From: Bacteroidota bacterium
GTDB taxonomy: Bacteria; Bacteroidota; Bacteroidia; Bacteroidales; UBA4417
NCBI GenBank assembly: GCA_013376995.1
Contig: JACAAZ010000005.1
Location: 62,001-126,000, forward strand
Length of the DNA: 64,000 bases
Reading direction: 5' to 3'
The position numbers were made by a program, and so were the translations under genes. Positions 1-64,000 of the stretch are shown here, piece by piece. Position 1 is the stretch's first letter; the number at the start of each line of letters is the position of its first letter. The notes beneath the pieces were generated by a model. It saw nothing but the letters and a program-made list of their open reading frames with translations, had not been told where the DNA came from and searched no databases.

Positions 1-84
1 GTCACTGCGTTCCCTAAGTGCCAGTTTTGATTGAACGCTGGATTTGATTTTACGTAAATCATCCAATGATTTGATCGTTGTCAT
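1..84 (-). CDS. (2Fe-2S) ferredoxin-like protein, partial (N-terminus only)
   Basis: The reverse strand has an ATG at 82-84 followed by 28 open codons that run off the window edge; the product begins MTTIKSLDDLRKIK and continues with SKLALRERSD. That opening matches the start of the small thioredoxin-fold (2Fe-2S) ferredoxin domain proteins commonly encoded beside trimeric [FeFe] hydrogenases. The cysteines that would prove it lie outside the window. It is the last visible gene of the minus-strand operon that begins at 3857, 21 bases after the HATPase gene. Inference: an electron-transfer or sensing partner of the upstream hydrogenase-like protein. Confidence 0.6.
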   Translation of the reverse strand, partial: MTTIKSLDDLRKIKSSVQSKLALRERSD

Positions 85-105
85 TTTCTTTTTGTTTGGT
101 TATTT

Positions 106-651
106 TTAATGTATTCTTATGTCTTTTAAATTCTCGTTGATCATTTCTTTCAGGTAAGGATAAATGCTTAGTTCCGATATTGGAATCTCCCCAAGCACCT
201 CCTGTACCTCCCTGCTGTCAAATGTGTATTTGCCAGCCGGAGTGCGGTGGGTATAGATGAACTGTATGGATGGATTTGCTGAAGCCATCATTACAATAGT
301 CCCTGCAAGATCACCTTCAGGAAGCCGGTCAATATGATTAAAGACAAACGTAGCTTTGATCAGGGTTCCGTTTCCTTTTTTTGAGTCTATTTCAAAACTT
401 CCTCCGGTTCGTTCAGCATTTAACTTTAATAATGGGATTCCCATTCCAACCTTCCTGCTGGTTCTGGTAGTAAAAAAAGGATCTGTCACCTTATTCCTCA
501 TTTCTTCATCCATTCCCTTGCCATCATCCGAAATGCTAAGAGAGTATAGATTCTCTGACGGCTGTTCTTCAATGGTGATCTCAACCTGGCCAGCACCTGC
601 AGAAATTGAATTCTGAGCGATATCGAGTATATGTAGAGAGAGGTCTTTCAT
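106..651 (-). CDS. Stand-alone HATPase (histidine-kinase-like ATP-binding protein)
   Basis: This 181-residue protein is a GHKL-type ATP-binding domain without a sensor or dimerisation domain. The N box appears as LDIAQNSISAGA near residue 10, the G1 box as SDDGKGMD near residue 41, and a G2-like stretch as GMGIPLLK near residue 69. The C-terminal third (after about residue 105) has no motif I recognise. It sits 7 bases downstream of the PHP gene in the hydrogenase-associated operon. Such orphan kinase domains recur beside group D [FeFe] hydrogenases in Clostridia, so a role in signalling hydrogen or redox state is likely, but the phospho-acceptor is not visible here. Confidence 0.8.
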   Translation of the reverse strand: MKDLSLHILDIAQNSISAGAGQVEITIEEQPSENLYSLSISDDGKGMDEEMRNKVTDPFFTTRTSRKVGMGIPLLKLNAERTGGSFEIDSKKGNGTLIKATFVFNHIDRLPEGDLAGTIVMMASANPSIQFIYTHRTPAGKYTFDSREVQEVLGEIPISELSIYPYLKEMINENLKDIRIH

Positions 652-658
652 CCTGATT

Positions 659-1387
659 TTAAATGCTGATATTCATGGTTTCAATTGCAGTCCTGATCTG
701 TTTGAAGGAGCAGTATTCCATCCGGAAGATGCTGCAAACTGAGCCGATTAGCTCAAGCAGATGTGCATCGGAATTCCGGATTAGCGTTTTGCTGGCACTT
801 CCTGTAATCAAGGGGGTTATTGCCTGGCTATTTGCCCTGGGACTAATTTCAAATGCATCAGCCTTAAGTCCTTTCGGTATAAATCCCAATTGGCTAAACA
901 GGCTGAAACTTCCTTTATCAATATGGGCAGGAATGAAGATCCCGCCTAACTCATGCACCATACTTTCAACCTGTTCAATCGACTGATCCAGTGCCGATAT
1001 CAATAGCCATTCTTCTGTTTTCAGAATTATTTCATTTTCGTCAACAATTACCTGGTATCCAAATCGTTCAGGATCATTTGGGATGTGGGGGAGATGTTCA
1101 TCCAGGTATTCCTGGAACTTATCCAATAGTTCATCCGTTTCAAAGAACGCGAGGCAGTGAACTTCCTCTTTTGTTGTAATTTCCGCTCCCATCATGACAA
1201 AAATTCCAAGCGGTTCTGCAATTTTCCGGATCAGTTTGCAATGATGGGTGCTGTTGTGATCCGTTATTCCGATTATGTGTAATTTCCTGTCTGACGCCTG
1301 TTTTACTATTTTATCCGGGCTCATATCAAGTTGTCCGCATGGAGACAGGACCGTATGAATATGTAAATCAGCCCGGAATTCTTTCAT
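659..1387 (-). CDS. PHP-domain metal-dependent phosphoesterase
   Basis: The 242-residue product starts with the PHP signature RADLHIHTVLSPCG and has a second metal motif GITDHNS near residue 40, followed by AEITTKEEVHCLAFF and a late NSDAH (around residue 205). These His and Asp residues are the usual PHP metal ligands. The family hydrolyses phosphate esters such as nucleotides or histidinol phosphate; the actual substrate cannot be read from sequence. It lies 2 bases downstream of a DRTGG gene within the operon of redox-signalling genes. A nucleotide second-messenger role is conceivable but is inference. Confidence 0.85.
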   Translation of the reverse strand: MKEFRADLHIHTVLSPCGQLDMSPDKIVKQASDRKLHIIGITDHNSTHHCKLIRKIAEPLGIFVMMGAEITTKEEVHCLAFFETDELLDKFQEYLDEHLPHIPNDPERFGYQVIVDENEIILKTEEWLLISALDQSIEQVESMVHELGGIFIPAHIDKGSFSLFSQLGFIPKGLKADAFEISPRANSQAITPLITGSASKTLIRNSDAHLLELIGSVCSIFRMEYCSFKQIRTAIETMNISI

Positions 1388-1389
1388 TG

Positions 1390-1725
1390 TTATTTCGTTA
1401 GCAAGTTAAAGAGTTTTCCTGATATATCGAATGCCGATAGATTTGTTACAAGAACCGGAATTCCTTCTTCATTCGCTTGTTCAAGCATATCTTCGTCAGG
1501 TACATTGTTTTTTATTAGTACTACGGCTGCCAATTCTTTAAGGGATGCAACAGCCATTACATTCTTATGGGTCTGCAATGTAATCCAGATATATCCCTGT
1601 TCAGCATGGCCCATTACATCACTAAGCAGATCGCTGGTATAACCCCCAAGAATATCTTTTTGGAGACCTTCCTCACCACCCAGGACTTTCAGGTTCAATG
1701 CATCTTGTATTTCTATTACTTTCAT
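1390..1725 (-). CDS. DRTGG domain protein (second copy)
   Basis: The 111-residue product is a single small domain of the DRTGG type, the module found at the N-terminus of some phosphotransacetylases and beside CBS domains. It has the typical pattern of an N-terminal ALNLKVLGGEE, a middle GGYTSDLLSDVMG and an AAVVLIKNN strand before the C-terminal helix. It is paralogous to the protein encoded at 3513-3857: both share SDLLSDVM or SDLMSDVL and a VLIKN or VLVRN strand. It lies between the PHP gene and the divergent hydrogenase gene. No catalytic residues are visible, so a ligand-binding or adaptor function is likely. Confidence 0.75.
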   Translation of the reverse strand: MKVIEIQDALNLKVLGGEEGLQKDILGGYTSDLLSDVMGHAEQGYIWITLQTHKNVMAVASLKELAAVVLIKNNVPDEDMLEQANEEGIPVLVTNLSAFDISGKLFNLLTK

Positions 1726-1739
1726 GGCTTGAGCTTTTC

Positions 1740-3071
1740 TTAAAATTTTTCCTCACCCCAAATCTCTTTGAGGATGGAGAGTGATTCTTCTGAACTGAGT
1801 TCTCCGGTTCTTTCGCGGCTTTTCTGGACAAAAATGCACTGTTTGATCGAGGCTTGCCCCTGCACAATGTCATTTGAAAAAGCCTGGCAATTGGGAGCCC
1901 CGCATGCACCGCAATCTGTAAGAGGCAGTATTTGCATGATCTTCCTGGCCTTATCCATTTTAATCATTGCTTCCCCCATGTTTTCATCCAGTTTCATCAT
2001 TGAGCGGGGCTTGATTTCCTGTATAGATATTCGGCGGCGGAGGTAAGGATAATACTCTTCAATTCCTCCCAACTGGCCTTCTTTGGTGGCTGACAGTGCA
2101 GCTTCATTATTGAGTCTTTCTGTGACCAGGAAACGGTTTGTTGTTACCAGGACACCCCCGGCACAGCTTTCATCGCAAGCGCGAAGTTCCAGGAAATCAA
2201 CATCCGTGATCTCTTCATTTTCAAGCCTTTCAAGGAATTCCATAACATTGTGGATCTCGTCAATGGCAAGTGAGCGGCCTTCTACATGATCTGCTTCACC
2301 ATGGGTGAGTGTCCAGCGTTCAGCAAGCCCGGAAAGAGGAGGATTGGTTGTTATTGATTCTGTATTCCTGTCTTTCATTATCTGCAATTTAACCTTGTTA
2401 TAGATGAAATCCATGTTGATTACCCCTGTAATCATTGAATAGTCCTCACCTACAGGGCTCTTAATAGCTGCAATCTTAGCTGCACATGGAGTAAAATAAA
2501 AAACTCCGACCTCAGCAGGATTAATCCCCTGATCTGTAAGTTGTTTTCTGCAATACAGAGCTGTGATATCCAGAGGAGGTTTAAGCAACATAATGTTCCC
2601 AACCAATGCGGGGAATTTAACCTGTATCAGGCGGATAACCGCTGGGCAGAAAGAAGAAATTAGGGGCTTCTTTCCGGGATGCTGTTGAGCATATCCTTTG
2701 ATCGCATCCAAAAGCAATCCGGTTCCAAGTTCTACTTCGTAAATGTGAGTGAACCCGGATGCAAGGATCGCTTCATACACCTGCTCACGGCTAATAGCTT
2801 CAGGAAATTGACCCGTAAAAATAGATGGTACCAGTGCTATCCGGTACTTAAAAGCTTCCAGTCTGCTAAAGTCATCCTGGTCTATATAAATAGCTTTGAC
2901 CGGGCATGCCATAAAGCATTTACCACAGTCGACACAGCGATTTTCATATAGGAGGGCTTTACCATTCCTGATCCTGATGGCTTCGGTTGGACAGACATTC
3001 ATGCAATGTGAACAACCATAACATAGTTCTTCGCTAATACGTAATGCATGATGAAAATGCCTGTTTTCCAT
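1740..3071 (-). CDS. Divergent [FeFe] hydrogenase, group D-like, probably sensory
   Basis: The 443-residue protein has two N-terminal [4Fe-4S] motifs (Cys 17, 20, 23, 27 and Cys 46, 49, 52, 56), an H-cluster domain and a C-terminal Fe-S motif (Cys 387, 390, 395, 412). The H-cluster ligands are kept: Cys142 in SSFCPAV, Cys196 in FTPCAAK, and Cys299 and Cys303 in RACDESCAGG. The proton-relay cysteine normally just before Cys142 is Phe141, and the usual Met residues of the L2 and L3 motifs are Thr and Arg. Loss of the relay with intact ligands is typical of slow, sensory-type group C/D enzymes rather than hydrogen-producing ones. Neighbouring kinase, DRTGG and PHP genes support a sensing role. 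The ATG is preceded directly by the RsbW-like gene. Confidence 0.85.
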   Translation of the reverse strand: MENRHFHHALRISEELCYGCSHCMNVCPTEAIRIRNGKALLYENRCVDCGKCFMACPVKAIYIDQDDFSRLEAFKYRIALVPSIFTGQFPEAISREQVYEAILASGFTHIYEVELGTGLLLDAIKGYAQQHPGKKPLISSFCPAVIRLIQVKFPALVGNIMLLKPPLDITALYCRKQLTDQGINPAEVGVFYFTPCAAKIAAIKSPVGEDYSMITGVINMDFIYNKVKLQIMKDRNTESITTNPPLSGLAERWTLTHGEADHVEGRSLAIDEIHNVMEFLERLENEEITDVDFLELRACDESCAGGVLVTTNRFLVTERLNNEAALSATKEGQLGGIEEYYPYLRRRISIQEIKPRSMMKLDENMGEAMIKMDKARKIMQILPLTDCGACGAPNCQAFSNDIVQGQASIKQCIFVQKSRERTGELSSEESLSILKEIWGEEKF

Positions 3072-3503
3072 TTATTTAGAAATAATTGAACTCAGGTTAA
3101 TTGTCATTTCCAATTCTGTTCCTTTTCCGACTTCACTGCTGATGTGGAGGGAATCCACGTTATTCTTGATGTTCATCAGTCCCATGCCTGCACCAAAACC
3201 CATCTCACGGACTGAAGGAGAAGCTGTTGAAAAACCGGGTTTCATTGCCTGGTTAATATCAGCTATTCCGGGACCTTTATCTGCCAGGTTGATGTATACC
3301 TTTTCCATGTCCACTTCAATATCGATCTTTCCTTCCCAGGCGTGGGCCACAATGTTCACTTCTGCTTCGTATAAGGCAACTACTATGCGTTTTATGGTAA
3401 TCGGGTCAACATTCAGTTGCTTAAGAACTTTCTTGAACTGGCTTGATGCTGTGCCAGCTTTTGAGAAATTTCCACCTTCAACTGAATAGTTAAAATTCAT
3501 CAC
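3072..3503 (-). CDS. RsbW-like anti-sigma-factor/serine kinase ATPase
   Basis: The 143-residue protein is a minimal GHKL ATPase of the RsbW/SpoIIAB type. The N box is VALYEAEVNIVAHA near residue 42, the G1 box is LADKGPGIAD near residue 72, and the glycine-rich lid is GFGAGMGLMNIKN near residue 101. Family members phosphorylate anti-sigma antagonists or sequester sigma factors. The gene stops exactly at the base before the start of the divergent hydrogenase gene, which implies translational coupling. A partner STAS protein or sigma factor is not present in the window, so the target is unknown. Confidence 0.8.
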   Translation of the reverse strand: MMNFNYSVEGGNFSKAGTASSQFKKVLKQLNVDPITIKRIVVALYEAEVNIVAHAWEGKIDIEVDMEKVYINLADKGPGIADINQAMKPGFSTASPSVREMGFGAGMGLMNIKNNVDSLHISSEVGKGTELEMTINLSSIISK

Positions 3504-3512
3504 CTCAAGCTT

Positions 3513-3857
3513 TTAATAGACCGGTTGAAGTCCTGCCTGGTAGAGCAGTCCACATGATTTGAACATCGAATAGCTGCATTCAAGCATAACAATCCTGTTC
3601 TCTTTGGCTAGTGTAATCATTTCTTCACTGGCAGCCTTATTTCTCACTAAAACGATATTGGTAACATCTGCCATTTCCGATGTCCGGATCGTCTGGATAT
3701 TTGTGAGTCCTGTCAACAGTAAAAGATTCTCTGTGTCGATGGTTAATACATCGCTCATCAGGTCTGAAGCAAATACGTGGCTGATCTCACGATTCAGGAA
3801 CTGCTCACCGCAAACCACTTTTGCATTCAATATTTCGGCGATATCCTTAATCTTCAT
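3513..3857 (-). CDS. DRTGG domain protein (first copy)
   Basis: The 114-residue product is a single DRTGG-like domain starting MKIKDIAEILNAKVVCGEQ, with ASDLMSDVL near residue 30 and a TNIVLVRNK strand near residue 67. It is the first gene of the downstream operon and is clearly related to the protein at 1390-1725. It lies 9 bases upstream of the RsbW-like gene. The promoter region in front of it (3858-4060) carries two Rex-like palindromes. The ligand of DRTGG domains is not established, so the function stays open. Confidence 0.75.
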   Translation of the reverse strand: MKIKDIAEILNAKVVCGEQFLNREISHVFASDLMSDVLTIDTENLLLLTGLTNIQTIRTSEMADVTNIVLVRNKAASEEMITLAKENRIVMLECSYSMFKSCGLLYQAGLQPVY

Positions 3858-3975
3858 TGCTTGTCTTCCAGTTTATTTCTGTTCGATTGCTCAGGTAATC
3901 AGTCATTTAAGAAATCTGAACAGCTTGTTTTTCACTTTGCAAAAGTAAATCACTTAAAATTGCCAAACAAGTTAT

Positions 3976-4010
3976 TTGTTATTAATTTCACAATGTTAAT
4001 TAAATAACAA
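3976..4010 (-). promoter_or_regulatory. Two overlapping Rex-like operators
   Basis: Two 18-bp dyads match the Rex box pattern TTGTKAA-N4-TTMACAA. The first, 3976-3993, reads TTGTTAT TAAT TTCACAA; the second, 3993-4010, reads ATGTTAA TTAA ATAACAA (two mismatches). They lie about 120-150 bases upstream of the first DRTGG gene on the minus strand. Rex is a repressor released by NADH. Its gene is not in this window, so regulation is inferred. Confidence 0.5.
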
Positions 4011-4069
4011 TCAATTTATAAGAAGTCTAAATAGCAGCTTGTTAAGATTAAGTTATTATGGGTTTTATA

Positions 4070-4096
4070 AAAAAAAGAGCCGCTTATAAACGGCTC
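4070..4096 (-). terminator. Rho-independent terminator of hydCBA
   Basis: Read on the minus strand, a 6-bp GC-rich stem (GAGCCG with CGGCTC, 4077-4082 and 4091-4096) is followed by a run of seven T residues (4070-4076). It lies 22 bases after the hydA stop codon and separates the hydrogenase operon from the DRTGG operon. Confidence 0.8.
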
Positions 4097-4118
4097 CTTT
4101 TGTGCTTTGAATTAAATA

Positions 4119-5912
4119 TTAGTAACGTTTTCTTGCTTTATAATGAGTATGCAGGAGCTCATGGGATTTATGACCAAGCGGTGCGCCCAGGTAATCTTTG
4201 TATACTTCGGTTACTTCAGGGTTTTCGTGTGATTTACGCAGGGTCATACCCATATCTTCAGCATAAATCGCATCTGTACGTTTGCGCCTGATCTCAGGAG
4301 AAGTAGGAATAGGTTGTCCACCCCCTCCAATACAGCCACCCGGGCAGCCCATTATCTCGATGAAATGATAGTTGGTTTCACCCTTTTCAATGGATTCCAT
4401 CAGTTTCTTGGCGTTCGCAAGACCATGAGCAACAGCTACATTAAGTTCTACACCTTCCAGGAAACTCCATGCAGGAACAGTATTCTTGATCTTGATGGAG
4501 GCTTCTTTCACACCTTCAATACCCCTGACTGGTTTGATATTCAGATTAGTGAATGGAACCTCATGGCCAGTAACCAATTCGTATGCGGTTCGTAAGGCGG
4601 CTTCCATTACTCCTCCGGTTGCGCCGAAGATAACAGCTGCACCGGTTGATTCACCTAGAATACTGTCATAGTGATCATCTTCGAGCTTATCGAAATCAAT
4701 ACCTGCTTGCTTAACCATCATGGCAAGCTCACGGGTTGTCAGAACGTAATCTACATCCTTGAATCCACTATCCCGCATTTCCGGGCGGTTGCACTCGAAT
4801 TTTTTAGCAGTGCAAGGCATAATTGATACAACCACCATATTTTCAGCCTTGATATTTACTTTATCAGCATAGTAAGTTTTAGCCAATGCGCCGAACATCT
4901 GCTGTGGTGATTTGCAGGTCGAAAGATTGTCAAGCATTCCGGGGAACATATGTTCCTGGAACTTGATCCAACCCGGGGAACAGGATGTCATCATCGGAAG
5001 TTTAACGGTCTCATCTTTATCCACAATGACTTTCTTCAAGCGGGTAAGCAATTCAGTGCCTTCTTCCATGATGGTAAGGTCAGCTGTGAAGTCGGTATCC
5101 AGTACCTTGTTGAATCCCATTTTCTTGAGTGCGGAAACCATCTTTCCTGTTACCCTGGATCCTACGTCAATTCCCAGGTCTTCACCTAAAGCAACACGGG
5201 TAGCAGGTGCTGTTTCAACAACGACAAATTTCTTTGGATCATAGATGGCATTCCATACTTCCTCAATGTAGTTGCGTTCAGTCAGTGCGCCGGTCGGGCA
5301 GCGGTTGATGCATTGTCCGCAATTGGTACAAACCACATCATTCATAGGTTTGTTGAGGAATGTACTGATTGACTGGTGATTTCCTTTATGAACAACTGCT
5401 AGTGCGCTTACAGCCTGGAGTTCGGCACAAGTCCTGACACAACGCTGGCAACGGATACATTTGCTGTTATCCTTTACAATGGAAGGAGAGGAGATGTCCT
5501 GGATCTTATCTTTTGATTTTACCAGGTCAAGGAAAACATGATCTCCGATGCGGTATTCACTTGCCAGTTCCTGTAATTCACAATGACCGTTCTTAAAGCA
5601 CTTGGTACAATCGCTATTGTGCTCCGAAAGCAGAAGCTCAACAACGTGTTTACGTGCGATGCGGACTTTTTCACTATTGGTGAATACTTCCATGCCTTCC
5701 GAAACGGGAGTAGCGCAGGAAGCTGCCAATAACCTTGCACCTTTGATCTCAACCACGCAAACCCGGCAGTTACCGGCTACGCTAAGGTCAGGGTGATTAC
5801 AAAGAGTTGGTATTCGGAAATTGAGCCTTTTCGCTGCATCCAGCACAGTAGTGCCTTCTTCAACCGAAATGGCAATATTATTTATTTTAAGGTTGACCAT
5901 ATATTTACTCAT
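4119..5912 (-). CDS. hydA: NADH-linked [FeFe] hydrogenase catalytic subunit HydA
   Basis: The 597-residue protein carries the H-cluster and evolves or consumes H2. In order it has a plant-type [2Fe-2S] domain (Cys 38, 49, 52, 66), a His-ligated [4Fe-4S] motif (His98, Cys 102, 105, 111), two ferredoxin clusters (Cys 152, 155, 158, 162 and Cys 195, 198, 201, 205), and the H-cluster domain with TSCSPGW (309-315), MPCTAKKFE (365-373) and ExMxCxxGC as EIMGCPGGCIGGGG near residue 523. The C-terminus is the usual small-subunit region ending HTHYKARKRY; there is no extra C-terminal [2Fe-2S] domain. The L1 motif has Ser where the textbook motif TSCCPGW has a second Cys. The gene follows hydB by 39 bases. 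Confidence 0.93.
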   Translation of the reverse strand: MSKYMVNLKINNIAISVEEGTTVLDAAKRLNFRIPTLCNHPDLSVAGNCRVCVVEIKGARLLAASCATPVSEGMEVFTNSEKVRIARKHVVELLLSEHNSDCTKCFKNGHCELQELASEYRIGDHVFLDLVKSKDKIQDISSPSIVKDNSKCIRCQRCVRTCAELQAVSALAVVHKGNHQSISTFLNKPMNDVVCTNCGQCINRCPTGALTERNYIEEVWNAIYDPKKFVVVETAPATRVALGEDLGIDVGSRVTGKMVSALKKMGFNKVLDTDFTADLTIMEEGTELLTRLKKVIVDKDETVKLPMMTSCSPGWIKFQEHMFPGMLDNLSTCKSPQQMFGALAKTYYADKVNIKAENMVVVSIMPCTAKKFECNRPEMRDSGFKDVDYVLTTRELAMMVKQAGIDFDKLEDDHYDSILGESTGAAVIFGATGGVMEAALRTAYELVTGHEVPFTNLNIKPVRGIEGVKEASIKIKNTVPAWSFLEGVELNVAVAHGLANAKKLMESIEKGETNYHFIEIMGCPGGCIGGGGQPIPTSPEIRRKRTDAIYAEDMGMTLRKSHENPEVTEVYKDYLGAPLGHKSHELLHTHYKARKRY

Positions 5913-5951
5913 GGCGGGTTCTCCTATTCGTTTGTTAGTATAACTACTTGA

Positions 5952-7121
5952 TTAGTAAATAATTTCTTCCTTGAAGTTATCAACAATCGAGATAAACGGA
6001 TTGGCAACCGATTGGCCAAGGCCACATTTTGCTGCGATCTTCATGGTAAGAGTAAGTTTCTTGAGGTCTTCAAGGTAACTGGGTGGTTTTTCACCTTTTT
6101 TGACGGCTTCTATGCCTTTGAGCAATTGCTGGCAACCTACCCTGCAAGGAGTGCACTGTCCACAGGATTCTTCAGTGAAGAATTCGAGGTAATCGTGGAG
6201 TACATTATACATGGAACGGGTAGAATTGAAGATCATCATCGATCCGCCTGTTGGAATACCTTCAAATCCAATAACGGTTTCGTTGAATTTCTTCCTGGGT
6301 ACACAATGTCCGGAGGCTCCTCCAATTTGAACAGCTTTGGCGTCACCATCAGCAAATTCTTCGACAAAATCCTTTAACTGCATTCCAAGTTCAAGTTCAT
6401 AGATCCCGGCTATAGGTGTATCTCCTGAAACCGAGAATACTTTTGATCCGCGTGAATCGAATGTGCCGAGAGCTTTGAATTTTTCAGGGCCCATCCGGCA
6501 AATCTCGGATGTGTACACGAGGGTTTCAACGTTATTTATTACTGTAGGTTTGCTATTGTACCCTGCAACTGTTGGATAAGGAGGTTTATTACGTGGTTCT
6601 CCACGTTTTCCTTCCATGGATTCAAACAATGCACTTTCTTCACCACAAACATAAGCCCCACTTCCGGAACGGAGATAGATTGTAAAATCAACCTTACGTT
6701 CCTGCAGTTGTTTGTTGAAGATATCAACCTTCTTTTGCAGTCCTTTCAGCAGGAAGTTATATTCACCCCTGACATAGATGTATCCTTCCTTTGCACCTAT
6801 AACATAAGCACAGATAGCCATACCTGCCAAAACTTTTTCAGGGACCCTGTCAAGGATTTCACGGTCCTTGAAAGTACCGGGTTCGCCTTCGTCAGCATTG
6901 CAGATCACGTACTTTTCGGCAGAATCTTCGTTCCTGGTGAATTTCCATTTGAGCCCGGTAGGGAATCCGGCGCCACCACGACCTTTCAGGCCGGAATCGA
7001 TCATATCAAGAATAACGCTGTCGGGCGATTTCTTAATCGTTTTATCGTATACATCAATTGGGGTTAATTTTTCGTCCCATCCAAATATGATGTCAACTTT
7101 CTTCAGTTGTAACTGTTCCAT
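5952..7121 (-). CDS. hydB: NADH-binding hydrogenase subunit HydB (short form)
   Basis: The 389-residue protein is the NuoF-like flavin subunit that oxidises NADH. The FMN/NADH site is visible as GLKGRGGAGFPTGLKW (residues about 44-59), CNADEGEPGTFKDR, and GAYVCGEESAL; the [4Fe-4S] site is ESCGQCTPCR with CGLGQ near the C-terminus. Bifurcating HydB proteins are usually around 550-630 residues, with an N-terminal thioredoxin-like [2Fe-2S] domain and C-terminal ferredoxin clusters; both extensions are absent here. This resembles the NADH-only trimeric enzyme described in Syntrophomonas. It lies between hydC and hydA and is 22 bases downstream of hydC. Confidence 0.92.
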   Translation of the reverse strand: MEQLQLKKVDIIFGWDEKLTPIDVYDKTIKKSPDSVILDMIDSGLKGRGGAGFPTGLKWKFTRNEDSAEKYVICNADEGEPGTFKDREILDRVPEKVLAGMAICAYVIGAKEGYIYVRGEYNFLLKGLQKKVDIFNKQLQERKVDFTIYLRSGSGAYVCGEESALFESMEGKRGEPRNKPPYPTVAGYNSKPTVINNVETLVYTSEICRMGPEKFKALGTFDSRGSKVFSVSGDTPIAGIYELELGMQLKDFVEEFADGDAKAVQIGGASGHCVPRKKFNETVIGFEGIPTGGSMMIFNSTRSMYNVLHDYLEFFTEESCGQCTPCRVGCQQLLKGIEAVKKGEKPPSYLEDLKKLTLTMKIAAKCGLGQSVANPFISIVDNFKEEIIY

Positions 7122-7143
7122 GTTGTATGGTTTTATACAAGTA

Positions 7144-7614
7144 CTAATTATTTTTCTTCATAAATTCTTCAACGATCTCTATAGCTTTCTGAGGTGTAAC
7201 CTCGGGATAAACTTCATCGTTAACAAGCATAACAGGCCCCTTGTGGCACCATCCCAGGCAGTTGGCGGTTAGCAGCGTGAAACGCTTATCATGGGTAGTT
7301 TCACCAACCTTGATTTTCAATTGATCTTCCAATACGCCAATGATCTCATCCTTGTTGCGCATATGGCAGGAAATGGTTTTACATACCCTGATAATGTTCT
7401 TTCCACGTGGGACTGTATCCAGAAATGTATAAAAGGATGCTGTGCCATACACATCTGCCGCTGAAAGATCGAGCTCCCTGGCTATGGCGATCATGGCTTC
7501 TTCCGAAAGGAATTTTTCCTGTGATACAACACCCTGCAAAATTGGCATCAAGGAATTACGTTCCCTTCCATGCTTCTCTACAAGATCCAGAATTAAGTTC
7601 TCAGTATTTGTCAT
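7144..7614 (-). CDS. hydC: Hydrogenase [2Fe-2S] subunit HydC (NuoE-like)
   Basis: The 156-residue protein is a thioredoxin-fold [2Fe-2S] subunit homologous to NuoE. The four ligands are Cys78, Cys83, Cys119 and Cys123 in VCKTISC and NCLGWC, the canonical CX4C...CX3C arrangement. An N-terminal helical region of about 50 residues is of usual length. It is the first gene of the hydCBA operon; its ATG is at 7612-7614. Two Rex-like dyads lie 50-110 bases upstream. Confidence 0.93.
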   Translation of the reverse strand: MTNTENLILDLVEKHGRERNSLMPILQGVVSQEKFLSEEAMIAIARELDLSAADVYGTASFYTFLDTVPRGKNIIRVCKTISCHMRNKDEIIGVLEDQLKIKVGETTHDKRFTLLTANCLGWCHKGPVMLVNDEVYPEVTPQKAIEIVEEFMKKNN

Positions 7615-7662
7615 TTAGACCTCCATGATTTATTTTAATTAAAAGAATTACAGTGATTTAGA

Positions 7663-7680
7663 TTGTTAATGGAATAACAA
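7663..7680 (-). promoter_or_regulatory. Rex-like operator upstream of hydC, site 1
   Basis: The sequence TTGTTAATGGAATAACAA is an 18-bp dyad that matches the Rex consensus TTGTTAA-N4-TTAACAA at all but one position. It starts 49 bases upstream of the hydC ATG. Binding by the NADH-sensing repressor Rex fits an NADH-dependent hydrogenase operon. Confidence 0.6.
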
Positions 7681-7707
7681 TACAGTAAGCAAATTTAGTT
7701 ATTTTCA

Positions 7708-7725
7708 TTGTTATAAAAATAACAG
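7708..7725 (-). promoter_or_regulatory. Rex-like operator upstream of hydC, site 2
   Basis: A weaker dyad, TTGTTAT AAAA ATAACAG, matches 15 of 18 Rex-consensus positions and starts 45 bases upstream of site 1. Tandem weak and strong boxes would allow cooperative binding. The site is AT-rich, so chance similarity is possible. Confidence 0.4.
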
Positions 7726-7869
7726 AGCGAGAAATTTTGCTTATATTATGTAATTTATAATCGGTCTAAAATGCAGGCCTGTTAAAGGATAGCACATATT
7801 CACATCGAGTCATGCCATATCTTCATCAAATTTGGAATAAGTCCGTATTTTTATGCGTAATTTCATGCA

Positions 7870-8721
7870 ATGCCATATAGATACTTTATTAAGCTTTCCT
7901 ACAACGGGCGAGATTTCAAAGGATGGCAGATCCAGCCCAATGATGTTACGGTTCAATCCGTAATGGAGAAAGCATTATTTTTCACTTGCGGGCTCAAAAC
8001 CGGGATCATTGGCTGCGGCAGAACTGATACCGGGGTTCATGCCAGGGTATTCTATGCTCATATGGACGTTGAGGATGCAATTTCAAAACCTGCTGACATG
8101 GTTTTTAAGCTGAACAGGTTTTTACCCGACTCAATAGCTGTTAAAGATATAGTACCGGTAAAGGCTGATGCTCATGCCCGGTTCAGCGCGATATCCAGAG
8201 AATACACCTATTCCATACAAACCCAGAAGAATCCTTTCAGGATTCAGGATTCCTATTATTTACATGGAAACTTCAACCTTGATGCAATGAACACCGGAGC
8301 AAGATTGTTGTTAAATCATTCGGATTTTGAATGCTTCAGTAAGGTTAAGACCCAGGTTGCAAATTTCAATTGCAAACTGGAATTTGCTGAGTGGAAACAG
8401 AATGGGAGCGAGCTATTATTTAACATTCGTGCTGACCGGTTCCTGAGGAATATGGTGAGGTCGATAGTTGGTACTCTTCTGGACGTTGGAAGAGGAAGGA
8501 TTGACCTGGGGGAGTTGCAAAACATACTGCTAAGTCATGACAGGAGAAGAGCGGGTAGGTCTGTGCCAGCAAAAGGACTCAGTTTAACCGATGTTAACTA
8601 TCCTGAATATCTTTTTGTCAAGGAGCCTGAAAGGTTCCAGGAAGTGAACCTTCTGGCTGAGCGGGATGCTACTACTCGGAAAGTTTTGAAAATGAACAGC
8701 ATAGAGAGTGAATCTGAATAA
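7870..8721 (+). CDS. truA: tRNA pseudouridine(38-40) synthase TruA
   Basis: The 283-residue protein converts uridines 38-40 of the tRNA anticodon stem to pseudouridine. The catalytic aspartate is in CGRTDTGVHA near residue 52, after the YNGRDFKGWQIQ strand. Later family features are FSAISREYTY and RFLRNMVRSIVGTLLDVG near residue 194. The length is slightly above the usual 245-265 residues because of a hydrophilic C-terminal tail. It is monocistronic or leads into the lipoprotein gene 38 bases downstream. Confidence 0.95.
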   Translation: MPYRYFIKLSYNGRDFKGWQIQPNDVTVQSVMEKALFFTCGLKTGIIGCGRTDTGVHARVFYAHMDVEDAISKPADMVFKLNRFLPDSIAVKDIVPVKADAHARFSAISREYTYSIQTQKNPFRIQDSYYLHGNFNLDAMNTGARLLLNHSDFECFSKVKTQVANFNCKLEFAEWKQNGSELLFNIRADRFLRNMVRSIVGTLLDVGRGRIDLGELQNILLSHDRRRAGRSVPAKGLSLTDVNYPEYLFVKEPERFQEVNLLAERDATTRKVLKMNSIESESE

Positions 8722-8759
8722 TTAATAAACTACGTATTATTAATTTCTTAACTATAATC

Positions 8760-9800
8760 ATGAAGACTATTCGAACCATTGCAGGTATTGTCTTAATAGC
8801 ATCAATTGCTATCCTGCATTCATGCAGCACAAGAAGTGTGTCTATGCAAGTTCTTGTCCCGGCAGCAATTACAATTCCACAGGATATTAATTCTATTGCT
8901 ATCCTGAACCGTTCACTTCCGGGCAAGGATGCGGAATTTATTAATGTGCTTGAAGGATTTATCACGGGAGAATCAGTTATGGCGGACAGGGAAGGATCCT
9001 TCAACTGCATACGGGGTGTCGAATCACGTGTTAATACCTCTCCAAGGTTAAAAGCATTTGCACTCGAAACGGATACATACAGGGGTACCGGTACACGGCA
9101 GTTCCCTGAACAACTGGATTGGGAAACTGTAAATTCACTCTGTGCCCAGTACAAGGTGGATGCAATCCTGGCATTGGAAACCTTTGACTCAGATTTCTCC
9201 CTGCATAAGAATACCTCAAAGTACAAAACCAAGGTTAACGGGAGAGAGGTTGAAAAAACGGAATACCATGCAAAACTGAGGGTAAATGTCAATTCCGGGT
9301 GGAGATTATATGACAATATCCATAGGAAACTCATTGACCAGGTAAACTTTGCTGACAGCAAGGAATGGGAAGGAACCGGGGACAATGAGAAAGCTGCTTT
9401 AAATAACCTGCCATCCAAGCGGCATACAATCAATGAGTCGGGAAATTATTCCGGAATCCGCATTGCAGATAGGATCACACCTAACTGGCATACGGTGAAC
9501 AGGCCTTATTTTGTCAGGGGCAAAGAATTCAAGGATGCAAAGAAGCAGGTAAAATACAGGAACTGGGATGCAGCTATTGCAAGTTGGAAAGAGCTAACAA
9601 GGAATGCAGATCCAAAAATTGCAGGCAGGGCTTGTTTCAATATGGCTGTTGCTGCTGAGCAGAAGGGAGATATTGAGGCTGCTATTTCATGGGCTGACAA
9701 GGCTATGAAGGAATATCATATTGGTAAAGCCAGGCATTATTCGGATGAATTGTATAAGAGGAAATCGGATGAGTTGCTGCTAAAGGAGCAGATGAAATAG
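8760..9800 (+). CDS. DUF6340-like lipoprotein with C-terminal TPR-like helices
   Basis: The 346-residue product has a lipoprotein signal peptide ending LHSC (Cys at about residue 22). The body begins with a strand-rich region, INSIAILNRSLPG, that I recognise as typical of the Bacteroidota DUF6340 family. The C-terminal 90 residues look like helical repeats (YRNWDAAIASWKEL, ARACFNMAVAAEQKGD, ISWADKAMKEY). It probably sits in the periplasm or on the inner leaflet of the outer membrane. The molecular function is unknown. Confidence 0.75.
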   Translation: MKTIRTIAGIVLIASIAILHSCSTRSVSMQVLVPAAITIPQDINSIAILNRSLPGKDAEFINVLEGFITGESVMADREGSFNCIRGVESRVNTSPRLKAFALETDTYRGTGTRQFPEQLDWETVNSLCAQYKVDAILALETFDSDFSLHKNTSKYKTKVNGREVEKTEYHAKLRVNVNSGWRLYDNIHRKLIDQVNFADSKEWEGTGDNEKAALNNLPSKRHTINESGNYSGIRIADRITPNWHTVNRPYFVRGKEFKDAKKQVKYRNWDAAIASWKELTRNADPKIAGRACFNMAVAAEQKGDIEAAISWADKAMKEYHIGKARHYSDELYKRKSDELLLKEQMK

Positions 9801-9883
9801 CTGTTATGCAATTGAACGTTTCTATTTAAGGTATACTGTCATCAACCCATAGTAAACTCTTTAAACATTTTAAGGAATCCCCA

Positions 9884-10096
9884 ATGATTAAAATTAATTG
9901 GAAGGAAGTAAGTAAATTCCTATCAGGTGCATTTTTTGTTACCGCAGGGGCAAGCTGGTATTTCTCCTATCTAGAAATTGATGTTCCTGTTATGGGAACT
10001 ACGATGTCACATCAATTTCTGATGATTCGCGGTTTCATTCATTTTGTTTTGTTTTTATTGACATTTTATTTTGGTTTTTTAAGAAAAAACAAATGA
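9884..10096 (+). CDS. Small two-helix membrane protein
   Basis: The 70-residue product has two hydrophobic segments, around residues 13-28 and 46-65 (FIHFVLFLLTFYFGFL), and a basic tail RKNK. An AAGGAA sequence lies 8 bases before the ATG. Its stop overlaps the start of the next gene by 4 bases (ATGA), which implies coupling with the DUF998 protein. I do not recognise the family. Base composition is more AT-rich than the neighbouring housekeeping genes. Confidence 0.65.
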   Translation: MIKINWKEVSKFLSGAFFVTAGASWYFSYLEIDVPVMGTTMSHQFLMIRGFIHFVLFLLTFYFGFLRKNK

Positions 10097-10797
10097 AGAA
10101 GGGTATTGTAACTAGTCCACATTTTTTACTTTGTGGAGCAATTGCCTGTCCGTTATTCCTTATTGTGGTGATTGCAGAAGGCGCTTTGCGGCCTGATTAC
10201 GATTCATTCTTGTATCCCTTAAGTTCACTTTCTATTGGAGACACCGGCTGGACGCAAATTTTAAATTTTATTTTTACAGGTATTTTATTAGTTGTTTTTT
10301 CATTTGGCTTAAAACAAGTTTGTAAATCCAATAATGAAAAATTTCGTGGACCATTGCTTATAAGATTGGTTGGTTTCGGACTTATTGGAGCAGGAATATT
10401 TATTACCGACCCTGTTTACGGTTATCCTAATGATAAACCTCTTATATTAAGACAGTTTACACTTCACGGACATTTGCATGACGGATTTTCAATGTTCGTT
10501 TTTATTTGTTTGCCTTGGGCGTGTTTTGCTTTTCGAAAGTATTTTACTGCCAATTACAAGAAAAAATGGGCCAATTATTCAGCTTTCACCGGCTACGCTA
10601 TGATTGCAGCCTTAATAATTACAAGCATGGGATTTAAACAACTATCAGGTTTTGTAAATTATGCAGGGATATTCCAACGACTATGTATTTCGATTGGTTG
10701 GACATGGATGACGCTGCTTTCTTTGTATTTAGTAAAATTTCACGTACAGAGAGTCCATAGTGAGAAAAGCGAACCACTGAAAGAACATTTGCAATAG
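10093..10797 (+). CDS. DUF998 family membrane protein
   Basis: The 234-residue protein has about six hydrophobic segments spread along its length. DUF998 features are visible: the early RPDYDSFLYPLSSLSIGDTGW (kept in part here as YPLSSLSIGD) near residue 36, a loop with DPVYGYPND near residue 103, and HGHLHDGFSMFVF near residue 125. The family consists of integral membrane proteins of unknown role. It overlaps the 70-residue gene by 4 bases. The AT-rich codon use suggests recent acquisition of the pair. Confidence 0.75.
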   Translation: MKKGIVTSPHFLLCGAIACPLFLIVVIAEGALRPDYDSFLYPLSSLSIGDTGWTQILNFIFTGILLVVFSFGLKQVCKSNNEKFRGPLLIRLVGFGLIGAGIFITDPVYGYPNDKPLILRQFTLHGHLHDGFSMFVFICLPWACFAFRKYFTANYKKKWANYSAFTGYAMIAALIITSMGFKQLSGFVNYAGIFQRLCISIGWTWMTLLSLYLVKFHVQRVHSEKSEPLKEHLQ

Positions 10798-10969
10798 GCT
10801 ATATTTTGCTTCCCAGGCAGTTTTGTAGTTACCCGGGGTTCATTATCCAGAATGAAGATTTGTTCTGAAAATCCAACGTATTGCAATAATGCAAACGTGA
10901 TTTCAACCTCTCTTACTCCCTTTCCTAAACTTTTGACATCCCATTTTGTTTATTTACCAAAGGGAAGCA

Positions 10970-11488
10970 ATGAGAACACCTCAACATAGTATGCAAAAAC
11001 TCACTGGCTGGATGCTGATTCTATTTTCATGCATTAGCCTGAATTCATGCGCACAGAAGAATGACAACACTATAAAACAGGATGGAAAGACTATGGAATA
11101 CGAAGTGAAAAAATCGGAAACTGAATGGAAGAACAGTTTGACTCCCACGCAATACAGTGTACTTAGGGAGAAGGCAACCGAACGGCCATTTACCGGGCTT
11201 TATGATAAATTTTTTGAAAAAGGAACCTATTATTGTGCTGCCTGCGGGGAAGAGCTTTTTGAATCAAGTACCAAGTTTGATGCGGGATGTGGATGGCCTT
11301 CCTTTTATGATCCTGCAAAGCCACACAACGTTAAGGAAATTCCTGATTCCAGCCACGGGATGATGCGCATGGAGGTAGTCTGTTCAAAATGTGGAGGACA
11401 CCTGGGGCATGTATTCGATGACGGACCTGAACCCACCGGCAAGCGGTATTGTATTAACTCTGCTTCGCTGGTATTTAAGAAGAAATAA
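10970..11488 (+). CDS. msrB: Peptide-methionine (R)-S-oxide reductase MsrB, lipoprotein form
   Basis: The enzyme reduces methionine-R-sulfoxide in proteins. The zinc cysteines are CAACGEELF and [12 protein letters not shown], and the catalytic cysteine is in RYCINSASL near the C-terminus. The N-terminus has a hydrophobic segment and a lipobox LNSC, so the enzyme is predicted to be anchored in the cell envelope, protecting exported proteins. The ATG at 10970 was chosen over the upstream TTG at 10946 because GGGAAG lies just before it and it gives a normal signal peptide. Confidence 0.93.
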
Positions 11489-11582
11489 GATCGGAGCAGT
11501 TATTTGTGTGAACACAATTTGCCAATTTGGACTTACTTTAACTGGAAACTTTTTAACGCACCTGCCTATCGGCAGAGAGGGA

Positions 11583-11598
11583 TCCGTCAGCTGACGGA
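11583..11598. repeat. 16-bp perfect palindrome, variant A
   Basis: TCCGTCAGCTGACGGA is identical to its reverse complement and is preceded by GA. It differs from variant B at 11798-11813 at two symmetric positions, so base pairing is preserved. Confidence 0.85.
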
Positions 11599-11672
11599 CT
11601 GATTTAACTGATAATCAATCTGATACTTACTTCTGATACGCCAAGCCCAAAGCCCAATGCTATAACTTTCCA

Positions 11673-11797
11673 ATGACCATTGTCTGACTATTGAATGACC
11701 ATTGTCTGACTATTGAATGACCATTGTCTGACTATTGAATGACCATTGTCTGACTATTGAATCACCATTTTCTGACAATTGAATGACAATTGAATGA
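11673..11797. repeat. 22-bp tandem repeat array
   Basis: Four perfect copies of a 22-bp unit, starting ATGACCATTG and ending CTATTGA, occupy 11673-11694, 11695-11716, 11717-11738 and 11739-11760. A fifth copy (11761-11782) has four changes, and a decayed partial copy follows. There are no spacers, so it is not a CRISPR array. The unit contains stop codons in some frames, and no open reading frame spans it. Confidence 0.9.
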
Positions 11798-11813
11798 TCC
11801 GCCAGCTGGCGGA
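11798..11813. repeat. 16-bp perfect palindrome, variant B
   Basis: TCCGCCAGCTGGCGGA is a perfect palindrome that interrupts the end of the tandem array. Relative to variant A, T is changed to C and the paired A to G, a compensatory pair. ATGA-type repeat sequence continues on both sides. Confidence 0.85.
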
Positions 11814-11838
11814 AATGACCATTGAATGACTAAACCCT

Positions 11839-12249
11839 TTACTTTGCTTTCATTTTATTTCCTTTAGGGTCATGTGTCAACTCAGCAAGGCCTAATGCTT
11901 CCATTAATGGAGGGATATACATTCCAAAACGGCCCCTTAATCCTTTCTTCAATCCATACCAGCCTCCAACAGGATTATTCGGAGATCTGCCCCAATATTC
12001 AACAGTTCCGTCTTTGGCGGGTTTTTGTTCATCTGCACTTCCAAGTTCCATCCAATCGCCGTGTTTCTTAAGCATAGAATGTAAATCTTCTATGCAGCGA
12101 AAATCGTAAAGCAGGGTTGTTTTGCCAACTACACACACAATTACTTCCCTGTCATCTTTAAAATCCTTATACATTTCATATTCAGATGATAATGGCGGAG
12201 TTTGTAGTTTCCACGGATTTTCTTTTGTTCCTTGTCCTTTTTCCATCAT
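11839..12249 (-). CDS. DUF6855-like small protein
   Basis: The 136-residue product has no signal peptide. Distinct stretches are GTKENPWKLQTPP near the start, EYWGRSPNNPVGGWYGL in the middle and a basic tail GNKMKAK. I recognise it loosely as the DUF6855 family, of unknown function. Aromatic and glycine-rich central residues suggest a compact globular fold. It is transcribed convergently with msrB across the repeat-rich gap. Confidence 0.7.
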   Translation of the reverse strand: MMEKGQGTKENPWKLQTPPLSSEYEMYKDFKDDREVIVCVVGKTTLLYDFRCIEDLHSMLKKHGDWMELGSADEQKPAKDGTVEYWGRSPNNPVGGWYGLKKGLRGRFGMYIPPLMEALGLAELTHDPKGNKMKAK

Positions 12250-12546
12250 TCAGAGTTTAGGTTGTTGATTCACAGGTTAACCAAAAATTGATATATGTAT
12301 TCCGTCGAGCCGGTAAAAACTGGTGTAGTCTTGCATCCTATTTGAGCTTTTATTCAAGTATATTGCAGCTATTCAAATCGAAATTAAGTGTCAGACGTGG
12401 ACAATTCTATACCTTTCAATAGTACAACTGATGAAACACTTAATTTGTTTATTATTCCACCTGGTGCAATAATAAATAGAACTCACCAGGCCAAAGCCTG
12501 GACTGACTATAGGTAAGAAAAGATGAATTAATTCGTCAAAAGGGTC

Positions 12547-13398
12547 TTAGAATCCTGACTCTTCTTTATGGTATTCAATCAAGCCATCTATTGGAGCCTG
12601 CAATATAGTCCCCATTTGTATTCCGTATTCTTCACAAATAATTGCCAGGAGATCCTGGTAATGAAAAGCTACAGATCCAACCAGGTTGATTTTGAAATCC
12701 TTATAATCTTTATAGTAGCAGACCTGGTATTTGAAAAACAGCCTGAAATTATCCATAATCAGTTGATAGATGAATGGATGCTTCCTGTTTTCGAGTATAA
12801 AAGTGCTGAAAGAGGCAAGGAACCGACTAGGTGCAGGCTTACAATAAATAGAATCCAGAATACTTTCCCTGGTCATGGGATATTGAGCAAGTAAAAATTC
12901 ACTTAGTTCAGTGGGTAATTCTCCATGCAGGTATGATGAAATCAGTTTTTTACCCATATAAGCACCGCTTCCTTCATCTCCGAAAAAATATCCTAGTGAA
13001 AAAATGTGATCGGTTATTTGATCCCCGTCATAAAGGCAGGAATTAGAGCCGGTGCCCAGGATAGCAGCAATACCGGGATTATTCCTGCAAAGAGCTTTTG
13101 CAGCTCCAAGGAGATCATGGTCAATGGATATCCTGGCATTTGGAAATACTCTTTCGAAAGCAAGTTCTACAACCTGGTTTTTGGTAATCGTTGAACAACC
13201 GGAACCATAATAATAGATTTTTGCAACACCTTTATTATCGACATAGGGCTGCAGTTCTTTCCACAATATCTCCTCTATTTCAGCTCCGCTTTGAAGGTAA
13301 GGGTTGAACCCTGTAGTTTGAATTCGTTTATATTCTTGTCCACCTTTTAACAATCTCCAATCAGTTTTGGTGGATCCTCCATCTGCAATTAGAATCAT
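12547..13398 (-). CDS. BadF/BadG/BcrA-type ATPase, N-acetylglucosamine-kinase-like
   Basis: The 283-residue protein has the sugar-kinase/actin-fold phosphate-1 motif MILIADGGSTKTDWRL at the N-terminus and phosphate-2 motif AAILGTGSNSCLYDG near residue 114, followed by GYFFGDEGSGAYMG. These are typical of the N-acetylglucosamine kinase and BadF families, which are common in Bacteroidota for recycling of amino sugars. The exact sugar cannot be read from the sequence. It lies 26 bases downstream of an AlbA_2 gene on the same strand. Confidence 0.82.
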   Translation of the reverse strand: MILIADGGSTKTDWRLLKGGQEYKRIQTTGFNPYLQSGAEIEEILWKELQPYVDNKGVAKIYYYGSGCSTITKNQVVELAFERVFPNARISIDHDLLGAAKALCRNNPGIAAILGTGSNSCLYDGDQITDHIFSLGYFFGDEGSGAYMGKKLISSYLHGELPTELSEFLLAQYPMTRESILDSIYCKPAPSRFLASFSTFILENRKHPFIYQLIMDNFRLFFKYQVCYYKDYKDFKINLVGSVAFHYQDLLAIICEEYGIQMGTILQAPIDGLIEYHKEESGF

Positions 13399-13424
13399 CT
13401 GAAGCAGGAATTAGTTTGAATAAA

Positions 13425-14168
13425 TTAGGGTTTATGAGTTTTAGAACTTACCTGCAGGAGTTTCTCCTCCCTTTCTTTTTGTGACATTGACATATAGCTG
13501 TCGGTAAGGCTATAGGATGTTCCAGATTCACTAAATACAATGCTGATCATATCAATGGCAACAAAGCCGGCCAGGATGTTTTCGGCATTCCTTCGGGGTA
13601 AACCGGTTAGTTTACAATACCTTGTAAGAGTTATCGAGCTGTTTTCTTCAAGATATTTAAGCAGAAACATCTCATTATTGGAATAGCTGATAAAAACGCC
13701 CTGGGCATTGTTTTTCCATCTGTATGCCTTGATCCATACACTATTAACCGGGAAATTCTCGTCTTTAACACGGATATATGCAAGGTATTCATTTTGCTTA
13801 TCTGGTGCCAGGTGTAATTCTTTCCTGTCTTTAGGGACTTTTATTTCAAGGACTGTTTTTCCATCGATGGTCCATTCTTTTACATCAAATTTGACAGAAG
13901 GCTTTGTGTAAAGTTCTGAAGCGGCCTGGACCATATAGAATTCTTCTTCGCTCCTTACGCCTGCGATGGCGCCATTATCCTTGATACCGATTAACAGGCA
14001 TCCTCCATCTGTATTGGCAAAAGCAGAAAGAGTCCGGGCTATTTTCCTGGAATCCGTTATACCAAATTTGAAATCCAATTGCTGATGTTCCCCCCTGGCA
14101 ATCAGCTTTCGGATATAACCTTCGCCAGGTTCTGCCTGGTGTGTTATTCGGGAATGCTGTTCTGTCAT
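13425..14168 (-). CDS. AlbA_2 (Schlafen-like) ATP-binding protein with C-terminal helix-turn-helix
   Basis: The 247-residue protein begins with a divergent-AAA-4/AlbA_2 domain: GEHQQLDFKFGITD near residue 27, ANTDGGCLLIGIKDNG near residue 52 and KVPKDRKELHLAP near residue 114. The C-terminal third contains LTRYCKLTGLPRRNAENILA, a likely winged-helix segment. Family members are DNA- or RNA-binding regulators or nucleases of poorly known role. It may be co-transcribed with the kinase-like gene downstream. Confidence 0.8.
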   Translation of the reverse strand: MTEQHSRITHQAEPGEGYIRKLIARGEHQQLDFKFGITDSRKIARTLSAFANTDGGCLLIGIKDNGAIAGVRSEEEFYMVQAASELYTKPSVKFDVKEWTIDGKTVLEIKVPKDRKELHLAPDKQNEYLAYIRVKDENFPVNSVWIKAYRWKNNAQGVFISYSNNEMFLLKYLEENSSITLTRYCKLTGLPRRNAENILAGFVAIDMISIVFSESGTSYSLTDSYMSMSQKEREEKLLQVSSKTHKP

Positions 14169-14223
14169 AAGTTGTAAATTGTCGCGAAAACAAATGTAAT
14201 CATGTTTTTGGTAAGGTAATCAA

Positions 14224-14250
14224 AAAGAAGCCACCTTCCGGCAGCTTCTT
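14224..14250 (-). terminator. Terminator after the C1 peptidase gene
   Basis: On the minus strand an AAGAAGC/GCTTCTT stem with a 13-base loop is followed by a T run (14221-14226 on the plus strand read as A). It lies about 30 bases after the peptidase stop codon. Confidence 0.7.
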
Positions 14251-14280
14251 GTATCAACTAAATCAAATATAAAAAGTTAT

Positions 14281-15546
14281 TTACTTAACTTCCTGTTTCT
14301 TAAATTTTGGAAGCAGATCCTTCATCATATCTTTATGTACCATAAAATCCATCATTTTCAGCTTGACATAATCTTCGTGAAAGAAATAATAGCCAAAATT
14401 CGGATTTTTCTCCTTCCCGCCAGTCCTGCTTCCTGATCCTGAGTCTTTTACGAGGAACCAGGTAACTCCATTCTTTTCCATATAACCAACTACATGCATC
14501 CCATGGTCGTCAGTTGTTGTTTCGTTGCTAAACCTGAACTGACGAGAGTTTTCATTTATGGCTGCAGAAGGAATGTCAAAATCAGGAACTACTGCTGCAT
14601 TTGCTTCCCTGGCAAGGAAACCAGGTTCAGATACATCTCCTCCGATTGCAACTGTATAACCTTTCTTAAGTGCTGTTTTCAATACATTCATGAAATCATC
14701 CAATGGAATATTGTAATAATCAGCATTGTGCCACCAGTTATCCGGAACTTCATATTCCACCTGGTTCCAATAAGGTTTCTGCATATAGCTCAAAACGTCG
14801 CAATAATCATCAGGGTTGATCCTGAGTATAGAACGGAGGTATTCCACCGGATTATAATCTGATCCATTAACAGTAACATTAAGAGGAGGTTCACCCATAT
14901 AATGGTTCAGGATACTTTTGAAGTTGCTGATAACAGCAGATTCATCCCAAATGCTGTTCTTCTTGATGAACTCTGTATAGTTCTTAAGCTCCTCGAACAT
15001 TTTGTCGTGTGCATAGAATGTTTGTCCGGGCAAAAACCCGGTATAGGATTCGTAAGGAAGGCATCCGTACTTCTTCCATATCTTGGTCACAGCATTGGCT
15101 TCAGATCCTTCTCCGAAATAAATGTTTCCATGCGATTGGACGAAGGCATGTGCACGTTCAAGGTATTCACAATACACTGTATACATCTCGGAAATTCTGA
15201 CCTTATTACCGGTGATCCTCAATACTTCTGATTCGAGATAAGAAGTTGTAGAGAAGCTCCAGCAGGTATTGGTATTTCCCTGTGAAACAGGTTCATTGTG
15301 CCAGTATTGTTTGAAAGTCTCCTTGTTATTGGGAATATCAAAATCAGATGCATCTGCCTTGAACGTTGCCTTGGCTTTTGGAATATCCTTTGAAGCGTCG
15401 TATGCTTCGATCCCCTTAAGGATTGTGTTTTGAAAATACCCGGGTTCATAGGTTTTGAAAGTACCCTTATTGTGCGAGGGTTGCTGTGCAAAGGCTATCA
15501 GGGTTAAGAGAACAGAAAAGATTAGGCTCAGAATTTTTTTCATCAT
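14281..15546 (-). CDS. C1-family (papain/PepC-like) cysteine peptidase, exported
   Basis: The 421-residue protein has a signal peptide MMKKILSLIFSVLLTLIAFA. The catalytic cysteine is in NTNTCWSFSTTSYLE near residue 90, and the histidine in DHGMHVVGY near residue 345. The usual catalytic Asn-Ser-Trp stretch is KDSGSGS, so Asn is replaced by Asp and Trp by Gly. The overall length and gene family resemble bleomycin-hydrolase-like aminopeptidases of Bacteroidota. The start at 15546 was chosen over an upstream TTG at 15564 because it gives the clean signal peptide. Confidence 0.85.
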   Translation of the reverse strand: MMKKILSLIFSVLLTLIAFAQQPSHNKGTFKTYEPGYFQNTILKGIEAYDASKDIPKAKATFKADASDFDIPNNKETFKQYWHNEPVSQGNTNTCWSFSTTSYLESEVLRITGNKVRISEMYTVYCEYLERAHAFVQSHGNIYFGEGSEANAVTKIWKKYGCLPYESYTGFLPGQTFYAHDKMFEELKNYTEFIKKNSIWDESAVISNFKSILNHYMGEPPLNVTVNGSDYNPVEYLRSILRINPDDYCDVLSYMQKPYWNQVEYEVPDNWWHNADYYNIPLDDFMNVLKTALKKGYTVAIGGDVSEPGFLAREANAAVVPDFDIPSAAINENSRQFRFSNETTTDDHGMHVVGYMEKNGVTWFLVKDSGSGSRTGGKEKNPNFGYYFFHEDYVKLKMMDFMVHKDMMKDLLPKFKKQEVK

Positions 15547-15629
15547 GAGGTGTTTTGTGGGCAAATCCGGATTAAGTATTTAGGTGGAGAAACATTAGTT
15601 GAAATGATCTCGGTTGAGCAAATATAGAA

Positions 15630-16088
15630 TTAAAGAAAAACGATGTTATTCTTTACTGTCATTTTCTCACAGTAATGGCATTGAAGTCTCAGGTTATCCT
15701 TATCTACTATGGTGAACCGTGTAGGTATTGACTCCACATTTGTAATACAATTGGGGTTAAAGCATTTAACAATGTTTTGCACAGTATCGGGTACTTCAAC
15801 TTTCTTTTTTGAAACAACTTCAAAATTCCTGATCTCTATGATTGTCGCAGTCGGAGCAGCAAGTGCTATCTTGTTGACATCACTGATTTCAAAAAAGGTA
15901 TTACTCACTTTGATAAGCCCTTTTTTGCCGTATTTCCGGCTTTCAAGGTTATCACCTATCAATACAAGATTTTTGTTGTTTTCAAGGCCGAGAATATGAA
16001 GGACTTTGAAAACATTATTTGCAGGGATGTGGTCAATCACTGTACCGTTTTCGATTGCAGTTACACTAAGGTGTGTTTTATTTTCCAT
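15630..16088 (-). CDS. pyrI: Aspartate carbamoyltransferase regulatory subunit
   Basis: The 152-residue protein is the allosteric nucleotide-binding chain of aspartate transcarbamoylase in pyrimidine synthesis. The N-terminal domain contains GTVIDHIPAN near residue 14 and the C-terminal domain the four zinc cysteines in CFNPNC and LQCHYCEK. It follows pyrB by 30 bases on the same strand, the usual pyrBI arrangement. Confidence 0.95.
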   Translation of the reverse strand: MENKTHLSVTAIENGTVIDHIPANNVFKVLHILGLENNKNLVLIGDNLESRKYGKKGLIKVSNTFFEISDVNKIALAAPTATIIEIRNFEVVSKKKVEVPDTVQNIVKCFNPNCITNVESIPTRFTIVDKDNLRLQCHYCEKMTVKNNIVFL

Positions 16089-16118
16089 GGTTGAAACCTG
16101 GTTAGAAATTGTAATGTA

Positions 16119-17027
16119 TTATTTAACACCGGCAATAGCGGCCAGTAGAGCCTGACGGACATAGACGCCGTTTTCAGCCTGCTTGAAATAGAATGCCTGG
16201 GGCATGTTATCTACATCTTCGCTGATCTCGTTAACACGTGGCAAAGGATGCAGGATTTTCATGTTTTGTTTACTTGTTTCAAGCATGGATTTATTAAGGA
16301 CATATGAATTTTTAACTTTCTCATACTCCATCGGATCACTGAAGCGCTCTTTCTGAATGCGGGTCATGTAAATAATGTCCGCAATGTGCATAATATCTTG
16401 TAATTCAGTATATTGATGATATTCAAGCTTTGCATTCTTAATATGCATCTTAACAGAACTGGGTAGTTTCAATTCTTCAGGTGAGACCAGGTGAAAGGTA
16501 GCATTGAAATTGCACATAGCCTGGACAAGCGAATGCACTGTCCTACCGTATTTCAGGTCACCCACAAAAGCAATATTAAGATCTTCAAGCTTTCCCTGGG
16601 TCTGCATTATGCTGTACATATCAAGCAAGCATTGTGTCGGATGCTGATTGGCTCCGTCGCCGGCATTTATCACAGGAACAGTTGAAACTTCGCTTGCCCA
16701 GCGGGCTGCGCCTTCGCGGGGATGTCGCATAACAATAATATCAGCGTATCCGCTAACCATGATGATCGTATCTTTCAACGATTCACCTTTTTTGACAGAG
16801 GTTGAGCCACTGTCACTGAACCCGATGACTCTTGCCCCCAAACGATTAGCGGCAGTTTCGAAGCTTAGCCGCGTTCTTGTACTGGGTTCAAAAAACAATG
16901 AGGCAACTACATGATCATTGAGAAGTTTCTGATTCGGATTTTTTTCGAATCCTGCGGCAATTTCAAGTATGCGGAGTTGTTGCTCCTTGTTGAAATCAGT
17001 GATGGAAATCAGGCTTTTACCTTTCAT
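16119..17027 (-). CDS. pyrB: Aspartate carbamoyltransferase catalytic subunit
   Basis: The 302-residue enzyme joins carbamoyl phosphate and aspartate. The carbamoyl-phosphate loop is FEPSTRTRLSFETAA near residue 48, followed by the lysine-containing SVKKGESLKDT loop near residue 78, the HPTQCLLDMY motif near residue 133 and the late LHPLPRVNEI motif near residue 260. It is full length and first in the pyrBI operon. Confidence 0.96.
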   Translation of the reverse strand: MKGKSLISITDFNKEQQLRILEIAAGFEKNPNQKLLNDHVVASLFFEPSTRTRLSFETAANRLGARVIGFSDSGSTSVKKGESLKDTIIMVSGYADIIVMRHPREGAARWASEVSTVPVINAGDGANQHPTQCLLDMYSIMQTQGKLEDLNIAFVGDLKYGRTVHSLVQAMCNFNATFHLVSPEELKLPSSVKMHIKNAKLEYHQYTELQDIMHIADIIYMTRIQKERFSDPMEYEKVKNSYVLNKSMLETSKQNMKILHPLPRVNEISEDVDNMPQAFYFKQAENGVYVRQALLAAIAGVK

Positions 17028-17093
17028 ATATGATGAATTGTTATGGACTTTAAATATACGAACTTATCCAGGGGTGTAAGGAATGAATTGCAT

Positions 17094-17123
17094 AAAAAAA
17101 GCGGCCCTCACGGACCGCTTTTT
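17094..17123 (-). terminator. Terminator after the cDPG-synthetase-like gene
   Basis: Stem GCGGTCC (minus strand, 17112-17118) pairs with GGGCCGC (17101-17107) across a 4-base loop, extended by AAA/TTT, and is followed by seven T residues on the minus strand. It stands 13 bases after the stop of the gene at 17136. Confidence 0.85.
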
Positions 17124-17135
17124 AAAAAGGTATTT

Positions 17136-18479
17136 TTATTTAACCAGGTTATGTTTCTTAACGAATTCGTCGAGAATTTCGGTAAGATCCGGTTTGCCAA
17201 TTTCCTGGAGGTCGTATCCAACCTTTACACAAGGCTGATTGATTTTTACAATACGGTTCAGGTCGATTGGAGTGGCAATGACAACTGCATCACAGGGTGT
17301 ATTGGCAATAGTCTTCTCCAGGTCGCGGGTTTGTTCGTCACCATAACCCATTGCTGGCAGAAGAGTGCCAATGTTTGGATAGATCCTGAATGTTTCAGCA
17401 AGTTTACCAACTGCATAAGGACGTGGGTCAACCAATTCAGCAGCACCATATTTATTGGCAGCAACTGTACCAGCGCCGATCTTCATTTCACCGTGGGTAA
17501 GAGTTGGGCCGTCTTCAACCACCAATACGCGTTTGCCGCGGATCAGTTCAGGTTTATCTACAGTTAAAGGTGAAGCGCCATCAATAACCTTTGCATTCGG
17601 GTTGATCTTGGCGATATTATCACGAACTTTCTGAATATTTGCGATATCTGCAGAGTCAATTTTATTGATAACGATAACGTCGCTGATACGGGCAACTACT
17701 TCACCCGGATAATAGCTTACTTCAGCTCCGGGACGATGAGGGTCAGCTACACCTACGGTAAGATCTGGCTTGTAGAATGGGAAATCGTTATTCCCACCAT
17801 CCCAAAGAACTACGTCACAACCATCAGGATCGTTTTCTGCTGCGCGAAGGATAGCTTCATAATCAACACCAGCATAAATCACGTTTCCACGAACTACGTG
17901 TGGCTCATATTCTTCCATTTCTTCAATAGTGCATTTGTGCTTGGCAAGGTCTTCAACCTTTGCAAAACGCTGAACCTTCTGAGCATTGAGGTCGCCATAA
18001 GGCATCGGGTGGCGAACTGCTACTACCTTCAGGCCTTTGGCCATAAGGATCTCGATAATGCGGCGTGAAGTCTGGCTTTTTCCACATCCTGTGCGGGTTG
18101 CACCAACGGCAATAACTGGCTTAGTGCTCTTTACCATCGTTTCACCAGGACCGAGAAGCATGAAATTGGCACCGGCTGCATTAACCATGGCGCTCATATT
18201 CATAACTCTCTGGTAAGGTACATCGCTGTAAGAAAATACGCAATCAACCACATCCAGGTCTTTGATCAGCTTGGGAAGGTCGGATTCAGCATAAATGGGA
18301 ATTCCATTTGGGTAAAGGTCTGCACCGGCTAATTCTTTAGGATACTTTCTACCATCGATGTCGGGGATCTGAGCTGCGGTAAAGGCTACAACATTGTATT
18401 CTGCCTTTCCCCTGAAGAACGTGTTGAAATTGTGGAAATCACGTCCAGCTGCTCCGATAATGATTACGTTTCGTCGCAT
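17136..18479 (-). CDS. Cyclic 2,3-diphosphoglycerate synthetase-like P-loop protein
   Basis: The 447-residue protein opens with a Rossmann-like segment VIIIGAAGRDFHNFNTFF. A P-loop GATRTGCGKSQTSR is near residue 128, with a downstream VVLWDGGNNDFPFY (Walker B-like) near residue 224 and VIVINKIDSAD (G4-like NKID) near residue 270. This architecture is that of the archaeal cyclic 2,3-diphosphoglycerate synthetase family and its bacterial relatives, whose product or substrate in bacteria is uncertain. It is monocistronic between a promoter at 18542 and a terminator at 17094. Confidence 0.8.
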   Translation of the reverse strand: MRRNVIIIGAAGRDFHNFNTFFRGKAEYNVVAFTAAQIPDIDGRKYPKELAGADLYPNGIPIYAESDLPKLIKDLDVVDCVFSYSDVPYQRVMNMSAMVNAAGANFMLLGPGETMVKSTKPVIAVGATRTGCGKSQTSRRIIEILMAKGLKVVAVRHPMPYGDLNAQKVQRFAKVEDLAKHKCTIEEMEEYEPHVVRGNVIYAGVDYEAILRAAENDPDGCDVVLWDGGNNDFPFYKPDLTVGVADPHRPGAEVSYYPGEVVARISDVIVINKIDSADIANIQKVRDNIAKINPNAKVIDGASPLTVDKPELIRGKRVLVVEDGPTLTHGEMKIGAGTVAANKYGAAELVDPRPYAVGKLAETFRIYPNIGTLLPAMGYGDEQTRDLEKTIANTPCDAVVIATPIDLNRIVKINQPCVKVGYDLQEIGKPDLTEILDEFVKKHNLVK

Positions 18480-18541
18480 AAACTTTAATTTTTAAGTTAA
18501 ACTGTATAAAGATTGTAAATTTTTCAGCAGTAGAATTTGGG

Positions 18542-18571
18542 CAAAGTTAGTGGTTTAAACTTGCTGGCAAA
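18542..18571 (-). promoter_or_regulatory. Bacteroidota-type promoter
   Basis: On the minus strand a -7 element TAACTTTG (18542-18549) and a -33 element TTTG (18568-18571) are separated by 18 bases, close to the Bacteroidota housekeeping consensus TTTG-N19-TAnnTTTG. It lies 62 bases upstream of the ATG of the gene at 17136-18479. Confidence 0.65.
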
Positions 18572-18753
18572 ATTTTTTATTGATTTCGCAATCCTTTATT
18601 TGACAAGTCTTTTGGAGTATAAACTTCTTATAAGTCACTGTGGAAAAGGGTACCTCAAAATGAAAGCTCTATAAGTCGCTTGGGTTGCATATTATGATGA
18701 TATCTAGATGCATTGATTTTGTATTTTGAGCCTGAGCCGACACTCAAAAAACG

Positions 18754-18761
18754 TACTTTTG
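18754..18761 (+). promoter_or_regulatory. Promoter -7 element upstream of argS
   Basis: TACTTTTG fits the TAnnTTTG consensus and is 20 bases before the argS ATG. No well-spaced -33 element is evident. Confidence 0.5.
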
Positions 18762-18781
18762 CATGACTTAATTTGCTGGAA

Positions 18782-20578
18782 ATGATAGAAAAATTGCTTG
18801 AGATCAAGATTATTGAAGCTGTTAGGGCCCTGTACTCAACTGAAATATTGCCCACACAGGTGCAGTTGCAAAAGACAAGAAAGGATTTTGATGGAGACTA
18901 TACTATTGTTGTATTTCCATTCACGAAATCATCCCGGAAATCTCCGGAAACCACTGCAAATGATATTGGCACATACCTGGTTGAGCATATGGAGCAGGTT
19001 TCAGCGTTTAATGTTATCAAAGGATTTCTTAACCTTGTTATTTCCGGGAGTTATTGGAATGGCTTCTATGCCAGGAACTTTAGCAATAATAAGTTTGGTT
19101 TCGTTCCTCAAATGGATTCTAATCCTTTTGTAGTTGAATATTCTTCGCCAAATACCAATAAGCCTCTTCATCTGGGACATATTCGGAATAACCTCCTGGG
19201 ATTTTCAGTTGCCAGGATTCTGGAAGCCAATGGTCACAAAGTCATTAGGGTTAATCTTGTTAACGACAGGGGAATCCATATTTGTAAAAGTATGCTTGCC
19301 TGGAAGAGGTGGGGAGATGGAGAAACTCCCTCCAGTTCAGGAATCAAAGGCGATCACCTGGTAGGTAAATACTATGTTATATTCGACCAACAGTACAAAA
19401 AGGAAATAGAGAAACTGATCAGCCTGGGAATTTCTAAGGATGAAGCTGCCAAATCAGCACCTCTTATTCTTGAGGCACAGGAAATGCTTAGGAAATGGGA
19501 AGCTAATGATGATGAAATCATCAGTTTATGGAAGCTGATGAATGGGTGGGTATATGAAGGTTTTGAACAAACCTATCAGACTATGGGGATTAGTTTTGAC
19601 AAAACTTACTATGAATCAAAAACCTATCTCCTTGGTAAAAGTCTTGTTGACGAAGGCCTTCAGGCAGGGGCATTGCATCGCAGGGCAGATGGTTCTGTTT
19701 GGATTGATCTTAGTAGTGATGGATTGGATGAGAAGTTATTGCTTCGATCAGATGGTACTTCGGTGTATATGACCCAGGACCTTGGAACCGCTCAACAGCG
19801 CTATAATGAGTTCACTCCCGAAAAACTGGTATATGTAGTAGGAAATGAGCAGGAATATCATTTCCAGGTTTTGGCCAAGGTCTTCAAACACATGGGCAAG
19901 CCATGGTATGACAGTATCTTTCATCTATCGTATGGAATGGTTGAATTACCTGAAGGAAAGATGAAATCCAGGGAGGGGACAGTTGTAGATGCCGATGATC
20001 TTATGGAAGAGATGTTCAGGACGGCAGAAATAACCACCCGTGAATTGGGAAAAGTAGATGATTTTTCATCTGAAGAAGCTGTACAATTATTCAGAATCAT
20101 TGGATTGGGAGCCCTAAAATATTTTATCCTTAAAGTGGACCCTAAAAAAAATATGTTGTTCAATCCTACAGAATCGATTGATTTCAATGGCAATACAGGT
20201 CCCTTTATTCAATACACGTATGCCCGGATTCAATCAGTATTAAGGAATGCGGTTCAGAAAGATTTCCTGCCGAATGAAATTGGTGCTTTACAAATTGATA
20301 ATGTTGAACTCCTGCCCCAGGAAAAGGAAGTGCTACGCATCCTGCATCAATTTCCTGGAATTGTGAATGAAGCAGGAGATTCACTTAGCCCAGCATTGAT
20401 TGCGAACTATATCTATGAACTTGCCTGTGAGTTTAACAGGTTTTACCACGATATCACAATTCTGAAGGAAACTGATTTAGTCAGGCGAAATTTCCGCCTT
20501 GGCTTATGTACCTTCACGGGCAATGTGATTAAAAATGCAATGTGGTTGCTGGGGATCGACGTTCCACAAAGAATGTAA
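18782..20578 (+). CDS. argS: Arginyl-tRNA synthetase
   Basis: The 598-residue class I synthetase charges tRNA-Arg. The HIGH motif appears as KPLHLGHIRNN near residue 122, and the KMSKS-like motif as GKMKSREGTVVDADDL near residue 390, as is usual in Bacteroidota. The C-terminal DALR anticodon-binding domain ends with LLGIDVPQRM. The ATG at 18782 was chosen; an in-frame TTG three codons upstream is the alternative. Confidence 0.96.
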   Translation: MIEKLLEIKIIEAVRALYSTEILPTQVQLQKTRKDFDGDYTIVVFPFTKSSRKSPETTANDIGTYLVEHMEQVSAFNVIKGFLNLVISGSYWNGFYARNFSNNKFGFVPQMDSNPFVVEYSSPNTNKPLHLGHIRNNLLGFSVARILEANGHKVIRVNLVNDRGIHICKSMLAWKRWGDGETPSSSGIKGDHLVGKYYVIFDQQYKKEIEKLISLGISKDEAAKSAPLILEAQEMLRKWEANDDEIISLWKLMNGWVYEGFEQTYQTMGISFDKTYYESKTYLLGKSLVDEGLQAGALHRRADGSVWIDLSSDGLDEKLLLRSDGTSVYMTQDLGTAQQRYNEFTPEKLVYVVGNEQEYHFQVLAKVFKHMGKPWYDSIFHLSYGMVELPEGKMKSREGTVVDADDLMEEMFRTAEITTRELGKVDDFSSEEAVQLFRIIGLGALKYFILKVDPKKNMLFNPTESIDFNGNTGPFIQYTYARIQSVLRNAVQKDFLPNEIGALQIDNVELLPQEKEVLRILHQFPGIVNEAGDSLSPALIANYIYELACEFNRFYHDITILKETDLVRRNFRLGLCTFTGNVIKNAMWLLGIDVPQRM

Positions 20579-20601
20579 GTCTGGATGTTCCGGGCTTCTC
20601 C

Positions 20602-21666
20602 TTACCCTATCAGCTTTTTCCGAATCCTGTTATACACAACTACCTCCAATAGATAGGAGAAAGCAATCATAAGCAGGATATAGATACCATATTCTATTAC
20701 CTTATTATTGATGAACTTTAGATAAGTCGCATCCACTACAAGGTATGCATGTGAAATATAGATCACGTATGAACAGGGTGCAAGGTATTTGAAAATTCCT
20801 AGTAAGGGGTCGAAACCACGCCATCTTAATTCCTGCCAGAGTAATGCTCCAAACATTACCAGAATTGCAAATCCAAAATGCCTTAACTCAATAATCGGGT
20901 AAGCAGCAAGGGGAAAAGCATAGGTACTCGAAGCTGAGCGGTGCAGTAAATAATTAATAAGTAAAATACCGGTAATCGCAAAGAGCACATAAGCCTGTGG
21001 CATCATTTTTTTTAAGGTAGATCTTTCCCCTGCGAGGTAATGCTTGGCAAATATTACACCTGTCCACCAGATTGCAAAGTACATGGCCAGGCGGTTCACT
21101 ATGAACGGGTATACCAGGTAAGATGCTGCAGCTGTTATTGTTATGATGCTGACCCACTTGTTTAGTTTGTCATCACTAATTTTTGATGTTAGTAGGAAGA
21201 AGAGCATGTAGAACCACCATTCATAAGATAGGGACCACAATACTCCGTCACCCATATAGGAGCCAACTACCACACCGGGTTTCTGTGTTATTACATCCTG
21301 TAACATGAAAAGATTGCCAATCAATGTTGTAATTTCAGGGTTTGCCAGAGTGCCTTCCCTGAAACATTTTAGTGTGTATCCGAGTATGAAGATAAATATG
21401 AGGGGAACGTAAAGACGGATAAAGCGTCGGACAAAATAATGTTTAAATGATTTATCCTTCGATTTTTCGTACGTGTATTTAATAACAAAGCCAGACAGTA
21501 CGAAAAATACGATGACAGATTCGGGCCCAAACCTGAAAAGAGTCCCAACATTAATTCCAAAAAGGTAGATCTTTTGTGGAAGTGCGTGAAAGAAAACTAC
21601 ATATAAAGCGGCAAACCCTCGCACAGCTTCGAGTTTTTCCAGCCTGGGTTTTTTCATAGGGATCAA
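20602..21666 (-). CDS. Acyltransferase 3 family membrane protein (OafA/YrhL-like)
   Basis: The 354-residue protein has about ten transmembrane segments. The family motifs are LEAVRGFAALYVVFFHA at the N-terminus, SVIVFFVLSGFVI near residue 49, and YFVRRFIRLYVPL near residue 83. Family members transfer acetyl or succinyl groups to surface polysaccharides or lipids. The acceptor is unknown. A second ATG three codons later (MKKPRLEK) is equally plausible. It is convergent with argS, with 23 bases between the stops. Confidence 0.88.
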   Translation of the reverse strand: MIPMKKPRLEKLEAVRGFAALYVVFFHALPQKIYLFGINVGTLFRFGPESVIVFFVLSGFVIKYTYEKSKDKSFKHYFVRRFIRLYVPLIFIFILGYTLKCFREGTLANPEITTLIGNLFMLQDVITQKPGVVVGSYMGDGVLWSLSYEWWFYMLFFLLTSKISDDKLNKWVSIITITAAASYLVYPFIVNRLAMYFAIWWTGVIFAKHYLAGERSTLKKMMPQAYVLFAITGILLINYLLHRSASSTYAFPLAAYPIIELRHFGFAILVMFGALLWQELRWRGFDPLLGIFKYLAPCSYVIYISHAYLVVDATYLKFINNKVIEYGIYILLMIAFSYLLEVVVYNRIRKKLIG

Positions 21667-21817
21667 ATTGGTCAGTATAATTAAGTGTCAGTGTGCGAAG
21701 AAGTTCCCGGGAAAGTATGGGATGAAAATTCAACGCGCACTCCTGGAGCAATAGCATTGAATTGCCCTATAATTTATTCAAGTATTACTGAAATGTAATA
21801 GGTAAAGGCAGATATAA

Positions 21818-21845
21818 AAAAAAGCTCCCTGGATGAGGGAGCTTT
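21818..21845 (-). terminator. Terminator of the C10 protease gene
   Basis: On the minus strand AAAGCTCCCT pairs with AGGGAGCTTT across a 5-base loop and is followed by an 8-base T run. Confidence 0.85.
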
Positions 21846-21866
21846 TTCAAGTCTATAGGTTCAGAA

Positions 21867-24776
21867 TTACCTGATCGAAATCTTTTTGGTAATCAGTTTG
21901 TCTTCTGAAGTGATCTGCATGAGGTACATACCTGGTTTAATTCCTTCAGTAAGAATCCTGAGGTTGTTTCCGGGCGTGTTGTAATTGTAGACTTCCTGTC
22001 CTTGCATTGTTAATATGCGAACCTGTTGGAAAGGAGTAGGGGTGATCAGGTTAATCACTTCTGTTGCAGGGTTAGGATATACGTTAAATGCGGCAGGATC
22101 TGAATTAGGAATACCTACAGTGATCCATGCATCAACACAAACTGCGGTTGATTCTCCGTTATCATATACTGCGGTGACGCAATAAGTTTGCTTGCCATTG
22201 GCAACAGGAGCATCATGATAGAATGTTACAGGTATTGGAGATGAATTCAGCAGAGTGTCATTTCGGTAAATGTTATATCCTGCCAGAACTTTACCTGGAG
22301 CAAGCCAGGAGAGATGAACACTATTGTCAGTTACCTGTGCATTGAGACCTGAAACTGTTGCCAGTGTAGATGAAGGCTCTAGTACACCTACATATTTGAA
22401 CATTCCACCTTCAGCGACACCAACATTAAATCCACCGGCCCAGCCGCAATGGCTATTTACAAAGTCAACTGCTAAATACTGCTGCAGATCTGTACCGTTG
22501 AACAAAGCCCAGGAGTGACCACCATCAAAGCTGTATGCAGCTCCATTGAGAGCATTGGTAACATCAGCCCCGGTACATACAAATGTATTGTCTGTGCCTT
22601 CAACAAAAGTTATGTCATTGGTAAAGAAGCTTCCGGTTGGAGTAATCGTTGTCCAGGTGCTACCGCCATCATGGGTTTCGCGGAGCACAACAGTTGTATT
22701 TGTCTGTGCAACCAAACCATTCAATTTATCCTTGAAAGCAATCTTGTTGATACCATCAGTAATCGGGGTAATACCAGTCGGCTTTATGACCCAGTTGTGA
22801 CCACGGTCAAACGAGATGTATAGTTTAGCTTTGTTTGAGCCAAACATTATAGTGCTATCACCTACAGCCTGGATAACAGATGTCCATCCACCTTCACCAG
22901 AAGTTGGATTGGCACCACCACCGATGTTGGCTTTAGGTACCCTTGTCCAGGTAGTTCCACCATTAGAGGTTGTATAGATTTCAAAATAGTTGTCCTTTAC
23001 GTCACCATGGCACATACCTTCATTTTCATTCCAGAACCATACGTTATCAGCAAATGAGGTTGATCCTTGCAATGCACCAACGAGGTGAGTCCATGTTGTA
23101 CCGCCGTTTGAGGTTTTATAAACGCCGCAGGTATTATCCTGGTTACCAACTCCATTATATACGTCAACATAGGCAACTGTGCCGCTGAGGCCACAGATAT
23201 TACCAATGCCGTAGGTTGTTCCGCCGATAATCTGTCCGGCTGTCCAGGTTTCACCACCATTTGTGGTTTTTGTGAACTCATTGATTGTGGCTGCTCCACC
23301 TGATCCGTCGTATGCTGATGCCCAGCATACAAGTGAATCAACGGCATGAATACAGTTAATACCACGTGAAGCTGTTGTAAAAGCACTGGCTTGAGGAATC
23401 CACTGGCTTAAAGCAACTGTTACTTCCTGGTATGCTGTATCTGTAGCGTTAATTGCTAAAACCTTCAGAACGTGATCGCCTTCGGTTGATTGTCCTGTAG
23501 CCCATGGATAGGATATTGTGCCATTAGGTGAAGTATATACCTGTGATCCATCAATTAAAATGCTAACAGAGGTTGCAGTTCCTGTCAAAACAGAAGCATT
23601 AATATCAAAAGTGCCTCCGAATCCAATTTGTTGATTATTTAAAACATTGGTAAAGCGAACCACGAGGTCCGGATTTCCCGGTTTGATACCAATAATAGCT
23701 TTATTATTTTGGTTAGGTGTATAGCCACCGGCATTGAGAGATCCAATTGCATAATATGCATTATAGGATCCTGACCAACCCCAGTTCATGTGGAATTTAT
23801 TGTCTGAACTCCTGTATCCATCACAAACCCAAGCGTGCCCGGTAGTTCCATCGTCACCAGAATAATAAATCGGGCGATGCAGATCCAATTCGGCTTTTAG
23901 CAGGTTACTCCAACCAGTTGTAGAGTAATTTGTAATATCCTTCATGGATATAGTAGCGGGATCATAGTTATAATAAGTAACGAGTGCAGCGGGAACATCT
24001 TCTGAAAAAGCACCTGAACCGTTTACACCATAAGTCATGTTAACGGCTACTCCATTATGATACATGATGGTTGCAACATTGGCGTTTGCCCCGGAAACAT
24101 TGTTAGGCATACCTGCCCAGTTATAGGTTGTAGCTCCAAAATTTGCAGTTTGTTGTCCGTATGTAGGATCAGTATATGTATGAGAAAGGTAACCCTGAGC
24201 TGGGAATGCCCAGAATTTTTCAATCTGGCTCATTGTAGTTGCTACACATCCTGTGTAAACGTGGTTACATGTCATAGGTGCAGTAGCAGCAGGACACTGT
24301 GCATTATAGTAACATCCCTGGTCCCAGGTTGTGGTAAGAAGCGGAGTTACATCGTTTGGCGAATGAGGAAAATCATTCTGAATCAGCTGATTCCATTCAG
24401 CTAAAGTCTTATTGTTATCGTATTTGGCAGCGATAATATGAGCAATATCTTTATCGTAATTGTCAAACCAATACTTAACGGCAGGAATATCAATATTCAT
24501 ATTGAAGTACCCGGTATTTGACTCGGCCAGAACCGGGGTAATGGCGTCATCAGCGGAGATTACAACAAAACCACCTGCATCGTAGTTGAACACGTAATAA
24601 GTAGTAATGCCATTATAATCATGGCTGAAAGAGTCCATGATCTTCAGATTGCTCATTCCTGAAAAATGCTGGAAATAATTGTCAGCTGCCTGACGTGCGC
24701 GATCCTTGGTAACGGAAGTTCCGAAAACCACGCAGCTCACTAGTAAACTGAGCAACAGGGTAGAAAGTTTTCTCAT
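21867..24776 (-). CDS. Secreted C10 (streptopain-like) cysteine protease with T9SS sorting domain
   Basis: The 969-residue protein has a signal peptide ending near residue 20 (VVFGTS), a Spi-type propeptide to about residue 145, and a C10 catalytic domain with Cys177 in YTGCVATTMSQ and the catalytic His in GHAWVCDGY near residue 318. FHMNWGWSG follows. The middle has BNR/sialidase-type repeats (TTNGGETWTAG, TSNGGTTWTH, DGGSTWTTI and SFDGGHSWAL), then a fibronectin-like segment near residue 810, and a T9SS type A sorting domain (NVYPNPATEVINL ... GMYLMQI). It is predicted to be exported through type IX secretion. Confidence 0.9.
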   Translation of the reverse strand: MRKLSTLLLSLLVSCVVFGTSVTKDRARQAADNYFQHFSGMSNLKIMDSFSHDYNGITTYYVFNYDAGGFVVISADDAITPVLAESNTGYFNMNIDIPAVKYWFDNYDKDIAHIIAAKYDNNKTLAEWNQLIQNDFPHSPNDVTPLLTTTWDQGCYYNAQCPAATAPMTCNHVYTGCVATTMSQIEKFWAFPAQGYLSHTYTDPTYGQQTANFGATTYNWAGMPNNVSGANANVATIMYHNGVAVNMTYGVNGSGAFSEDVPAALVTYYNYDPATISMKDITNYSTTGWSNLLKAELDLHRPIYYSGDDGTTGHAWVCDGYRSSDNKFHMNWGWSGSYNAYYAIGSLNAGGYTPNQNNKAIIGIKPGNPDLVVRFTNVLNNQQIGFGGTFDINASVLTGTATSVSILIDGSQVYTSPNGTISYPWATGQSTEGDHVLKVLAINATDTAYQEVTVALSQWIPQASAFTTASRGINCIHAVDSLVCWASAYDGSGGAATINEFTKTTNGGETWTAGQIIGGTTYGIGNICGLSGTVAYVDVYNGVGNQDNTCGVYKTSNGGTTWTHLVGALQGSTSFADNVWFWNENEGMCHGDVKDNYFEIYTTSNGGTTWTRVPKANIGGGANPTSGEGGWTSVIQAVGDSTIMFGSNKAKLYISFDRGHNWVIKPTGITPITDGINKIAFKDKLNGLVAQTNTTVVLRETHDGGSTWTTITPTGSFFTNDITFVEGTDNTFVCTGADVTNALNGAAYSFDGGHSWALFNGTDLQQYLAVDFVNSHCGWAGGFNVGVAEGGMFKYVGVLEPSSTLATVSGLNAQVTDNSVHLSWLAPGKVLAGYNIYRNDTLLNSSPIPVTFYHDAPVANGKQTYCVTAVYDNGESTAVCVDAWITVGIPNSDPAAFNVYPNPATEVINLITPTPFQQVRILTMQGQEVYNYNTPGNNLRILTEGIKPGMYLMQITSEDKLITKKISIR

Positions 24777-24974
24777 GTTGGTGGATTATTGGTTGATTTT
24801 GATTAGGTTCTTATTTGCTTGTTGAAGACTGATTCACATGAAATATCATTCCACATGCCTCGATTGCAAATTTATAATTAATCTTATTGAATAAGTTATT
24901 TTAAGTTAATTTTTTAAGCACTTGTGTATTTTTGGACATTCTTAGATGAATTGAATTCAGGACTGGAAACACAG

Positions 24975-27413
24975 ATGAACATTTCTTTTGAAAAGCTTAC
25001 TAATAGAAGAGGAATTCTGACGATTTCCATATTAATGGTCTGCGTCACATTTCCCGCCTTTATCCTGGTATACGCCAACGGGATAGATCCACCGCTGTCA
25101 TGGGTATTCAATTTCCTGATCAGAGGGAAGTTGTTTTTGGGAAAGGATATTATTTTTCCCCATGGCCCACTCGCTTTTGTAATGTATCCTCTGCCTGTTG
25201 GAAGTAATGTATTTCTTACCCTGGGTTTACACATTTTAATCAGGATAACATTTGCATTTGGCATAATTTGCTTACGCCCGATTACCAATAAGCAGAATTA
25301 CCTGGAAAGTGTTGTGTATGCATTTATTTTGCTTGCAGTCCTGGACATTTTATTGATAATGATTGGGTTGGTTTTGCTGGGTTACATGAAGTATCTCCAA
25401 TCAAGGCAATCAGCCTGGCTTTTTGTTTCTTTTGCTCTTACTGCATTTGCAATCTATGTTAAGGCCTTTGTGGGAATTGTTTGCGGATTGGCTACGCTGG
25501 CATTTTTCTGTATTCTGTTCATTGAAGTAATTCGTAAAGAATCCTCCCGGTTGCATCTTTTGTTCTCATTGATCCCGGTTCTGTTACTGATTTCGGTTTG
25601 GCTGATCATGTATGGTAGTCTGAATGGTTTACCCCGGTATTTTGTTGGAATGATTCAATTGGCGGGCGATAATTCGGCTGCAGTATCCTATTATCCATAC
25701 AATAACTGGATATACATTGGCTTAAGCTTTTTGCTACTTTCTCTTTTGATAGTTCTTCATTTCCGGATGAAGGAGCCATTCAAATTATTTCTGCTGGTTC
25801 TTCCTTGTTTCTTTGCCGTATGGAAATATGGCATGGCAAGGGAGGATTACCTTCACGAAGGCATGTACTTCCTATTTTTAGTTTTGTTTATCTTGCTATT
25901 CAATCTTACGATAAGTAAGTTTAGGATGATAACCATTCTTGCCGGTGCGGCTATAATTATCCTCAGTTATCAGAACTTAAGAAACTCCTTCTATTTTGAG
26001 CCCCCAGTTTTTTCTGTGTCCGGGCTGAAAAATTTAAGCGATTATTTTTTTCGATATTCATATATTGCTGATACCTGCCAGCAGGCTTCATTTAGAAATT
26101 GCCAGCGTAACAGGCTTGATAATGATATCAGGACAATGATAGGCAATTCAACGGTGGATGTATTTCCCTGGGATTATTCCTTTATTCCGGCAAACAATCT
26201 CAATTGGGTTCCAAGACCGGTTCTCCAGTCCTACGCTAGCTATACTCCCTGGCTTGACCGTGAGAATGCACTTCACTACAATTCATCTAAAGCGCCGGAA
26301 TTTCTCATTTGGGAGTTAAGGAAAATCACGCATGATATACATAATGGAACAATGGAAAGCATTGATGGCCGATACCTGCTTAATGATCAGCCGGAAGCCA
26401 TACTGTCAATGCTATCCAATTATAAGCTGGTCAGGAAGCAGGAAGGTACTTTCCCTTTAATGATTTTTAAAAAGAGAAGAAATCCTCTTTCAATCCAAAA
26501 GAAGTTTATAGGGCAAGTGTCTGGAAACTGGAACAACTGGATAAAGGTTCCGGAAATTCAGGATGGTATTTTACGTGCCAGTTCGGAAATCAGACGTAAT
26601 TTTCCGGGTAATGTGAAAAGCTTTGTATATAAGGATGAAGCTTGCTTTATATACTATGAGCTGGCAAATGGAGAAATCAGGATGTACCGGATAGTCCCAA
26701 AAAATGCTGCTGAAGGCTTATGGATTAATCCTCTCATTTTGAATCCGGAGAAGAATCGAATTGAACAACCGGTAAAAAGGGTCATGTTCAAATGTACTAA
26801 TCCAGCATTGATGAAAGGAGAAATCCGGGTTCGGTGGGAACAACTATCCTTCCCTGATGTCTATCGATCAGGAGCGGTCTCAAATGCTCAATTCCAGACT
26901 ACTGATCTGATGTTTGGTGAAACTATCGATGATTCACACAATATAATCCTGAACTCAACCAATAACCTGGAATCGGATTTTACCTCCTGGTCCCAGAACC
27001 ATAACCCGGTCAAATCCGGTAAGGCACATTCAGGCAGCACCTGCTGTTTTGTTGGCGCTGAATCCTATTCTCTCTCATTTCAAATGGACCTGGACTCTAT
27101 AGCCGGCCTATTTCCTGATTCGAATTTCCTAATAAGGGCGTCCGCCTGGGTGAAAGCTCAGGAACGGCTGGATGCTTTCCTTGTCATATCTATTGAACGG
27201 GAGGAAAAGTCAATTGAATGGAAAGCGGTAGAACTGGATAAATTCAATCTTGAAAAAGGTGAATGGAATTACGCCTGCAACTTTCTTCCCCTTACGCCTG
27301 AAATGATTTCTAAACCAGGTACCAAACTGAAGATGTATCTCTGGAATAAGGGTAAAACAACCTTGTTAACAGATGATCTTAATGTAATTATCGAGAGATC
27401 AGTCATAAGGTGA
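24975..27413 (+). CDS. Large membrane protein of unknown function, glycosyltransferase-C-like topology
   Basis: The 812-residue product has roughly ten hydrophobic segments in residues about 20-360 and a soluble region of about 440 residues after them. The soluble part includes DVFPWDYSFIPANN and NWVPRPVLQSYASYTPWLD, then strand-rich stretches resembling a carbohydrate-binding fold. The topology suggests a GT-C-type polytopic enzyme, but no catalytic motif is clear to me. The ATG at 24975 was chosen; a GTG-start extension to 24924 adds 17 residues of weak character. A terminator follows. Confidence 0.75.
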   Translation: MNISFEKLTNRRGILTISILMVCVTFPAFILVYANGIDPPLSWVFNFLIRGKLFLGKDIIFPHGPLAFVMYPLPVGSNVFLTLGLHILIRITFAFGIICLRPITNKQNYLESVVYAFILLAVLDILLIMIGLVLLGYMKYLQSRQSAWLFVSFALTAFAIYVKAFVGIVCGLATLAFFCILFIEVIRKESSRLHLLFSLIPVLLLISVWLIMYGSLNGLPRYFVGMIQLAGDNSAAVSYYPYNNWIYIGLSFLLLSLLIVLHFRMKEPFKLFLLVLPCFFAVWKYGMAREDYLHEGMYFLFLVLFILLFNLTISKFRMITILAGAAIIILSYQNLRNSFYFEPPVFSVSGLKNLSDYFFRYSYIADTCQQASFRNCQRNRLDNDIRTMIGNSTVDVFPWDYSFIPANNLNWVPRPVLQSYASYTPWLDRENALHYNSSKAPEFLIWELRKITHDIHNGTMESIDGRYLLNDQPEAILSMLSNYKLVRKQEGTFPLMIFKKRRNPLSIQKKFIGQVSGNWNNWIKVPEIQDGILRASSEIRRNFPGNVKSFVYKDEACFIYYELANGEIRMYRIVPKNAAEGLWINPLILNPEKNRIEQPVKRVMFKCTNPALMKGEIRVRWEQLSFPDVYRSGAVSNAQFQTTDLMFGETIDDSHNIILNSTNNLESDFTSWSQNHNPVKSGKAHSGSTCCFVGAESYSLSFQMDLDSIAGLFPDSNFLIRASAWVKAQERLDAFLVISIEREEKSIEWKAVELDKFNLEKGEWNYACNFLPLTPEMISKPGTKLKMYLWNKGKTTLLTDDLNVIIERSVIR

Positions 27414-27493
27414 TATTCAGATGTCAATTCCTTTTATTCCTGGAGTTTCCCTGAAAAACAAGAGATTGAACCTGATCAGCAGAATGAAATAGA

Positions 27494-27527
27494 ACACGGA
27501 TCAGTGTCATCCGTGTGCTATTTTTTT
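27494..27527 (+). terminator. Terminator after the large membrane protein
   Basis: ACACGGAT (27494-27501) pairs with ATCCGTGT (27509-27516) around a 7-base loop, followed after four bases by seven T residues. Confidence 0.8.
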
Positions 27528-27705
27528 CTTTAACAGAAGAAATGTACAAGGATTAGTTTATTCGTAAAAATGGAGAGGAGAATTCAAATGCTGAATGAAC
27601 TCAGGTGTGTTAGTTGACACATCAACCGGGCTTTCTGATATGATCTTCGTCCAAAGTACATTCCTGCCCGATTTAGCTTCTGAAATATAGCATCTGAAAA
27701 TTTTC

Positions 27706-27713
27706 TACCTTTG
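27706..27713 (+). promoter_or_regulatory. Promoter -7 element upstream of ffh
   Basis: TACCTTTG fits the Bacteroidota -7 consensus TAnnTTTG and is 32 bases upstream of the ffh ATG. Confidence 0.5.
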
Positions 27714-27744
27714 CACCTCATTTTCTGAAACCGGAATACACATT

Positions 27745-29079
27745 ATGTTTGAAAGTTTAAGTGACAGGCTTGACAGGGCGTTCAAGCTGCTGAAAGGACA
27801 CGGATACATCACTGAAATCAACGTTGCCGAGACTCTTAAGGATGTCCGTAAGGCGTTGCTGGATGCTGACGTTAGTTATAAGGTTGCTAAAGAGTTCACT
27901 GACCAGGTCAAAACAAAGGCTTTGGGTCAGAATGTGCTTACATCTGTATCACCAGGCCAGTTAATGGTCAAGATTGTACATGATGAGCTCGCAGAACTCA
28001 TGGGTGGAGAGAAGGTAGAACTTAACCTGAAAGGAAGTCCGGCCATATTTCTGATGGCCGGTTTGCAGGGGTCTGGTAAAACTACATTTTCAGCTAAACT
28101 TGCACATTATCTTCATACAAAAAAAGGAAAGAGTCCACTTCTTGTAGCTTGCGACATATACCGTCCTGCTGCTATCGACCAGCTGAAGGTTCTTGGAGAA
28201 CAAATTGAAATACCTGTTTATTCTGAACCTGATACAAAAGATCCTGTCAAGATTGCCAAGAATGCTCTCAACCATGCCAAAGAAAGAGGCTTCAATGTAG
28301 TAATCATTGATACAGCAGGACGTTTGGCGATCGATGAGCAGATGATGAACGAGATCTCTGCTATCAAACAAAACCTGAATCCGCACGAAACACTATTCGT
28401 TGTGGACTCCATGACTGGCCAGGATGCCGTAAATACTGCGAAGACGTTTAATGACCGCCTGGATTTTGAAGGAGTAATCCTTACCAAATTGGATGGCGAT
28501 ACGCGTGGTGGTGCTGCCTTGACGATCAGGTCTGTAGTTAACAAGCCTATCAAGTTTGTCGGGATTGGTGAAAAGATGGATGCCATTGATGTTTTCTACC
28601 CTGAGCGTATGGCAGACAGGATATTGGGGATGGGTGATATCGTTTCCCTCGTTGAGCGTGCCCAGGAGCAGTTCGATGAAGAAGAAGCAAGGAAACTGCA
28701 GAAAAAACTGGCAAAGGATCAATTCAATTTCAATGACTTCTTATCCCAGATCAAGCAGATCAAGAAAATGGGTAACGTCAAGGATCTCATGGGAATGATC
28801 CCGGGCATGGGGAAGGCTCTGAAAGATGTTGATATTGATGATAATGCATTTAAAGGCATTGAAGCGATTATTCATTCAATGACACCGGCTGAGCGAGAAA
28901 ATCCAATTTTGCTGAACGGAAGCCGGCGTAAACGAATTGCCCAGGGAAGCGGCACTGATATTCAGGAAGTAAACCGTCTTGTAAAGCAGTTTGAAGATAC
29001 ACGGAAGATGATGAAAATGCTTTCTACCGGCGGGGCCAGGCAAATGGCTCAACAAATGAAAAGTGCCAGGAGAAAATAG
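27745..29079 (+). CDS. ffh: Signal recognition particle GTPase Ffh
   Basis: The 444-residue GTPase binds the SRP RNA and delivers nascent membrane proteins. The N domain is helical; the G domain contains GLQGSGKTTFSAKLA near residue 105, DTAGRLAIDEQMM near residue 190, TKLDGDTRGGAAL and the GIGEKMDAIDVF box. The M domain ends with methionine-rich stretches such as MMKMLSTGGARQMAQQM. It is full length. Confidence 0.97.
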   Translation: MFESLSDRLDRAFKLLKGHGYITEINVAETLKDVRKALLDADVSYKVAKEFTDQVKTKALGQNVLTSVSPGQLMVKIVHDELAELMGGEKVELNLKGSPAIFLMAGLQGSGKTTFSAKLAHYLHTKKGKSPLLVACDIYRPAAIDQLKVLGEQIEIPVYSEPDTKDPVKIAKNALNHAKERGFNVVIIDTAGRLAIDEQMMNEISAIKQNLNPHETLFVVDSMTGQDAVNTAKTFNDRLDFEGVILTKLDGDTRGGAALTIRSVVNKPIKFVGIGEKMDAIDVFYPERMADRILGMGDIVSLVERAQEQFDEEEARKLQKKLAKDQFNFNDFLSQIKQIKKMGNVKDLMGMIPGMGKALKDVDIDDNAFKGIEAIIHSMTPAERENPILLNGSRRKRIAQGSGTDIQEVNRLVKQFEDTRKMMKMLSTGGARQMAQQMKSARRK

Positions 29080-29156
29080 AAGGAAGCACCTTTGATCTTC
29101 ATAAGTTCGAATTATAATCCATTCATTCCATCCTTGTAGCATCAAATATTTCGATC

Positions 29157-30035
29157 ATGAAACTTATTGACGGAAAGCAGGTTGCTGTTGAAATAAAGAA
29201 AGAACTGGCTGCAAAGTCAGTTGCTTTGATAGATAAAGGTGAACGTGCTCCTCACCTGGCAGCTATTCTTGTAGGTGAAGATCCGGCAAGTCTTTCCTAT
29301 ATTAACGGGAAAGAAAGGGCATGCCGGGAAGTTGGCATTACTTCAACTATTTATCGTTTAGAGGAAAGCACTTCTGAAAAAAAACTCCTTGAGATCATAG
29401 ACTTTCTTAATAAGGATGAAGAAGTTGATGGTTTCATCGTTCAAATTCCATTGCCGGCGCATATTTCAGTCGACAGGGTGATTGCAGCAATTGACCCATC
29501 GAAGGATGTGGATGGTTTCCACCCTGTCAACCTTGGGAAAATGATGCTGGGAAAACCTTCTTTTCTGCCTGCAACCCCTTATGGCATACTCCAACTTCTG
29601 GAGCGTTACAAAATAGAAACTGAAGGTAAACATTGTGTTGTTCTAGGCCGTTCGAATATTGTTGGTACACCGATCAGCATTATGCTTTCCAGGAAGTCAT
29701 CCCCGGGGAATTGTACAGTCACGCTTTGCCATACCAAGACCGTTAATCTGAAAGAGATTTCTGCTTCAGCTGATATCCTGATCGCAGCCATGGGACAACC
29801 CGGATCTGTGACCGCCGATATGGTTAAGGATGGAGCTGTTGTGGTAGATGTTGGTATACATCGGATAGTTGATGATTCTCCTAAAGGATATCACATCATC
29901 GGGGATGTTAAGTTCGATGAGGTAGCTCCTAAATGCAGCTATATAACTCCAGTTCCCGGGGGAGTAGGGGTGATGACGGTTATATCGCTTCTGATGAATA
30001 CCATGAAAGCATACGAGGAGAATGCAAAAAGGTAG
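29157..30035 (+). CDS. folD: Methylenetetrahydrofolate dehydrogenase/cyclohydrolase FolD
   Basis: The 292-residue bifunctional enzyme interconverts methylene- and formyl-tetrahydrofolate. Signature regions are SLSYINGKERACREVGI near residue 45, GFIVQIPLPAHIS near residue 92, DVDGFHPVNLGKM near residue 117, and VVLGRSNIVGTP near residue 162. The C-terminal TPVPGGVGVMTV motif is near residue 264. It lies 77 bases downstream of ffh and may share its transcript. Confidence 0.96.
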   Translation: MKLIDGKQVAVEIKKELAAKSVALIDKGERAPHLAAILVGEDPASLSYINGKERACREVGITSTIYRLEESTSEKKLLEIIDFLNKDEEVDGFIVQIPLPAHISVDRVIAAIDPSKDVDGFHPVNLGKMMLGKPSFLPATPYGILQLLERYKIETEGKHCVVLGRSNIVGTPISIMLSRKSSPGNCTVTLCHTKTVNLKEISASADILIAAMGQPGSVTADMVKDGAVVVDVGIHRIVDDSPKGYHIIGDVKFDEVAPKCSYITPVPGGVGVMTVISLLMNTMKAYEENAKR

Positions 30036-30044
30036 CGAATTTTA

Positions 30045-30155
30045 AGTGCAAAGTTCAAAATGCAAAATTTAACGTTTAGTAGTATTCTAACAGCTATTAA
30101 ATTCTATTTATTGCATCATAGAATTTTGCAATTTGCAATTTTACATTTGACTTTA
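30045..30155. repeat. Imperfect AT-rich inverted repeat between folD and queE
   Basis: The segment starting near 30045 (GTGCAAAGTTCAAAATGC) is nearly the reverse complement of the segment ending near 30155 (TTTGCAATTTTACATTTGAC). The arms contain several mismatches. A long weak hairpin is likely; its role is unknown. Confidence 0.4.
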
Positions 30156-30201
30156 TAATCCTACTTCCAACTTCTAACCCTCTCCACCAACATCTTCCCC
30201 A

Positions 30202-30822
30202 ATGCCTGATCCAACCCAGAATGGCCTTTTTCTTCCTCTCATGGAAGATTTCTACACCTTGCAGGGTGAAGGAGCTCATACGGGTAAAGCAGCTTATTTT
30301 CTGAGAGTCGGGGGTTGCGACGTGGGTTGTTACTGGTGCGATGTAAAGGAATCATGGGATCCTAAGCTACATCCGCTAACTGCAATAGAAAATATTGTGA
30401 ACCGCACTCTTGAACATTCCGCTAAAACAGTAGTTCTGACTGGAGGTGAGCCACTTATCTATAACCTGGATCCTCTTTGCAAAGGACTGAAAGAGAAAGG
30501 GATGAGCATACACCTGGAAACTTCAGGTTCACATCCGTTCAGTGGACAATTTGACTGGATTTGCCTCTCTCCCAAAAAGAAGAGCCCACCCATACGGGAA
30601 ATTTACCCCAAAGCCAATGAGCTTAAGGTGATCATTTTCGATGAATCTGACTATGCATGGGCAGAAGAGAATGCAAGTTTGGTAAGTCCTGACTGCATTC
30701 TGTTCCTTCAACCGGAATGGAGCAGGATGAAACAGGTAACCCCGGGAATCATTGATTATGTGATGCAACATCCCCGATGGAAAGTTTCCCTTCAAACACA
30801 TAAGTACCTGCACATTCCCTGA
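30202..30822 (+). CDS. queE: 7-carboxy-7-deazaguanine synthase QueE
   Basis: The 206-residue radical SAM enzyme makes the deazaguanine ring during queuosine synthesis. The cluster motif is GGCDVGCYWCDVKESWDP near residue 34, with the three cysteines spaced CX3CX2C. The substrate-binding stretch LTGGEPL is near residue 82. The N-terminal FYTLQGEGAHTGKAAYFLR is typical of QueE. It is shorter than the radical SAM average but normal for this family. Confidence 0.93.
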   Translation: MPDPTQNGLFLPLMEDFYTLQGEGAHTGKAAYFLRVGGCDVGCYWCDVKESWDPKLHPLTAIENIVNRTLEHSAKTVVLTGGEPLIYNLDPLCKGLKEKGMSIHLETSGSHPFSGQFDWICLSPKKKSPPIREIYPKANELKVIIFDESDYAWAEENASLVSPDCILFLQPEWSRMKQVTPGIIDYVMQHPRWKVSLQTHKYLHIP

Positions 30823-30945
30823 TACTTCCCGGTAGCTTGGTTGCTTTCTTTACCTATATAATTGCTTAAAATCCTTTTCAGATTATAGCGGCAGGAATTG
30901 AACATTCAGTGCCATTATTGCATTTATATATTCTAACATATTATT

Positions 30946-31410
30946 ATGGACATCGCTTTATTGGTATTACATTCCTTACTTCGCTGGATCTTATTGATTG
31001 CACTTCTGAGTTCTATTATTATGTCATTTCGTGGATGGAAGAACAGCAGGAGTTTTACTCCTTTTGATGCACTCAGCAGGAAAGTGGCTACGATTTTTGC
31101 GCATCTGCAGTTGCTTGTTGGTATAATGCTTTATATTACTGGTAACACTCTCACCTATTTGCTTAACGATTTCAAATCTGCAATGAGCAATGGTGAGACG
31201 CGTTTTTTCTCTATGGAACACAGTACTTTAATGATTTTGGCCGTTGCTTTTATAACAATTGGAACTATCAGGTCAAAACGGAAGAAATCGGATACAGATC
31301 GTCATAGGTCAATTGCACTTTGGTTCTGTCTGGGATTGTTGATCATTTTAATTGCTATTCCCTGGCCTTTTTCGCCCTTAGCCAACAGGCCCTTTCTGAG
31401 AGGATTCTGA
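30946..31410 (+). CDS. Four-helix integral membrane protein
   Basis: The 154-residue protein has four hydrophobic segments near residues 3-25, 45-65, 87-105 and 121-140. Histidines occur at HSLLRWILL (residue 9), FAHLQLLVG (52) and EHSTLMIL (90) and could ligate heme, which recalls a cytochrome b-like bundle, but this is inference. It is flanked by about 120-bp gaps and seems monocistronic. Confidence 0.7.
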   Translation: MDIALLVLHSLLRWILLIALLSSIIMSFRGWKNSRSFTPFDALSRKVATIFAHLQLLVGIMLYITGNTLTYLLNDFKSAMSNGETRFFSMEHSTLMILAVAFITIGTIRSKRKKSDTDRHRSIALWFCLGLLIILIAIPWPFSPLANRPFLRGF

Positions 31411-31584
31411 TAAATTGAAGTATTGGGGTTTTTCCTGATTTCTGATAGCTTTGCTCACTGACCGGCAAGAAGGGATGAGAGAAGGATTGTCTTATTTTTG
31501 GGGTATTTTTGTGTTTATATACATTTATATTTTATGAATATGTACTATATTTATAGGGTATTTCAGTATTAATAGATCCGTATT

Positions 31585-32163
31585 ATGAAAAAGTTAAGTT
31601 TAGTATTACTGATCCTTGTTATTGTAATGATGGATCATGTTTATGCCCAACCGACAGATAAGAAGAATATTGCCGGAATTGGAGTTTCCTATTTTCCTTA
31701 TATGTCGAAAGGAATTTACTTCGATTCACCATTCGATTTCTGGCCAAACAATGAACCATCAGCAATTACCAGAATCTTCTACGCAAGGCAGATGAATGAA
31801 TCGTTCAGGCTTGGTGCTTACCTTGAATCAGGGTCAAATAGGTTTACAGATCAAACGAATGAAAACGCACATTCCTTTAACAGGAGTTTACTGGGATTGG
31901 AATGGATTTCCGAGTACCCCAAAACAAGGTTACACCTCGAGCTAGGAGGGTATTTCGGATATGGCCTTATTAAGGCAAGCCACTGGAATGATCTGCATGG
32001 TGTTGATTTTGGTATGCTTGCAGGCCCGGCCTTTGACATGAAATACTTTGGAGTATCAGTGAATCTTAAGGCAGGATTCTCGCCTTACAAGTCAAAAGGA
32101 ACTCCTGAAGGGATACTCTTGTATACGCCAGGGGTGCTCTTCAAAGTATATGGAAAGTTCTGA
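31585..32163 (+). CDS. Small outer-membrane beta-barrel-like protein
   Basis: The 192-residue product has a signal peptide MKKLSLVLLILVIVMMDHVYAQ and an alternating hydrophobic/hydrophilic pattern throughout, ending in the aromatic residue Phe (VYGKF), as do many outer-membrane barrels. It resembles short porin-like or autotransporter-like barrels. Its 3' end is 18 bases from the convergent 3' end of the TPR gene of the electron-transfer cluster. I do not recognise a specific family. Confidence 0.65.
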   Translation: MKKLSLVLLILVIVMMDHVYAQPTDKKNIAGIGVSYFPYMSKGIYFDSPFDFWPNNEPSAITRIFYARQMNESFRLGAYLESGSNRFTDQTNENAHSFNRSLLGLEWISEYPKTRLHLELGGYFGYGLIKASHWNDLHGVDFGMLAGPAFDMKYFGVSVNLKAGFSPYKSKGTPEGILLYTPGVLFKVYGKF

Positions 32164-32180
32164 GGTTTGATTTAAGATAA

Positions 32181-35100
32181 TCATTTGCCATGTGAGATCC
32201 TTACGGAACCAACTTCAACGTCTCCATTTTCAGAGTAAAGGGAGAGCCAGTTATTGTCTTCCCGGAACCACTTATCCTGAAGACTGATATTGATCACAAA
32301 ATCAGTCAGCAGTCCACCTTCAATGTTCTTAATTACTATACCACCATTTTTGAGCTTATCAACCCCGTAATTCAGGTAGAGTTTGGGTTGCACATCACCT
32401 GAAGTCCTGGCCCTGATCAGCAGGTAATTGTTCTTTCGCTGATTTACAGCAACCGGTTTGAACCCGAAACGTTTTTCAGTATCACTTTTAAGTATGAAAT
32501 TATCCGAATTAACTACGACCATGGCATTGTCTATCATAAACTTACGGATCCTGGCGATCATTTGTCCCGGGTAAATTTCACCTGGTTTAATTTTTAGTGC
32601 TTTTGCATAAGCAGCCAATGCCAGATCGAAGGTTCCTGCTCCGTAGGCATAATCGGCCTCTGAAACAGCCAGGTCATAAGCTGCTTTTTCATTCCGGGCA
32701 GTAGAAATAAGAATGGCTGCAATTTCATCTGCTTTATTCCTGGGATATGATTCTTCAGGTTTTATTGAAGAAGCCCTTTGGTATTGTTTCTGAGCTTCAG
32801 GCAGGTCATTCCCTTCTTTGAAAAGTGCATCCGCCTGATTCAGATAACCAAGGTACTGATTATCTCTTTGTTCCTTATCCAGGGCGATAATCCTGTTAAT
32901 CTCTCCAATTCTTTGCGAAGGATATGGGTCATCCGGATTCAGTTTGCCTGCCCTGTCAAATTCATTTATAGCTATTGTATAATTCTTTGCGGCATAAGCC
33001 TTTTCAGCAGTCATTACCACTTTCTTATACTCTTCCTGCTTTTCTTTTAAATCAGCTATAAGCTTGTTTATCTCTGACAGCCTTTCTTTAGGATATGTTT
33101 TTTCGGGAAGCAAACCTGCAACATTTTTATATTCCCTTGCTGCAGAAACATAGTCTTTTTCCTCTGCAGCCTGATCTGCTTTAGCAATTGATTCTTCATA
33201 ACGTGAATTCAATGCCGACTTCTTGCCCAAAGCAACTTGCAGGGCTGCTAAACGTTGTTTCGGATAAAGTGCATCCGGTGCAGATTCAAGAGCTTCCTTA
33301 TATTTTAATTCAGCTTTTATTAGCTCATTCGCATCAAAAGCAACATCTGCTTCCTTGATTACTCGTTTATATAGATCCTCTTTTTTTTTTGCCTGGCCTG
33401 AAATAGAGTTGATAAGGGCAATTCTCTCTTTTGGATAGGATTCTGCCGGACGGATATCCAATGCTTGTTTGTATCCCTGAAGGGCTTCCTTTAGTTTTTT
33501 TGAGTCAAAGGAATGATCAGCTGCAGTGATCAGCTTTGTATAACTATCAGATAGCTGATTATTCGACACATTTTTAGTGCTCAATGATTTAATTTTTTCA
33601 TTCGCATATTTATCGCCCGGCTTGTATTTCAATGCAGCTTTGAAACCATTTGTTGCAGCAGCATTGTTGTTATCCGCAAGCGATTTTTCTGCAAAGTCAA
33701 TCGCATCTTTATACTTAATTTCATTAATAGATGGCTCTATCTTAGATGCCGGTTTCTTCGCTTGTTTTTCTACCTGCAACTTTGATTGCATTTTCAAATC
33801 AGTAGCAGCTGGTGAATTTGTTTTATCCGCAATTTCGACAAGTTTCAATTCCTTTGCATCTGCCGGATGGTTTGTTTTTTCCGGCTCCGCCTCAGCTTCA
33901 GTTGCTGTTTTTCTTGAATCAGCTTGTTTTGAGTTTACAGTTTTACCTGCTAATAAATCTTCTTTGCCGGATACTTTTTTATTACTTTTTTCCGGAGCAA
34001 GGTTGGGCTGTACTGTTTTTTCGGGTTTACTGTTCTCTTTTTGGGAATTGGCAGCAACAGTGCCTTGTGTTGCCATCAGCCTGGAAACCTCTTCAATTTT
34101 ATTTTTCGGATAACTTTCTTCAGGCCTTAATATCAGGGCATATTTATATTCTGATAAAGCTTTTGAATAATTGTACGCTTCCATCGAGATGTCACCATTC
34201 GAAATTGCAAGCTGATAAGCTTTGCGAGTGTTTGCACTCGTTGTGATGGTTGAAGAAAGTTCTCTAACTCTCGAAGTGACATAATCATCCCCGGGTTGCA
34301 TTGAAAGGCATCTTTGATAACCAATCATGGCAGCTTCTGAGTTTCCCGCAAGTGAAAGATAATCAGCATTCTGTACTTCAGCATCGTAATTTTTAACCAG
34401 AATATTGTCCTGGAACCTGGGATTTCCCAGCCTCTTGGCCATTGTTTTCGGATACTGACCATCCGGGTTAATACTAAGGGCCTGCTGGAAATAGATGTAA
34501 GCATTTTCATAGTCTTTAATCTTATAGAACCTGCTTGCAATATTCACCAGCGTATCGTATTGTAAAACACCACCGGACTGGTATCTTAGCAATTGATCGA
34601 TCATGTAAATCCTGGCAGCCGGATAAGGCTTCTCAGGGTGTATTTCAAGTGCCTTTGAATAGGAAGAACGTGCGTCGGACCATTTTTTTTGATCCATCTG
34701 GAAGTCCGCATCAACAATCTGTTTATCATAAGCATCCATTGAAGAGTATGCTTTTGTTTTTTCAGCCTGAATGTCTTCAATCCTTTTATTTATCCATATT
34801 TCAGTGGGCTTCATCAGAAGTGCCTGCCTGTAGAAACCGATTGACCTGTCATACTTTTTCTTGTCGAAGGATTTCAATGCATGGGTGATAACAATCCTGT
34901 ATCTTTTATCATTGGCTGGATCGTCGAAACTGGCCATGATCCGGATCAGCTGATCCTTAGGATATTGTTCATCCGGATGCAGGCGAAGCGCAAGATAATA
35001 TTCAATATTTGCCTTTGAGTAGTTTTTTTGCTCGAATAAGCTATCACCTAGGTGAACAGCACTTTTGTAGAGGATGTTTTTAGTTTCTGTATTTTCGAGT

Positions 35101-35354
35101 GTTTTATAGATCTGTTCCAGTTTTTTCTCAGTATATACCTGTCGGGGATATAAATCCCAGGCATTTTCATATTCGAGGATAGCGTGAAGATAATCACCTT
35201 TTTGTAGAAGGTTATCTGCAGATTTTAAAGTAGAAGTATATTCGGTATTCGAAAATGGAACTTTCTGTTGTTGAGCCTGAACCTTCAAAAATGCAAAAAG
35301 CAGGAGAATGAAAAATAGACTCCTGCATGCCCGGTATACGATTCCTGTTCTCAT
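32181..35354 (-). CDS. Giant TPR protein of the cytochrome cluster, exported
   Basis: With the start at 35354 the 1057-residue protein begins with a signal peptide MRTGIVYRACRSLFFILLLFAFLKVQA. It contains about 14 TPR-type repeats of roughly 60-75 residues, each ending with the motif P..xYPkxrI (for example PEESYPKNKI, PAESYPKERI, PDDPYPSQRI), and a Lys/Glu/Ala-rich linker near the middle. A beta-rich C-terminal domain of about 130 residues follows. It is the last gene of the cluster operon. TPR arrays usually scaffold protein complexes, so a role in assembling the cytochrome complex is plausible. A longer open frame to 35510 would overlap the 9-heme gene and lacks a clean start. Confidence 0.8.
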   Translation of the reverse strand: MRTGIVYRACRSLFFILLLFAFLKVQAQQQKVPFSNTEYTSTLKSADNLLQKGDYLHAILEYENAWDLYPRQVYTEKKLEQIYKTLENTETKNILYKSAVHLGDSLFEQKNYSKANIEYYLALRLHPDEQYPKDQLIRIMASFDDPANDKRYRIVITHALKSFDKKKYDRSIGFYRQALLMKPTEIWINKRIEDIQAEKTKAYSSMDAYDKQIVDADFQMDQKKWSDARSSYSKALEIHPEKPYPAARIYMIDQLLRYQSGGVLQYDTLVNIASRFYKIKDYENAYIYFQQALSINPDGQYPKTMAKRLGNPRFQDNILVKNYDAEVQNADYLSLAGNSEAAMIGYQRCLSMQPGDDYVTSRVRELSSTITTSANTRKAYQLAISNGDISMEAYNYSKALSEYKYALILRPEESYPKNKIEEVSRLMATQGTVAANSQKENSKPEKTVQPNLAPEKSNKKVSGKEDLLAGKTVNSKQADSRKTATEAEAEPEKTNHPADAKELKLVEIADKTNSPAATDLKMQSKLQVEKQAKKPASKIEPSINEIKYKDAIDFAEKSLADNNNAAATNGFKAALKYKPGDKYANEKIKSLSTKNVSNNQLSDSYTKLITAADHSFDSKKLKEALQGYKQALDIRPAESYPKERIALINSISGQAKKKEDLYKRVIKEADVAFDANELIKAELKYKEALESAPDALYPKQRLAALQVALGKKSALNSRYEESIAKADQAAEEKDYVSAAREYKNVAGLLPEKTYPKERLSEINKLIADLKEKQEEYKKVVMTAEKAYAAKNYTIAINEFDRAGKLNPDDPYPSQRIGEINRIIALDKEQRDNQYLGYLNQADALFKEGNDLPEAQKQYQRASSIKPEESYPRNKADEIAAILISTARNEKAAYDLAVSEADYAYGAGTFDLALAAYAKALKIKPGEIYPGQMIARIRKFMIDNAMVVVNSDNFILKSDTEKRFGFKPVAVNQRKNNYLLIRARTSGDVQPKLYLNYGVDKLKNGGIVIKNIEGGLLTDFVINISLQDKWFREDNNWLSLYSENGDVEVGSVRISHGK

Positions 35355-35415
35355 GGAACATCTGCTAAACATCAGGTACATATTACTTTCATGAGATTCA
35401 GTGTTGAATTGGGAA

Positions 35416-36345
35416 CTATCGGGCGTAGACCTTCTTTGAGTGACAGCCTGGAAAACAACTGCCGCCTTCTTCAGAAGATAAATAATTGATAGGCAGTTCC
35501 CATTCTCCATAGGGAATCTTGTCTTTAATCAGGTGTGGGTTGTTGGAGGCATGTACATCGTGACACATCACACAGGATCTGCCTTTTTTGGTATTCATAT
35601 GCACAAAATGTAGGTTTTTATCCCCATTCCTGAAGTTCGTTGCCGTTGTGGTCGTCGATACTTCCAGAAGATCACTGTCATGGCATTCCCAGCAAAGAGC
35701 AAATGTATCCCTGACAGCCGCTGCATACATACCCTTGGGGAATGCACATATGAGCAGGTAGTTGTTTTGCGAACCATGAGGCTGGTGACAAACCACACAT
35801 CCAGCTTTCTCGACGGGTGGATGGATAACCTTGCTATTGGCAAGAAGTTTCTTAATATTTATGGCAAGTTTGCCATCGCTTTTTATGTCCTTGTTATGGC
35901 AACTGCTGCACAATTTCTTTTGTGCAGAAACAAGGAGTTTCTTTTCATCTGAAGAGTGAGGTGAATGGCAGTTTGAACATTTGTTATCCATAGTTACAGC
36001 CATATGTAAATTCCGGAGAGTGTCAAGGTCTTGTTTTATATCATCATGGCATGAATAGCAAAGCTGTGGCACCTCCTTAATCAGATTTAATCCCCTTGCC
36101 CCATTTTTCGTGTGTTCAATTATATTTACCTGGTGACAATTACTGCATGATTCAGCTGCAGGAGCGTGTTGAAGGGTGCTTTCAACCAAATCGCTATGGC
36201 AATCCATGCATTTTGGTTCCTCTTTTGTCTCATATCCCTGTAAATAAGGTCGACTATTGGATTCCGTCCTAACTACCTGCTGATCCAATAGCAGCAGCAA
36301 GGAGAAAAACGGAATGAATGAATATAAAATCAGGGATACCTTCAT
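35416..36345 (-). CDS. Nine-heme c-type cytochrome (eight CXXCH plus one CX3CH)
   Basis: The 309-residue exported protein has a signal peptide MKVSLILYSFIPFFSLLLLL. It carries eight CXXCH motifs (CMDCH, CSNCH, CYSCH, CSNCH, CSSCH, CVVCH, CWECH, CVMCH) and a final CFPGCH, a CX3CH variant. It is 2 bases downstream of the beta-barrel gene and probably coupled to it. Periplasmic or outer-membrane electron carrier is the likely role. No known family name can be assigned confidently. Confidence 0.9.
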   Translation of the reverse strand: MKVSLILYSFIPFFSLLLLLDQQVVRTESNSRPYLQGYETKEEPKCMDCHSDLVESTLQHAPAAESCSNCHQVNIIEHTKNGARGLNLIKEVPQLCYSCHDDIKQDLDTLRNLHMAVTMDNKCSNCHSPHSSDEKKLLVSAQKKLCSSCHNKDIKSDGKLAINIKKLLANSKVIHPPVEKAGCVVCHQPHGSQNNYLLICAFPKGMYAAAVRDTFALCWECHDSDLLEVSTTTTATNFRNGDKNLHFVHMNTKKGRSCVMCHDVHASNNPHLIKDKIPYGEWELPINYLSSEEGGSCFPGCHSKKVYAR

Positions 36346-36347
36346 GT

Positions 36348-38312
36348 TTAAAATTTTCTTACAATTTTGAAATAGGTTCCTTTGAAATTAATCTTCTCTC
36401 CGACATAATTTCTTCTGTATAGCTCAAACCCAACTGAGAGATTGAGTCGGTTAATTGTAGAAGTAATCTCAGCCTTGGAAGTCAGCAGGTCAAGATCAAT
36501 TCCACGGCCTGTTTGCTTGCGGTACATCAGGTCAAAATTCAGGTTTGTCTGACGTAAGATGTTATAGGTGAGTTTTCCTGTAATATCTGAGTATTTCTGA
36601 TTCCTGGATGACGTATCACTCAACATCGTATAGTCCTGGAAGTTACCATTGAGCATCAGCATGACTTTCATTCCGAGGGATTTTTGGAAATTCAGGTAAT
36701 ACCTGCTCATCCTGTAAGGTAAGATAGTGCTCTTGTAATCTTCATATTCAGCACCTGCACTTATAAATTTGTATTCTACCCGGCAACCCAGGACATGCTG
36801 GGTGTAGTAGTTCAGGGTTATGAATTCGGTACTTTCGAGGTTGAAATAATCCTGGGTGGAAAAGCGGTACGAAAAAGATAAGAGGTTATTAAACAGGTAT
36901 AAATTGGCCGATAGGACATGAGCATTTGCATTGTATTGATATTTGCCAGGTTGATTTGCCTGATAATCTATCAATACTGCCACATCATTATTAATAGAAC
37001 CTCCAGGTATCCGCCTGATTTCAAAGTACCTTCCCCTATCAATCAGGATGTAGTCAACTCCTGCCTGGTAAATTAAAGTCCCGGTAATATCTTTAACTAT
37101 TATGGATGAAAGTTCTATATCTGGTAATCGAAGTAAGGTGATTTTTGAATCAGAAAGTGTATATTGCTCATTGCTGATTTGCAGCGAGACTGGATCAGAA
37201 CTGTATTTCTGATGGTACCTGTCATATTTGTATGCGATTAACAGTTGTCCACCCGGAATTGCTTTTGTATAATTGAATTCAACACCGGTTTTGGTATTGC
37301 TCTCACCATATACGCTATGATTGATGGAATTAAAATCAATATTTAACCTGGATTGAAGGCTTTTGAACAATTGGTGAGCCAGGCTGGTACTTACTGAATT
37401 TTGATTCAGTGTATAGGAATTCTGATGGATGTTGTAATAATTGTAATTACCATTAAACGAAAGGGAAAAGGGGAGAAGAAGGGTGATATTTTCGGATGCC
37501 TGCACCCGTTTCATATTCAGATTTCCTTGTTGGATATAGTCTGAAATCATCGTTGTTAGCTTATATTTCTGACCGGCGTCGAGGTTAATATAACTTACCA
37601 GGTCAAGATTGTCAGTCCTGTTGGTAATGCTTAATTGATTCTGGTTGATGCTCACTGTATTATCGTGAGAGAAACTTAGCTCATTCCTGTCCCTTTTGCT
37701 GAAGGACTTGCTGGCGCGTCCAACAAATTGCTTCTGATCCATCTTATAAGTTCGGCTGTTTTCAATTTCCTCTTCTTCCCATTTTTTATTATGAAACTCA
37801 ACCGTAAAGGGAAGAATCTTGTTGTTGTACCCGAAAGCAGCTCCCCAGCGCTTATCTGTTGATCGTATGCTTGTAAGGTTTTCCCTGGATGAATAACTTT
37901 GATCGTAATTGCCAAACAGGTTGAGGGATACATCTTTATGTTTGAAAAATGAAGCAGTGATTCCACCAAGCTTTTTCAGAGTACTAATTTCGGATTGGTC
38001 AGGTATAACGAGATAGTTGTCGCGCCTGGTTTCAGGGACATAACCTGCATCAATATTCAGGGTTAAAAAATTTGGATGCAGGATGGTAGATTGGGTTCTC
38101 AGGATTAAGCCACCGGAGAGATAGGAGCTTTTCAGGTATTCGTCTATTCCTGAACCAATTCTTTGCATCTCCCTGTAATGGCCATCTGCGTCAACTTCCC
38201 CGTTTATAGAGTTCAATCTCCAGCCATACATCTTTGAGTCATTCTGAGAAATGGCATGTAATGACATCCCCAGTATGACAAATAGAAGCAGAATATAGGT
38301 TATTGTTCTCAA
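36348..38312 (-). CDS. Outer-membrane beta-barrel, candidate porin of a porin-cytochrome conduit
   Basis: The 654-residue product has a signal peptide MRTITYILLLFVILGMSLHA and a long region of alternating hydrophobic and polar residues rich in Tyr, Asn and Ser with strand-like pairs, ending in the C-terminal Phe typical of barrels (FKIVRKF). There is no heme motif. It lies between multiheme cytochrome genes, 7 bases from the 5-heme lipoprotein, as MtrB- and OmbB-type porins do in porin-cytochrome complexes of other phyla. Sequence similarity to MtrB was not tested, so the homology is inference. Confidence 0.72.
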   Translation of the reverse strand: MRTITYILLLFVILGMSLHAISQNDSKMYGWRLNSINGEVDADGHYREMQRIGSGIDEYLKSSYLSGGLILRTQSTILHPNFLTLNIDAGYVPETRRDNYLVIPDQSEISTLKKLGGITASFFKHKDVSLNLFGNYDQSYSSRENLTSIRSTDKRWGAAFGYNNKILPFTVEFHNKKWEEEEIENSRTYKMDQKQFVGRASKSFSKRDRNELSFSHDNTVSINQNQLSITNRTDNLDLVSYINLDAGQKYKLTTMISDYIQQGNLNMKRVQASENITLLLPFSLSFNGNYNYYNIHQNSYTLNQNSVSTSLAHQLFKSLQSRLNIDFNSINHSVYGESNTKTGVEFNYTKAIPGGQLLIAYKYDRYHQKYSSDPVSLQISNEQYTLSDSKITLLRLPDIELSSIIVKDITGTLIYQAGVDYILIDRGRYFEIRRIPGGSINNDVAVLIDYQANQPGKYQYNANAHVLSANLYLFNNLLSFSYRFSTQDYFNLESTEFITLNYYTQHVLGCRVEYKFISAGAEYEDYKSTILPYRMSRYYLNFQKSLGMKVMLMLNGNFQDYTMLSDTSSRNQKYSDITGKLTYNILRQTNLNFDLMYRKQTGRGIDLDLLTSKAEITSTINRLNLSVGFELYRRNYVGEKINFKGTYFKIVRKF

Positions 38313-38319
38313 AGCTGAT

Positions 38320-38919
38320 TCATCTAGTAAGATTCAAATTTTCTCCGCCATGTGGATTGTGACATTCAGTGCAATTCTCATCTTTATTTTGCCTGTGAGG
38401 TTCCAGTAAGCTAAGGCTCTCATCATCATGGCAGTGTGTGCAAAGTTTCTGGCCTGTCCGGATGAGCAGATTTGCATTTGGGGAGGTGTGTGTATTGTGA
38501 CACATTGTGCATTGCCCTCCGCCAACCGGGCCATGCAGAAAAGTATACTTTTTACCGAAGTCCTCATGGCAGTCATAACATAGCTCGGGCATTGATTTTA
38601 TGAGCTTCCCCATGCTGCCAGGGTCATGACACGCATTGCATTGTTTATCCTGATATGGAGTATGTGTGAATGTCTTTGGGCCTGCATCCTTTAAATGGTT
38701 CAGGGCTAAAAGCGTCGAATCCTTGCCTATAATGGAATCATTTAAATGAGATAGATCCTTTTTATCAGGATCTGGAACCCCATCGAAGAAAAATGAGAGG
38801 ACTTTATAATGTTTTACCGATGAGCATCCGGAAAAGTAAAACAGGAACAATACTCCAAGCAGAAGTAAGCAGAACTTCTTTATTGCTTTCAACCTTCGCC
38901 TGGAAAAATTGTCAAGCAT
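38320..38919 (-). CDS. Five-heme c-type cytochrome lipoprotein
   Basis: The 199-residue protein has a lipobox YFSGCSS near residue 30, indicating lipid anchoring. It contains five CXXCH motifs: CNACH, CYDCH, CTMCH, CTHCH and CTECH. CxxCHxxHT and NPHG-like surroundings are typical of multiheme electron carriers with bis-His ligation. It could reside inside or at the mouth of the beta-barrel encoded next. It is 26 bases downstream of the NHL lipoprotein gene. Confidence 0.9.
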   Translation of the reverse strand: MLDNFSRRRLKAIKKFCLLLLGVLFLFYFSGCSSVKHYKVLSFFFDGVPDPDKKDLSHLNDSIIGKDSTLLALNHLKDAGPKTFTHTPYQDKQCNACHDPGSMGKLIKSMPELCYDCHEDFGKKYTFLHGPVGGGQCTMCHNTHTSPNANLLIRTGQKLCTHCHDDESLSLLEPHRQNKDENCTECHNPHGGENLNLTR

Positions 38920-38945
38920 GCTGATATATAGTTAGTTAAGTAATC

Positions 38946-40076
38946 CTAGTTAAACATGGGGCCGGTTTTAAGCGACTTATTCTTCTTTCCGGTTTTTGAA
39001 GTTTTCTTATTGGTTTTTTGTGGCTCCACAGCACCGTAGATGTTGATTTTATCCGGGCCAAACTGGTTAGTTACATAAATCAGGTATTTCAACTTAAATC
39101 CCGGGTCAACATATTTCTCCAGGTATTTCATGTTATCATAATCTAAAATAACTTTGGCGGGTAACCACATGTCACCAGGACCTTTATAGCTTCCGCCGAA
39201 GAACATCAAAAGCTCTCCTTGCTTGCTAAATATTTGCGTGTTTTCAAATCCTGCATCAACTACGAACAAGTTGGATTCATTGTCGACGGCAATGCCTTTC
39301 GGGCGGACAAACTGTCCTAATCCCTGTCCGTAGGAACCAATAGATCGTTTGTATACACCTTCCTGCGAATAGATTTTAATCTTGAAATCTCCAAAATCTG
39401 TAACATAGACATTGCTGTCAGTCACAAAGATGTTGGTGGGAGAGAATAGACAGCCTTCAACTGATTTGTCAACTTCAGGAAATGAATTCAAGAGGGAATA
39501 GGAGGTGTCGTTGCTGAAAACATTAACCTGGTGTCCTGCAATATTTGAAACCCATATCTTACCGTTATTAACAAAAACATCAGTGGGTTTAAAATTTTCT
39601 CCTTCACCGAAACTGGACATGTATTTCAGGTTTTCGTCAAAAATGACAATTTGTTTTCTCTCTGCATCAGCTACGTAGAGATACCCTTGTGAATCGATAA
39701 AGCAATTTATTGGGACTTTCAACTCACCTCTGCCGGAAGGGATAAATTGCTGAAAGGAGTTTTTCTGCATATCGATAATATCCAACCCATGTATACGGGT
39801 ATCACACACGTACATTTTGCCTTTAGTTGCAGCAATTCCATATGGTTTGTTAACTGGGATATCTTCTTTCTCACCAAGTATAAAGGTTGAGAACGATTTC
39901 CTGTTTCCTGTAACATCGCGTGAACTGCTGATATGTGTAAGGAACTGGATCCTGGCAGTATCAGGAGGGGAAGGATAAATGACCAGGTTGTCGGTAGCAG
40001 GATCTTGATAAATGGATCTGGCACAAGATACAAGCAGGGCAGTGACCAAAGCAAGGAGTAGAAAGCGAAGCGCCAT
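38946..40076 (-). CDS. NHL-repeat beta-propeller lipoprotein
   Basis: The 376-residue lipoprotein (lipobox LLVSCARS) contains repeated propeller blades: GIAATKGKMYVCDTR, CFIDSQGYLYVADAERKQI, GQFVRPKGIAVDNESNLFVVDAGF and others. NHL proteins are encoded beside OmcS- and OmcE-type nanowire cytochromes in Geobacter. It heads the operon that includes the 5-heme, porin, 9-heme and TPR genes. It is paralogous to the protein at 45897-46934. Confidence 0.85.
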   Translation of the reverse strand: MALRFLLLALVTALLVSCARSIYQDPATDNLVIYPSPPDTARIQFLTHISSSRDVTGNRKSFSTFILGEKEDIPVNKPYGIAATKGKMYVCDTRIHGLDIIDMQKNSFQQFIPSGRGELKVPINCFIDSQGYLYVADAERKQIVIFDENLKYMSSFGEGENFKPTDVFVNNGKIWVSNIAGHQVNVFSNDTSYSLLNSFPEVDKSVEGCLFSPTNIFVTDSNVYVTDFGDFKIKIYSQEGVYKRSIGSYGQGLGQFVRPKGIAVDNESNLFVVDAGFENTQIFSKQGELLMFFGGSYKGPGDMWLPAKVILDYDNMKYLEKYVDPGFKLKYLIYVTNQFGPDKINIYGAVEPQKTNKKTSKTGKKNKSLKTGPMFN

Positions 40077-40164
40077 TTTGTTGAATTTCTTGTTCTAATG
40101 AAATTTGAACAGTTGCACAGGCTGTTAGGTTCAACTGTAATGGGATTCTCCTGCTTCTTTACAG

Positions 40165-40193
40165 AAAAAGAGGGCGAGATTCATTTCGCCCCC
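40165..40193 (-). terminator. Terminator after the OmcE-like gene
   Basis: On the minus strand a GGGCGA/TCGCCC stem of about six base pairs with an 8-base loop is followed by a T-rich tail. It lies about 40 bases past the stop of the tetraheme gene, so the downstream operon may need its own promoter. Confidence 0.7.
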
Positions 40194-40231
40194 TTCTCCT
40201 GTTCAAGCAAAAAAAAGAACCATCAGGATCC

Positions 40232-40852
40232 TTACTTGTTATGACAAGTCAAACACAGGGCACTAGCTGAATTAGATTTCAGTAAAAGGCCATTGATACC
40301 GGCACTGTTGTGTACATCATGGCAGGAAGAACACTGCATTTTGCCACCAATCAACATGGTGTTGGTAATTGTTCCACCTAAACCTGACTGAGTGGTAGTA
40401 GGGTTGAACAAACCTCCATCAGCTGCAGCTAAAGCAGCATCATAGGTGATAGAGATCGGGTGATCGTTGCTAAGGTCGGTGCCCATCAAAGCACCACCTG
40501 TCATAAGGTGCGTGCCAGTAGTTACCCCTCCGAAATTTTCGAGTGCAACTGTACCATCATGGCAACTGAGGCAGAGTTTGGAACTTCCATCTGGCTGACC
40601 CGCTGTTGAATTCATGGTAGCCGAGGTGTACATGGTGTAAGATGCAACATTTGAAAGGCCGTGGTTCCACAGAGGTGCATTCAGTACACTCGTGTTTGCG
40701 TTGTGAGGCGTATGGCAAACAACGCAGATTTCAGTAGTTGTGTTCCAGCTTTGACCTGAGAAGTCGTGCGATGAACCAGTAATTTGTGAGTATCCAAATT
40801 TCGAGGATACAAGAATAATTGAGATAAATAGTAGCAGTCTAAGTTTCTTCAT
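40232..40852 (-). CDS. OmcE-like tetraheme cytochrome, candidate nanowire subunit
   Basis: The 206-residue exported protein (signal peptide ends near YSQ) has four CXXCH motifs: CVVCH (43-47), CLSCH (94-98), CSSCH (174-178) and CLTCH (200-204) at the extreme C-terminus. The arrangement HDFSGQSW, CVVCHTPHN, LWNHG, CLSCHDGTVAL, NDHP, CSSCHDVHN and a terminal CLTCHNK matches the layout I recall for Geobacter OmcE, the subunit of an extracellular cytochrome filament. The same length and four hemes are seen. The gene stands alone between a sigma-54-like promoter upstream and a terminator downstream. Filament formation is inferred, not shown. Confidence 0.8.
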   Translation of the reverse strand: MKKLRLLLFISIILVSSKFGYSQITGSSHDFSGQSWNTTTEICVVCHTPHNANTSVLNAPLWNHGLSNVASYTMYTSATMNSTAGQPDGSSKLCLSCHDGTVALENFGGVTTGTHLMTGGALMGTDLSNDHPISITYDAALAAADGGLFNPTTTQSGLGGTITNTMLIGGKMQCSSCHDVHNSAGINGLLLKSNSASALCLTCHNK

Positions 40853-40894
40853 GGCAGTTTATTTTATGGGAGTGTGTTTGAACTGCCTACAAAA

Positions 40895-40911
40895 GTCAAA
40901 GTTTATGCCAA
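40895..40911 (-). promoter_or_regulatory. Sigma-54-like promoter of the OmcE-like gene
   Basis: On the minus strand TTGGCATAAACTTTGAC resembles TTGGCACRN4TTGCT: the -24 TTGGCA is complete, the -12 has TTGA in place of TTGC. It lies about 43 bases upstream of the ATG. An NtrC-type activator is encoded nearby. Confidence 0.45.
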
Positions 40912-41256
40912 AATGAGTAATTAGCTGGATAACAGGTACATGTAAATTTTATGAAACATATTGAAACATTTCATATGATCTGGTTCTTACTGTTTAGACT
41001 AATATCACTATATAAGGAATATTGAAGGAGATACACTCTATACAACCTCATAAGTAGTTGAAATGCAATACCTAGAGTCTGAAGAGCTGAGGCGGCAATT
41101 TGTAAAATGAGGGGATAAGGCACTAATTATCATGGGTTCAATATCCCTGGATGAAATAGATGATAATATCTTGCAAGGGTTATGAATAGATGGATATATG
41201 GAGATTAGTGTATATGAAAAAATAAATTCCTGTAAATTATAATTAATAATAACTTC
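40912..41256. other. Intergenic region without genes
   Basis: The gap between the cytochrome start and the regulator stop is 451 bases in all. It carries the sigma-54-like promoter and palindromes (listed separately). Between them I see only AT-rich sequence with no ORF or hairpin that stands out. Confidence 0.55.
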
Positions 41257-41295
41257 TGGGTGAAATAACCCAAGGTAGGTGGGTTATATAACCCA
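41257..41295. promoter_or_regulatory. Tandem palindromes, candidate enhancer for an NtrC-type regulator
   Basis: TGGGTGAAATAACCCA (41257-41272) and the perfect palindrome TGGGTTATATAACCCA (41280-41295) lie with centres 23 bases apart, about two helical turns. They are 350-400 bases upstream of the OmcE-like start and just after the regulator gene. The T-run of a terminator is absent. Confidence 0.55.
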
Positions 41296-41303
41296 GGTCT
41301 AAA

Positions 41304-42722
<1,419 letters not shown>

Positions 42723-42753
42723 TTATTAAGGTTTAATATTCGAAGGTAACTAT

Positions 42754-44199
42754 TTATGCGGGTAGTAAAATAAAAAAAGTGCAACCTCCATTCTCTCCGT
42801 TTTCATACCAGATTTCACCATTATGTTTATCAATAATATCCTTTGTGATAGCAAGCCCTAACCCGGTTCCCTTTGTCCGGGTTGTATAAAACGGTTTAAA
42901 GATCTCTGAGCCAACTTCAGGAGGTATCCCTATGCCATTGTCAGCAACCGAAATTAATATCTTATGCGATTGATCCTGGTACTGACTGGTAAAATGAATT
43001 TCGCCGGTTTCCTTGCAAGCCTCTATTGCGTTGAAACTTAGGTTGAGTAAAACATTCTCAATTAGCTCATGGTCAAATTGGATTTCCGGGATTGATTCCT
43101 GCAAGTTCATTTCAAATGTAATTGATTTCTCATGAGCCTGGTTTCGAAGGAAAAACACCAACGACTGGATGAGTCCATTAATACTGCCGCTTTCAAGCAC
43201 CAGGTCTTTTGATCGCGAGTATTTTAGTAAGTTGGAGATAGCCTGGTTTACACGGTTGGCCTGGCGCTGTATTTCTTCCAAAATTGGCTTGTTGCCTGAA
43301 TCCTGTGCTTCCGAAACGATTACCTCAAGGGCCCTTGAAATGCCGGTAAGCGGGTTCCTTATTTCATGTGCAATACGGGCAGACATTTCTCCGATCGTTG
43401 CAAGCTTTTGCGAATTCTGCAATTCCTTTTGATGGTACACCTGGAGTTCTTTCTGAGTGCGGTCAAAAGTCGCCAGCATCTCGTTAAAATCTTTTCCTAA
43501 TTTACCCAGTTCTCTCACTTCCGGAATCACAAGCCTGGTTTCAAGTTTACCATTGTTTACCATTGCTATGGTAGACTTGAACTGCTTCAATGACTTACGG
43601 ATGTATTTATAATGCAGGTAGGCTACAAGGATAAAGATGGATAGGAGGATCAGGATGGTGTAATAGAAACTGAATTGCTTGGTAAGGGTAATAATTCCCT
43701 GTGTTTCATCGCTGGATAGATCCATAATGATCAAACCCAGATGCTTCTGCGAAGGATTATGGCAAGAATAGCACCTCTGAGAATTTTCAAGCCGGATAAA
43801 TACCCTGTAGAAGGGTACAGGCTCTTTATGATAGGCTTTGATGGAAATATCCTTAGGCTGGCTATAAAGCTTTCGAAACATGTTTGTATCCCCTTTCAGC
43901 GAAGCATAAGCATTCGGATAAACCACCTTCGACTGTGAATTTACCAGGTAAGTTTTTAAGACATCTTTATCATTTTCAAGAATTTGGAGCATTGATTTAA
44001 TAATCCTCCCGTCGTGCTGGCTGATGGTAAAATAATACTGGTCCCTTAACAGGTTCATCTGGTTGTATACTTCTTCAGTCTGACTTATGAGTTTATCCCT
44101 CAGAAAAATATTGAAAACTGTAAAAGAGATAACAGAAAACAATGAAACCACGATCACAATAGTCCATATAATCTTTACCCGGAAACTGAATATCTTCAT
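42754..44199 (-). CDS. Sensor histidine kinase with a periplasmic c-type heme motif
   Basis: The 481-residue kinase has two transmembrane helices (about residues 9-31 and 178-196) that bracket a periplasmic domain of about 145 residues. That domain carries a CYSCH heme-c motif at 143-147 followed by NPSQKHLGLIIMD. After a HAMP-like linker the DHp histidine is in ARIAHEIRNPLTG near residue 282, and the ATP domain has NLSFNAIEAC, DNGIGIPPEV and GTGLGLAITKDI. A covalently bound heme would make it a redox or ligand sensor. It is 21 bases downstream of the 12-heme gene in one operon. Confidence 0.9.
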   Translation of the reverse strand: MKIFSFRVKIIWTIVIVVSLFSVISFTVFNIFLRDKLISQTEEVYNQMNLLRDQYYFTISQHDGRIIKSMLQILENDKDVLKTYLVNSQSKVVYPNAYASLKGDTNMFRKLYSQPKDISIKAYHKEPVPFYRVFIRLENSQRCYSCHNPSQKHLGLIIMDLSSDETQGIITLTKQFSFYYTILILLSIFILVAYLHYKYIRKSLKQFKSTIAMVNNGKLETRLVIPEVRELGKLGKDFNEMLATFDRTQKELQVYHQKELQNSQKLATIGEMSARIAHEIRNPLTGISRALEVIVSEAQDSGNKPILEEIQRQANRVNQAISNLLKYSRSKDLVLESGSINGLIQSLVFFLRNQAHEKSITFEMNLQESIPEIQFDHELIENVLLNLSFNAIEACKETGEIHFTSQYQDQSHKILISVADNGIGIPPEVGSEIFKPFYTTRTKGTGLGLAITKDIIDKHNGEIWYENGENGGCTFFILLPA

Positions 44200-44220
44200 T
44201 GATTAATTTCGAAGGAAGCG

Positions 44221-45900
44221 TTAATAAGAATAAGGATTGTGGTTTGTTCCATGGCAGGTTAAATAGCAGCGACCTTTGTACAAGCCCTGGTCATCGAACC
44301 GCCTGATACCACCTGAACTATTGGAAACTATGGTTGTCCAGAAATTGATAAGGTTCGTGTTATTGGTACTGTTTCCCTGGGTACTGTTGATTCCATGAGG
44401 ATCATGGCAGGTGTTGCATGGTGTTTTCTCCCCGACAATGTGCTTGCTGTGTTCCTTAAAAGAAACATCCCCGATTATTGAAGTACGGTTATGGCATCCA
44501 TAGCATAAAGCATACGCAGCTGCCGATTCTGTAGTATTATCCGTTGTAGAATATTGCCTTTTAAGAATATGTGGGTAGATTGATCCATGTGGTCCAGCAG
44601 GAGAACCGGTACCATCGCTTGCATGACAATCTGTGCAATACATCCTGCTCGATGTCGTCCAGGGTGCAATCAGGCTTGGTACATTGGTATTGACCCCTGC
44701 TGCAGCTACGGAATGGTAGGAAGGATTACCCGGTGCGAATTCCATCCTGACATTATTCTGAACAATAACCCTCGGGGTAGCAGCTGCTGGAGATCCGGGG
44801 CTTCCTGCATGACATCGGTAACAGATCTCATATGAGTTAACTGCAGGATTGACAGCAACTCCATTTTGATCAATTCCTTTAACGCCAGTCAGAAAACCAT
44901 TAACAGAAGGAGCAGTGGCAGCCAGGTTTTTAGCTGCGTGAGGATTATGGCAGTCTACACATTCAACATGCATAGTTGTTACTTGTGCAGCTTCATTGGC
45001 ATCATGAACATCCAGGTAACCTGAAATATTATGTTTATATGCTTTAGCGAACTGGGCAGAAATGTTCTTAGTTGCAACGTTCCCGTTATGACAATTCAGG
45101 CAATTATTCTCTTCAGTCTGGTATTGCAGGAGCATTTTATTCCCGCCTGAATTGTGTGGATTGTGACAGTTTTCACATGCATTCTGAGCTACAGTTGTCC
45201 ATGGAGTATATGGCCAGGGATTTGGGGCAGTTCCATTCCAGGTCTTGATTGAAGTATTGTGACTGCTTGTTGTCCAATAAGTCCGCTGGTGGCAGCTGTT
45301 ACAAAGGTTAGAGTTTTGAGAAGTTACCCATAAAAAATCAGCATTGATGTTTTTATGAGGATCATGACAAGATGTGCATTGAACTTTTCCACTTTTCAAT
45401 GTAACAGGTGGAGGAATGGTGGATGGATTTCTCAACTGTCCATCAGCTGCTGCCAAGGCAGCATTATAGAGGAAAGAAACAGGGTGGTCATTCCTGAGAT
45501 TGGTGCCCAGGTTACTAACTCCTGAAGGCATGAAGTTTCCTGTAGCCATATTGATATTCGATGTCCTGCTGAGAACATTTCCCAGGGCTACTGTACCGTC
45601 ATGGCATGACAGGCAAAGAATAGATGTGCCGTCTGGTTGACCAGGAACAGCCTGCAGAGTAGAACTCGTATAGAGGGTATAGTTTGAACCAGGATCATTC
45701 CTGTTCCATAATGGCGCTACAGGCCTGCTGTTGTGCGGTGTATGGCAGAAAAGGCATATCTCGGTCTCACTGGTTGCCTTGACAGTTCCTGGCCCGCTGA
45801 CTGACAGATTATGCTTTGTATTAACAATGGATTGTGACGGTAATGTGGAGGGTAACCACAATATTATGAGTACACAAGAAAGTATCCTCAGTCTTTTCAT
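44221..45900 (-). CDS. Twelve-heme c-type cytochrome with an OmcE-like N-terminal module
   Basis: The 559-residue exported protein has eleven CXXCH motifs (CLFCH, CLSCH, CTSCH, CNSCH, CENCH, CLNCH, CVDCH, CYRCH, CTDCH, CYGCH, CNTCH) and a final CYLTCH of CX3CH type near the C-terminus. The first 210 residues repeat the tetraheme protein at 40232-40852: EICLFCHTPHNS, APLWNRN, CLSCHDGTVALGN, NDHPVSF and CTSCHDPH are all matched. The start overlaps the NHL gene stop by 4 bases. Periplasmic or surface electron carrier is likely. Confidence 0.92.
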   Translation of the reverse strand: MKRLRILSCVLIILWLPSTLPSQSIVNTKHNLSVSGPGTVKATSETEICLFCHTPHNSRPVAPLWNRNDPGSNYTLYTSSTLQAVPGQPDGTSILCLSCHDGTVALGNVLSRTSNINMATGNFMPSGVSNLGTNLRNDHPVSFLYNAALAAADGQLRNPSTIPPPVTLKSGKVQCTSCHDPHKNINADFLWVTSQNSNLCNSCHQRTYWTTSSHNTSIKTWNGTAPNPWPYTPWTTVAQNACENCHNPHNSGGNKMLLQYQTEENNCLNCHNGNVATKNISAQFAKAYKHNISGYLDVHDANEAAQVTTMHVECVDCHNPHAAKNLAATAPSVNGFLTGVKGIDQNGVAVNPAVNSYEICYRCHAGSPGSPAAATPRVIVQNNVRMEFAPGNPSYHSVAAAGVNTNVPSLIAPWTTSSRMYCTDCHASDGTGSPAGPHGSIYPHILKRQYSTTDNTTESAAAYALCYGCHNRTSIIGDVSFKEHSKHIVGEKTPCNTCHDPHGINSTQGNSTNNTNLINFWTTIVSNSSGGIRRFDDQGLYKGRCYLTCHGTNHNPYSY

Positions 45901-46934
45901 TTGCTTGCTGTTTGAGTAAGTTTGAATACCTGGATCCTTGAATTATAAGTATCAGCTATGTAGATGTAGTCCATTTGGTCAATGAATATGCCTGATGGCA
46001 TCCAGAATTCCGAATTCCCGCGTCCCTGGCTTCCGAATTTATAGAGAAAGGTTCCATTTGAATCAAAAACCTGAACCACATGGAAAAGGGCGTCAACTAT
46101 ATAAATATTTCCATATGAGTCAGTTGCGATTCCTTTAGGCCGGGCCAGGTAACCTGTTGCATCACCAGCTTCACCAAATGATGAAATAAATTCTCCTCCA
46201 GGTCCCAGAATTTGTATCCTGAAATTCATGGCATCATTAACGAATATTTTCCCGGTACGATCAATCCAAAGATGGGTTGGATAATTAAATTCTCCCGGAT
46301 TAATACCTCTCGACCCCAGGTGCTTCAGGAAATTTCCTTTTGCATCCAAAACAGTGATACGATGAGCCTTGGTTTCAAGAATCCATATCTCCTGGTTAAC
46401 CGAAGAATAAGCAATTCCGGTTGGTTGTTCCAAACCCAGGGAATCATTCAACACTTTGATTGACTTTTTCTTAGGCAAATATTGGTATACCTTGTCCGCG
46501 TGGGAGTCAGTAAAGAGTATTGTTGATCCCGGACCCTGGCAAATTCCTACGAGGGACGAGAGGTCGAAAGAAGTAGTTGTAAAAGGGTGGGGGATTTCAC
46601 CCACATCATCCTTGATAATAAATATTCCCCTATTCGCCTGGTCCAGCACCAGGAAATTAGAGGTATCAATTGCGGCTATACTTACTGGGGTTGTCAAAAC
46701 AGCCGGATGGATGCCAAAAACAATAGCATTAAACTGTTTTCTAAACTTTCTCGATTTTTTAGGTTTATAAGTATCAGGCCAATTCCTGATCCACTCTACA
46801 CTGAAGCGCCTTTCTTCATGTTGCTTTGATCCATCCTCAATTCCTTGCGATTGTCCTTTAATAGCTACAGATATCAAAATCATAACCAGGACAGTGCCGG
46901 TGGATATATGCGTGTATCTGGTAAAATAGGGCAT
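45897..46934 (-). CDS. NHL-repeat beta-propeller protein, second copy
   Basis: The 345-residue protein has an N-terminal hydrophobic segment (TVLVMILISVAI) that looks like a signal anchor or signal peptide. Blades such as GIATDSYGNIYIVDALFHVV, PSGIFIDQMDYIYIADTYNSRI and HLWIDRTGKIFVND are clear NHL repeats. It starts the operon containing the 12-heme cytochrome and the two-component system, and its stop codon overlaps the cytochrome start. It is related to the NHL lipoprotein at 38946-40076. Confidence 0.85.
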   Translation of the reverse strand: MPYFTRYTHISTGTVLVMILISVAIKGQSQGIEDGSKQHEERRFSVEWIRNWPDTYKPKKSRKFRKQFNAIVFGIHPAVLTTPVSIAAIDTSNFLVLDQANRGIFIIKDDVGEIPHPFTTTSFDLSSLVGICQGPGSTILFTDSHADKVYQYLPKKKSIKVLNDSLGLEQPTGIAYSSVNQEIWILETKAHRITVLDAKGNFLKHLGSRGINPGEFNYPTHLWIDRTGKIFVNDAMNFRIQILGPGGEFISSFGEAGDATGYLARPKGIATDSYGNIYIVDALFHVVQVFDSNGTFLYKFGSQGRGNSEFWMPSGIFIDQMDYIYIADTYNSRIQVFKLTQTASK

Positions 46935-46966
46935 AGAATTACAAGTAAGGCAGGAAGAAAATCAAC

Positions 46967-46983
46967 AGCAATCTTTTAGGCAG
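46967..46983 (-). promoter_or_regulatory. Possible sigma-54-like promoter of the NHL/12-heme operon
   Basis: On the minus strand CTGCCTAAAAGATTGCT has a perfect TTGCT -12 element, but the -24 element has TGCC instead of TGGC. It lies about 33 bases upstream of the ATG. Support is moderate. Confidence 0.35.
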
Positions 46984-47077
46984 ATATATACAGCAAAATT
47001 CATGCTACATCTAATTATGTAAATATTTAGCATATATAAATAATAGGTTTTCAGTCGTTTACGTGAAATATTATTTT

Positions 47078-47719
47078 CTATTGTTTCGATTTCAACTTTT
47101 GATAAACATTCATTTCCTCATTTGCTTCTGTTATTTTGCCTGATTGCTTTAGTGCATATGATAAATTGAAATGTGACTGGAGGTGGTTATAATTTGCCTG
47201 TATATTCTCCTTTAGCAGGTTAATAGCCTTATCATATTTGTTCAGCCTGATATAACAGGTAGCTAGATCACACCTGACATTGTAGTTGGATTTATCTTTT
47301 GCCAGGAACTTTTCATAATAGGGGATAGCTTCTTCATTCTGCTCAAGATCATAATTTATGTTTCCAAGGTTGAAGAGCGCTGCCATATTGTTCTTATCGA
47401 TAGTATGAACGATCAGAAAATGGTATAATGCCTTGTTGTAATCTTTATTGAGATAATAATATGCAGCCAGTTTCAGCCTTGCATCAGTATTGAGAGAATC
47501 TTTCGCAAGGATTTTTTCATAGGTAGTATGATCGTCCAGCGAAAGAGGCTGAGTTTGGATTCCTGTTGTCCGAGTCTGCTCATTGCTTGGTTTTGATGAA
47601 GTTTTATCCTGGGAACACGAGATCAGGAAGCCCAGTGTTAAACACAAGCCCAGTAGAATATATGCCGTTCTAGCTTCAATTAAGCCATAGCTTTGTTCTT
47701 TTTTTGCTTTGGAATTCAT
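47078..47719 (-). CDS. TPR lipoprotein
   Basis: The 213-residue product has a lipobox FLISCSQD near residue 36 after a hydrophobic segment. Four TPR-like units follow, for example AAYYYLNKDYNKALYHFL near residue 86, NLGNINYDLEQNEEAIPYYEKFL, YIRLNKYDKAINLLK and SYALKQSGKITEANEEMN. It lies 37 bases downstream of the OB-fold gene. It is likely a scaffold in the periplasm associated with the cytochrome cluster. Confidence 0.85.
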   Translation of the reverse strand: MNSKAKKEQSYGLIEARTAYILLGLCLTLGFLISCSQDKTSSKPSNEQTRTTGIQTQPLSLDDHTTYEKILAKDSLNTDARLKLAAYYYLNKDYNKALYHFLIVHTIDKNNMAALFNLGNINYDLEQNEEAIPYYEKFLAKDKSNYNVRCDLATCYIRLNKYDKAINLLKENIQANYNHLQSHFNLSYALKQSGKITEANEEMNVYQKLKSKQ

Positions 47720-47756
47720 TTATTACAAGTTAAACCGGTTTTTAAAAGAAGTTAGA

Positions 47757-48509
47757 TTACTTCTGATTATCAATGGTTATGGCATCTTCAATCAAAAGTT
47801 CATAAGAATAGCCATATCCAAAATCCTTATTCAGGGTTACCTTGCCTTCTATAGTTATAACATCCCCTAAACCGAAGGAAAGGTTGGTTGTCCCGGTAAT
47901 GTCGAACTTTCCTGAGTATTCAGTCCCATCCTGCAGGTGAAACCAGTTTCGGCTCATAATCGAGGCATTGTATTTTGTTACTTTCCCCTTGATCCTCACC
48001 ATTTTGCCGGAATATTTTTCCTTATTGCCCAGGAGTTCTGAAATTGTTATTCCACCGTTCGCTGGTTCAAGTTTAACATTTTCATTTCTTACCCTGATAT
48101 CCGACCGGTATGTTCCCGGATTTATAGCAGTATCTTGCTTTGGAATGCGGTGCGGATTAGCGGAAGAATCCATTACAATTTGTTCAGGAGTTTTACTGAT
48201 GGATTCAAGGAAATAGATGACGGGGAATTTCCTGTTTAACTCCTTGCTTTCGAAGTCTGTCATCCTGAAACCATTCTTATAATAATATGTGTCACCTACC
48301 CTGGCATCCATTTTAGGAAGAGCTAGCCAGTTTTCCGCAGCACCTTCAAGTACAAGGAGATAAGTGTAATTGCTCGTTTGGTGAACCTCCCTGACAATAA
48401 CCTTGTGCATATCACTTAGTTCTGCAATAGGTTGAGGCGATGTCTGGCTGAACTGGCAGGAGCAGTAAAGTAAAGATAAGAGCAAAATAAGTAGTTGTAG
48501 TTTTGGCAT
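47757..48509 (-). CDS. Lipoprotein with an OB-fold-like C-terminal domain
   Basis: The 250-residue lipoprotein starts with LLLSLLYCSCQFS. The central region contains TYYYKNGFRMTDFESKEL. The last 80 residues, with SGKMVRIKGKVTKYNASIM, DGTEYSGKFDI and GDVITIEGKVTLNKDFG, form the strand pattern of an OB-fold as seen in DNA-binding-like exported proteins. Its ligand is unknown. It leads the minus-strand cluster and has a TAnnTTTG promoter in front. Confidence 0.75.
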   Translation of the reverse strand: MPKLQLLILLLSLLYCSCQFSQTSPQPIAELSDMHKVIVREVHQTSNYTYLLVLEGAAENWLALPKMDARVGDTYYYKNGFRMTDFESKELNRKFPVIYFLESISKTPEQIVMDSSANPHRIPKQDTAINPGTYRSDIRVRNENVKLEPANGGITISELLGNKEKYSGKMVRIKGKVTKYNASIMSRNWFHLQDGTEYSGKFDITGTTNLSFGLGDVITIEGKVTLNKDFGYGYSYELLIEDAITIDNQK

Positions 48510-48541
48510 ACTTTTAGGAGTTAATTCGCTTCAAATATTTG

Positions 48542-48549
48542 CAAAAGTA
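48542..48549 (-). promoter_or_regulatory. Promoter -7 element upstream of the OB-fold gene
   Basis: TACTTTTG on the minus strand fits TAnnTTTG and is 33 bases upstream of the ATG of the OB-fold lipoprotein. Confidence 0.5.
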
Positions 48550-48594
48550 GATAGAAATAAGCAGATATCTAAATATGTAATAACCTCACATGTA

Positions 48595-48837
48595 ATGGGA
48601 GTAAAAATAATTGTTGATCCTCGAACTTTAAATGCTGCTCAAAAATGTCGGAAAGAGTGCTCTTGCTTAAGTAAGGAAGAGGGTGATATGTGTGAGGTTG
48701 TTTTTTGTGTAAATAATAAATTAATGGGGATTGAATTGAAAGCCGGCCCTGGATGCAGTTATCGTATTTCTGAGGATGAACGACATTACTGCATTTGTCC
48801 CGTCAGGAAAGAAATCTATAATAAATACCATATTTAA
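48595..48837 (+). CDS. Small Cys-rich protein of unknown function
   Basis: The 80-residue product has eight cysteines (18, 22, 24, 33, 38, 54, 66, 68), with the first three in CRKECSC. CICPVRKEIYNKY closes the chain. No signal peptide is visible. The arrangement could bind metal or Fe-S. It is divergent from the electron-transfer cluster, sharing a 85-base intergenic region. It is unlike its neighbours and I do not recognise the family. Confidence 0.6.
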   Translation: MGVKIIVDPRTLNAAQKCRKECSCLSKEEGDMCEVVFCVNNKLMGIELKAGPGCSYRISEDERHYCICPVRKEIYNKYHI

Positions 48838-49006
48838 TTGATCTGTTCTTCAAAAAACGAAGCATGGTATCTTACTCGTTTTTCCCTATAGTGGATTGAA
48901 CGGTTGAGATAATAATTCCGGCTTCCTAAAGATGAAAGCAGTTAGCATGGAGATGAAAAGAAAGGCAATCAGCAGCTATTGAAGTAATAGTATCGTCAGA
49001 TATTCT

Positions 49007-50509
49007 CTAAAACTGATCAATATCCTGCCAGCTGTAAGAAGTATTTTTTATCACATCCAGGACTACATCCTGCATTGCATAAGAGAAAACGTAATTCACA
49101 TCGGTATCCGGCCTGGAATTTAATAGGAGTGCAGCGCACATTCCATTATCTCCGCGCATAAACCATGTTCGTGTACCGGGAAGTGAACCATCGTTAAACC
49201 ACAGGTTCTGAGCCTGCCACCTTCCAATTCCACAGGCGTAGCCGGGAAAAACTGAAGAAGGGGTTATAAACTGGCTGATGGTAGCTGCATTGAGAATGTC
49301 AGGCCTGCTGTCAAATCCATCAATTGCCGTGACCAGTTTTAGTAAATCCTTTGCTGTAGCAATGATCCCGGCATCAGCATCTCTCCTGGGGAAAGCTATG
49401 TTATAGACATATTGTGCATCAGTACCCTGGCCATAATAAGCCACTTCTGATGGTTTTCTTTCTGATAGGGTCTTGCCGGCAAAACCAGTATTTGCAGCTC
49501 CAATTGCTGTAAAAATGGTTTTCAGGAAGTCTGTATAGCTCTTACCAGACACTTTTTCAATAATTCGTCCCAGGATAAAGTAATTTATGTTGCTATAATC
49601 GAATACAGTTCCCGGAGGACTTGGCATAGGGCGTGTATCTATGATCCAGTCCAGCATCTGTTTGTTTGTGTAGTCGGGATTATAATCTATCACATCTCCA
49701 CCGGTGGATGCGCCCCAGGCACCTGAGGTATGCTGGAGAAGTTCCCTGATGGTTAAGGCGGTGAGGTTTGGTTTATAAGGTGGTGTTCCATAATCTTCCC
49801 CCAGAATGGATCCGCTTCCAAAAACCTTGGCATCCAGGTCCAACTTGCCGTCCTGGTACAATTTCATAATTGCCACAGCGGTATATGTCTTGGAAACACT
49901 GGCCAGCCTAAAAATATTATCCGGGCTTACCGGCTCATTTGTTGACTTATCTGCGAGCCCATATCCTTTCATATATACCAGTTTGCCGTTTTTGCTAACT
50001 GCAAGGGAGGCACCAGCAATATCATATGCTGTCATAAAAGCGGTGATTTTTGCATCCAATTCAGGAATATCAACTTGCATAACTGAATCGGTCGTGAAGT
50101 TCAGTTCATTGCCGTAGGCAGTCCCCGCAGCATTAGTTGCATAAGCTCTTACATAATATTTTGTTGAAGGTATTAACCCTGCTAAATGGCTGGTATAAAT
50201 GCCTGTACCGGGGCCTTCGTCAGTTTTCGTTGAAAGTGAAGTGGTGGGTTGGCTTGATGTTCCCCACACAATACCTTTTGAAATAATTGCTGAACTTCCC
50301 TGTTCTGTTACATCTCCTCCGCTGATCGCTGAATTGATACTTATATTATTAATGGAGGATGTCGAAAGGACTGGTAAACCCTGGCTGCTGCTGTCATCTT
50401 TTTTGCAGGAATTCATAAGTAAAAGGACAAGAAATGACATAGAAACAGATAGACCAACTAAACTCCTTTTTTTGAGGGAAACTATTTTGGAACTTAATAA
50501 TGGGTTCAT
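49007..50509 (-). CDS. Beta-lactamase-family serine hydrolase, lipoprotein
   Basis: The 500-residue protein has a lipobox LLMNSCKKD and a fibronectin/Ig-like segment with GIYTSHLAGLIPSTKYYVRAYATN near residue 108. The class C-like hydrolase domain has SVSKTYTA (catalytic SXXK) near residue 203, FDYSNINYF (Tyr-X-Asn) near residue 297 and DGSLPGTR as the third motif. Members hydrolyse D-Ala peptides or esters. The substrate is not evident. Confidence 0.85.
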   Translation of the reverse strand: MNPLLSSKIVSLKKRSLVGLSVSMSFLVLLLMNSCKKDDSSSQGLPVLSTSSINNISINSAISGGDVTEQGSSAIISKGIVWGTSSQPTTSLSTKTDEGPGTGIYTSHLAGLIPSTKYYVRAYATNAAGTAYGNELNFTTDSVMQVDIPELDAKITAFMTAYDIAGASLAVSKNGKLVYMKGYGLADKSTNEPVSPDNIFRLASVSKTYTAVAIMKLYQDGKLDLDAKVFGSGSILGEDYGTPPYKPNLTALTIRELLQHTSGAWGASTGGDVIDYNPDYTNKQMLDWIIDTRPMPSPPGTVFDYSNINYFILGRIIEKVSGKSYTDFLKTIFTAIGAANTGFAGKTLSERKPSEVAYYGQGTDAQYVYNIAFPRRDADAGIIATAKDLLKLVTAIDGFDSRPDILNAATISQFITPSSVFPGYACGIGRWQAQNLWFNDGSLPGTRTWFMRGDNGMCAALLLNSRPDTDVNYVFSYAMQDVVLDVIKNTSYSWQDIDQF

Positions 50510-51062
50510 GGGAATGTAAATTATGTGATTTTAAATTGTAAATCTATTTTTGATAAGTCTATTATTTTAGCACCAGGCTAACAACCCGGATAGTTTTTAA
50601 TATCTGATAATTTAAGCAGATTATTTTCTAACAAATTGCAGGAAAAAAGGTTAATTCCCGAATCTCTATTTTTTAAAAAATTGTGAATTTTAGCAACTAT
50701 TATGCTCCACATTGTTGCCGCCAGACTTTAGATTGCTTTGTTGCATCCAATTATCAGGGAGTACTGGAGTGATCTGAAAATTAAAAAATAATGAATAAGA
50801 ATATTGGGATGTTCCAAAAGAACAGCTCTTTAAAAAGACTCACAAACCTTCAGAGAATTGAATCAAATCCTTGATGAAAAAAGGGCTGACGAATTGAAAA
50901 CGTATGATATTGTTGCTTCCCTGCAGAAAGAATATTCCTCATCCATGAATTTGGCCATAACCTTGGCAACTCTTTACTTGAAACATTAAAATTTGAACAG
51001 GGATAGATTTTTTCGATAGTTTAAAGCTGCCTCCGGCAACCTTTCAACAATGGAGAGTTGTT
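50510..51062. other. Intergenic region with a possible decayed gene
   Basis: The 553-base gap has no intact gene. A short frameshifted reading (50791-50989) is described separately. The rest is AT-rich and featureless. Confidence 0.55.
50791..50989 (+). pseudogene. Possible frameshifted small ORF
   Basis: An ATG at 50791 gives MNKNIGMFQKNSSLKRLTNL before a stop at 50872. In the next frame from about 50858 a 43-codon stretch (LNQILDEKRADELKTYD, ASLQKEY, LATLYLKH) runs to TAA at 50987. Together they read as one small protein with a single frameshift near 50857. No family is recognised and it could be chance. Confidence 0.3.
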
Positions 51063-52367
51063 CTATATTGAAACTTCAAATTTTACAGATTTCTTTTTTA
51101 TTTTTTCAAAGCGCAGCAATTGCACTACCTTGTCGATTTTATCTCTTTTCACGGCTACGAATGAAGAATAATCCAGTACTTCAATCAAGCCGATTTCATC
51201 CTTATGAAGTTTCCCTTTCTGTATCAACAATCCAACAATATCTGTTTTATTGATCTTATCTTTCTTCCCGGCAGCAACAAATAAGGTATCCCATTCGGAA
51301 TTGCCGGGTAAACTTGGATTTAAAGTTAAATCTACATATTCAGGTTTTTCTTTGAGAAAAACCGGTAAATGATCTCCTTCACCCATGATCAGGTAGGCTG
51401 TCCCCCGGGCATGCATTCTTGCAGTCCGGCCGTTGCGGTGCATAAAAGAATCGGCGGTTGTGGGGAACTGGTAATGGATAACATTTTCAATTTCTGGTAT
51501 ATCCAGCCCTCGTGATGCCAGGTCAGTGGTAATCAGTATCCGGTGGCTCCCATTCCGGAACTTGATCAGGGCACGTTCACGTTCTTCCTGCTCCAGTCCG
51601 CCATGGTAGATACCATGCACCAATCCTTTGTCATCAAGGAGTTCGCTTATACGTTCAACAGCTTCACGATGGTTACAAAATACCAGTGTTGTTGAATGGC
51701 CCAATTTACAGATTAGGGAAAAGAGCGCATCAAGCTTGTCACGCCCTTCACTCACTACTGCTTTCAATTTCAATCCGGCAGGTTGCGTTTCCGACAGAAA
51801 ATTAATTCTTATTGGTGAGGTTACACCTGCAAAATCCGGAATGGCAATAGCATCAGAGGCAGAAGTTAGGAAACGCTTCTTCAACTGGTGCAATTCGCTG
51901 ATTATATAAGACATCTCTTCCTGGAATCCGAATTCCAGTGATTTGTCAAACTCGTCCAGGATAATAGTAGTAATGGATTCTGTGTCAAAAGTCTCACGCC
52001 TCAAATGATCCGCGAGTCTACCCGGTGTTCCGATCAGTACTGCCGGTGGATGTTTCAGGTTATTTATTTCAACTTTCATTGGGTGCCCGCCGTAACAGCA
52101 ATTCACTTTGAATTCCGTCCCCATAGAACGGAATACCTGCTCAATCTGGATCGCGAGTTCCCTCGAAGGAGCCAGGATGAGGACCTGTACCTTTTGAATA
52201 GTGCTATCAAGCTGATTTACAATTGGTAAAAGGAATGCAAGTGTTTTTCCGGATCCTGTCGGTGAAAGAAGCACAATATCATTTCCTTTTTTATTTGCTT
52301 CGAGCGAAGCCAGTTGCATATCATTCAGGGAAGCAATTTTCAGGTTTTCCAGTATTTTTTGTATCAT
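51063..52367 (-). CDS. DEAD-box RNA helicase, DbpA-like
   Basis: The 434-residue helicase has motif I SPTGSGKTLAF near residue 35, Ia APSRELAIQ, Ib TPGRLADHL, motif II DEFDKSLE (DEFD in place of DEAD), motif III SAS, and C-terminal motifs DLASRGLDIP and HRNGRTAR. The final 70 residues (TDIVGLLIQKGKLH, IGLIEVLDYSSFVAVKR) resemble the DbpA RNA-binding domain that targets 23S rRNA. A TAnnTTTG promoter lies 20 bases upstream. Confidence 0.9.
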   Translation of the reverse strand: MIQKILENLKIASLNDMQLASLEANKKGNDIVLLSPTGSGKTLAFLLPIVNQLDSTIQKVQVLILAPSRELAIQIEQVFRSMGTEFKVNCCYGGHPMKVEINNLKHPPAVLIGTPGRLADHLRRETFDTESITTIILDEFDKSLEFGFQEEMSYIISELHQLKKRFLTSASDAIAIPDFAGVTSPIRINFLSETQPAGLKLKAVVSEGRDKLDALFSLICKLGHSTTLVFCNHREAVERISELLDDKGLVHGIYHGGLEQEERERALIKFRNGSHRILITTDLASRGLDIPEIENVIHYQFPTTADSFMHRNGRTARMHARGTAYLIMGEGDHLPVFLKEKPEYVDLTLNPSLPGNSEWDTLFVAAGKKDKINKTDIVGLLIQKGKLHKDEIGLIEVLDYSSFVAVKRDKIDKVVQLLRFEKIKKKSVKFEVSI

Positions 52368-52386
52368 CAGGTTGTTGGGAATAGAT

Positions 52387-52394
52387 CAAAGGTA
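52387..52394 (-). promoter_or_regulatory. Promoter -7 element of the helicase gene
   Basis: TACCTTTG on the minus strand fits TAnnTTTG and is only 20 bases upstream of the ATG, giving a very short leader. Confidence 0.5.
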
Positions 52395-52614
52395 CGTCTA
52401 ATACATCATTATCGCGCAGATTGAAGTCTTTGGCATTCCTAATTTCGTAATATGAGGTCAAATATGGTTAACATAAAAACCAGTGTTGAAGCAGTAATTT
52501 TCCAAAGTCTTGGATTCATAAAGAATACTATCTTAGTGGGAGTAGGAAGATATAATTTAACATCCCGCTATGACTGAAAACAAAAAATCCCTGCTGAAAT
52601 GAGCAAGGATTTGA

Positions 52615-52758
52615 GTGGTACACTACTCTGACGAAATATCTAACCGTCAGTTCATCGTAGATTTTGCGAAAGTGCTTGATTTTTTTGAGGAAATGGAAGC
52701 ACTTCACCCGCCATTATCCCAAACTGCTCTTAGCGACCGGCATTTTGGTTTATTTTAA
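52615..52758 (+). other. Possible decayed coding remnant
   Basis: A 47-codon open stretch reads NRQFIVDFAKVLDFFEEME and ends SDRHFGLF before TAA. It begins without a good start codon and might be the tail of a mobile-element protein. It is not annotated as a gene. Confidence 0.2.
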
Positions 52759-52801
52759 TTTTAAAAGTCTAATGAAAGAAACGATGAAGATGCTCTTTAC
52801 T

Positions 52802-53818
52802 TTATTTCTCAATCGCTTGCTTCACAGACTTTGCCGTGTCAAGAACAGTTTTTTCAAACGGAATAGGTTTCCAACTAAATGTTTTCATCGTATAACTTAC
52901 ATCAGCTTCTATGGTGTTTCCAACAAATGGTAACATCCCCTTCATTTCGTCATTGAATTTGGCCATCAATTTCAATAAAAAAGTAGGTGCTAATTGAGTG
53001 CTTACTTTATCATATCCGTTTGATTTCAAAATTTGCGCAATTTCCCTGATAGCATGAGGTTTTTCAGAGGTTACAATGAATCGTTGGCCGATTGCTTTTT
53101 CATTTTCCAAGGCCTGGACATGAATGGCTGCAACATCTCTTACATCAGACATAACAGAATAGGTTCTCGGTAACATTGGTAGTTTTCCTGTGATTAATTT
53201 TTTAAAAAAATCCATCGCTTCAGTTGCTAAATTTCCTGTCAGAGTTGGCCCATAAATAGGTCCGGGATTAACAACGACCAATTCCAATTTTGGTGTTCCA
53301 GTTTGATTTTTTATAAAATCCCAGGCACTTTTTTCAGCCAGCGTTTTACTTTTAAAATAGGCGGTTACATTTTTTCCATTCACATTTGTCCAGCTGTCCT
53401 GATTGATTTTGATGAAGCCATGTTCCCCTCCATGCATGGCCACAGTTGAAGAGGTAATCACGACCCGCTTTACACCAGCCTTTTTTGCCGCTTTCAAGGC
53501 CCTGAGCGTACCATCAACCGCAGGTCTTATTAATTCATTTTCATCTTTCGGAACTTTCACCACAAAAGGTGATGCAACGTGTAATACAAAATCACATCCT
53601 TCCATGGCTTTGTCCCAACCTTCATCTTTCATAAGGTCAAGTTCGCATAACTCTAAGTTTCCTTTAGGGTCTATTTCTTTTTCAATCCCTTTTACGACTT
53701 CCCCGGTTTTAGACAAACTTCTCACAGAACCTTTGACAGCGTAGCCCTTTTTTAATAGTTCGGCAGCACAATGTTGTCCAACAAAGCCTGCTATTCCTGT
53801 TACTAATACTTTTTTCAT
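52802..53818 (-). CDS. NAD(P)-dependent SDR reductase, dihydroflavonol-reductase-like
   Basis: The 338-residue extended SDR has VLVTGIAGFVGQHCA at the N-terminus (Rossmann GXXGXXG), a FVLHVASPF motif near residue 80 and AYFKSKTLAE near residue 155 with the catalytic YXXXK arranged as YFKSK. The family reduces aldehydes or ketones using NAD(P)H. Substrate is unknown. Confidence 0.85.
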   Translation of the reverse strand: MKKVLVTGIAGFVGQHCAAELLKKGYAVKGSVRSLSKTGEVVKGIEKEIDPKGNLELCELDLMKDEGWDKAMEGCDFVLHVASPFVVKVPKDENELIRPAVDGTLRALKAAKKAGVKRVVITSSTVAMHGGEHGFIKINQDSWTNVNGKNVTAYFKSKTLAEKSAWDFIKNQTGTPKLELVVVNPGPIYGPTLTGNLATEAMDFFKKLITGKLPMLPRTYSVMSDVRDVAAIHVQALENEKAIGQRFIVTSEKPHAIREIAQILKSNGYDKVSTQLAPTFLLKLMAKFNDEMKGMLPFVGNTIEADVSYTMKTFSWKPIPFEKTVLDTAKSVKQAIEK

Positions 53819-53850
53819 TTTTTTGAAGTTTTATTAATTTTAAAATAATA

Positions 53851-53886
53851 AACCCAACTCAGTAACATTTACTGAGTTAGGTTTTT
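53851..53886 (-). terminator. Long hairpin terminator after the DUF1330 gene
   Basis: On the minus strand AACCTAACTCAGTAA (53869-53883) pairs with TTACTGAGTTGGGTT (53851-53865), a 15-bp stem with one G-T pair and a 3-base loop, with TTTAT after it. It also lies 33 bases upstream of the SDR gene start. Confidence 0.8.
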
Positions 53887-53902
53887 GAATGTAGACTAAG
53901 AA

Positions 53903-54241
53903 CTAAAGTCCTTCTATTATTACAACCCTACCTGCCTCAGATTGTAATTCATTGATGCGAAGGTTTTTATATGGTTGATACTCCTCTGAGTTGTACCATC
54001 CTTCGGCTGCCTCCATACTTGGAAAGCGGAGTACAGCAGCCCAGTTTCCGTCCCAATCCCCCTCTTTTATTTTTGGAGTTGCAGACCCCGCAATCATTTG
54101 TCCTTCATACTTATGCAAAATTGGAATTGCAAATTGTGCATAACGTTGGGTAAGAGCTTCAAGGCTTTCAACTTTCATTTGAACCATAATATAGGCTGGC
54201 TTTGCTCCATTAGTACTTTCAGTATTTTTTTTATTTTCCAT
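53903..54241 (-). CDS. DUF1330 family protein
   Basis: With the start at 54241 the product is 112 residues (MENKKNTES). It has AYIMVQMKVESLEALTQRY, EGQMIAGSATPKIKEGDW and VLRFPSMEAAEGWYNSEEY, typical of the DUF1330 fold, a dimeric ferredoxin-like domain of unknown activity. A longer frame to 54301 adds a basic, AT-rich leader that crosses the direct repeats and is less likely. It is divergent from the HxlR gene. Confidence 0.85.
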   Translation of the reverse strand: MENKKNTESTNGAKPAYIMVQMKVESLEALTQRYAQFAIPILHKYEGQMIAGSATPKIKEGDWDGNWAAVLRFPSMEAAEGWYNSEEYQPYKNLRINELQSEAGRVVIIEGL

Positions 54242-54272
54242 TTTTGTCAATTTAAAATTATTACTTTTGTTT

Positions 54273-54344
54273 CGCAAGCAAAAATAGATAATAACTTTCA
54301 ATATGCAAGCAAAAAATAAAATAAATTGCCTTTTGCAAGTAAAA
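54273..54344. promoter_or_regulatory. Three spaced direct repeats, candidate HxlR operators
   Basis: CGCAAGCAAAAA (from 54273), TGCAAGCAAAAAA (from 54304) and TGCAAGTAAAA (from 54334) recur with starts 31 and 30 bases apart, close to three helical turns. They lie in the divergent intergenic region between the DUF1330 and HxlR genes. Confidence 0.65.
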
Positions 54345-54360
54345 TTTATATGGATTTACT

Positions 54361-54792
54361 ATGGAGTATAAATTTCGATGCGAATGTCCTATCACATCAG
54401 CCCTTGATATTTTGGGGGACAAATGGATATTGGTTATCATCAAACTGATGCTGACACAAGACAAAAAGACGTTCAAAGACTTCACCGAAAGTGATGAAGC
54501 CATTGCCACTAATATTCTTTCTTCTAAGCTAAAATATTTGGAGGAATTCGGGATTATAACTAAAACACAGCTTCCAGGTAATAAGAAAACAAACCTTTAC
54601 CTCTTGACTGAAAAGGGTTTAGCCTTAACACCCATCATCGTGGAGTTGTCCATATGGAGTGATGAAAACGTGAGAGCACTCAATAAAATAATGAAAGAGA
54701 GTCCTGAAATTGAAATTATGAAAAGCGATAAAGCAGCGTTTGTTAAAATGTTACAGGAGAATTACAGATCAAAGACCAGGCTTAACAAATAG
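54361..54792 (+). CDS. HxlR-family transcription regulator
   Basis: The 143-residue winged-helix regulator has CPITSALDILGDKWILVI near the N-terminus, KTFKDFTESDEAIATNILSSKLK (recognition helix region), and the wing LPGNKKTNLYLLTEKGLAL. HxlR proteins respond to aldehydes, quinones or redox signals. It probably controls the divergent DUF1330 gene and itself. Confidence 0.92.
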   Translation: MEYKFRCECPITSALDILGDKWILVIIKLMLTQDKKTFKDFTESDEAIATNILSSKLKYLEEFGIITKTQLPGNKKTNLYLLTEKGLALTPIIVELSIWSDENVRALNKIMKESPEIEIMKSDKAAFVKMLQENYRSKTRLNK

Positions 54793-55033
54793 GACATCGT
54801 GTGGCACATAGTGCCCGGCATAAAGTCCACGTGAATAAAATCATGATGGTGCAGATTTCCTATGCACTTTACACGTGAAGTTTCAGTTTAATACTGTCCG
54901 GATGGGTTCCGGGAGATGTGTTTTTTCAGAGCTTTTCATTTTTTTCGACCCTTGGACATAGAAATATCTAACCAATAGATTATTTGTATGGTTTACTAAA
55001 ATTATTAATTATCAAAGATATACGAAGGCGGAA

Positions 55034-55065
55034 ATAAAAACTCCCCACCGGTTTTGGTGAGGAGT
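55034..55065 (-). terminator. Terminator after tRNA-Leu
   Basis: On the minus strand ACTCCTCACC pairs with GGTGGGGAGT across a 6-base loop and is followed by TTTTTAT. Confidence 0.85.
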
Positions 55066-55071
55066 AATGGG

Positions 55072-55159
55072 TGGTACCCGGAGCCGGAATCGAACCGGCA
55101 TGGCCGCAATGGCCAAAGGATTTTAAGTCCTTCGTGTCTACCAGTTTCACCATCCGGGC
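55072..55159 (-). tRNA. tRNA-Leu(UAA)
   Basis: The minus strand reads GCCCGGATGGTGAAACTGG and continues with a long variable arm typical of class II tRNA. The anticodon is TAA in ACTTAAAATCC, and the T loop GGTTCGATTCC is intact. The acceptor stem GCCCGGA/TCCGGGT is complete, and a CCA end is encoded (55072-55074). Confidence 0.95.
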
Positions 55160-55263
55160 AGTAGACTTCTGCAAAAGTCGAATAAAGAACTGAATACGCC
55201 TGCAAATATATTAAACAACAGGCAAAAAAAAATCTTGGCGATAACCAAGAATTCTTTTTTTTG

Positions 55264-55336
55264 AGCGGAAAACGAGACTCGAACTCGCGACCCTAACCTT
55301 GGCAAGGTTATGCTCTACCAACTGAGCTACTTCCGC
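55264..55336 (-). tRNA. tRNA-Gly(GCC)
   Basis: The minus strand reads GCGGAAGTAGCTCAGTTGG, an anticodon loop TTGCCAA (anticodon GCC), and GAGTTCGAGTCTC for the T arm. The acceptor stem is closed with TTCCGC. CCA is not encoded. Confidence 0.95.
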
Positions 55337-55389
55337 AGAACCTTAAGGAGGTGCAAATATACAACTATTTTTAAATTGCAATAATCACC

Positions 55390-58026
55390 TCAATATTTTT
55401 GCAACATTTTTTTGATTTCATTCAATTTCATCAAGGCTTCGACCGGTGTAAGCGTATCTATATCCAGGGTTTTGATATCATCCCGGATGCGCTCCAGCAA
55501 GGGATCATCCAACTGGAAGAAACTGAGCTGGAACTCATCTTTCGGTTTTCTCCCTGGTTTTTCTTTATCATTCCCCGGGTTAAGCTCCTCGCTGCTATGC
55601 TTCTTTTCCAGTTGGGAGAGAAGACTTTCGGCTCGTTGCAGCAAGGTACCTGGCATCCCTGCCATCCTGGCAACATGAATTCCAAAGCTGTGTTCACTTC
55701 CCCCCGGCGTTAGCTTTCGCAGGAAAATCACTTTATTCCCGATCTCCTTTACTGCAATGTGATAATTTTTGATCCTGGGGTTGGACTGAGCCATTTCATT
55801 CAACTCATGGTAATGGGTAGCAAACAGAACTTTCGCGCGGTAGAGCGGGTGGTCGTGAAGATATTCTGCAATGGCCCATGCTATTGAGATCCCATCATAA
55901 GTGCTGGTTCCTCTTCCGATCTCATCCAGCAGGATAAGACTCCTATTGGATATGTTATTTAAGATGCTGGCAGTTTCATTCATTTCAACCATAAAGGTTG
56001 ATTCACCTGAAGTAATATTATCGGAAGCCCCAACACGGGTAAATACTTTATCTACAACGCCGAGATTTGCAGACTTGGCCGGGACAAAACTACCCGTCTG
56101 GGCCATCAGGACGATCAAGGCAGTTTGCCTTAGCAAAGCTGATTTCCCGGACATATTGGGGCCAGTGAGCATGATTATCTGCTGGTTTTCATTATCCAGC
56201 CTGACATCGTTTGCAATGTAGTCTTCTCCGGTCGGGAGGAATTTCTCTATTACAGGGTGCCTGCCCTGGTTGATCTCAATACAGAATGAGTCATTCATCA
56301 CTGGCCTTGCATAGCGATTTTGCACAGCTACCCTGGCAAAGGATAAAAGACAGTCGATCCGGGCAATGAGTTGAGAATTCAACTGTATAGGCTGCACATA
56401 CTCGGACAGGTTAAGTACCAATTCATTAAACAGCCTGCTTTCAATTTCAAGTATCTTCTCTTCAGCACCCAGGATCTTTTGTTCGTATTCCTTGAGTTCT
56501 TCTGTAATATAGCGTTCAGCATTTACAAGCGTTTGCTTTCGCATCCATTCCTGGGGTACCTTATCTTTATGGGAATTTGTTACTTCGAGGTAATAACCGA
56601 ATACATTGTTAAAGGCTACTTTAAGGGAACTTATCCCTGTCCTCTCTATTTCCCTCTGCTGAAGCTGAATAAGGTAATCTTTACCGGAAAACGCAAGTTT
56701 CCGCAATTCATCCAGTTCTTCTGAAATTCCTTGTTCGATCACCATCCCTTTGGAAACGGTGGCTGGTGGATCAGGTTTGATCGTCCTTCCGATTTGTTCG
56801 GCTATATGCTCACAGGGATTCAGTTGATCGGCCAGGTGTTGCATAGCTTCGAACGAAGTGTTGCTGCATGCTGTCCGGATTGGGACAATAGCAAGCAATG
56901 CCCTTCTGATTTGCAGGATTTCCCTGGGGGTTACCCTCGCCACAGCGACTTTTGAGATCAGGCGTTCCAGGTCCCCGATGATCTTTAACTGATGTTCCAA
57001 CTCGAAAGCAAATGCTTCATTCTGGATCAGGTATTCAACTGCATCATGCCTCTCGGTAATAGGTTTCCGGTCTTTAAGCGGCAGCAGCAGCCACCTCCTC
57101 ATAAGGCGTGAACCCATAGGGGAAATGGTCTTATCAAGTACCGACAAAAGCGTAGAAGCATTATCATTCGATGAATGTATAAGTTCCAGGTTCCTGATGG
57201 TAAACCTGTCAAGCCATACGAAGTGATCTTCTTCAATCCGCGAGATCTTACAGATATGCTGAACCTTATCGTGCTGGGTTTCCGAAAGATAATGCAAAGC
57301 AACCCCTGCTGCAATGATCCCGTTTTCCATCTCATTGATGCCAAATCCTTTCAGGGATGCAGTGCCAAAATGCTTGAGGAGCAGGTCATTAGCAAAATCA
57401 CTTGTAAAAACCCAGTCTTCGAAGTAGGACAAATAGAATTGCTCTCCGAAGAGCTCTGAGAACTGCTGACGTTTATTTTTCTGGACAACAACCTCTGATG
57501 GTTTGAAGGTCTGCAGCAGTTTATCTATGTATTCATTGCTGCCCTGGGCGATCATGAATTCCCCCGTTGAAATGTCAAGGAAAGATACTCCTGAGGCTTT
57601 TGGCAGAAAGTGTATTGCAGCCAGGAAATTGTTCTCCTTGTTTTCAAGGATCTTGTCATTATAGGAGACCCCGGGAGTTACCAATTCTGTTACTCCACGT
57701 TTGACAATGGTCTTGGTAAGTTTAGGATCTTCGAGCTGATCGCAGATTGCTACCCTGTAGCCCGCTCTGACCAATTTGGGGAGATAGGTGTCAAGCGAAT
57801 GGTGAGGGAAGCCTGCCAGTTCTACATATTGAGCCGAACCATTGGCCCGCCTGGTAAGGATGATTCCAAGTATCTCAGAAGCTTTAATGGCATCTTCGCC
57901 AAAGGTTTCATAAAAGTCACCTACCCTGAAAAGCAGGAGTGCATCCGGGTACTTTGCCTTAATAGCATTGTACTGCTTCATTAACGGTGTAAGAACTACT
58001 CCTTGCTGATCCTTTTCCTTTGCCAC
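55390..58026 (-). CDS. mutS: DNA mismatch repair protein MutS
   Basis: The 878-residue protein recognises mismatches. The N-terminal mismatch-binding motif is [14 protein letters not shown] near residue 33. The ATPase has the Walker A motif [14 protein letters not shown] near residue 625, [14 protein letters not shown] near residue 674, and [12 protein letters not shown] near residue 697. The helix-turn-helix and dimerisation region with [12 protein letters not shown] is near the C-terminus. Confidence 0.97.
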
Positions 58027-58048
58027 GTCTTAAATAAATCTGTATCCA

Positions 58049-58056
58049 CAAATTTA
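58049..58056 (-). promoter_or_regulatory. Promoter -7 element upstream of mutS
   Basis: TAAATTTG on the minus strand fits TAnnTTTG and lies 23 bases upstream of the mutS ATG. CAAA at 58080-58083 could be the -33 element. Confidence 0.45.
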
Positions 58057-58106
58057 GGATTATCTCTTCATCCTTGTTACAAACCTGGGGATGTGTTGAT
58101 AATTTT

Positions 58107-58114
58107 TACTTTTG
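58107..58114 (+). promoter_or_regulatory. Promoter -7 element of the RNA methyltransferase gene
   Basis: TACTTTTG on the plus strand fits TAnnTTTG and is 18 bases upstream of the chosen ATG at 58132. Confidence 0.5.
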
Positions 58115-58131
58115 CTGGTCATTTACTTTCC

Positions 58132-58665
58132 ATGCGAAAACTCCAGATTGATGAAATGAACAGGGTAACTGTCCCTGAATTCAAGGGGCTACGTAAGCTT
58201 CCGATAGTTTGTATATTGGACAATATCAGGAGCCAGCATAATATTGGTTCAGTCTTCAGGACAGCTGACGCGTTCCTTATTAACAAGATTATTCTATGCG
58301 GGATTACTGCAACCCCGCCAAACCGTGAAATTCAGAAAACTGCTCTGGGTGCAACCGAATCCATTGAATGGTCCTACTATCCTGATGTGGCAGATGCAAT
58401 CCGGGAATTAAAGGCATCAGGTTACAGGATTATTGCTATAGAACAGGCAGAAGGCAGTATTCCTCTTGAACAATACCGTCCTGATCCGGGGATTGCAATT
58501 GCTCTGGTATTTGGGAATGAAGTAAATGGTGTTAGTGAGGAAGTAATGGAAGATATTGATGCATGCATTGAGATACCTCAGTTCGGGACAAAGCATTCAC
58601 TGAATGTTTCAATTGCTGCAGGGATAGTTTTATGGCATCTTTCGCTCATGTTAAGGTCTTCCTGA
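58132..58665 (+). CDS. SpoU/TrmH-family RNA 2'-O-methyltransferase
   Basis: The 177-residue protein is a SPOUT methyltransferase. Motif 1 is NIGSVFRTADAF near residue 36, motif 2 FGNEVNGVSEEV near residue 128 and motif 3 GTKHSLNVSIAAGIVLW near residue 153. The knot-forming region is complete, while an extra substrate domain is lacking. The target RNA is unknown. An ATG-free extension to 58003 was rejected because it overlaps the mutS start and lacks a plausible N-terminus. Confidence 0.9.
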   Translation: MRKLQIDEMNRVTVPEFKGLRKLPIVCILDNIRSQHNIGSVFRTADAFLINKIILCGITATPPNREIQKTALGATESIEWSYYPDVADAIRELKASGYRIIAIEQAEGSIPLEQYRPDPGIAIALVFGNEVNGVSEEVMEDIDACIEIPQFGTKHSLNVSIAAGIVLWHLSLMLRSS

Positions 58666-58818
58666 TTGGCATTCAGAAGTATTTAAATTGTTGATAAGTC
58701 TGTATATTTTCCTCTAGGCATTTTGGCTCGTTTAGGGTTATATTTGCATATCTACCTATAGTCCACTTCTATTTTTTCCTTTCGTTCACCTCAAGTTTGA
58801 CATTCTAATCCAGTCAAA

Positions 58819-60327
58819 ATGAAATATCTTTTGAAAACAGCCATCCTGGTGGTCTGCGTCCTGATTTCCCTGCTTACTCAAGCTCAAAAAACTACCCAGC
58901 TCACCGCATCCAACATTTTCAAAAGTCATATCACTCTGCAACTGAATGGTGGACTCACCCAGTATTTTGGCGATCTTAACAAGGATAATTTCTTCAATCA
59001 GAATGTAAGGAATGGATTTGGCGGAGCTTTAGGATATCAGTTCAGCCCTTTGTTCGGGTTGAGGGCACAATATGTAAAGGGGACACTCTATTCTGTTTAT
59101 GTTAAGAAGGAAGTAAAACTGAATTCTGATTTCTGGGATGCCAGTATGCAGCTTACTCTTAATATTAACGAGATTTTTGCCAGGTACAATGAAAAACGCT
59201 TTGTGAACTTTTACTTGTTTGGAGGGGCAGGAGTCAGCTCCTATACTTCCCGTTTAAATGATTTTTCTTCCAACTACCTGATTCGGGAAAGTTCATCCCG
59301 CCAAAGTGAATTAGTTGTCCCGATGGGAATTGGGGCCCAGTTTCGGCTTTCAAAACATGCCAATTTAAATATAGAATACGGTGACCGGCTTACTTTCAGC
59401 GACAGCTTGCTGGACTTCTATGATGGCGGCAGTAAGCGTGACCAGTACAGCTACGCATCAGTTGGGCTAGGGTTCAGGTTTGGCGGCCCCCGGGATAAAG
59501 ACAAAGATGCAATAATTGATAAGAAGGACAAATGCCCGGATGTTGCCGGTAAAATCGAGCTGGCCGGATGCCCGGATGCTGACAATGACGGGATAGCTGA
59601 CAATGAAGATGATTGTCCAAAACTGGCAGGTGTGCAGGAATTCAAGGGATGTCCTGATACAGACGGAGATGGGATACCGGATACAAAGGATAAGTGCCCG
59701 AAGGTTAGTGGTAAAAAAGAATTACTGGGATGTCCGGATAAGGATAATGATGGAATCGCTGATATTGATGATAAGTGTCCAGAGCAGGCTGGTAAAGCTG
59801 CATTCCAGGGATGTCCTGACAGGGATGGCGATGAAGTTGCCGATAAGGATGACGAATGTCCGGATGTTAGCGGCCTCGCAAAATTTCATGGATGTCCCGA
59901 TAAGGATGCCGACAGCGTTCCTGATAACCTTGACCGATGCCCTGGTGTTCCTGGTTCTGTTAGAAATTTCGGTTGTCCAGAGGAATCAAATGTCCTGGTA
60001 AAAGAGGTTGTTTATTTTGATACAGATGAATGGATTGTAATCGATAAATACAACCAGTTGCTTAACAGGATTGCTGAAACCATGCGGGATAATCCCGGGA
60101 TCAGGGTAACTGTAGACGGTCACACCGACTCTCGCGAAAGTGAAGGATACAATATGCAGTTATCGGAGAACCGGGCTGAATATGTTATCAAATTCTTTAC
60201 CGACAGAGGAATTGATCCTCAGCGCCTGGTGAAAAGGTATTATGGGGAAACAAGGCCAGCTGCTTCTAATATGACGCCAGAAGGGATGACATTGAACCGC
60301 AGGGTTGAAATAGCCTCTGTTAAGTAA
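58819..60327 (+). CDS. OmpA-family protein with thrombospondin type-3 repeats
   Basis: The 502-residue exported protein (signal peptide MKYLLKTAILVVCVLISLLTQAQ) starts with an 8-strand barrel-like domain of about 210 residues ending with YASVGLGFRFGGP. Seven calcium-binding thrombospondin type-3 repeats follow, built on DxDxDGIPDxxDxCP (for example DTDGDGIPDTKDKCP), and an OmpA C-terminal peptidoglycan-binding domain with VDGHTDSRESEGYN and LSENRAEYV. It links the outer membrane to peptidoglycan. Confidence 0.93.
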   Translation: MKYLLKTAILVVCVLISLLTQAQKTTQLTASNIFKSHITLQLNGGLTQYFGDLNKDNFFNQNVRNGFGGALGYQFSPLFGLRAQYVKGTLYSVYVKKEVKLNSDFWDASMQLTLNINEIFARYNEKRFVNFYLFGGAGVSSYTSRLNDFSSNYLIRESSSRQSELVVPMGIGAQFRLSKHANLNIEYGDRLTFSDSLLDFYDGGSKRDQYSYASVGLGFRFGGPRDKDKDAIIDKKDKCPDVAGKIELAGCPDADNDGIADNEDDCPKLAGVQEFKGCPDTDGDGIPDTKDKCPKVSGKKELLGCPDKDNDGIADIDDKCPEQAGKAAFQGCPDRDGDEVADKDDECPDVSGLAKFHGCPDKDADSVPDNLDRCPGVPGSVRNFGCPEESNVLVKEVVYFDTDEWIVIDKYNQLLNRIAETMRDNPGIRVTVDGHTDSRESEGYNMQLSENRAEYVIKFFTDRGIDPQRLVKRYYGETRPAASNMTPEGMTLNRRVEIASVK

Positions 60328-60341
60328 ATCCAATCCCGGTT

Positions 60342-61955
60342 TTACCTGAATTGAAGTTTACTCAGGTAGAAGACATTCCTTTTTGTATCCTCCATATTGT
60401 TATTCCTTAAGGATACGTAACCGCTCGCGATGAAATAATCTCCATACCAGGGTTCAATATTTCCCAGGTATTCCCCAACATATTGATCTGTCATTTTGCT
60501 CGGGGCAAGAGGCGTAAATTCAGTATTTTCAATGATATTATTACCATCTATAACCTTGAAAGCAATCTTGTTATTGGCATTATAAAAAAGTAATTCATTC
60601 GTTGAGTCAGAATAGACATTCATTTTCTTGTTCAGATAGGTAGTGAGGACATCTCTCATTTCCATCCCATTGTTCCATTTCATATTTCCCATAGCATCAA
60701 AGCCTGCAACAAAGGCATTGTTATACCTGTACCCATCAAAAACTGAATACGACGAAGGAATTGCCCTGCCATAATAGTCATATACCATTTGTGTCATTGT
60801 ATGGTATTCAGGTGTGTAAGCTTCGGAAAGGAAGATATATGAGCCTCCGGAGGCCAGGAGTGGATGGATCAGCAGCCTGTAGTCAAGAGAGTAATCATGG
60901 TCTGTACCTGGTTCCTGCTTGTTTTTATCAGCTCTTTTCCTGGTTTTCAAAGCTTCAGGGTCACTGATATAATGATAGGCATTTTCAAATTCAAGGAATG
61001 AGAAATATTTCATGGTTCCAGTGTCGAGAGGATTTAAAGAAGCAGTGTAATATCCATCGGACACAGGAGTATTATCCTGGTTTGCATCGTAGTTGTTTTG
61101 CCGCCTGTAGAAATTATTGAAGTAATAATAGTTATAGAAGTCGTTGTAATAATCATAATTTTTCCTGTTTCGGCTGCCTGGTCCATATGTACCAGCAACA
61201 AATCCGGTCTTCTCGCCTGTTATTACGAGTTGAGCGGAATTGAGTATTCTTTTCTCCTGCTCATTGTGAAAAGTGATAGTATTACGTAGTGCAGAGGATC
61301 CATCATAAACATTGATCATCAACTGGTTGCGGGATGATGATGGCTGGACTTTATATACTGCATAAATATCTTTATGAATGCTGTCAGCAGTAACATTCAG
61401 TAATAGAGCATCTTCTTTTCCGGGGAAATCAAAGTTTCGTTTTTCTCCATTGATTAAAGAAAATCCAAGTATACCTGGTCGGCCTTTTCGCTGGTTGTAA
61501 CCTATTAGGGCAAATTCATTCCAGATATCAAAATCAACCACCTCTGCCTTGTCAGGAATTGAACTGCTGTGTTCCGTAATTATTTGTTTGTCGGGATAAA
61601 CGAAGAAAACAAACAAATTGCCATCCTTATTCCGCCTTGTATCATGAAAAAGAAGGTAGATTACATTATTACGGCTTAGGCCTTTTAAATAGGTTACATC
61701 CTCATGCATTGGAATGAGTTTGTGCCATTGTTCTTTCAGGTTTCTATCCAGCATGACAAACGACCAGTTTATGCTGTCCTTGCCTACATCATTGCTGGTA
61801 GGGTAAAAGAGGCAGAGCCCCTTATCGCCAAAGGAGACATAATTGAAAGGATTGGCGCCAGTTCTCACTTCCATTTCAACCCTTAATGGCTGGTTGGATT
61901 GGCAGAATACGAAATGGGAAATCAGGATTAATACTATGATGAACGAAGTTTTCAT
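60342..61955 (-). CDS. Exported protein of unknown function
   Basis: The 537-residue product begins with a signal peptide MKTSFIIVLILISHFVFCQ. It is strand-rich, with a Tyr- and Asn-dense stretch NRKNYDYYNDFYNYYYFNNF near residue 270. Pieces such as GFVAGTYGPGSRNRKNY suggest propeller or jelly-roll folding. There is no lipobox or T9SS domain. It converges with the OmpA gene, 15 bases apart. I do not recognise the family. Confidence 0.7.
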   Translation of the reverse strand: MKTSFIIVLILISHFVFCQSNQPLRVEMEVRTGANPFNYVSFGDKGLCLFYPTSNDVGKDSINWSFVMLDRNLKEQWHKLIPMHEDVTYLKGLSRNNVIYLLFHDTRRNKDGNLFVFFVYPDKQIITEHSSSIPDKAEVVDFDIWNEFALIGYNQRKGRPGILGFSLINGEKRNFDFPGKEDALLLNVTADSIHKDIYAVYKVQPSSSRNQLMINVYDGSSALRNTITFHNEQEKRILNSAQLVITGEKTGFVAGTYGPGSRNRKNYDYYNDFYNYYYFNNFYRRQNNYDANQDNTPVSDGYYTASLNPLDTGTMKYFSFLEFENAYHYISDPEALKTRKRADKNKQEPGTDHDYSLDYRLLIHPLLASGGSYIFLSEAYTPEYHTMTQMVYDYYGRAIPSSYSVFDGYRYNNAFVAGFDAMGNMKWNNGMEMRDVLTTYLNKKMNVYSDSTNELLFYNANNKIAFKVIDGNNIIENTEFTPLAPSKMTDQYVGEYLGNIEPWYGDYFIASGYVSLRNNNMEDTKRNVFYLSKLQFR

Positions 61956-62020
61956 TAGTGTAAATCGTAGATGGGATTCAAAAATATAACAAAATAACGA
62001 TGCTCTTAGTATGGCAAAAT

Positions 62021-62050
62021 AAAAAAAGCAGCTGGAATAGCTGCTTTTTT
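62021..62050 (-). terminator. Terminator after the T9SS-domain gene
   Basis: On the minus strand AAAAGCAGCT pairs with AGCTGCTTTT across a 5-base loop and is followed by T residues. Confidence 0.85.
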
Positions 62051-62069
62051 AAAATCTAATACCGGATAA

Positions 62070-63695
62070 CTATTTCACAATGAGTTTGAGAACCTCTATT
62101 GCGTTCGTATTCTGGTTTGCCAATCTAACCAGGTAAATGCCTTCCTTCAATTTTTCAGTTGAGGTAAATTCACCTGACTGGCTGATATTTTTTTCGAGAA
62201 GTTTTGATCCGTCAACATTGAATACTGTCATATGGAACTTCTCATTTCCGGTGTACAAAGTGTTGAAACCGCTTGTGCAAGGATTTGGATAGAATGAAAT
62301 AGCTGAGTTCTTAGGGTTTTCATTAAATCCAACTCCTGAATTGTTGGTAATTCTAAAGTTATCAACTTCCCAGGTTGGAGCTGAAACAGCATCGCAGGTA
62401 TACTTGAAAGCTACGTGTACATTGGAGCCTGTGTAAGAACTGAGGTCAGAGAATCCTGAAGATGTCCATACCCAGCCGCCTGCTGAATAATTAATTGTGC
62501 CCGGAACAGCTGTCCAGGTAGCAGTGGATGGTGCTCCTGTAGTATAATCAGTAGAAACAAATGCACTGATTCCAGAACTGCCTGTTCCATAATTCATTGC
62601 AGTATAGAATTCAAGTTTAGGCGAACTTCCGCCAGGGATATTCATGCTTGGTGAAATGAGCCAGTCTTCATTTGCAACAGTAGAAGTTGCACTTACAAAA
62701 CCAGTGATTTTCATACACATGCTACCATCAACACCATGAATACTGTCAAGTACCCAAACCTGGTCTCCCAGTACGCTGAATTGAGTCCAAGGTGCAAGAC
62801 CATTGTTGAAATTCTGTTCGTACAAAATGGCTTGAGTTCTGCCTGATCCTGAAGGAGCAGTTCCATCTGTCTTATAGTCAACAGTAGATCCAGCATTTGT
62901 ATAAGGGTAAATTTTTACATAATAATCACTGGCTGAATTAAGGCCTGCAAATGTATAACCCTGAACACCTTGTTGAACGTTTTTGGAGCCGCTGCCATCG
63001 CTTAAGTTAAGGTCATCGCCAATATAGGTTCCATCAACTGGAGCTGTGATATTGTTTGATGTGGATATTTTAACGAGGTAACCTGAAGGAAGTTGTGTCC
63101 CGGTGGCATCTGTCCATGAAGTAATAATGTTAAGTCCGGCACCGTTTACTGTAAAAGCAGTAGGATAATTGCTTGGTTCCGGATCCGGGGTTCCACCGCC
63201 AAAACTTGTCCAGCTGACGTTGTCAATAGCTACCTGTCCGGAAGTTAAACTGTTCTGCCTGAAGGTGAGCGTGAAAGTTCCGGAAACGTTGACAGCAATA
63301 GCGGAAGCATGTTTGATGATTCCTTGTTCGGCTGATGAAGTAACTGTTGTAATAAGTGTGCCGTTCACCAAAATATCAAGTGCAACTGCTGTGGAAAATA
63401 CTTGTTTGTAGTCGAAGCTGATCGTTCCAATTCCATTTGCAATACTTCCTGAAGCCATTTCAGCAGATGGGGTTTTGCCTTTAGCAAGGGTAGGAGTTGG
63501 GAGAGAAATTGCAGAGTCACCGCGGCAGGAAATATAATTCCAGGTTGAACCATCATTGCCGGTGAATGAACCAGTATGGTATGAATTTGTATTTTCAGGA
63601 AAATTCGTAAAATCTTCCAATCCCTGGGCAAAAACACCTAGCCCTGCAAAAACGAATAATGTGCAAAGGAGTAAATGGGTAATGATTTTTTTCAT
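62070..63695 (-). CDS. T9SS-exported surface protein with choice-of-anchor J domain
   Basis: The 541-residue protein has a signal peptide MKKIITHLLLCTLFVFAGLGVFAQ. Strand-rich domains follow: one near residues 40-165 with SFDYKQVFSTAVALDIL, a fibronectin-like unit near 180-280 with TSWTDATGTQLPSGYLVKIS, and a choice-of-anchor J module near 290-450 with NEDWLISPSMNIPGGSSPKLEFYT and AFKYTCDAVSAPTWEVDNFRI. The end is a T9SS type A sorting domain (AISFYPNPCTSGFN, KEGIYLVRL). Confidence 0.88.
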   Translation of the reverse strand: MKKIITHLLLCTLFVFAGLGVFAQGLEDFTNFPENTNSYHTGSFTGNDGSTWNYISCRGDSAISLPTPTLAKGKTPSAEMASGSIANGIGTISFDYKQVFSTAVALDILVNGTLITTVTSSAEQGIIKHASAIAVNVSGTFTLTFRQNSLTSGQVAIDNVSWTSFGGGTPDPEPSNYPTAFTVNGAGLNIITSWTDATGTQLPSGYLVKISTSNNITAPVDGTYIGDDLNLSDGSGSKNVQQGVQGYTFAGLNSASDYYVKIYPYTNAGSTVDYKTDGTAPSGSGRTQAILYEQNFNNGLAPWTQFSVLGDQVWVLDSIHGVDGSMCMKITGFVSATSTVANEDWLISPSMNIPGGSSPKLEFYTAMNYGTGSSGISAFVSTDYTTGAPSTATWTAVPGTINYSAGGWVWTSSGFSDLSSYTGSNVHVAFKYTCDAVSAPTWEVDNFRITNNSGVGFNENPKNSAISFYPNPCTSGFNTLYTGNEKFHMTVFNVDGSKLLEKNISQSGEFTSTEKLKEGIYLVRLANQNTNAIEVLKLIVK

Positions 63696-63776
63696 TTGTG
63701 TGGGTTTATTGATTAATTGAGTGTCAAAAATTTACATCGTGGTTGGATTGTCGGACGGCAAATCGTAAAAGGAGGA

Positions 63777-63784
63777 CAAAGATA
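63777..63784 (-). promoter_or_regulatory. Promoter -7 element of the T9SS-domain gene
   Basis: TATCTTTG on the minus strand fits TAnnTTTG and is 82 bases upstream of the ATG. No convincing -33 element is visible. Confidence 0.35.
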
Positions 63785-63901
63785 ATATTTTTAGTAAGCC
63801 TTTTGAGCCCATTTCAGGTGTATGTTTAAAAAAAAGAACACCTATCAATCCTTGTACTGAACGATTAATAAATGAAAATCTAGGGGTATGAGTAGAAATA
63901 A

Positions 63902-63933
63902 AAGAGGCTGTCATATTTCTATAGCAGCCTCTT
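63902..63933 (-). terminator. Terminator after dnaK
   Basis: On the minus strand AAGAGGCTG pairs with CAGCCTCTT across a 14-base loop and is followed by TTATTT. It lies 21 bases after the stop of the partial gene. Confidence 0.75.
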
Positions 63934-63953
63934 CTGTAATAAATTGAAAACCA

Positions 63954-64000
63954 CTATTTTACTTCCTCGAAATCCACATCTGTAACTTCCTGGTCAGGAG
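63954..64000 (-). CDS. dnaK: Chaperone DnaK, partial (C-terminal end only)
   Basis: The last 15 codons of a minus-strand gene remain: PDQEVTDVDFEEVK followed by stop TAG. The ending DVDFEEVK is typical of Bacteroidota DnaK. The rest of the gene lies outside the window. Confidence 0.7.
   Translation of the reverse strand, partial: PDQEVTDVDFEEVK

Follow-up and report, generated by a model that had tools for sequence, protein, structure and literature searches.

A putative OmcE-family wire subunit and a second, longer OmcE-domain protein in a Uet-like gene cluster of Bacteroidota

Described wires and conduits, and the gene cluster of the window

According to the title of Baquero et al. 2023, cytochrome nanowires reportedly appear ubiquitous in prokaryotes, and Shen et al. 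2025 are said to have dealt with an assembly block for one of them, OmcS (GSU2493-2500). By its description that block is, like the gene set considered here, a conserved set of genes beside a wire cytochrome; the wire-forming ability of OmcS-like proteins is stated to be hard to infer from homology (PMC12977616). In the OmcE nanowire of Geobacter sulfurreducens the interfacial haem 2 is ligated by a His of the neighbouring subunit (PMC12203936, PMC12954529, PMC9473688). The undecahaem electron transfer (Uet) cluster of Tenderiales and Gallionella is composed of a tetrahaem and an undecahaem cytochrome, two NHL units, a barrel, three trihaems (UetDEG) and the PPIase UetB, and its bearers are cathode-oxidising Tenderiales and iron-oxidising Gallionella (PMC10734462); undecahaem clusters have also been reported in relatives of Leptothrix (PMC13386937) and in a Mn-reducer (PMC13264449). 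Putative novel porin-cytochrome genes were reported earlier from Bacteroidetes of a humic lake (PMC6344600), and in Geoalkalibacter a locus with MtoA homologues also encodes an OmcE homologue and two proteins with NHL repeats (PMC12016550).

The window (the whole 64-kb stretch of DNA that was analysed) comes from a Bacteroidota bacterium from a lake. In agreement with this phylum, the corresponding locus (L005) of a genus-mate, G011, recurs without a single difference inside a contig (L025) of a MAG named 'uncultured Bacteroidales'. It encodes two proteins with an OmcE domain, here called SHORT and LONG, in a cluster whose genes all lie on the minus strand and form two sets, NHL2, LONG, sensor kinase and sigma54 activator, and, beyond a 451-base gap, SHORT, NHL1, pentahaem cytochrome, barrel-like protein and MtrA-like cytochrome. 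The features are, in the direction of transcription:

45897..46934, minus strand, NHL beta-propeller 2 (NHL2), sharing 4 bases with the start of LONG
44221..45900, minus strand, LONG, 559 aa, OmcE domain plus extension, proposed terminal subunit
42754..44199, minus strand, sensor histidine kinase, its sensor part bearing a single CXXCH
41304..42722, minus strand, NtrC-type response regulator, sigma54 activator
41257..41295, minus strand, two tandem palindrome-like sites within the 451-base gap, proposed activator sites
40897..40910, minus strand, sigma54-like -24/-12 core, TGGCAY-N5-TTG, located some 45 bases upstream of the SHORT start
40232..40852, minus strand, SHORT, 206 aa, OmcE-family tetrahaem cytochrome, proposed wire subunit
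38946..40076, minus strand, NHL beta-propeller 1 (NHL1), directly downstream of SHORT, with a lipoprotein-like start (by eye)
38320..38919, minus strand, pentahaem cytochrome with 5 CXXCH and a lipoprotein-like start (by eye)
36348..38312, minus strand, outer-membrane barrel-like protein, 654 aa, the barrel being deduced from context
35416..36345, minus strand, MtrA-like multihaem cytochrome (cytA) with 8 CXXCH and one CX3CH, proposed conduit through the barrel

Among the open frames of at least 50 residues in the window only five contain CXXCH, all of them in the cluster (SHORT 4, LONG 11, kinase 1, pentahaem 5, MtrA-like 8), and 11 of the 12 paired-CXXCH matches in the whole genome fall within the SHORT locus. 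TPR proteins flank the cluster at both ends (32181-35510 and 47078-47719). The first-pass annotation, which was made from the letters of the DNA, had placed the tetrahaem protein beside an outer-membrane barrel, NHL propellers and other multihaem cytochromes, and these neighbours are indeed present: a barrel-like protein (its fold assigned from context), two NHL proteins and further multihaem cytochromes. The suggestion made there of a complete extracellular electron transfer system is supported as far as the type of the cluster is concerned, while completeness stays a suggestion. The only NapC/NirT-type candidate found in the genome lies on another contig than SHORT. This single match in the genome is a 513-aa frame with 6 CXXCH (L124:1225-2721, G000 contig C14; 499 aa from the first Met), for which the best named family was NrfH, below the cut-off. 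Such a NapC/NrfH-like membrane multihaem cytochrome is a possible quinol-side partner, and we take it to resemble the ImcH-type quinol oxidases.

The likeness to the MtrAB conduit lies in cytA, which matches MtrA (6r2q_A, E 2.6e-7) and adjoins the barrel-like protein; 6R2Q_A is named MtrA in the literature (PMC12203936), though the PDB sequence file labels the chain otherwise. Unlike that conduit, cytA combines 8 CXXCH with one CX3CH, and the barrel-like protein has no detectable PDB relative (a 12-sequence profile found nothing at E<=1 in the PDB) and no Pfam match. Relatives of the barrel-like protein adjoin SHORT in several phyla.

Like the Uet cluster, the window combines genes for a tetrahaem and an undecahaem cytochrome with those for two NHL proteins and a barrel (context-based), and the order SHORT-NHL-barrel-NHL-LONG is found in the proteobacterial loci L064, L066, L067, L068 and L078. 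Judged by the number of haems, the order of the genes and their neighbours, LONG is the likely counterpart of the undecahaem UetJ. The window departs from Uet in its MtrA-like and pentahaem cytochromes, in its two-component system, the sensor of which bears CXXCH, and in a conserved extra haem-like motif of LONG, CX3CH. Because the 64-kb window contains no trihaem frame and the scanned cluster and flank proteins include no PPIase, the system is Uet-like rather than Uet. Bacteroidota is new as a host phylum of a Uet-like gene set, and the MtrA-like cytochrome, the pentahaem lipoprotein-like protein, the CXXCH sensor kinase, the sigma54 activator and the paired palindromes are new as its parts. 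The link between Uet and OmcE is possibly new as well, being absent from the passages, titles and abstract openings examined; it could be in Eddie et al. 2022 or Baquero et al. 2023 and is perhaps in print already.

The sensor kinase was compared with the sensor domain PF21563 and scored below the cut-off (17.3 of 27 bits). Of the two palindrome-like sites, 41280-41295 is perfect and 41257-41272 imperfect, and both align, with changes, in 4 genomes. The pattern is above chance in the window (5 matches vs 0.36 expected), four of the matches being the two sites on both strands and the fifth a one-mismatch site inside NHL2; in its exact form it occurs in 10 of 124 loci, and the pair is found once in the bacterium's own 5.05-Mb genome and nowhere in the reversed control. 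A first scan with the sigma54 consensus gave no excess (29 matches vs 34.7 expected), and sigma54 sites called by consensus alone were rejected for that reason. The core upstream of SHORT is likewise not above chance when taken alone (one match in the window vs 1.9 expected), and its position is conserved in 4 genomes. The regulatory case stands because the core is conserved in place and accompanied by the paired palindromes, not because of the consensus alone. The natural reading is that the sensor kinase and the activator would act as a switch that senses haem or redox state and controls the wire.

The tetrahaem protein SHORT

The open reading frame of SHORT coincides exactly with 40232-40852 on the minus strand, while frame 1 of the plus strand is riddled with stops over this interval. 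The first-pass annotation had seen here four CXXCH motifs in the layout of OmcE and a fitting length, and both observations are correct: the haem motifs and the ligand His residues were found, and the protein has 206 aa with an N-terminus that looks signal-like (by eye). It contains HDFSG, CHTPHN, LWNH, CLSCHDGTVAL, CSSCHDVHN and a terminal CLTCHNK; the claimed motif match to OmcE is weak at LWNH, where OmcE has LWNR. In 10,000 shuffled versions of the protein, CXXCH never occurred more than once.

Sequence searches identified OmcE as a relative of SHORT (phmmer against 7tfs_A, matching over residues 8-206: E 3e-27; BLASTP: 34% identity over 229 columns). Among the PDB sequences, only OmcE 7tfs and 9yuq matched SHORT at E<=1, both near full length, the latter (9yuq_N, E 8.8e-27) being a 'putative multiheme cytochrome c' of 218 aa present as 16 chains of a single entry. 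The profile search that had been recommended as a check agreed: a profile of 81 SHORT sequences matched 7tfs (3.4e-50) and 9yuq (1.5e-46), and the next matches, 6r2q_A (2.5e-5) and OmcS (1.6e-4), were both weak and short. A PHROGs search gave no match. The AF2 model built from the 81 sequences (pLDDT 85) retrieved OmcE 7tfs as the sole match from a PDB fold library (Foldseek, E 1.1e-8; TM 0.63/0.65, rmsd 5.1). In a specificity control, the cluster cytochromes cytA and cytB matched OmcE only with E of 0.1 and 1.5, and no match to OmcE was reported for the extension of LONG. A generic similarity between paired CXXCH motifs is ruled out, because the cluster's remaining multihaem proteins fail to match OmcE; a chance run of motifs is likewise ruled out by the shuffles and the specificity control.

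The alignment of SHORT (A3, 81 rows) comprises 73 of 97 candidates, the protein of the window and 7 sequences from its genus and phylum; 24 candidates, 15 with five CXXCH and 9 with four, were excluded by eye, and five CXXCH are present also in 5 of the 81 rows. Seven of the eight His residues expected to ligate haem are found in 81 of 81 aligned sequences and the eighth, H29, in 80 of 81, and the four CXXCH and four distal His of SHORT align with those of OmcE. In 80 of 81 sequences just two residues follow the final CXXCH, and the same holds for OmcE. Many clusters contain, in them or nearby, a further OmcE-like paralogue, 219-252 aa long and carrying five CXXCH (L023, L026, L032, L036, L044, L047, L050, L054, L055, L062), perhaps a different type of subunit.

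SHORT thus shares with OmcE (7tfs) the four c-haem motifs, the eight ligand His, homology over the full length and the predicted fold, and differs from it as follows: identity is 34%, LWNH replaces LWNR, and SHORT lies off the branch of OmcE in a quick tree. This tree, built from 134 OmcE domains and supported by SH-aLRT only, places OmcE within an 11-row group (support 88), separate from a 75-row SHORT clade (support 95). Since OmcE and its nearest relatives are outside the main SHORT clade of this tree, to which the protein of the window belongs, 'OmcE-family member' is a safer designation for SHORT than 'orthologue'.

LONG and the recurrence of the gene set

LONG is composed of an OmcE domain (aa 1–206), 43% identical to OmcE and 43% to SHORT, and a 353-aa extension with eight further haem motifs, which begins where SHORT ends, after the fourth motif. 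The model of LONG (pLDDT 85.7) had OmcE as its only PDB match under E 0.001 (TMt 0.73), and the sequence profile of the extension gave short matches to 5ze8 (6e-6) and OcwA 6i5b (1e-5). LONG candidates were collected by HMM (46, in the best 80 of at least 496 loci); L058, with at least 20 haem motifs, was removed as spurious, and the alignment (A4) leaves out the cut or partial L032, L055 and L073 and adds the LONG of the window and 5 sequences of the same phylum, giving 48 rows. LONG of the window has 11 CXXCH and a terminal CX3CH (545-550). As 11 CXXCH are usual (42 of 48 rows, with 10 in the other 6) and the terminal CX3CH stands at a conserved place (42 of 48), LONG probably carries twelve haems, and, because the MtrA-like cytochrome and LONG each hold one CX3CH, 'undecahaem' counts based on CXXCH may undercount haems. 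The residue H214 is invariant (48 of 48), 10 residues past the His of the fourth motif in 46 sequences and 12 in 2. About 16 conserved His are candidates for the 12 distal places of LONG. Outside the signal peptide, the only stretch of the LONG model below pLDDT 50 is the CHTPHN loop (residues 55-60). Glycine runs end the LONG of three Gammaproteobacteria (L067, L068, L069).

In the quick tree the LONG domains, which come from 11 named phyla (mostly loci from the best 80 of at least 496), all lie on a single side of one branch (48 of 48, support 98), and shuffling the LONG and SHORT labels on the same tree required 39.4 changes. Such a topology fits a single origin of the LONG fusion. For SHORT, the phylum labels change 29 times on the tree, against a minimum of 16 and a shuffled mean of 44.9, which would fit movement between phyla without proving it; binning errors and paralogues could contribute.

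A scan of named genomes found at least 496 loci encoding relatives among at least 587 candidate stretches, and the best 80 of at least 496 were kept. These 80 loci represent 17 named phyla and 2 unassigned records; LONG is present in 45 of them (11 named phyla and 2 unassigned records), and the matched open frame was LONG itself in 5, the remaining 75 being matched through a short protein. Among the short-matched of these 80 loci, an NHL gene lies within 1.7 kb in 57 of the 69 with at least 1.5 kb downstream and is missing just downstream in 12. Where at least 5.9 kb was available on both sides (38 short-matched loci from the same best 80 of at least 496), LONG was found in 30, the barrel in 28, the MtrA-like cytochrome in 23 and an NHL gene in 37, with LONG, barrel and NHL together in 26; LONG was undetected in 8 of the 38, one of which, L027, ends with a cut candidate of 287 aa. 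Within the phylum of the window the family has a patchy distribution, with matches in 7 of 296 genomes, of which two are marginal. In the genus 4 of 16 genomes match, and 25 other genomes of the same order gave no match. The cassette is thus recurrent, and this, together with the homology, ligand conservation and predicted fold of SHORT and the conserved putative regulatory sites, is established.

The surroundings of close OmcE relatives were also inspected. OmcE was searched for in 297 genomes of the phylum to which the Desulfobulbaceae locus L081 belongs, and 43 of them matched. The three top relatives, from G403, G627 and G493 (60, 60 and 51% identity), resemble SHORT in having an NHL gene and a homologue of cytA (E 2e-45 to 5e-48) as neighbours, which here lie upstream of OmcE. 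The order is cytA homologue with 9-10 haem motifs, 8-haem protein, NHL protein, OmcE and a large downstream ORF of 748-787 aa, the last two being separated by a second NHL gene in L123. G403 and G627 belong to one family, which we take to be Geobacteraceae and in which 29 of 48 genomes match OmcE at E<=1e-20. SHORT is co-encoded with LONG, unlike the OmcE of G403 and G627: no LONG was found in 19.5 kb around the OmcE gene of G403, G627 or G493, and G403 and G627 have no OmcE-matching frame longer than 318 aa. That close relatives of the OmcE of the proven wire have no LONG beside them counts against a terminal-subunit role of LONG and against its being required for wires as a rule.

A predicted wire system, its alternatives and its meaning

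The comparison indicates that SHORT belongs to the OmcE family of extracellular tetrahaem cytochromes and probably polymerises into a linear haem wire within a Uet-like system. Its polymerisation and extracellular location, the nature of the barrel-like protein and what LONG and the NHL proteins do are inferred as follows. SHORT subunits would polymerise with a His of each ligating a haem of the next (haem 2 in OmcE). Electrons would cross the outer membrane via the MtrA-like cytochrome held in the barrel (35416-38312), assisted by the pentahaem lipoprotein-like cytochrome, and pass through LONG onto the SHORT wire outside the cell; the NHL propellers may serve as surface assembly or docking partners of both OmcE-domain proteins, and the CXXCH-bearing sensor kinase and the sigma54 activator would turn the SHORT operon on. 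More tentatively, LONG may be a dedicated terminal subunit, the OmcE domain of which would join the end of the SHORT polymer, while the extension would shut the other interface; LONG would then wire the filament to the outer-membrane conduit or form a discharge tip. The invariant His214 perhaps substitutes for the ligand otherwise given by the next subunit.

Electron flow is probably outward, to Fe(III) or humics; its direction is not readable from sequence. We regard it as rather unlikely that the cluster takes electrons up (Fe(II) or cathode oxidation) and reduces no extracellular acceptor, for among the best 80 of at least 496 loci the carriers include Ignavibacteriota, Calditrichota and Desulfobulbaceae, which are usually regarded as anaerobic. 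Undecahaems occur in a Mn-reducer too (PMC13264449), although uptake is what has been proposed for Uet, with its cathode-oxidising Tenderiales and iron-oxidising Gallionella (PMC10734462).

It also seems unlikely that SHORT, whether soluble or attached to the surface, works as an extracellular tetrahaem cytochrome that relays electrons singly, without polymerising. Such a role would agree with UetA, described in the available text as an extracellular tetrahaem cytochrome only (PMC10734462), but SHORT has kept all the ligand His of OmcE, one of which is donated in trans in the OmcE wire (PMC12203936). Moreover, the CHTPHN loop (residues 50-52) is the only stretch of the SHORT model below pLDDT 50 outside the signal peptide, which fits, and does not prove, an arm that would be positioned only in the neighbouring subunit.

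Finally, that LONG is the functional counterpart of OmcE and SHORT an accessory paralogue is improbable: the LONG domain is nearer to OmcE than SHORT is (43 vs 34% identity, TMt 0.73 vs 0.65), which as a comparison of sequences counts against our preferred reading, and in the family of G403 open frames of at least 550 aa (of unassigned LONG status) match in 14 of the 29 genomes with a match, 8 of these 14 lacking a short match at E<=1e-20, but OmcE is short and ends two residues past its last CXXCH as SHORT does, just where the extension of LONG starts, and it lies outside the LONG clade (support 98) in the quick tree.

With SHORT as the proposed wire subunit, the finding of an OmcE-family member in Bacteroidota is by itself not very surprising. 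LONG, the Uet likeness of the gene set and its wide spread go beyond the first-pass annotation, and the interest centres on LONG paired with SHORT and on the end-piece hypothesis. How cytochrome wires are joined, started and ended at the cell surface looks like an open question; the 2022 OmcZ paper says in the legend of one figure that possible tip proteins were left aside (PMC9473688). LONG provides a concrete candidate for an end piece, i.e. a wire subunit with eight more haem motifs, kept near the wire gene across phyla. If this is true, the 'porin-cytochrome complex' of Uet would be a nanowire base-and-export machine across many phyla, and the scattered 'undecahaem' clusters, among them those of Bacteroidota, Verrucomicrobiota and Calditrichota, would become predicted nanowire systems.
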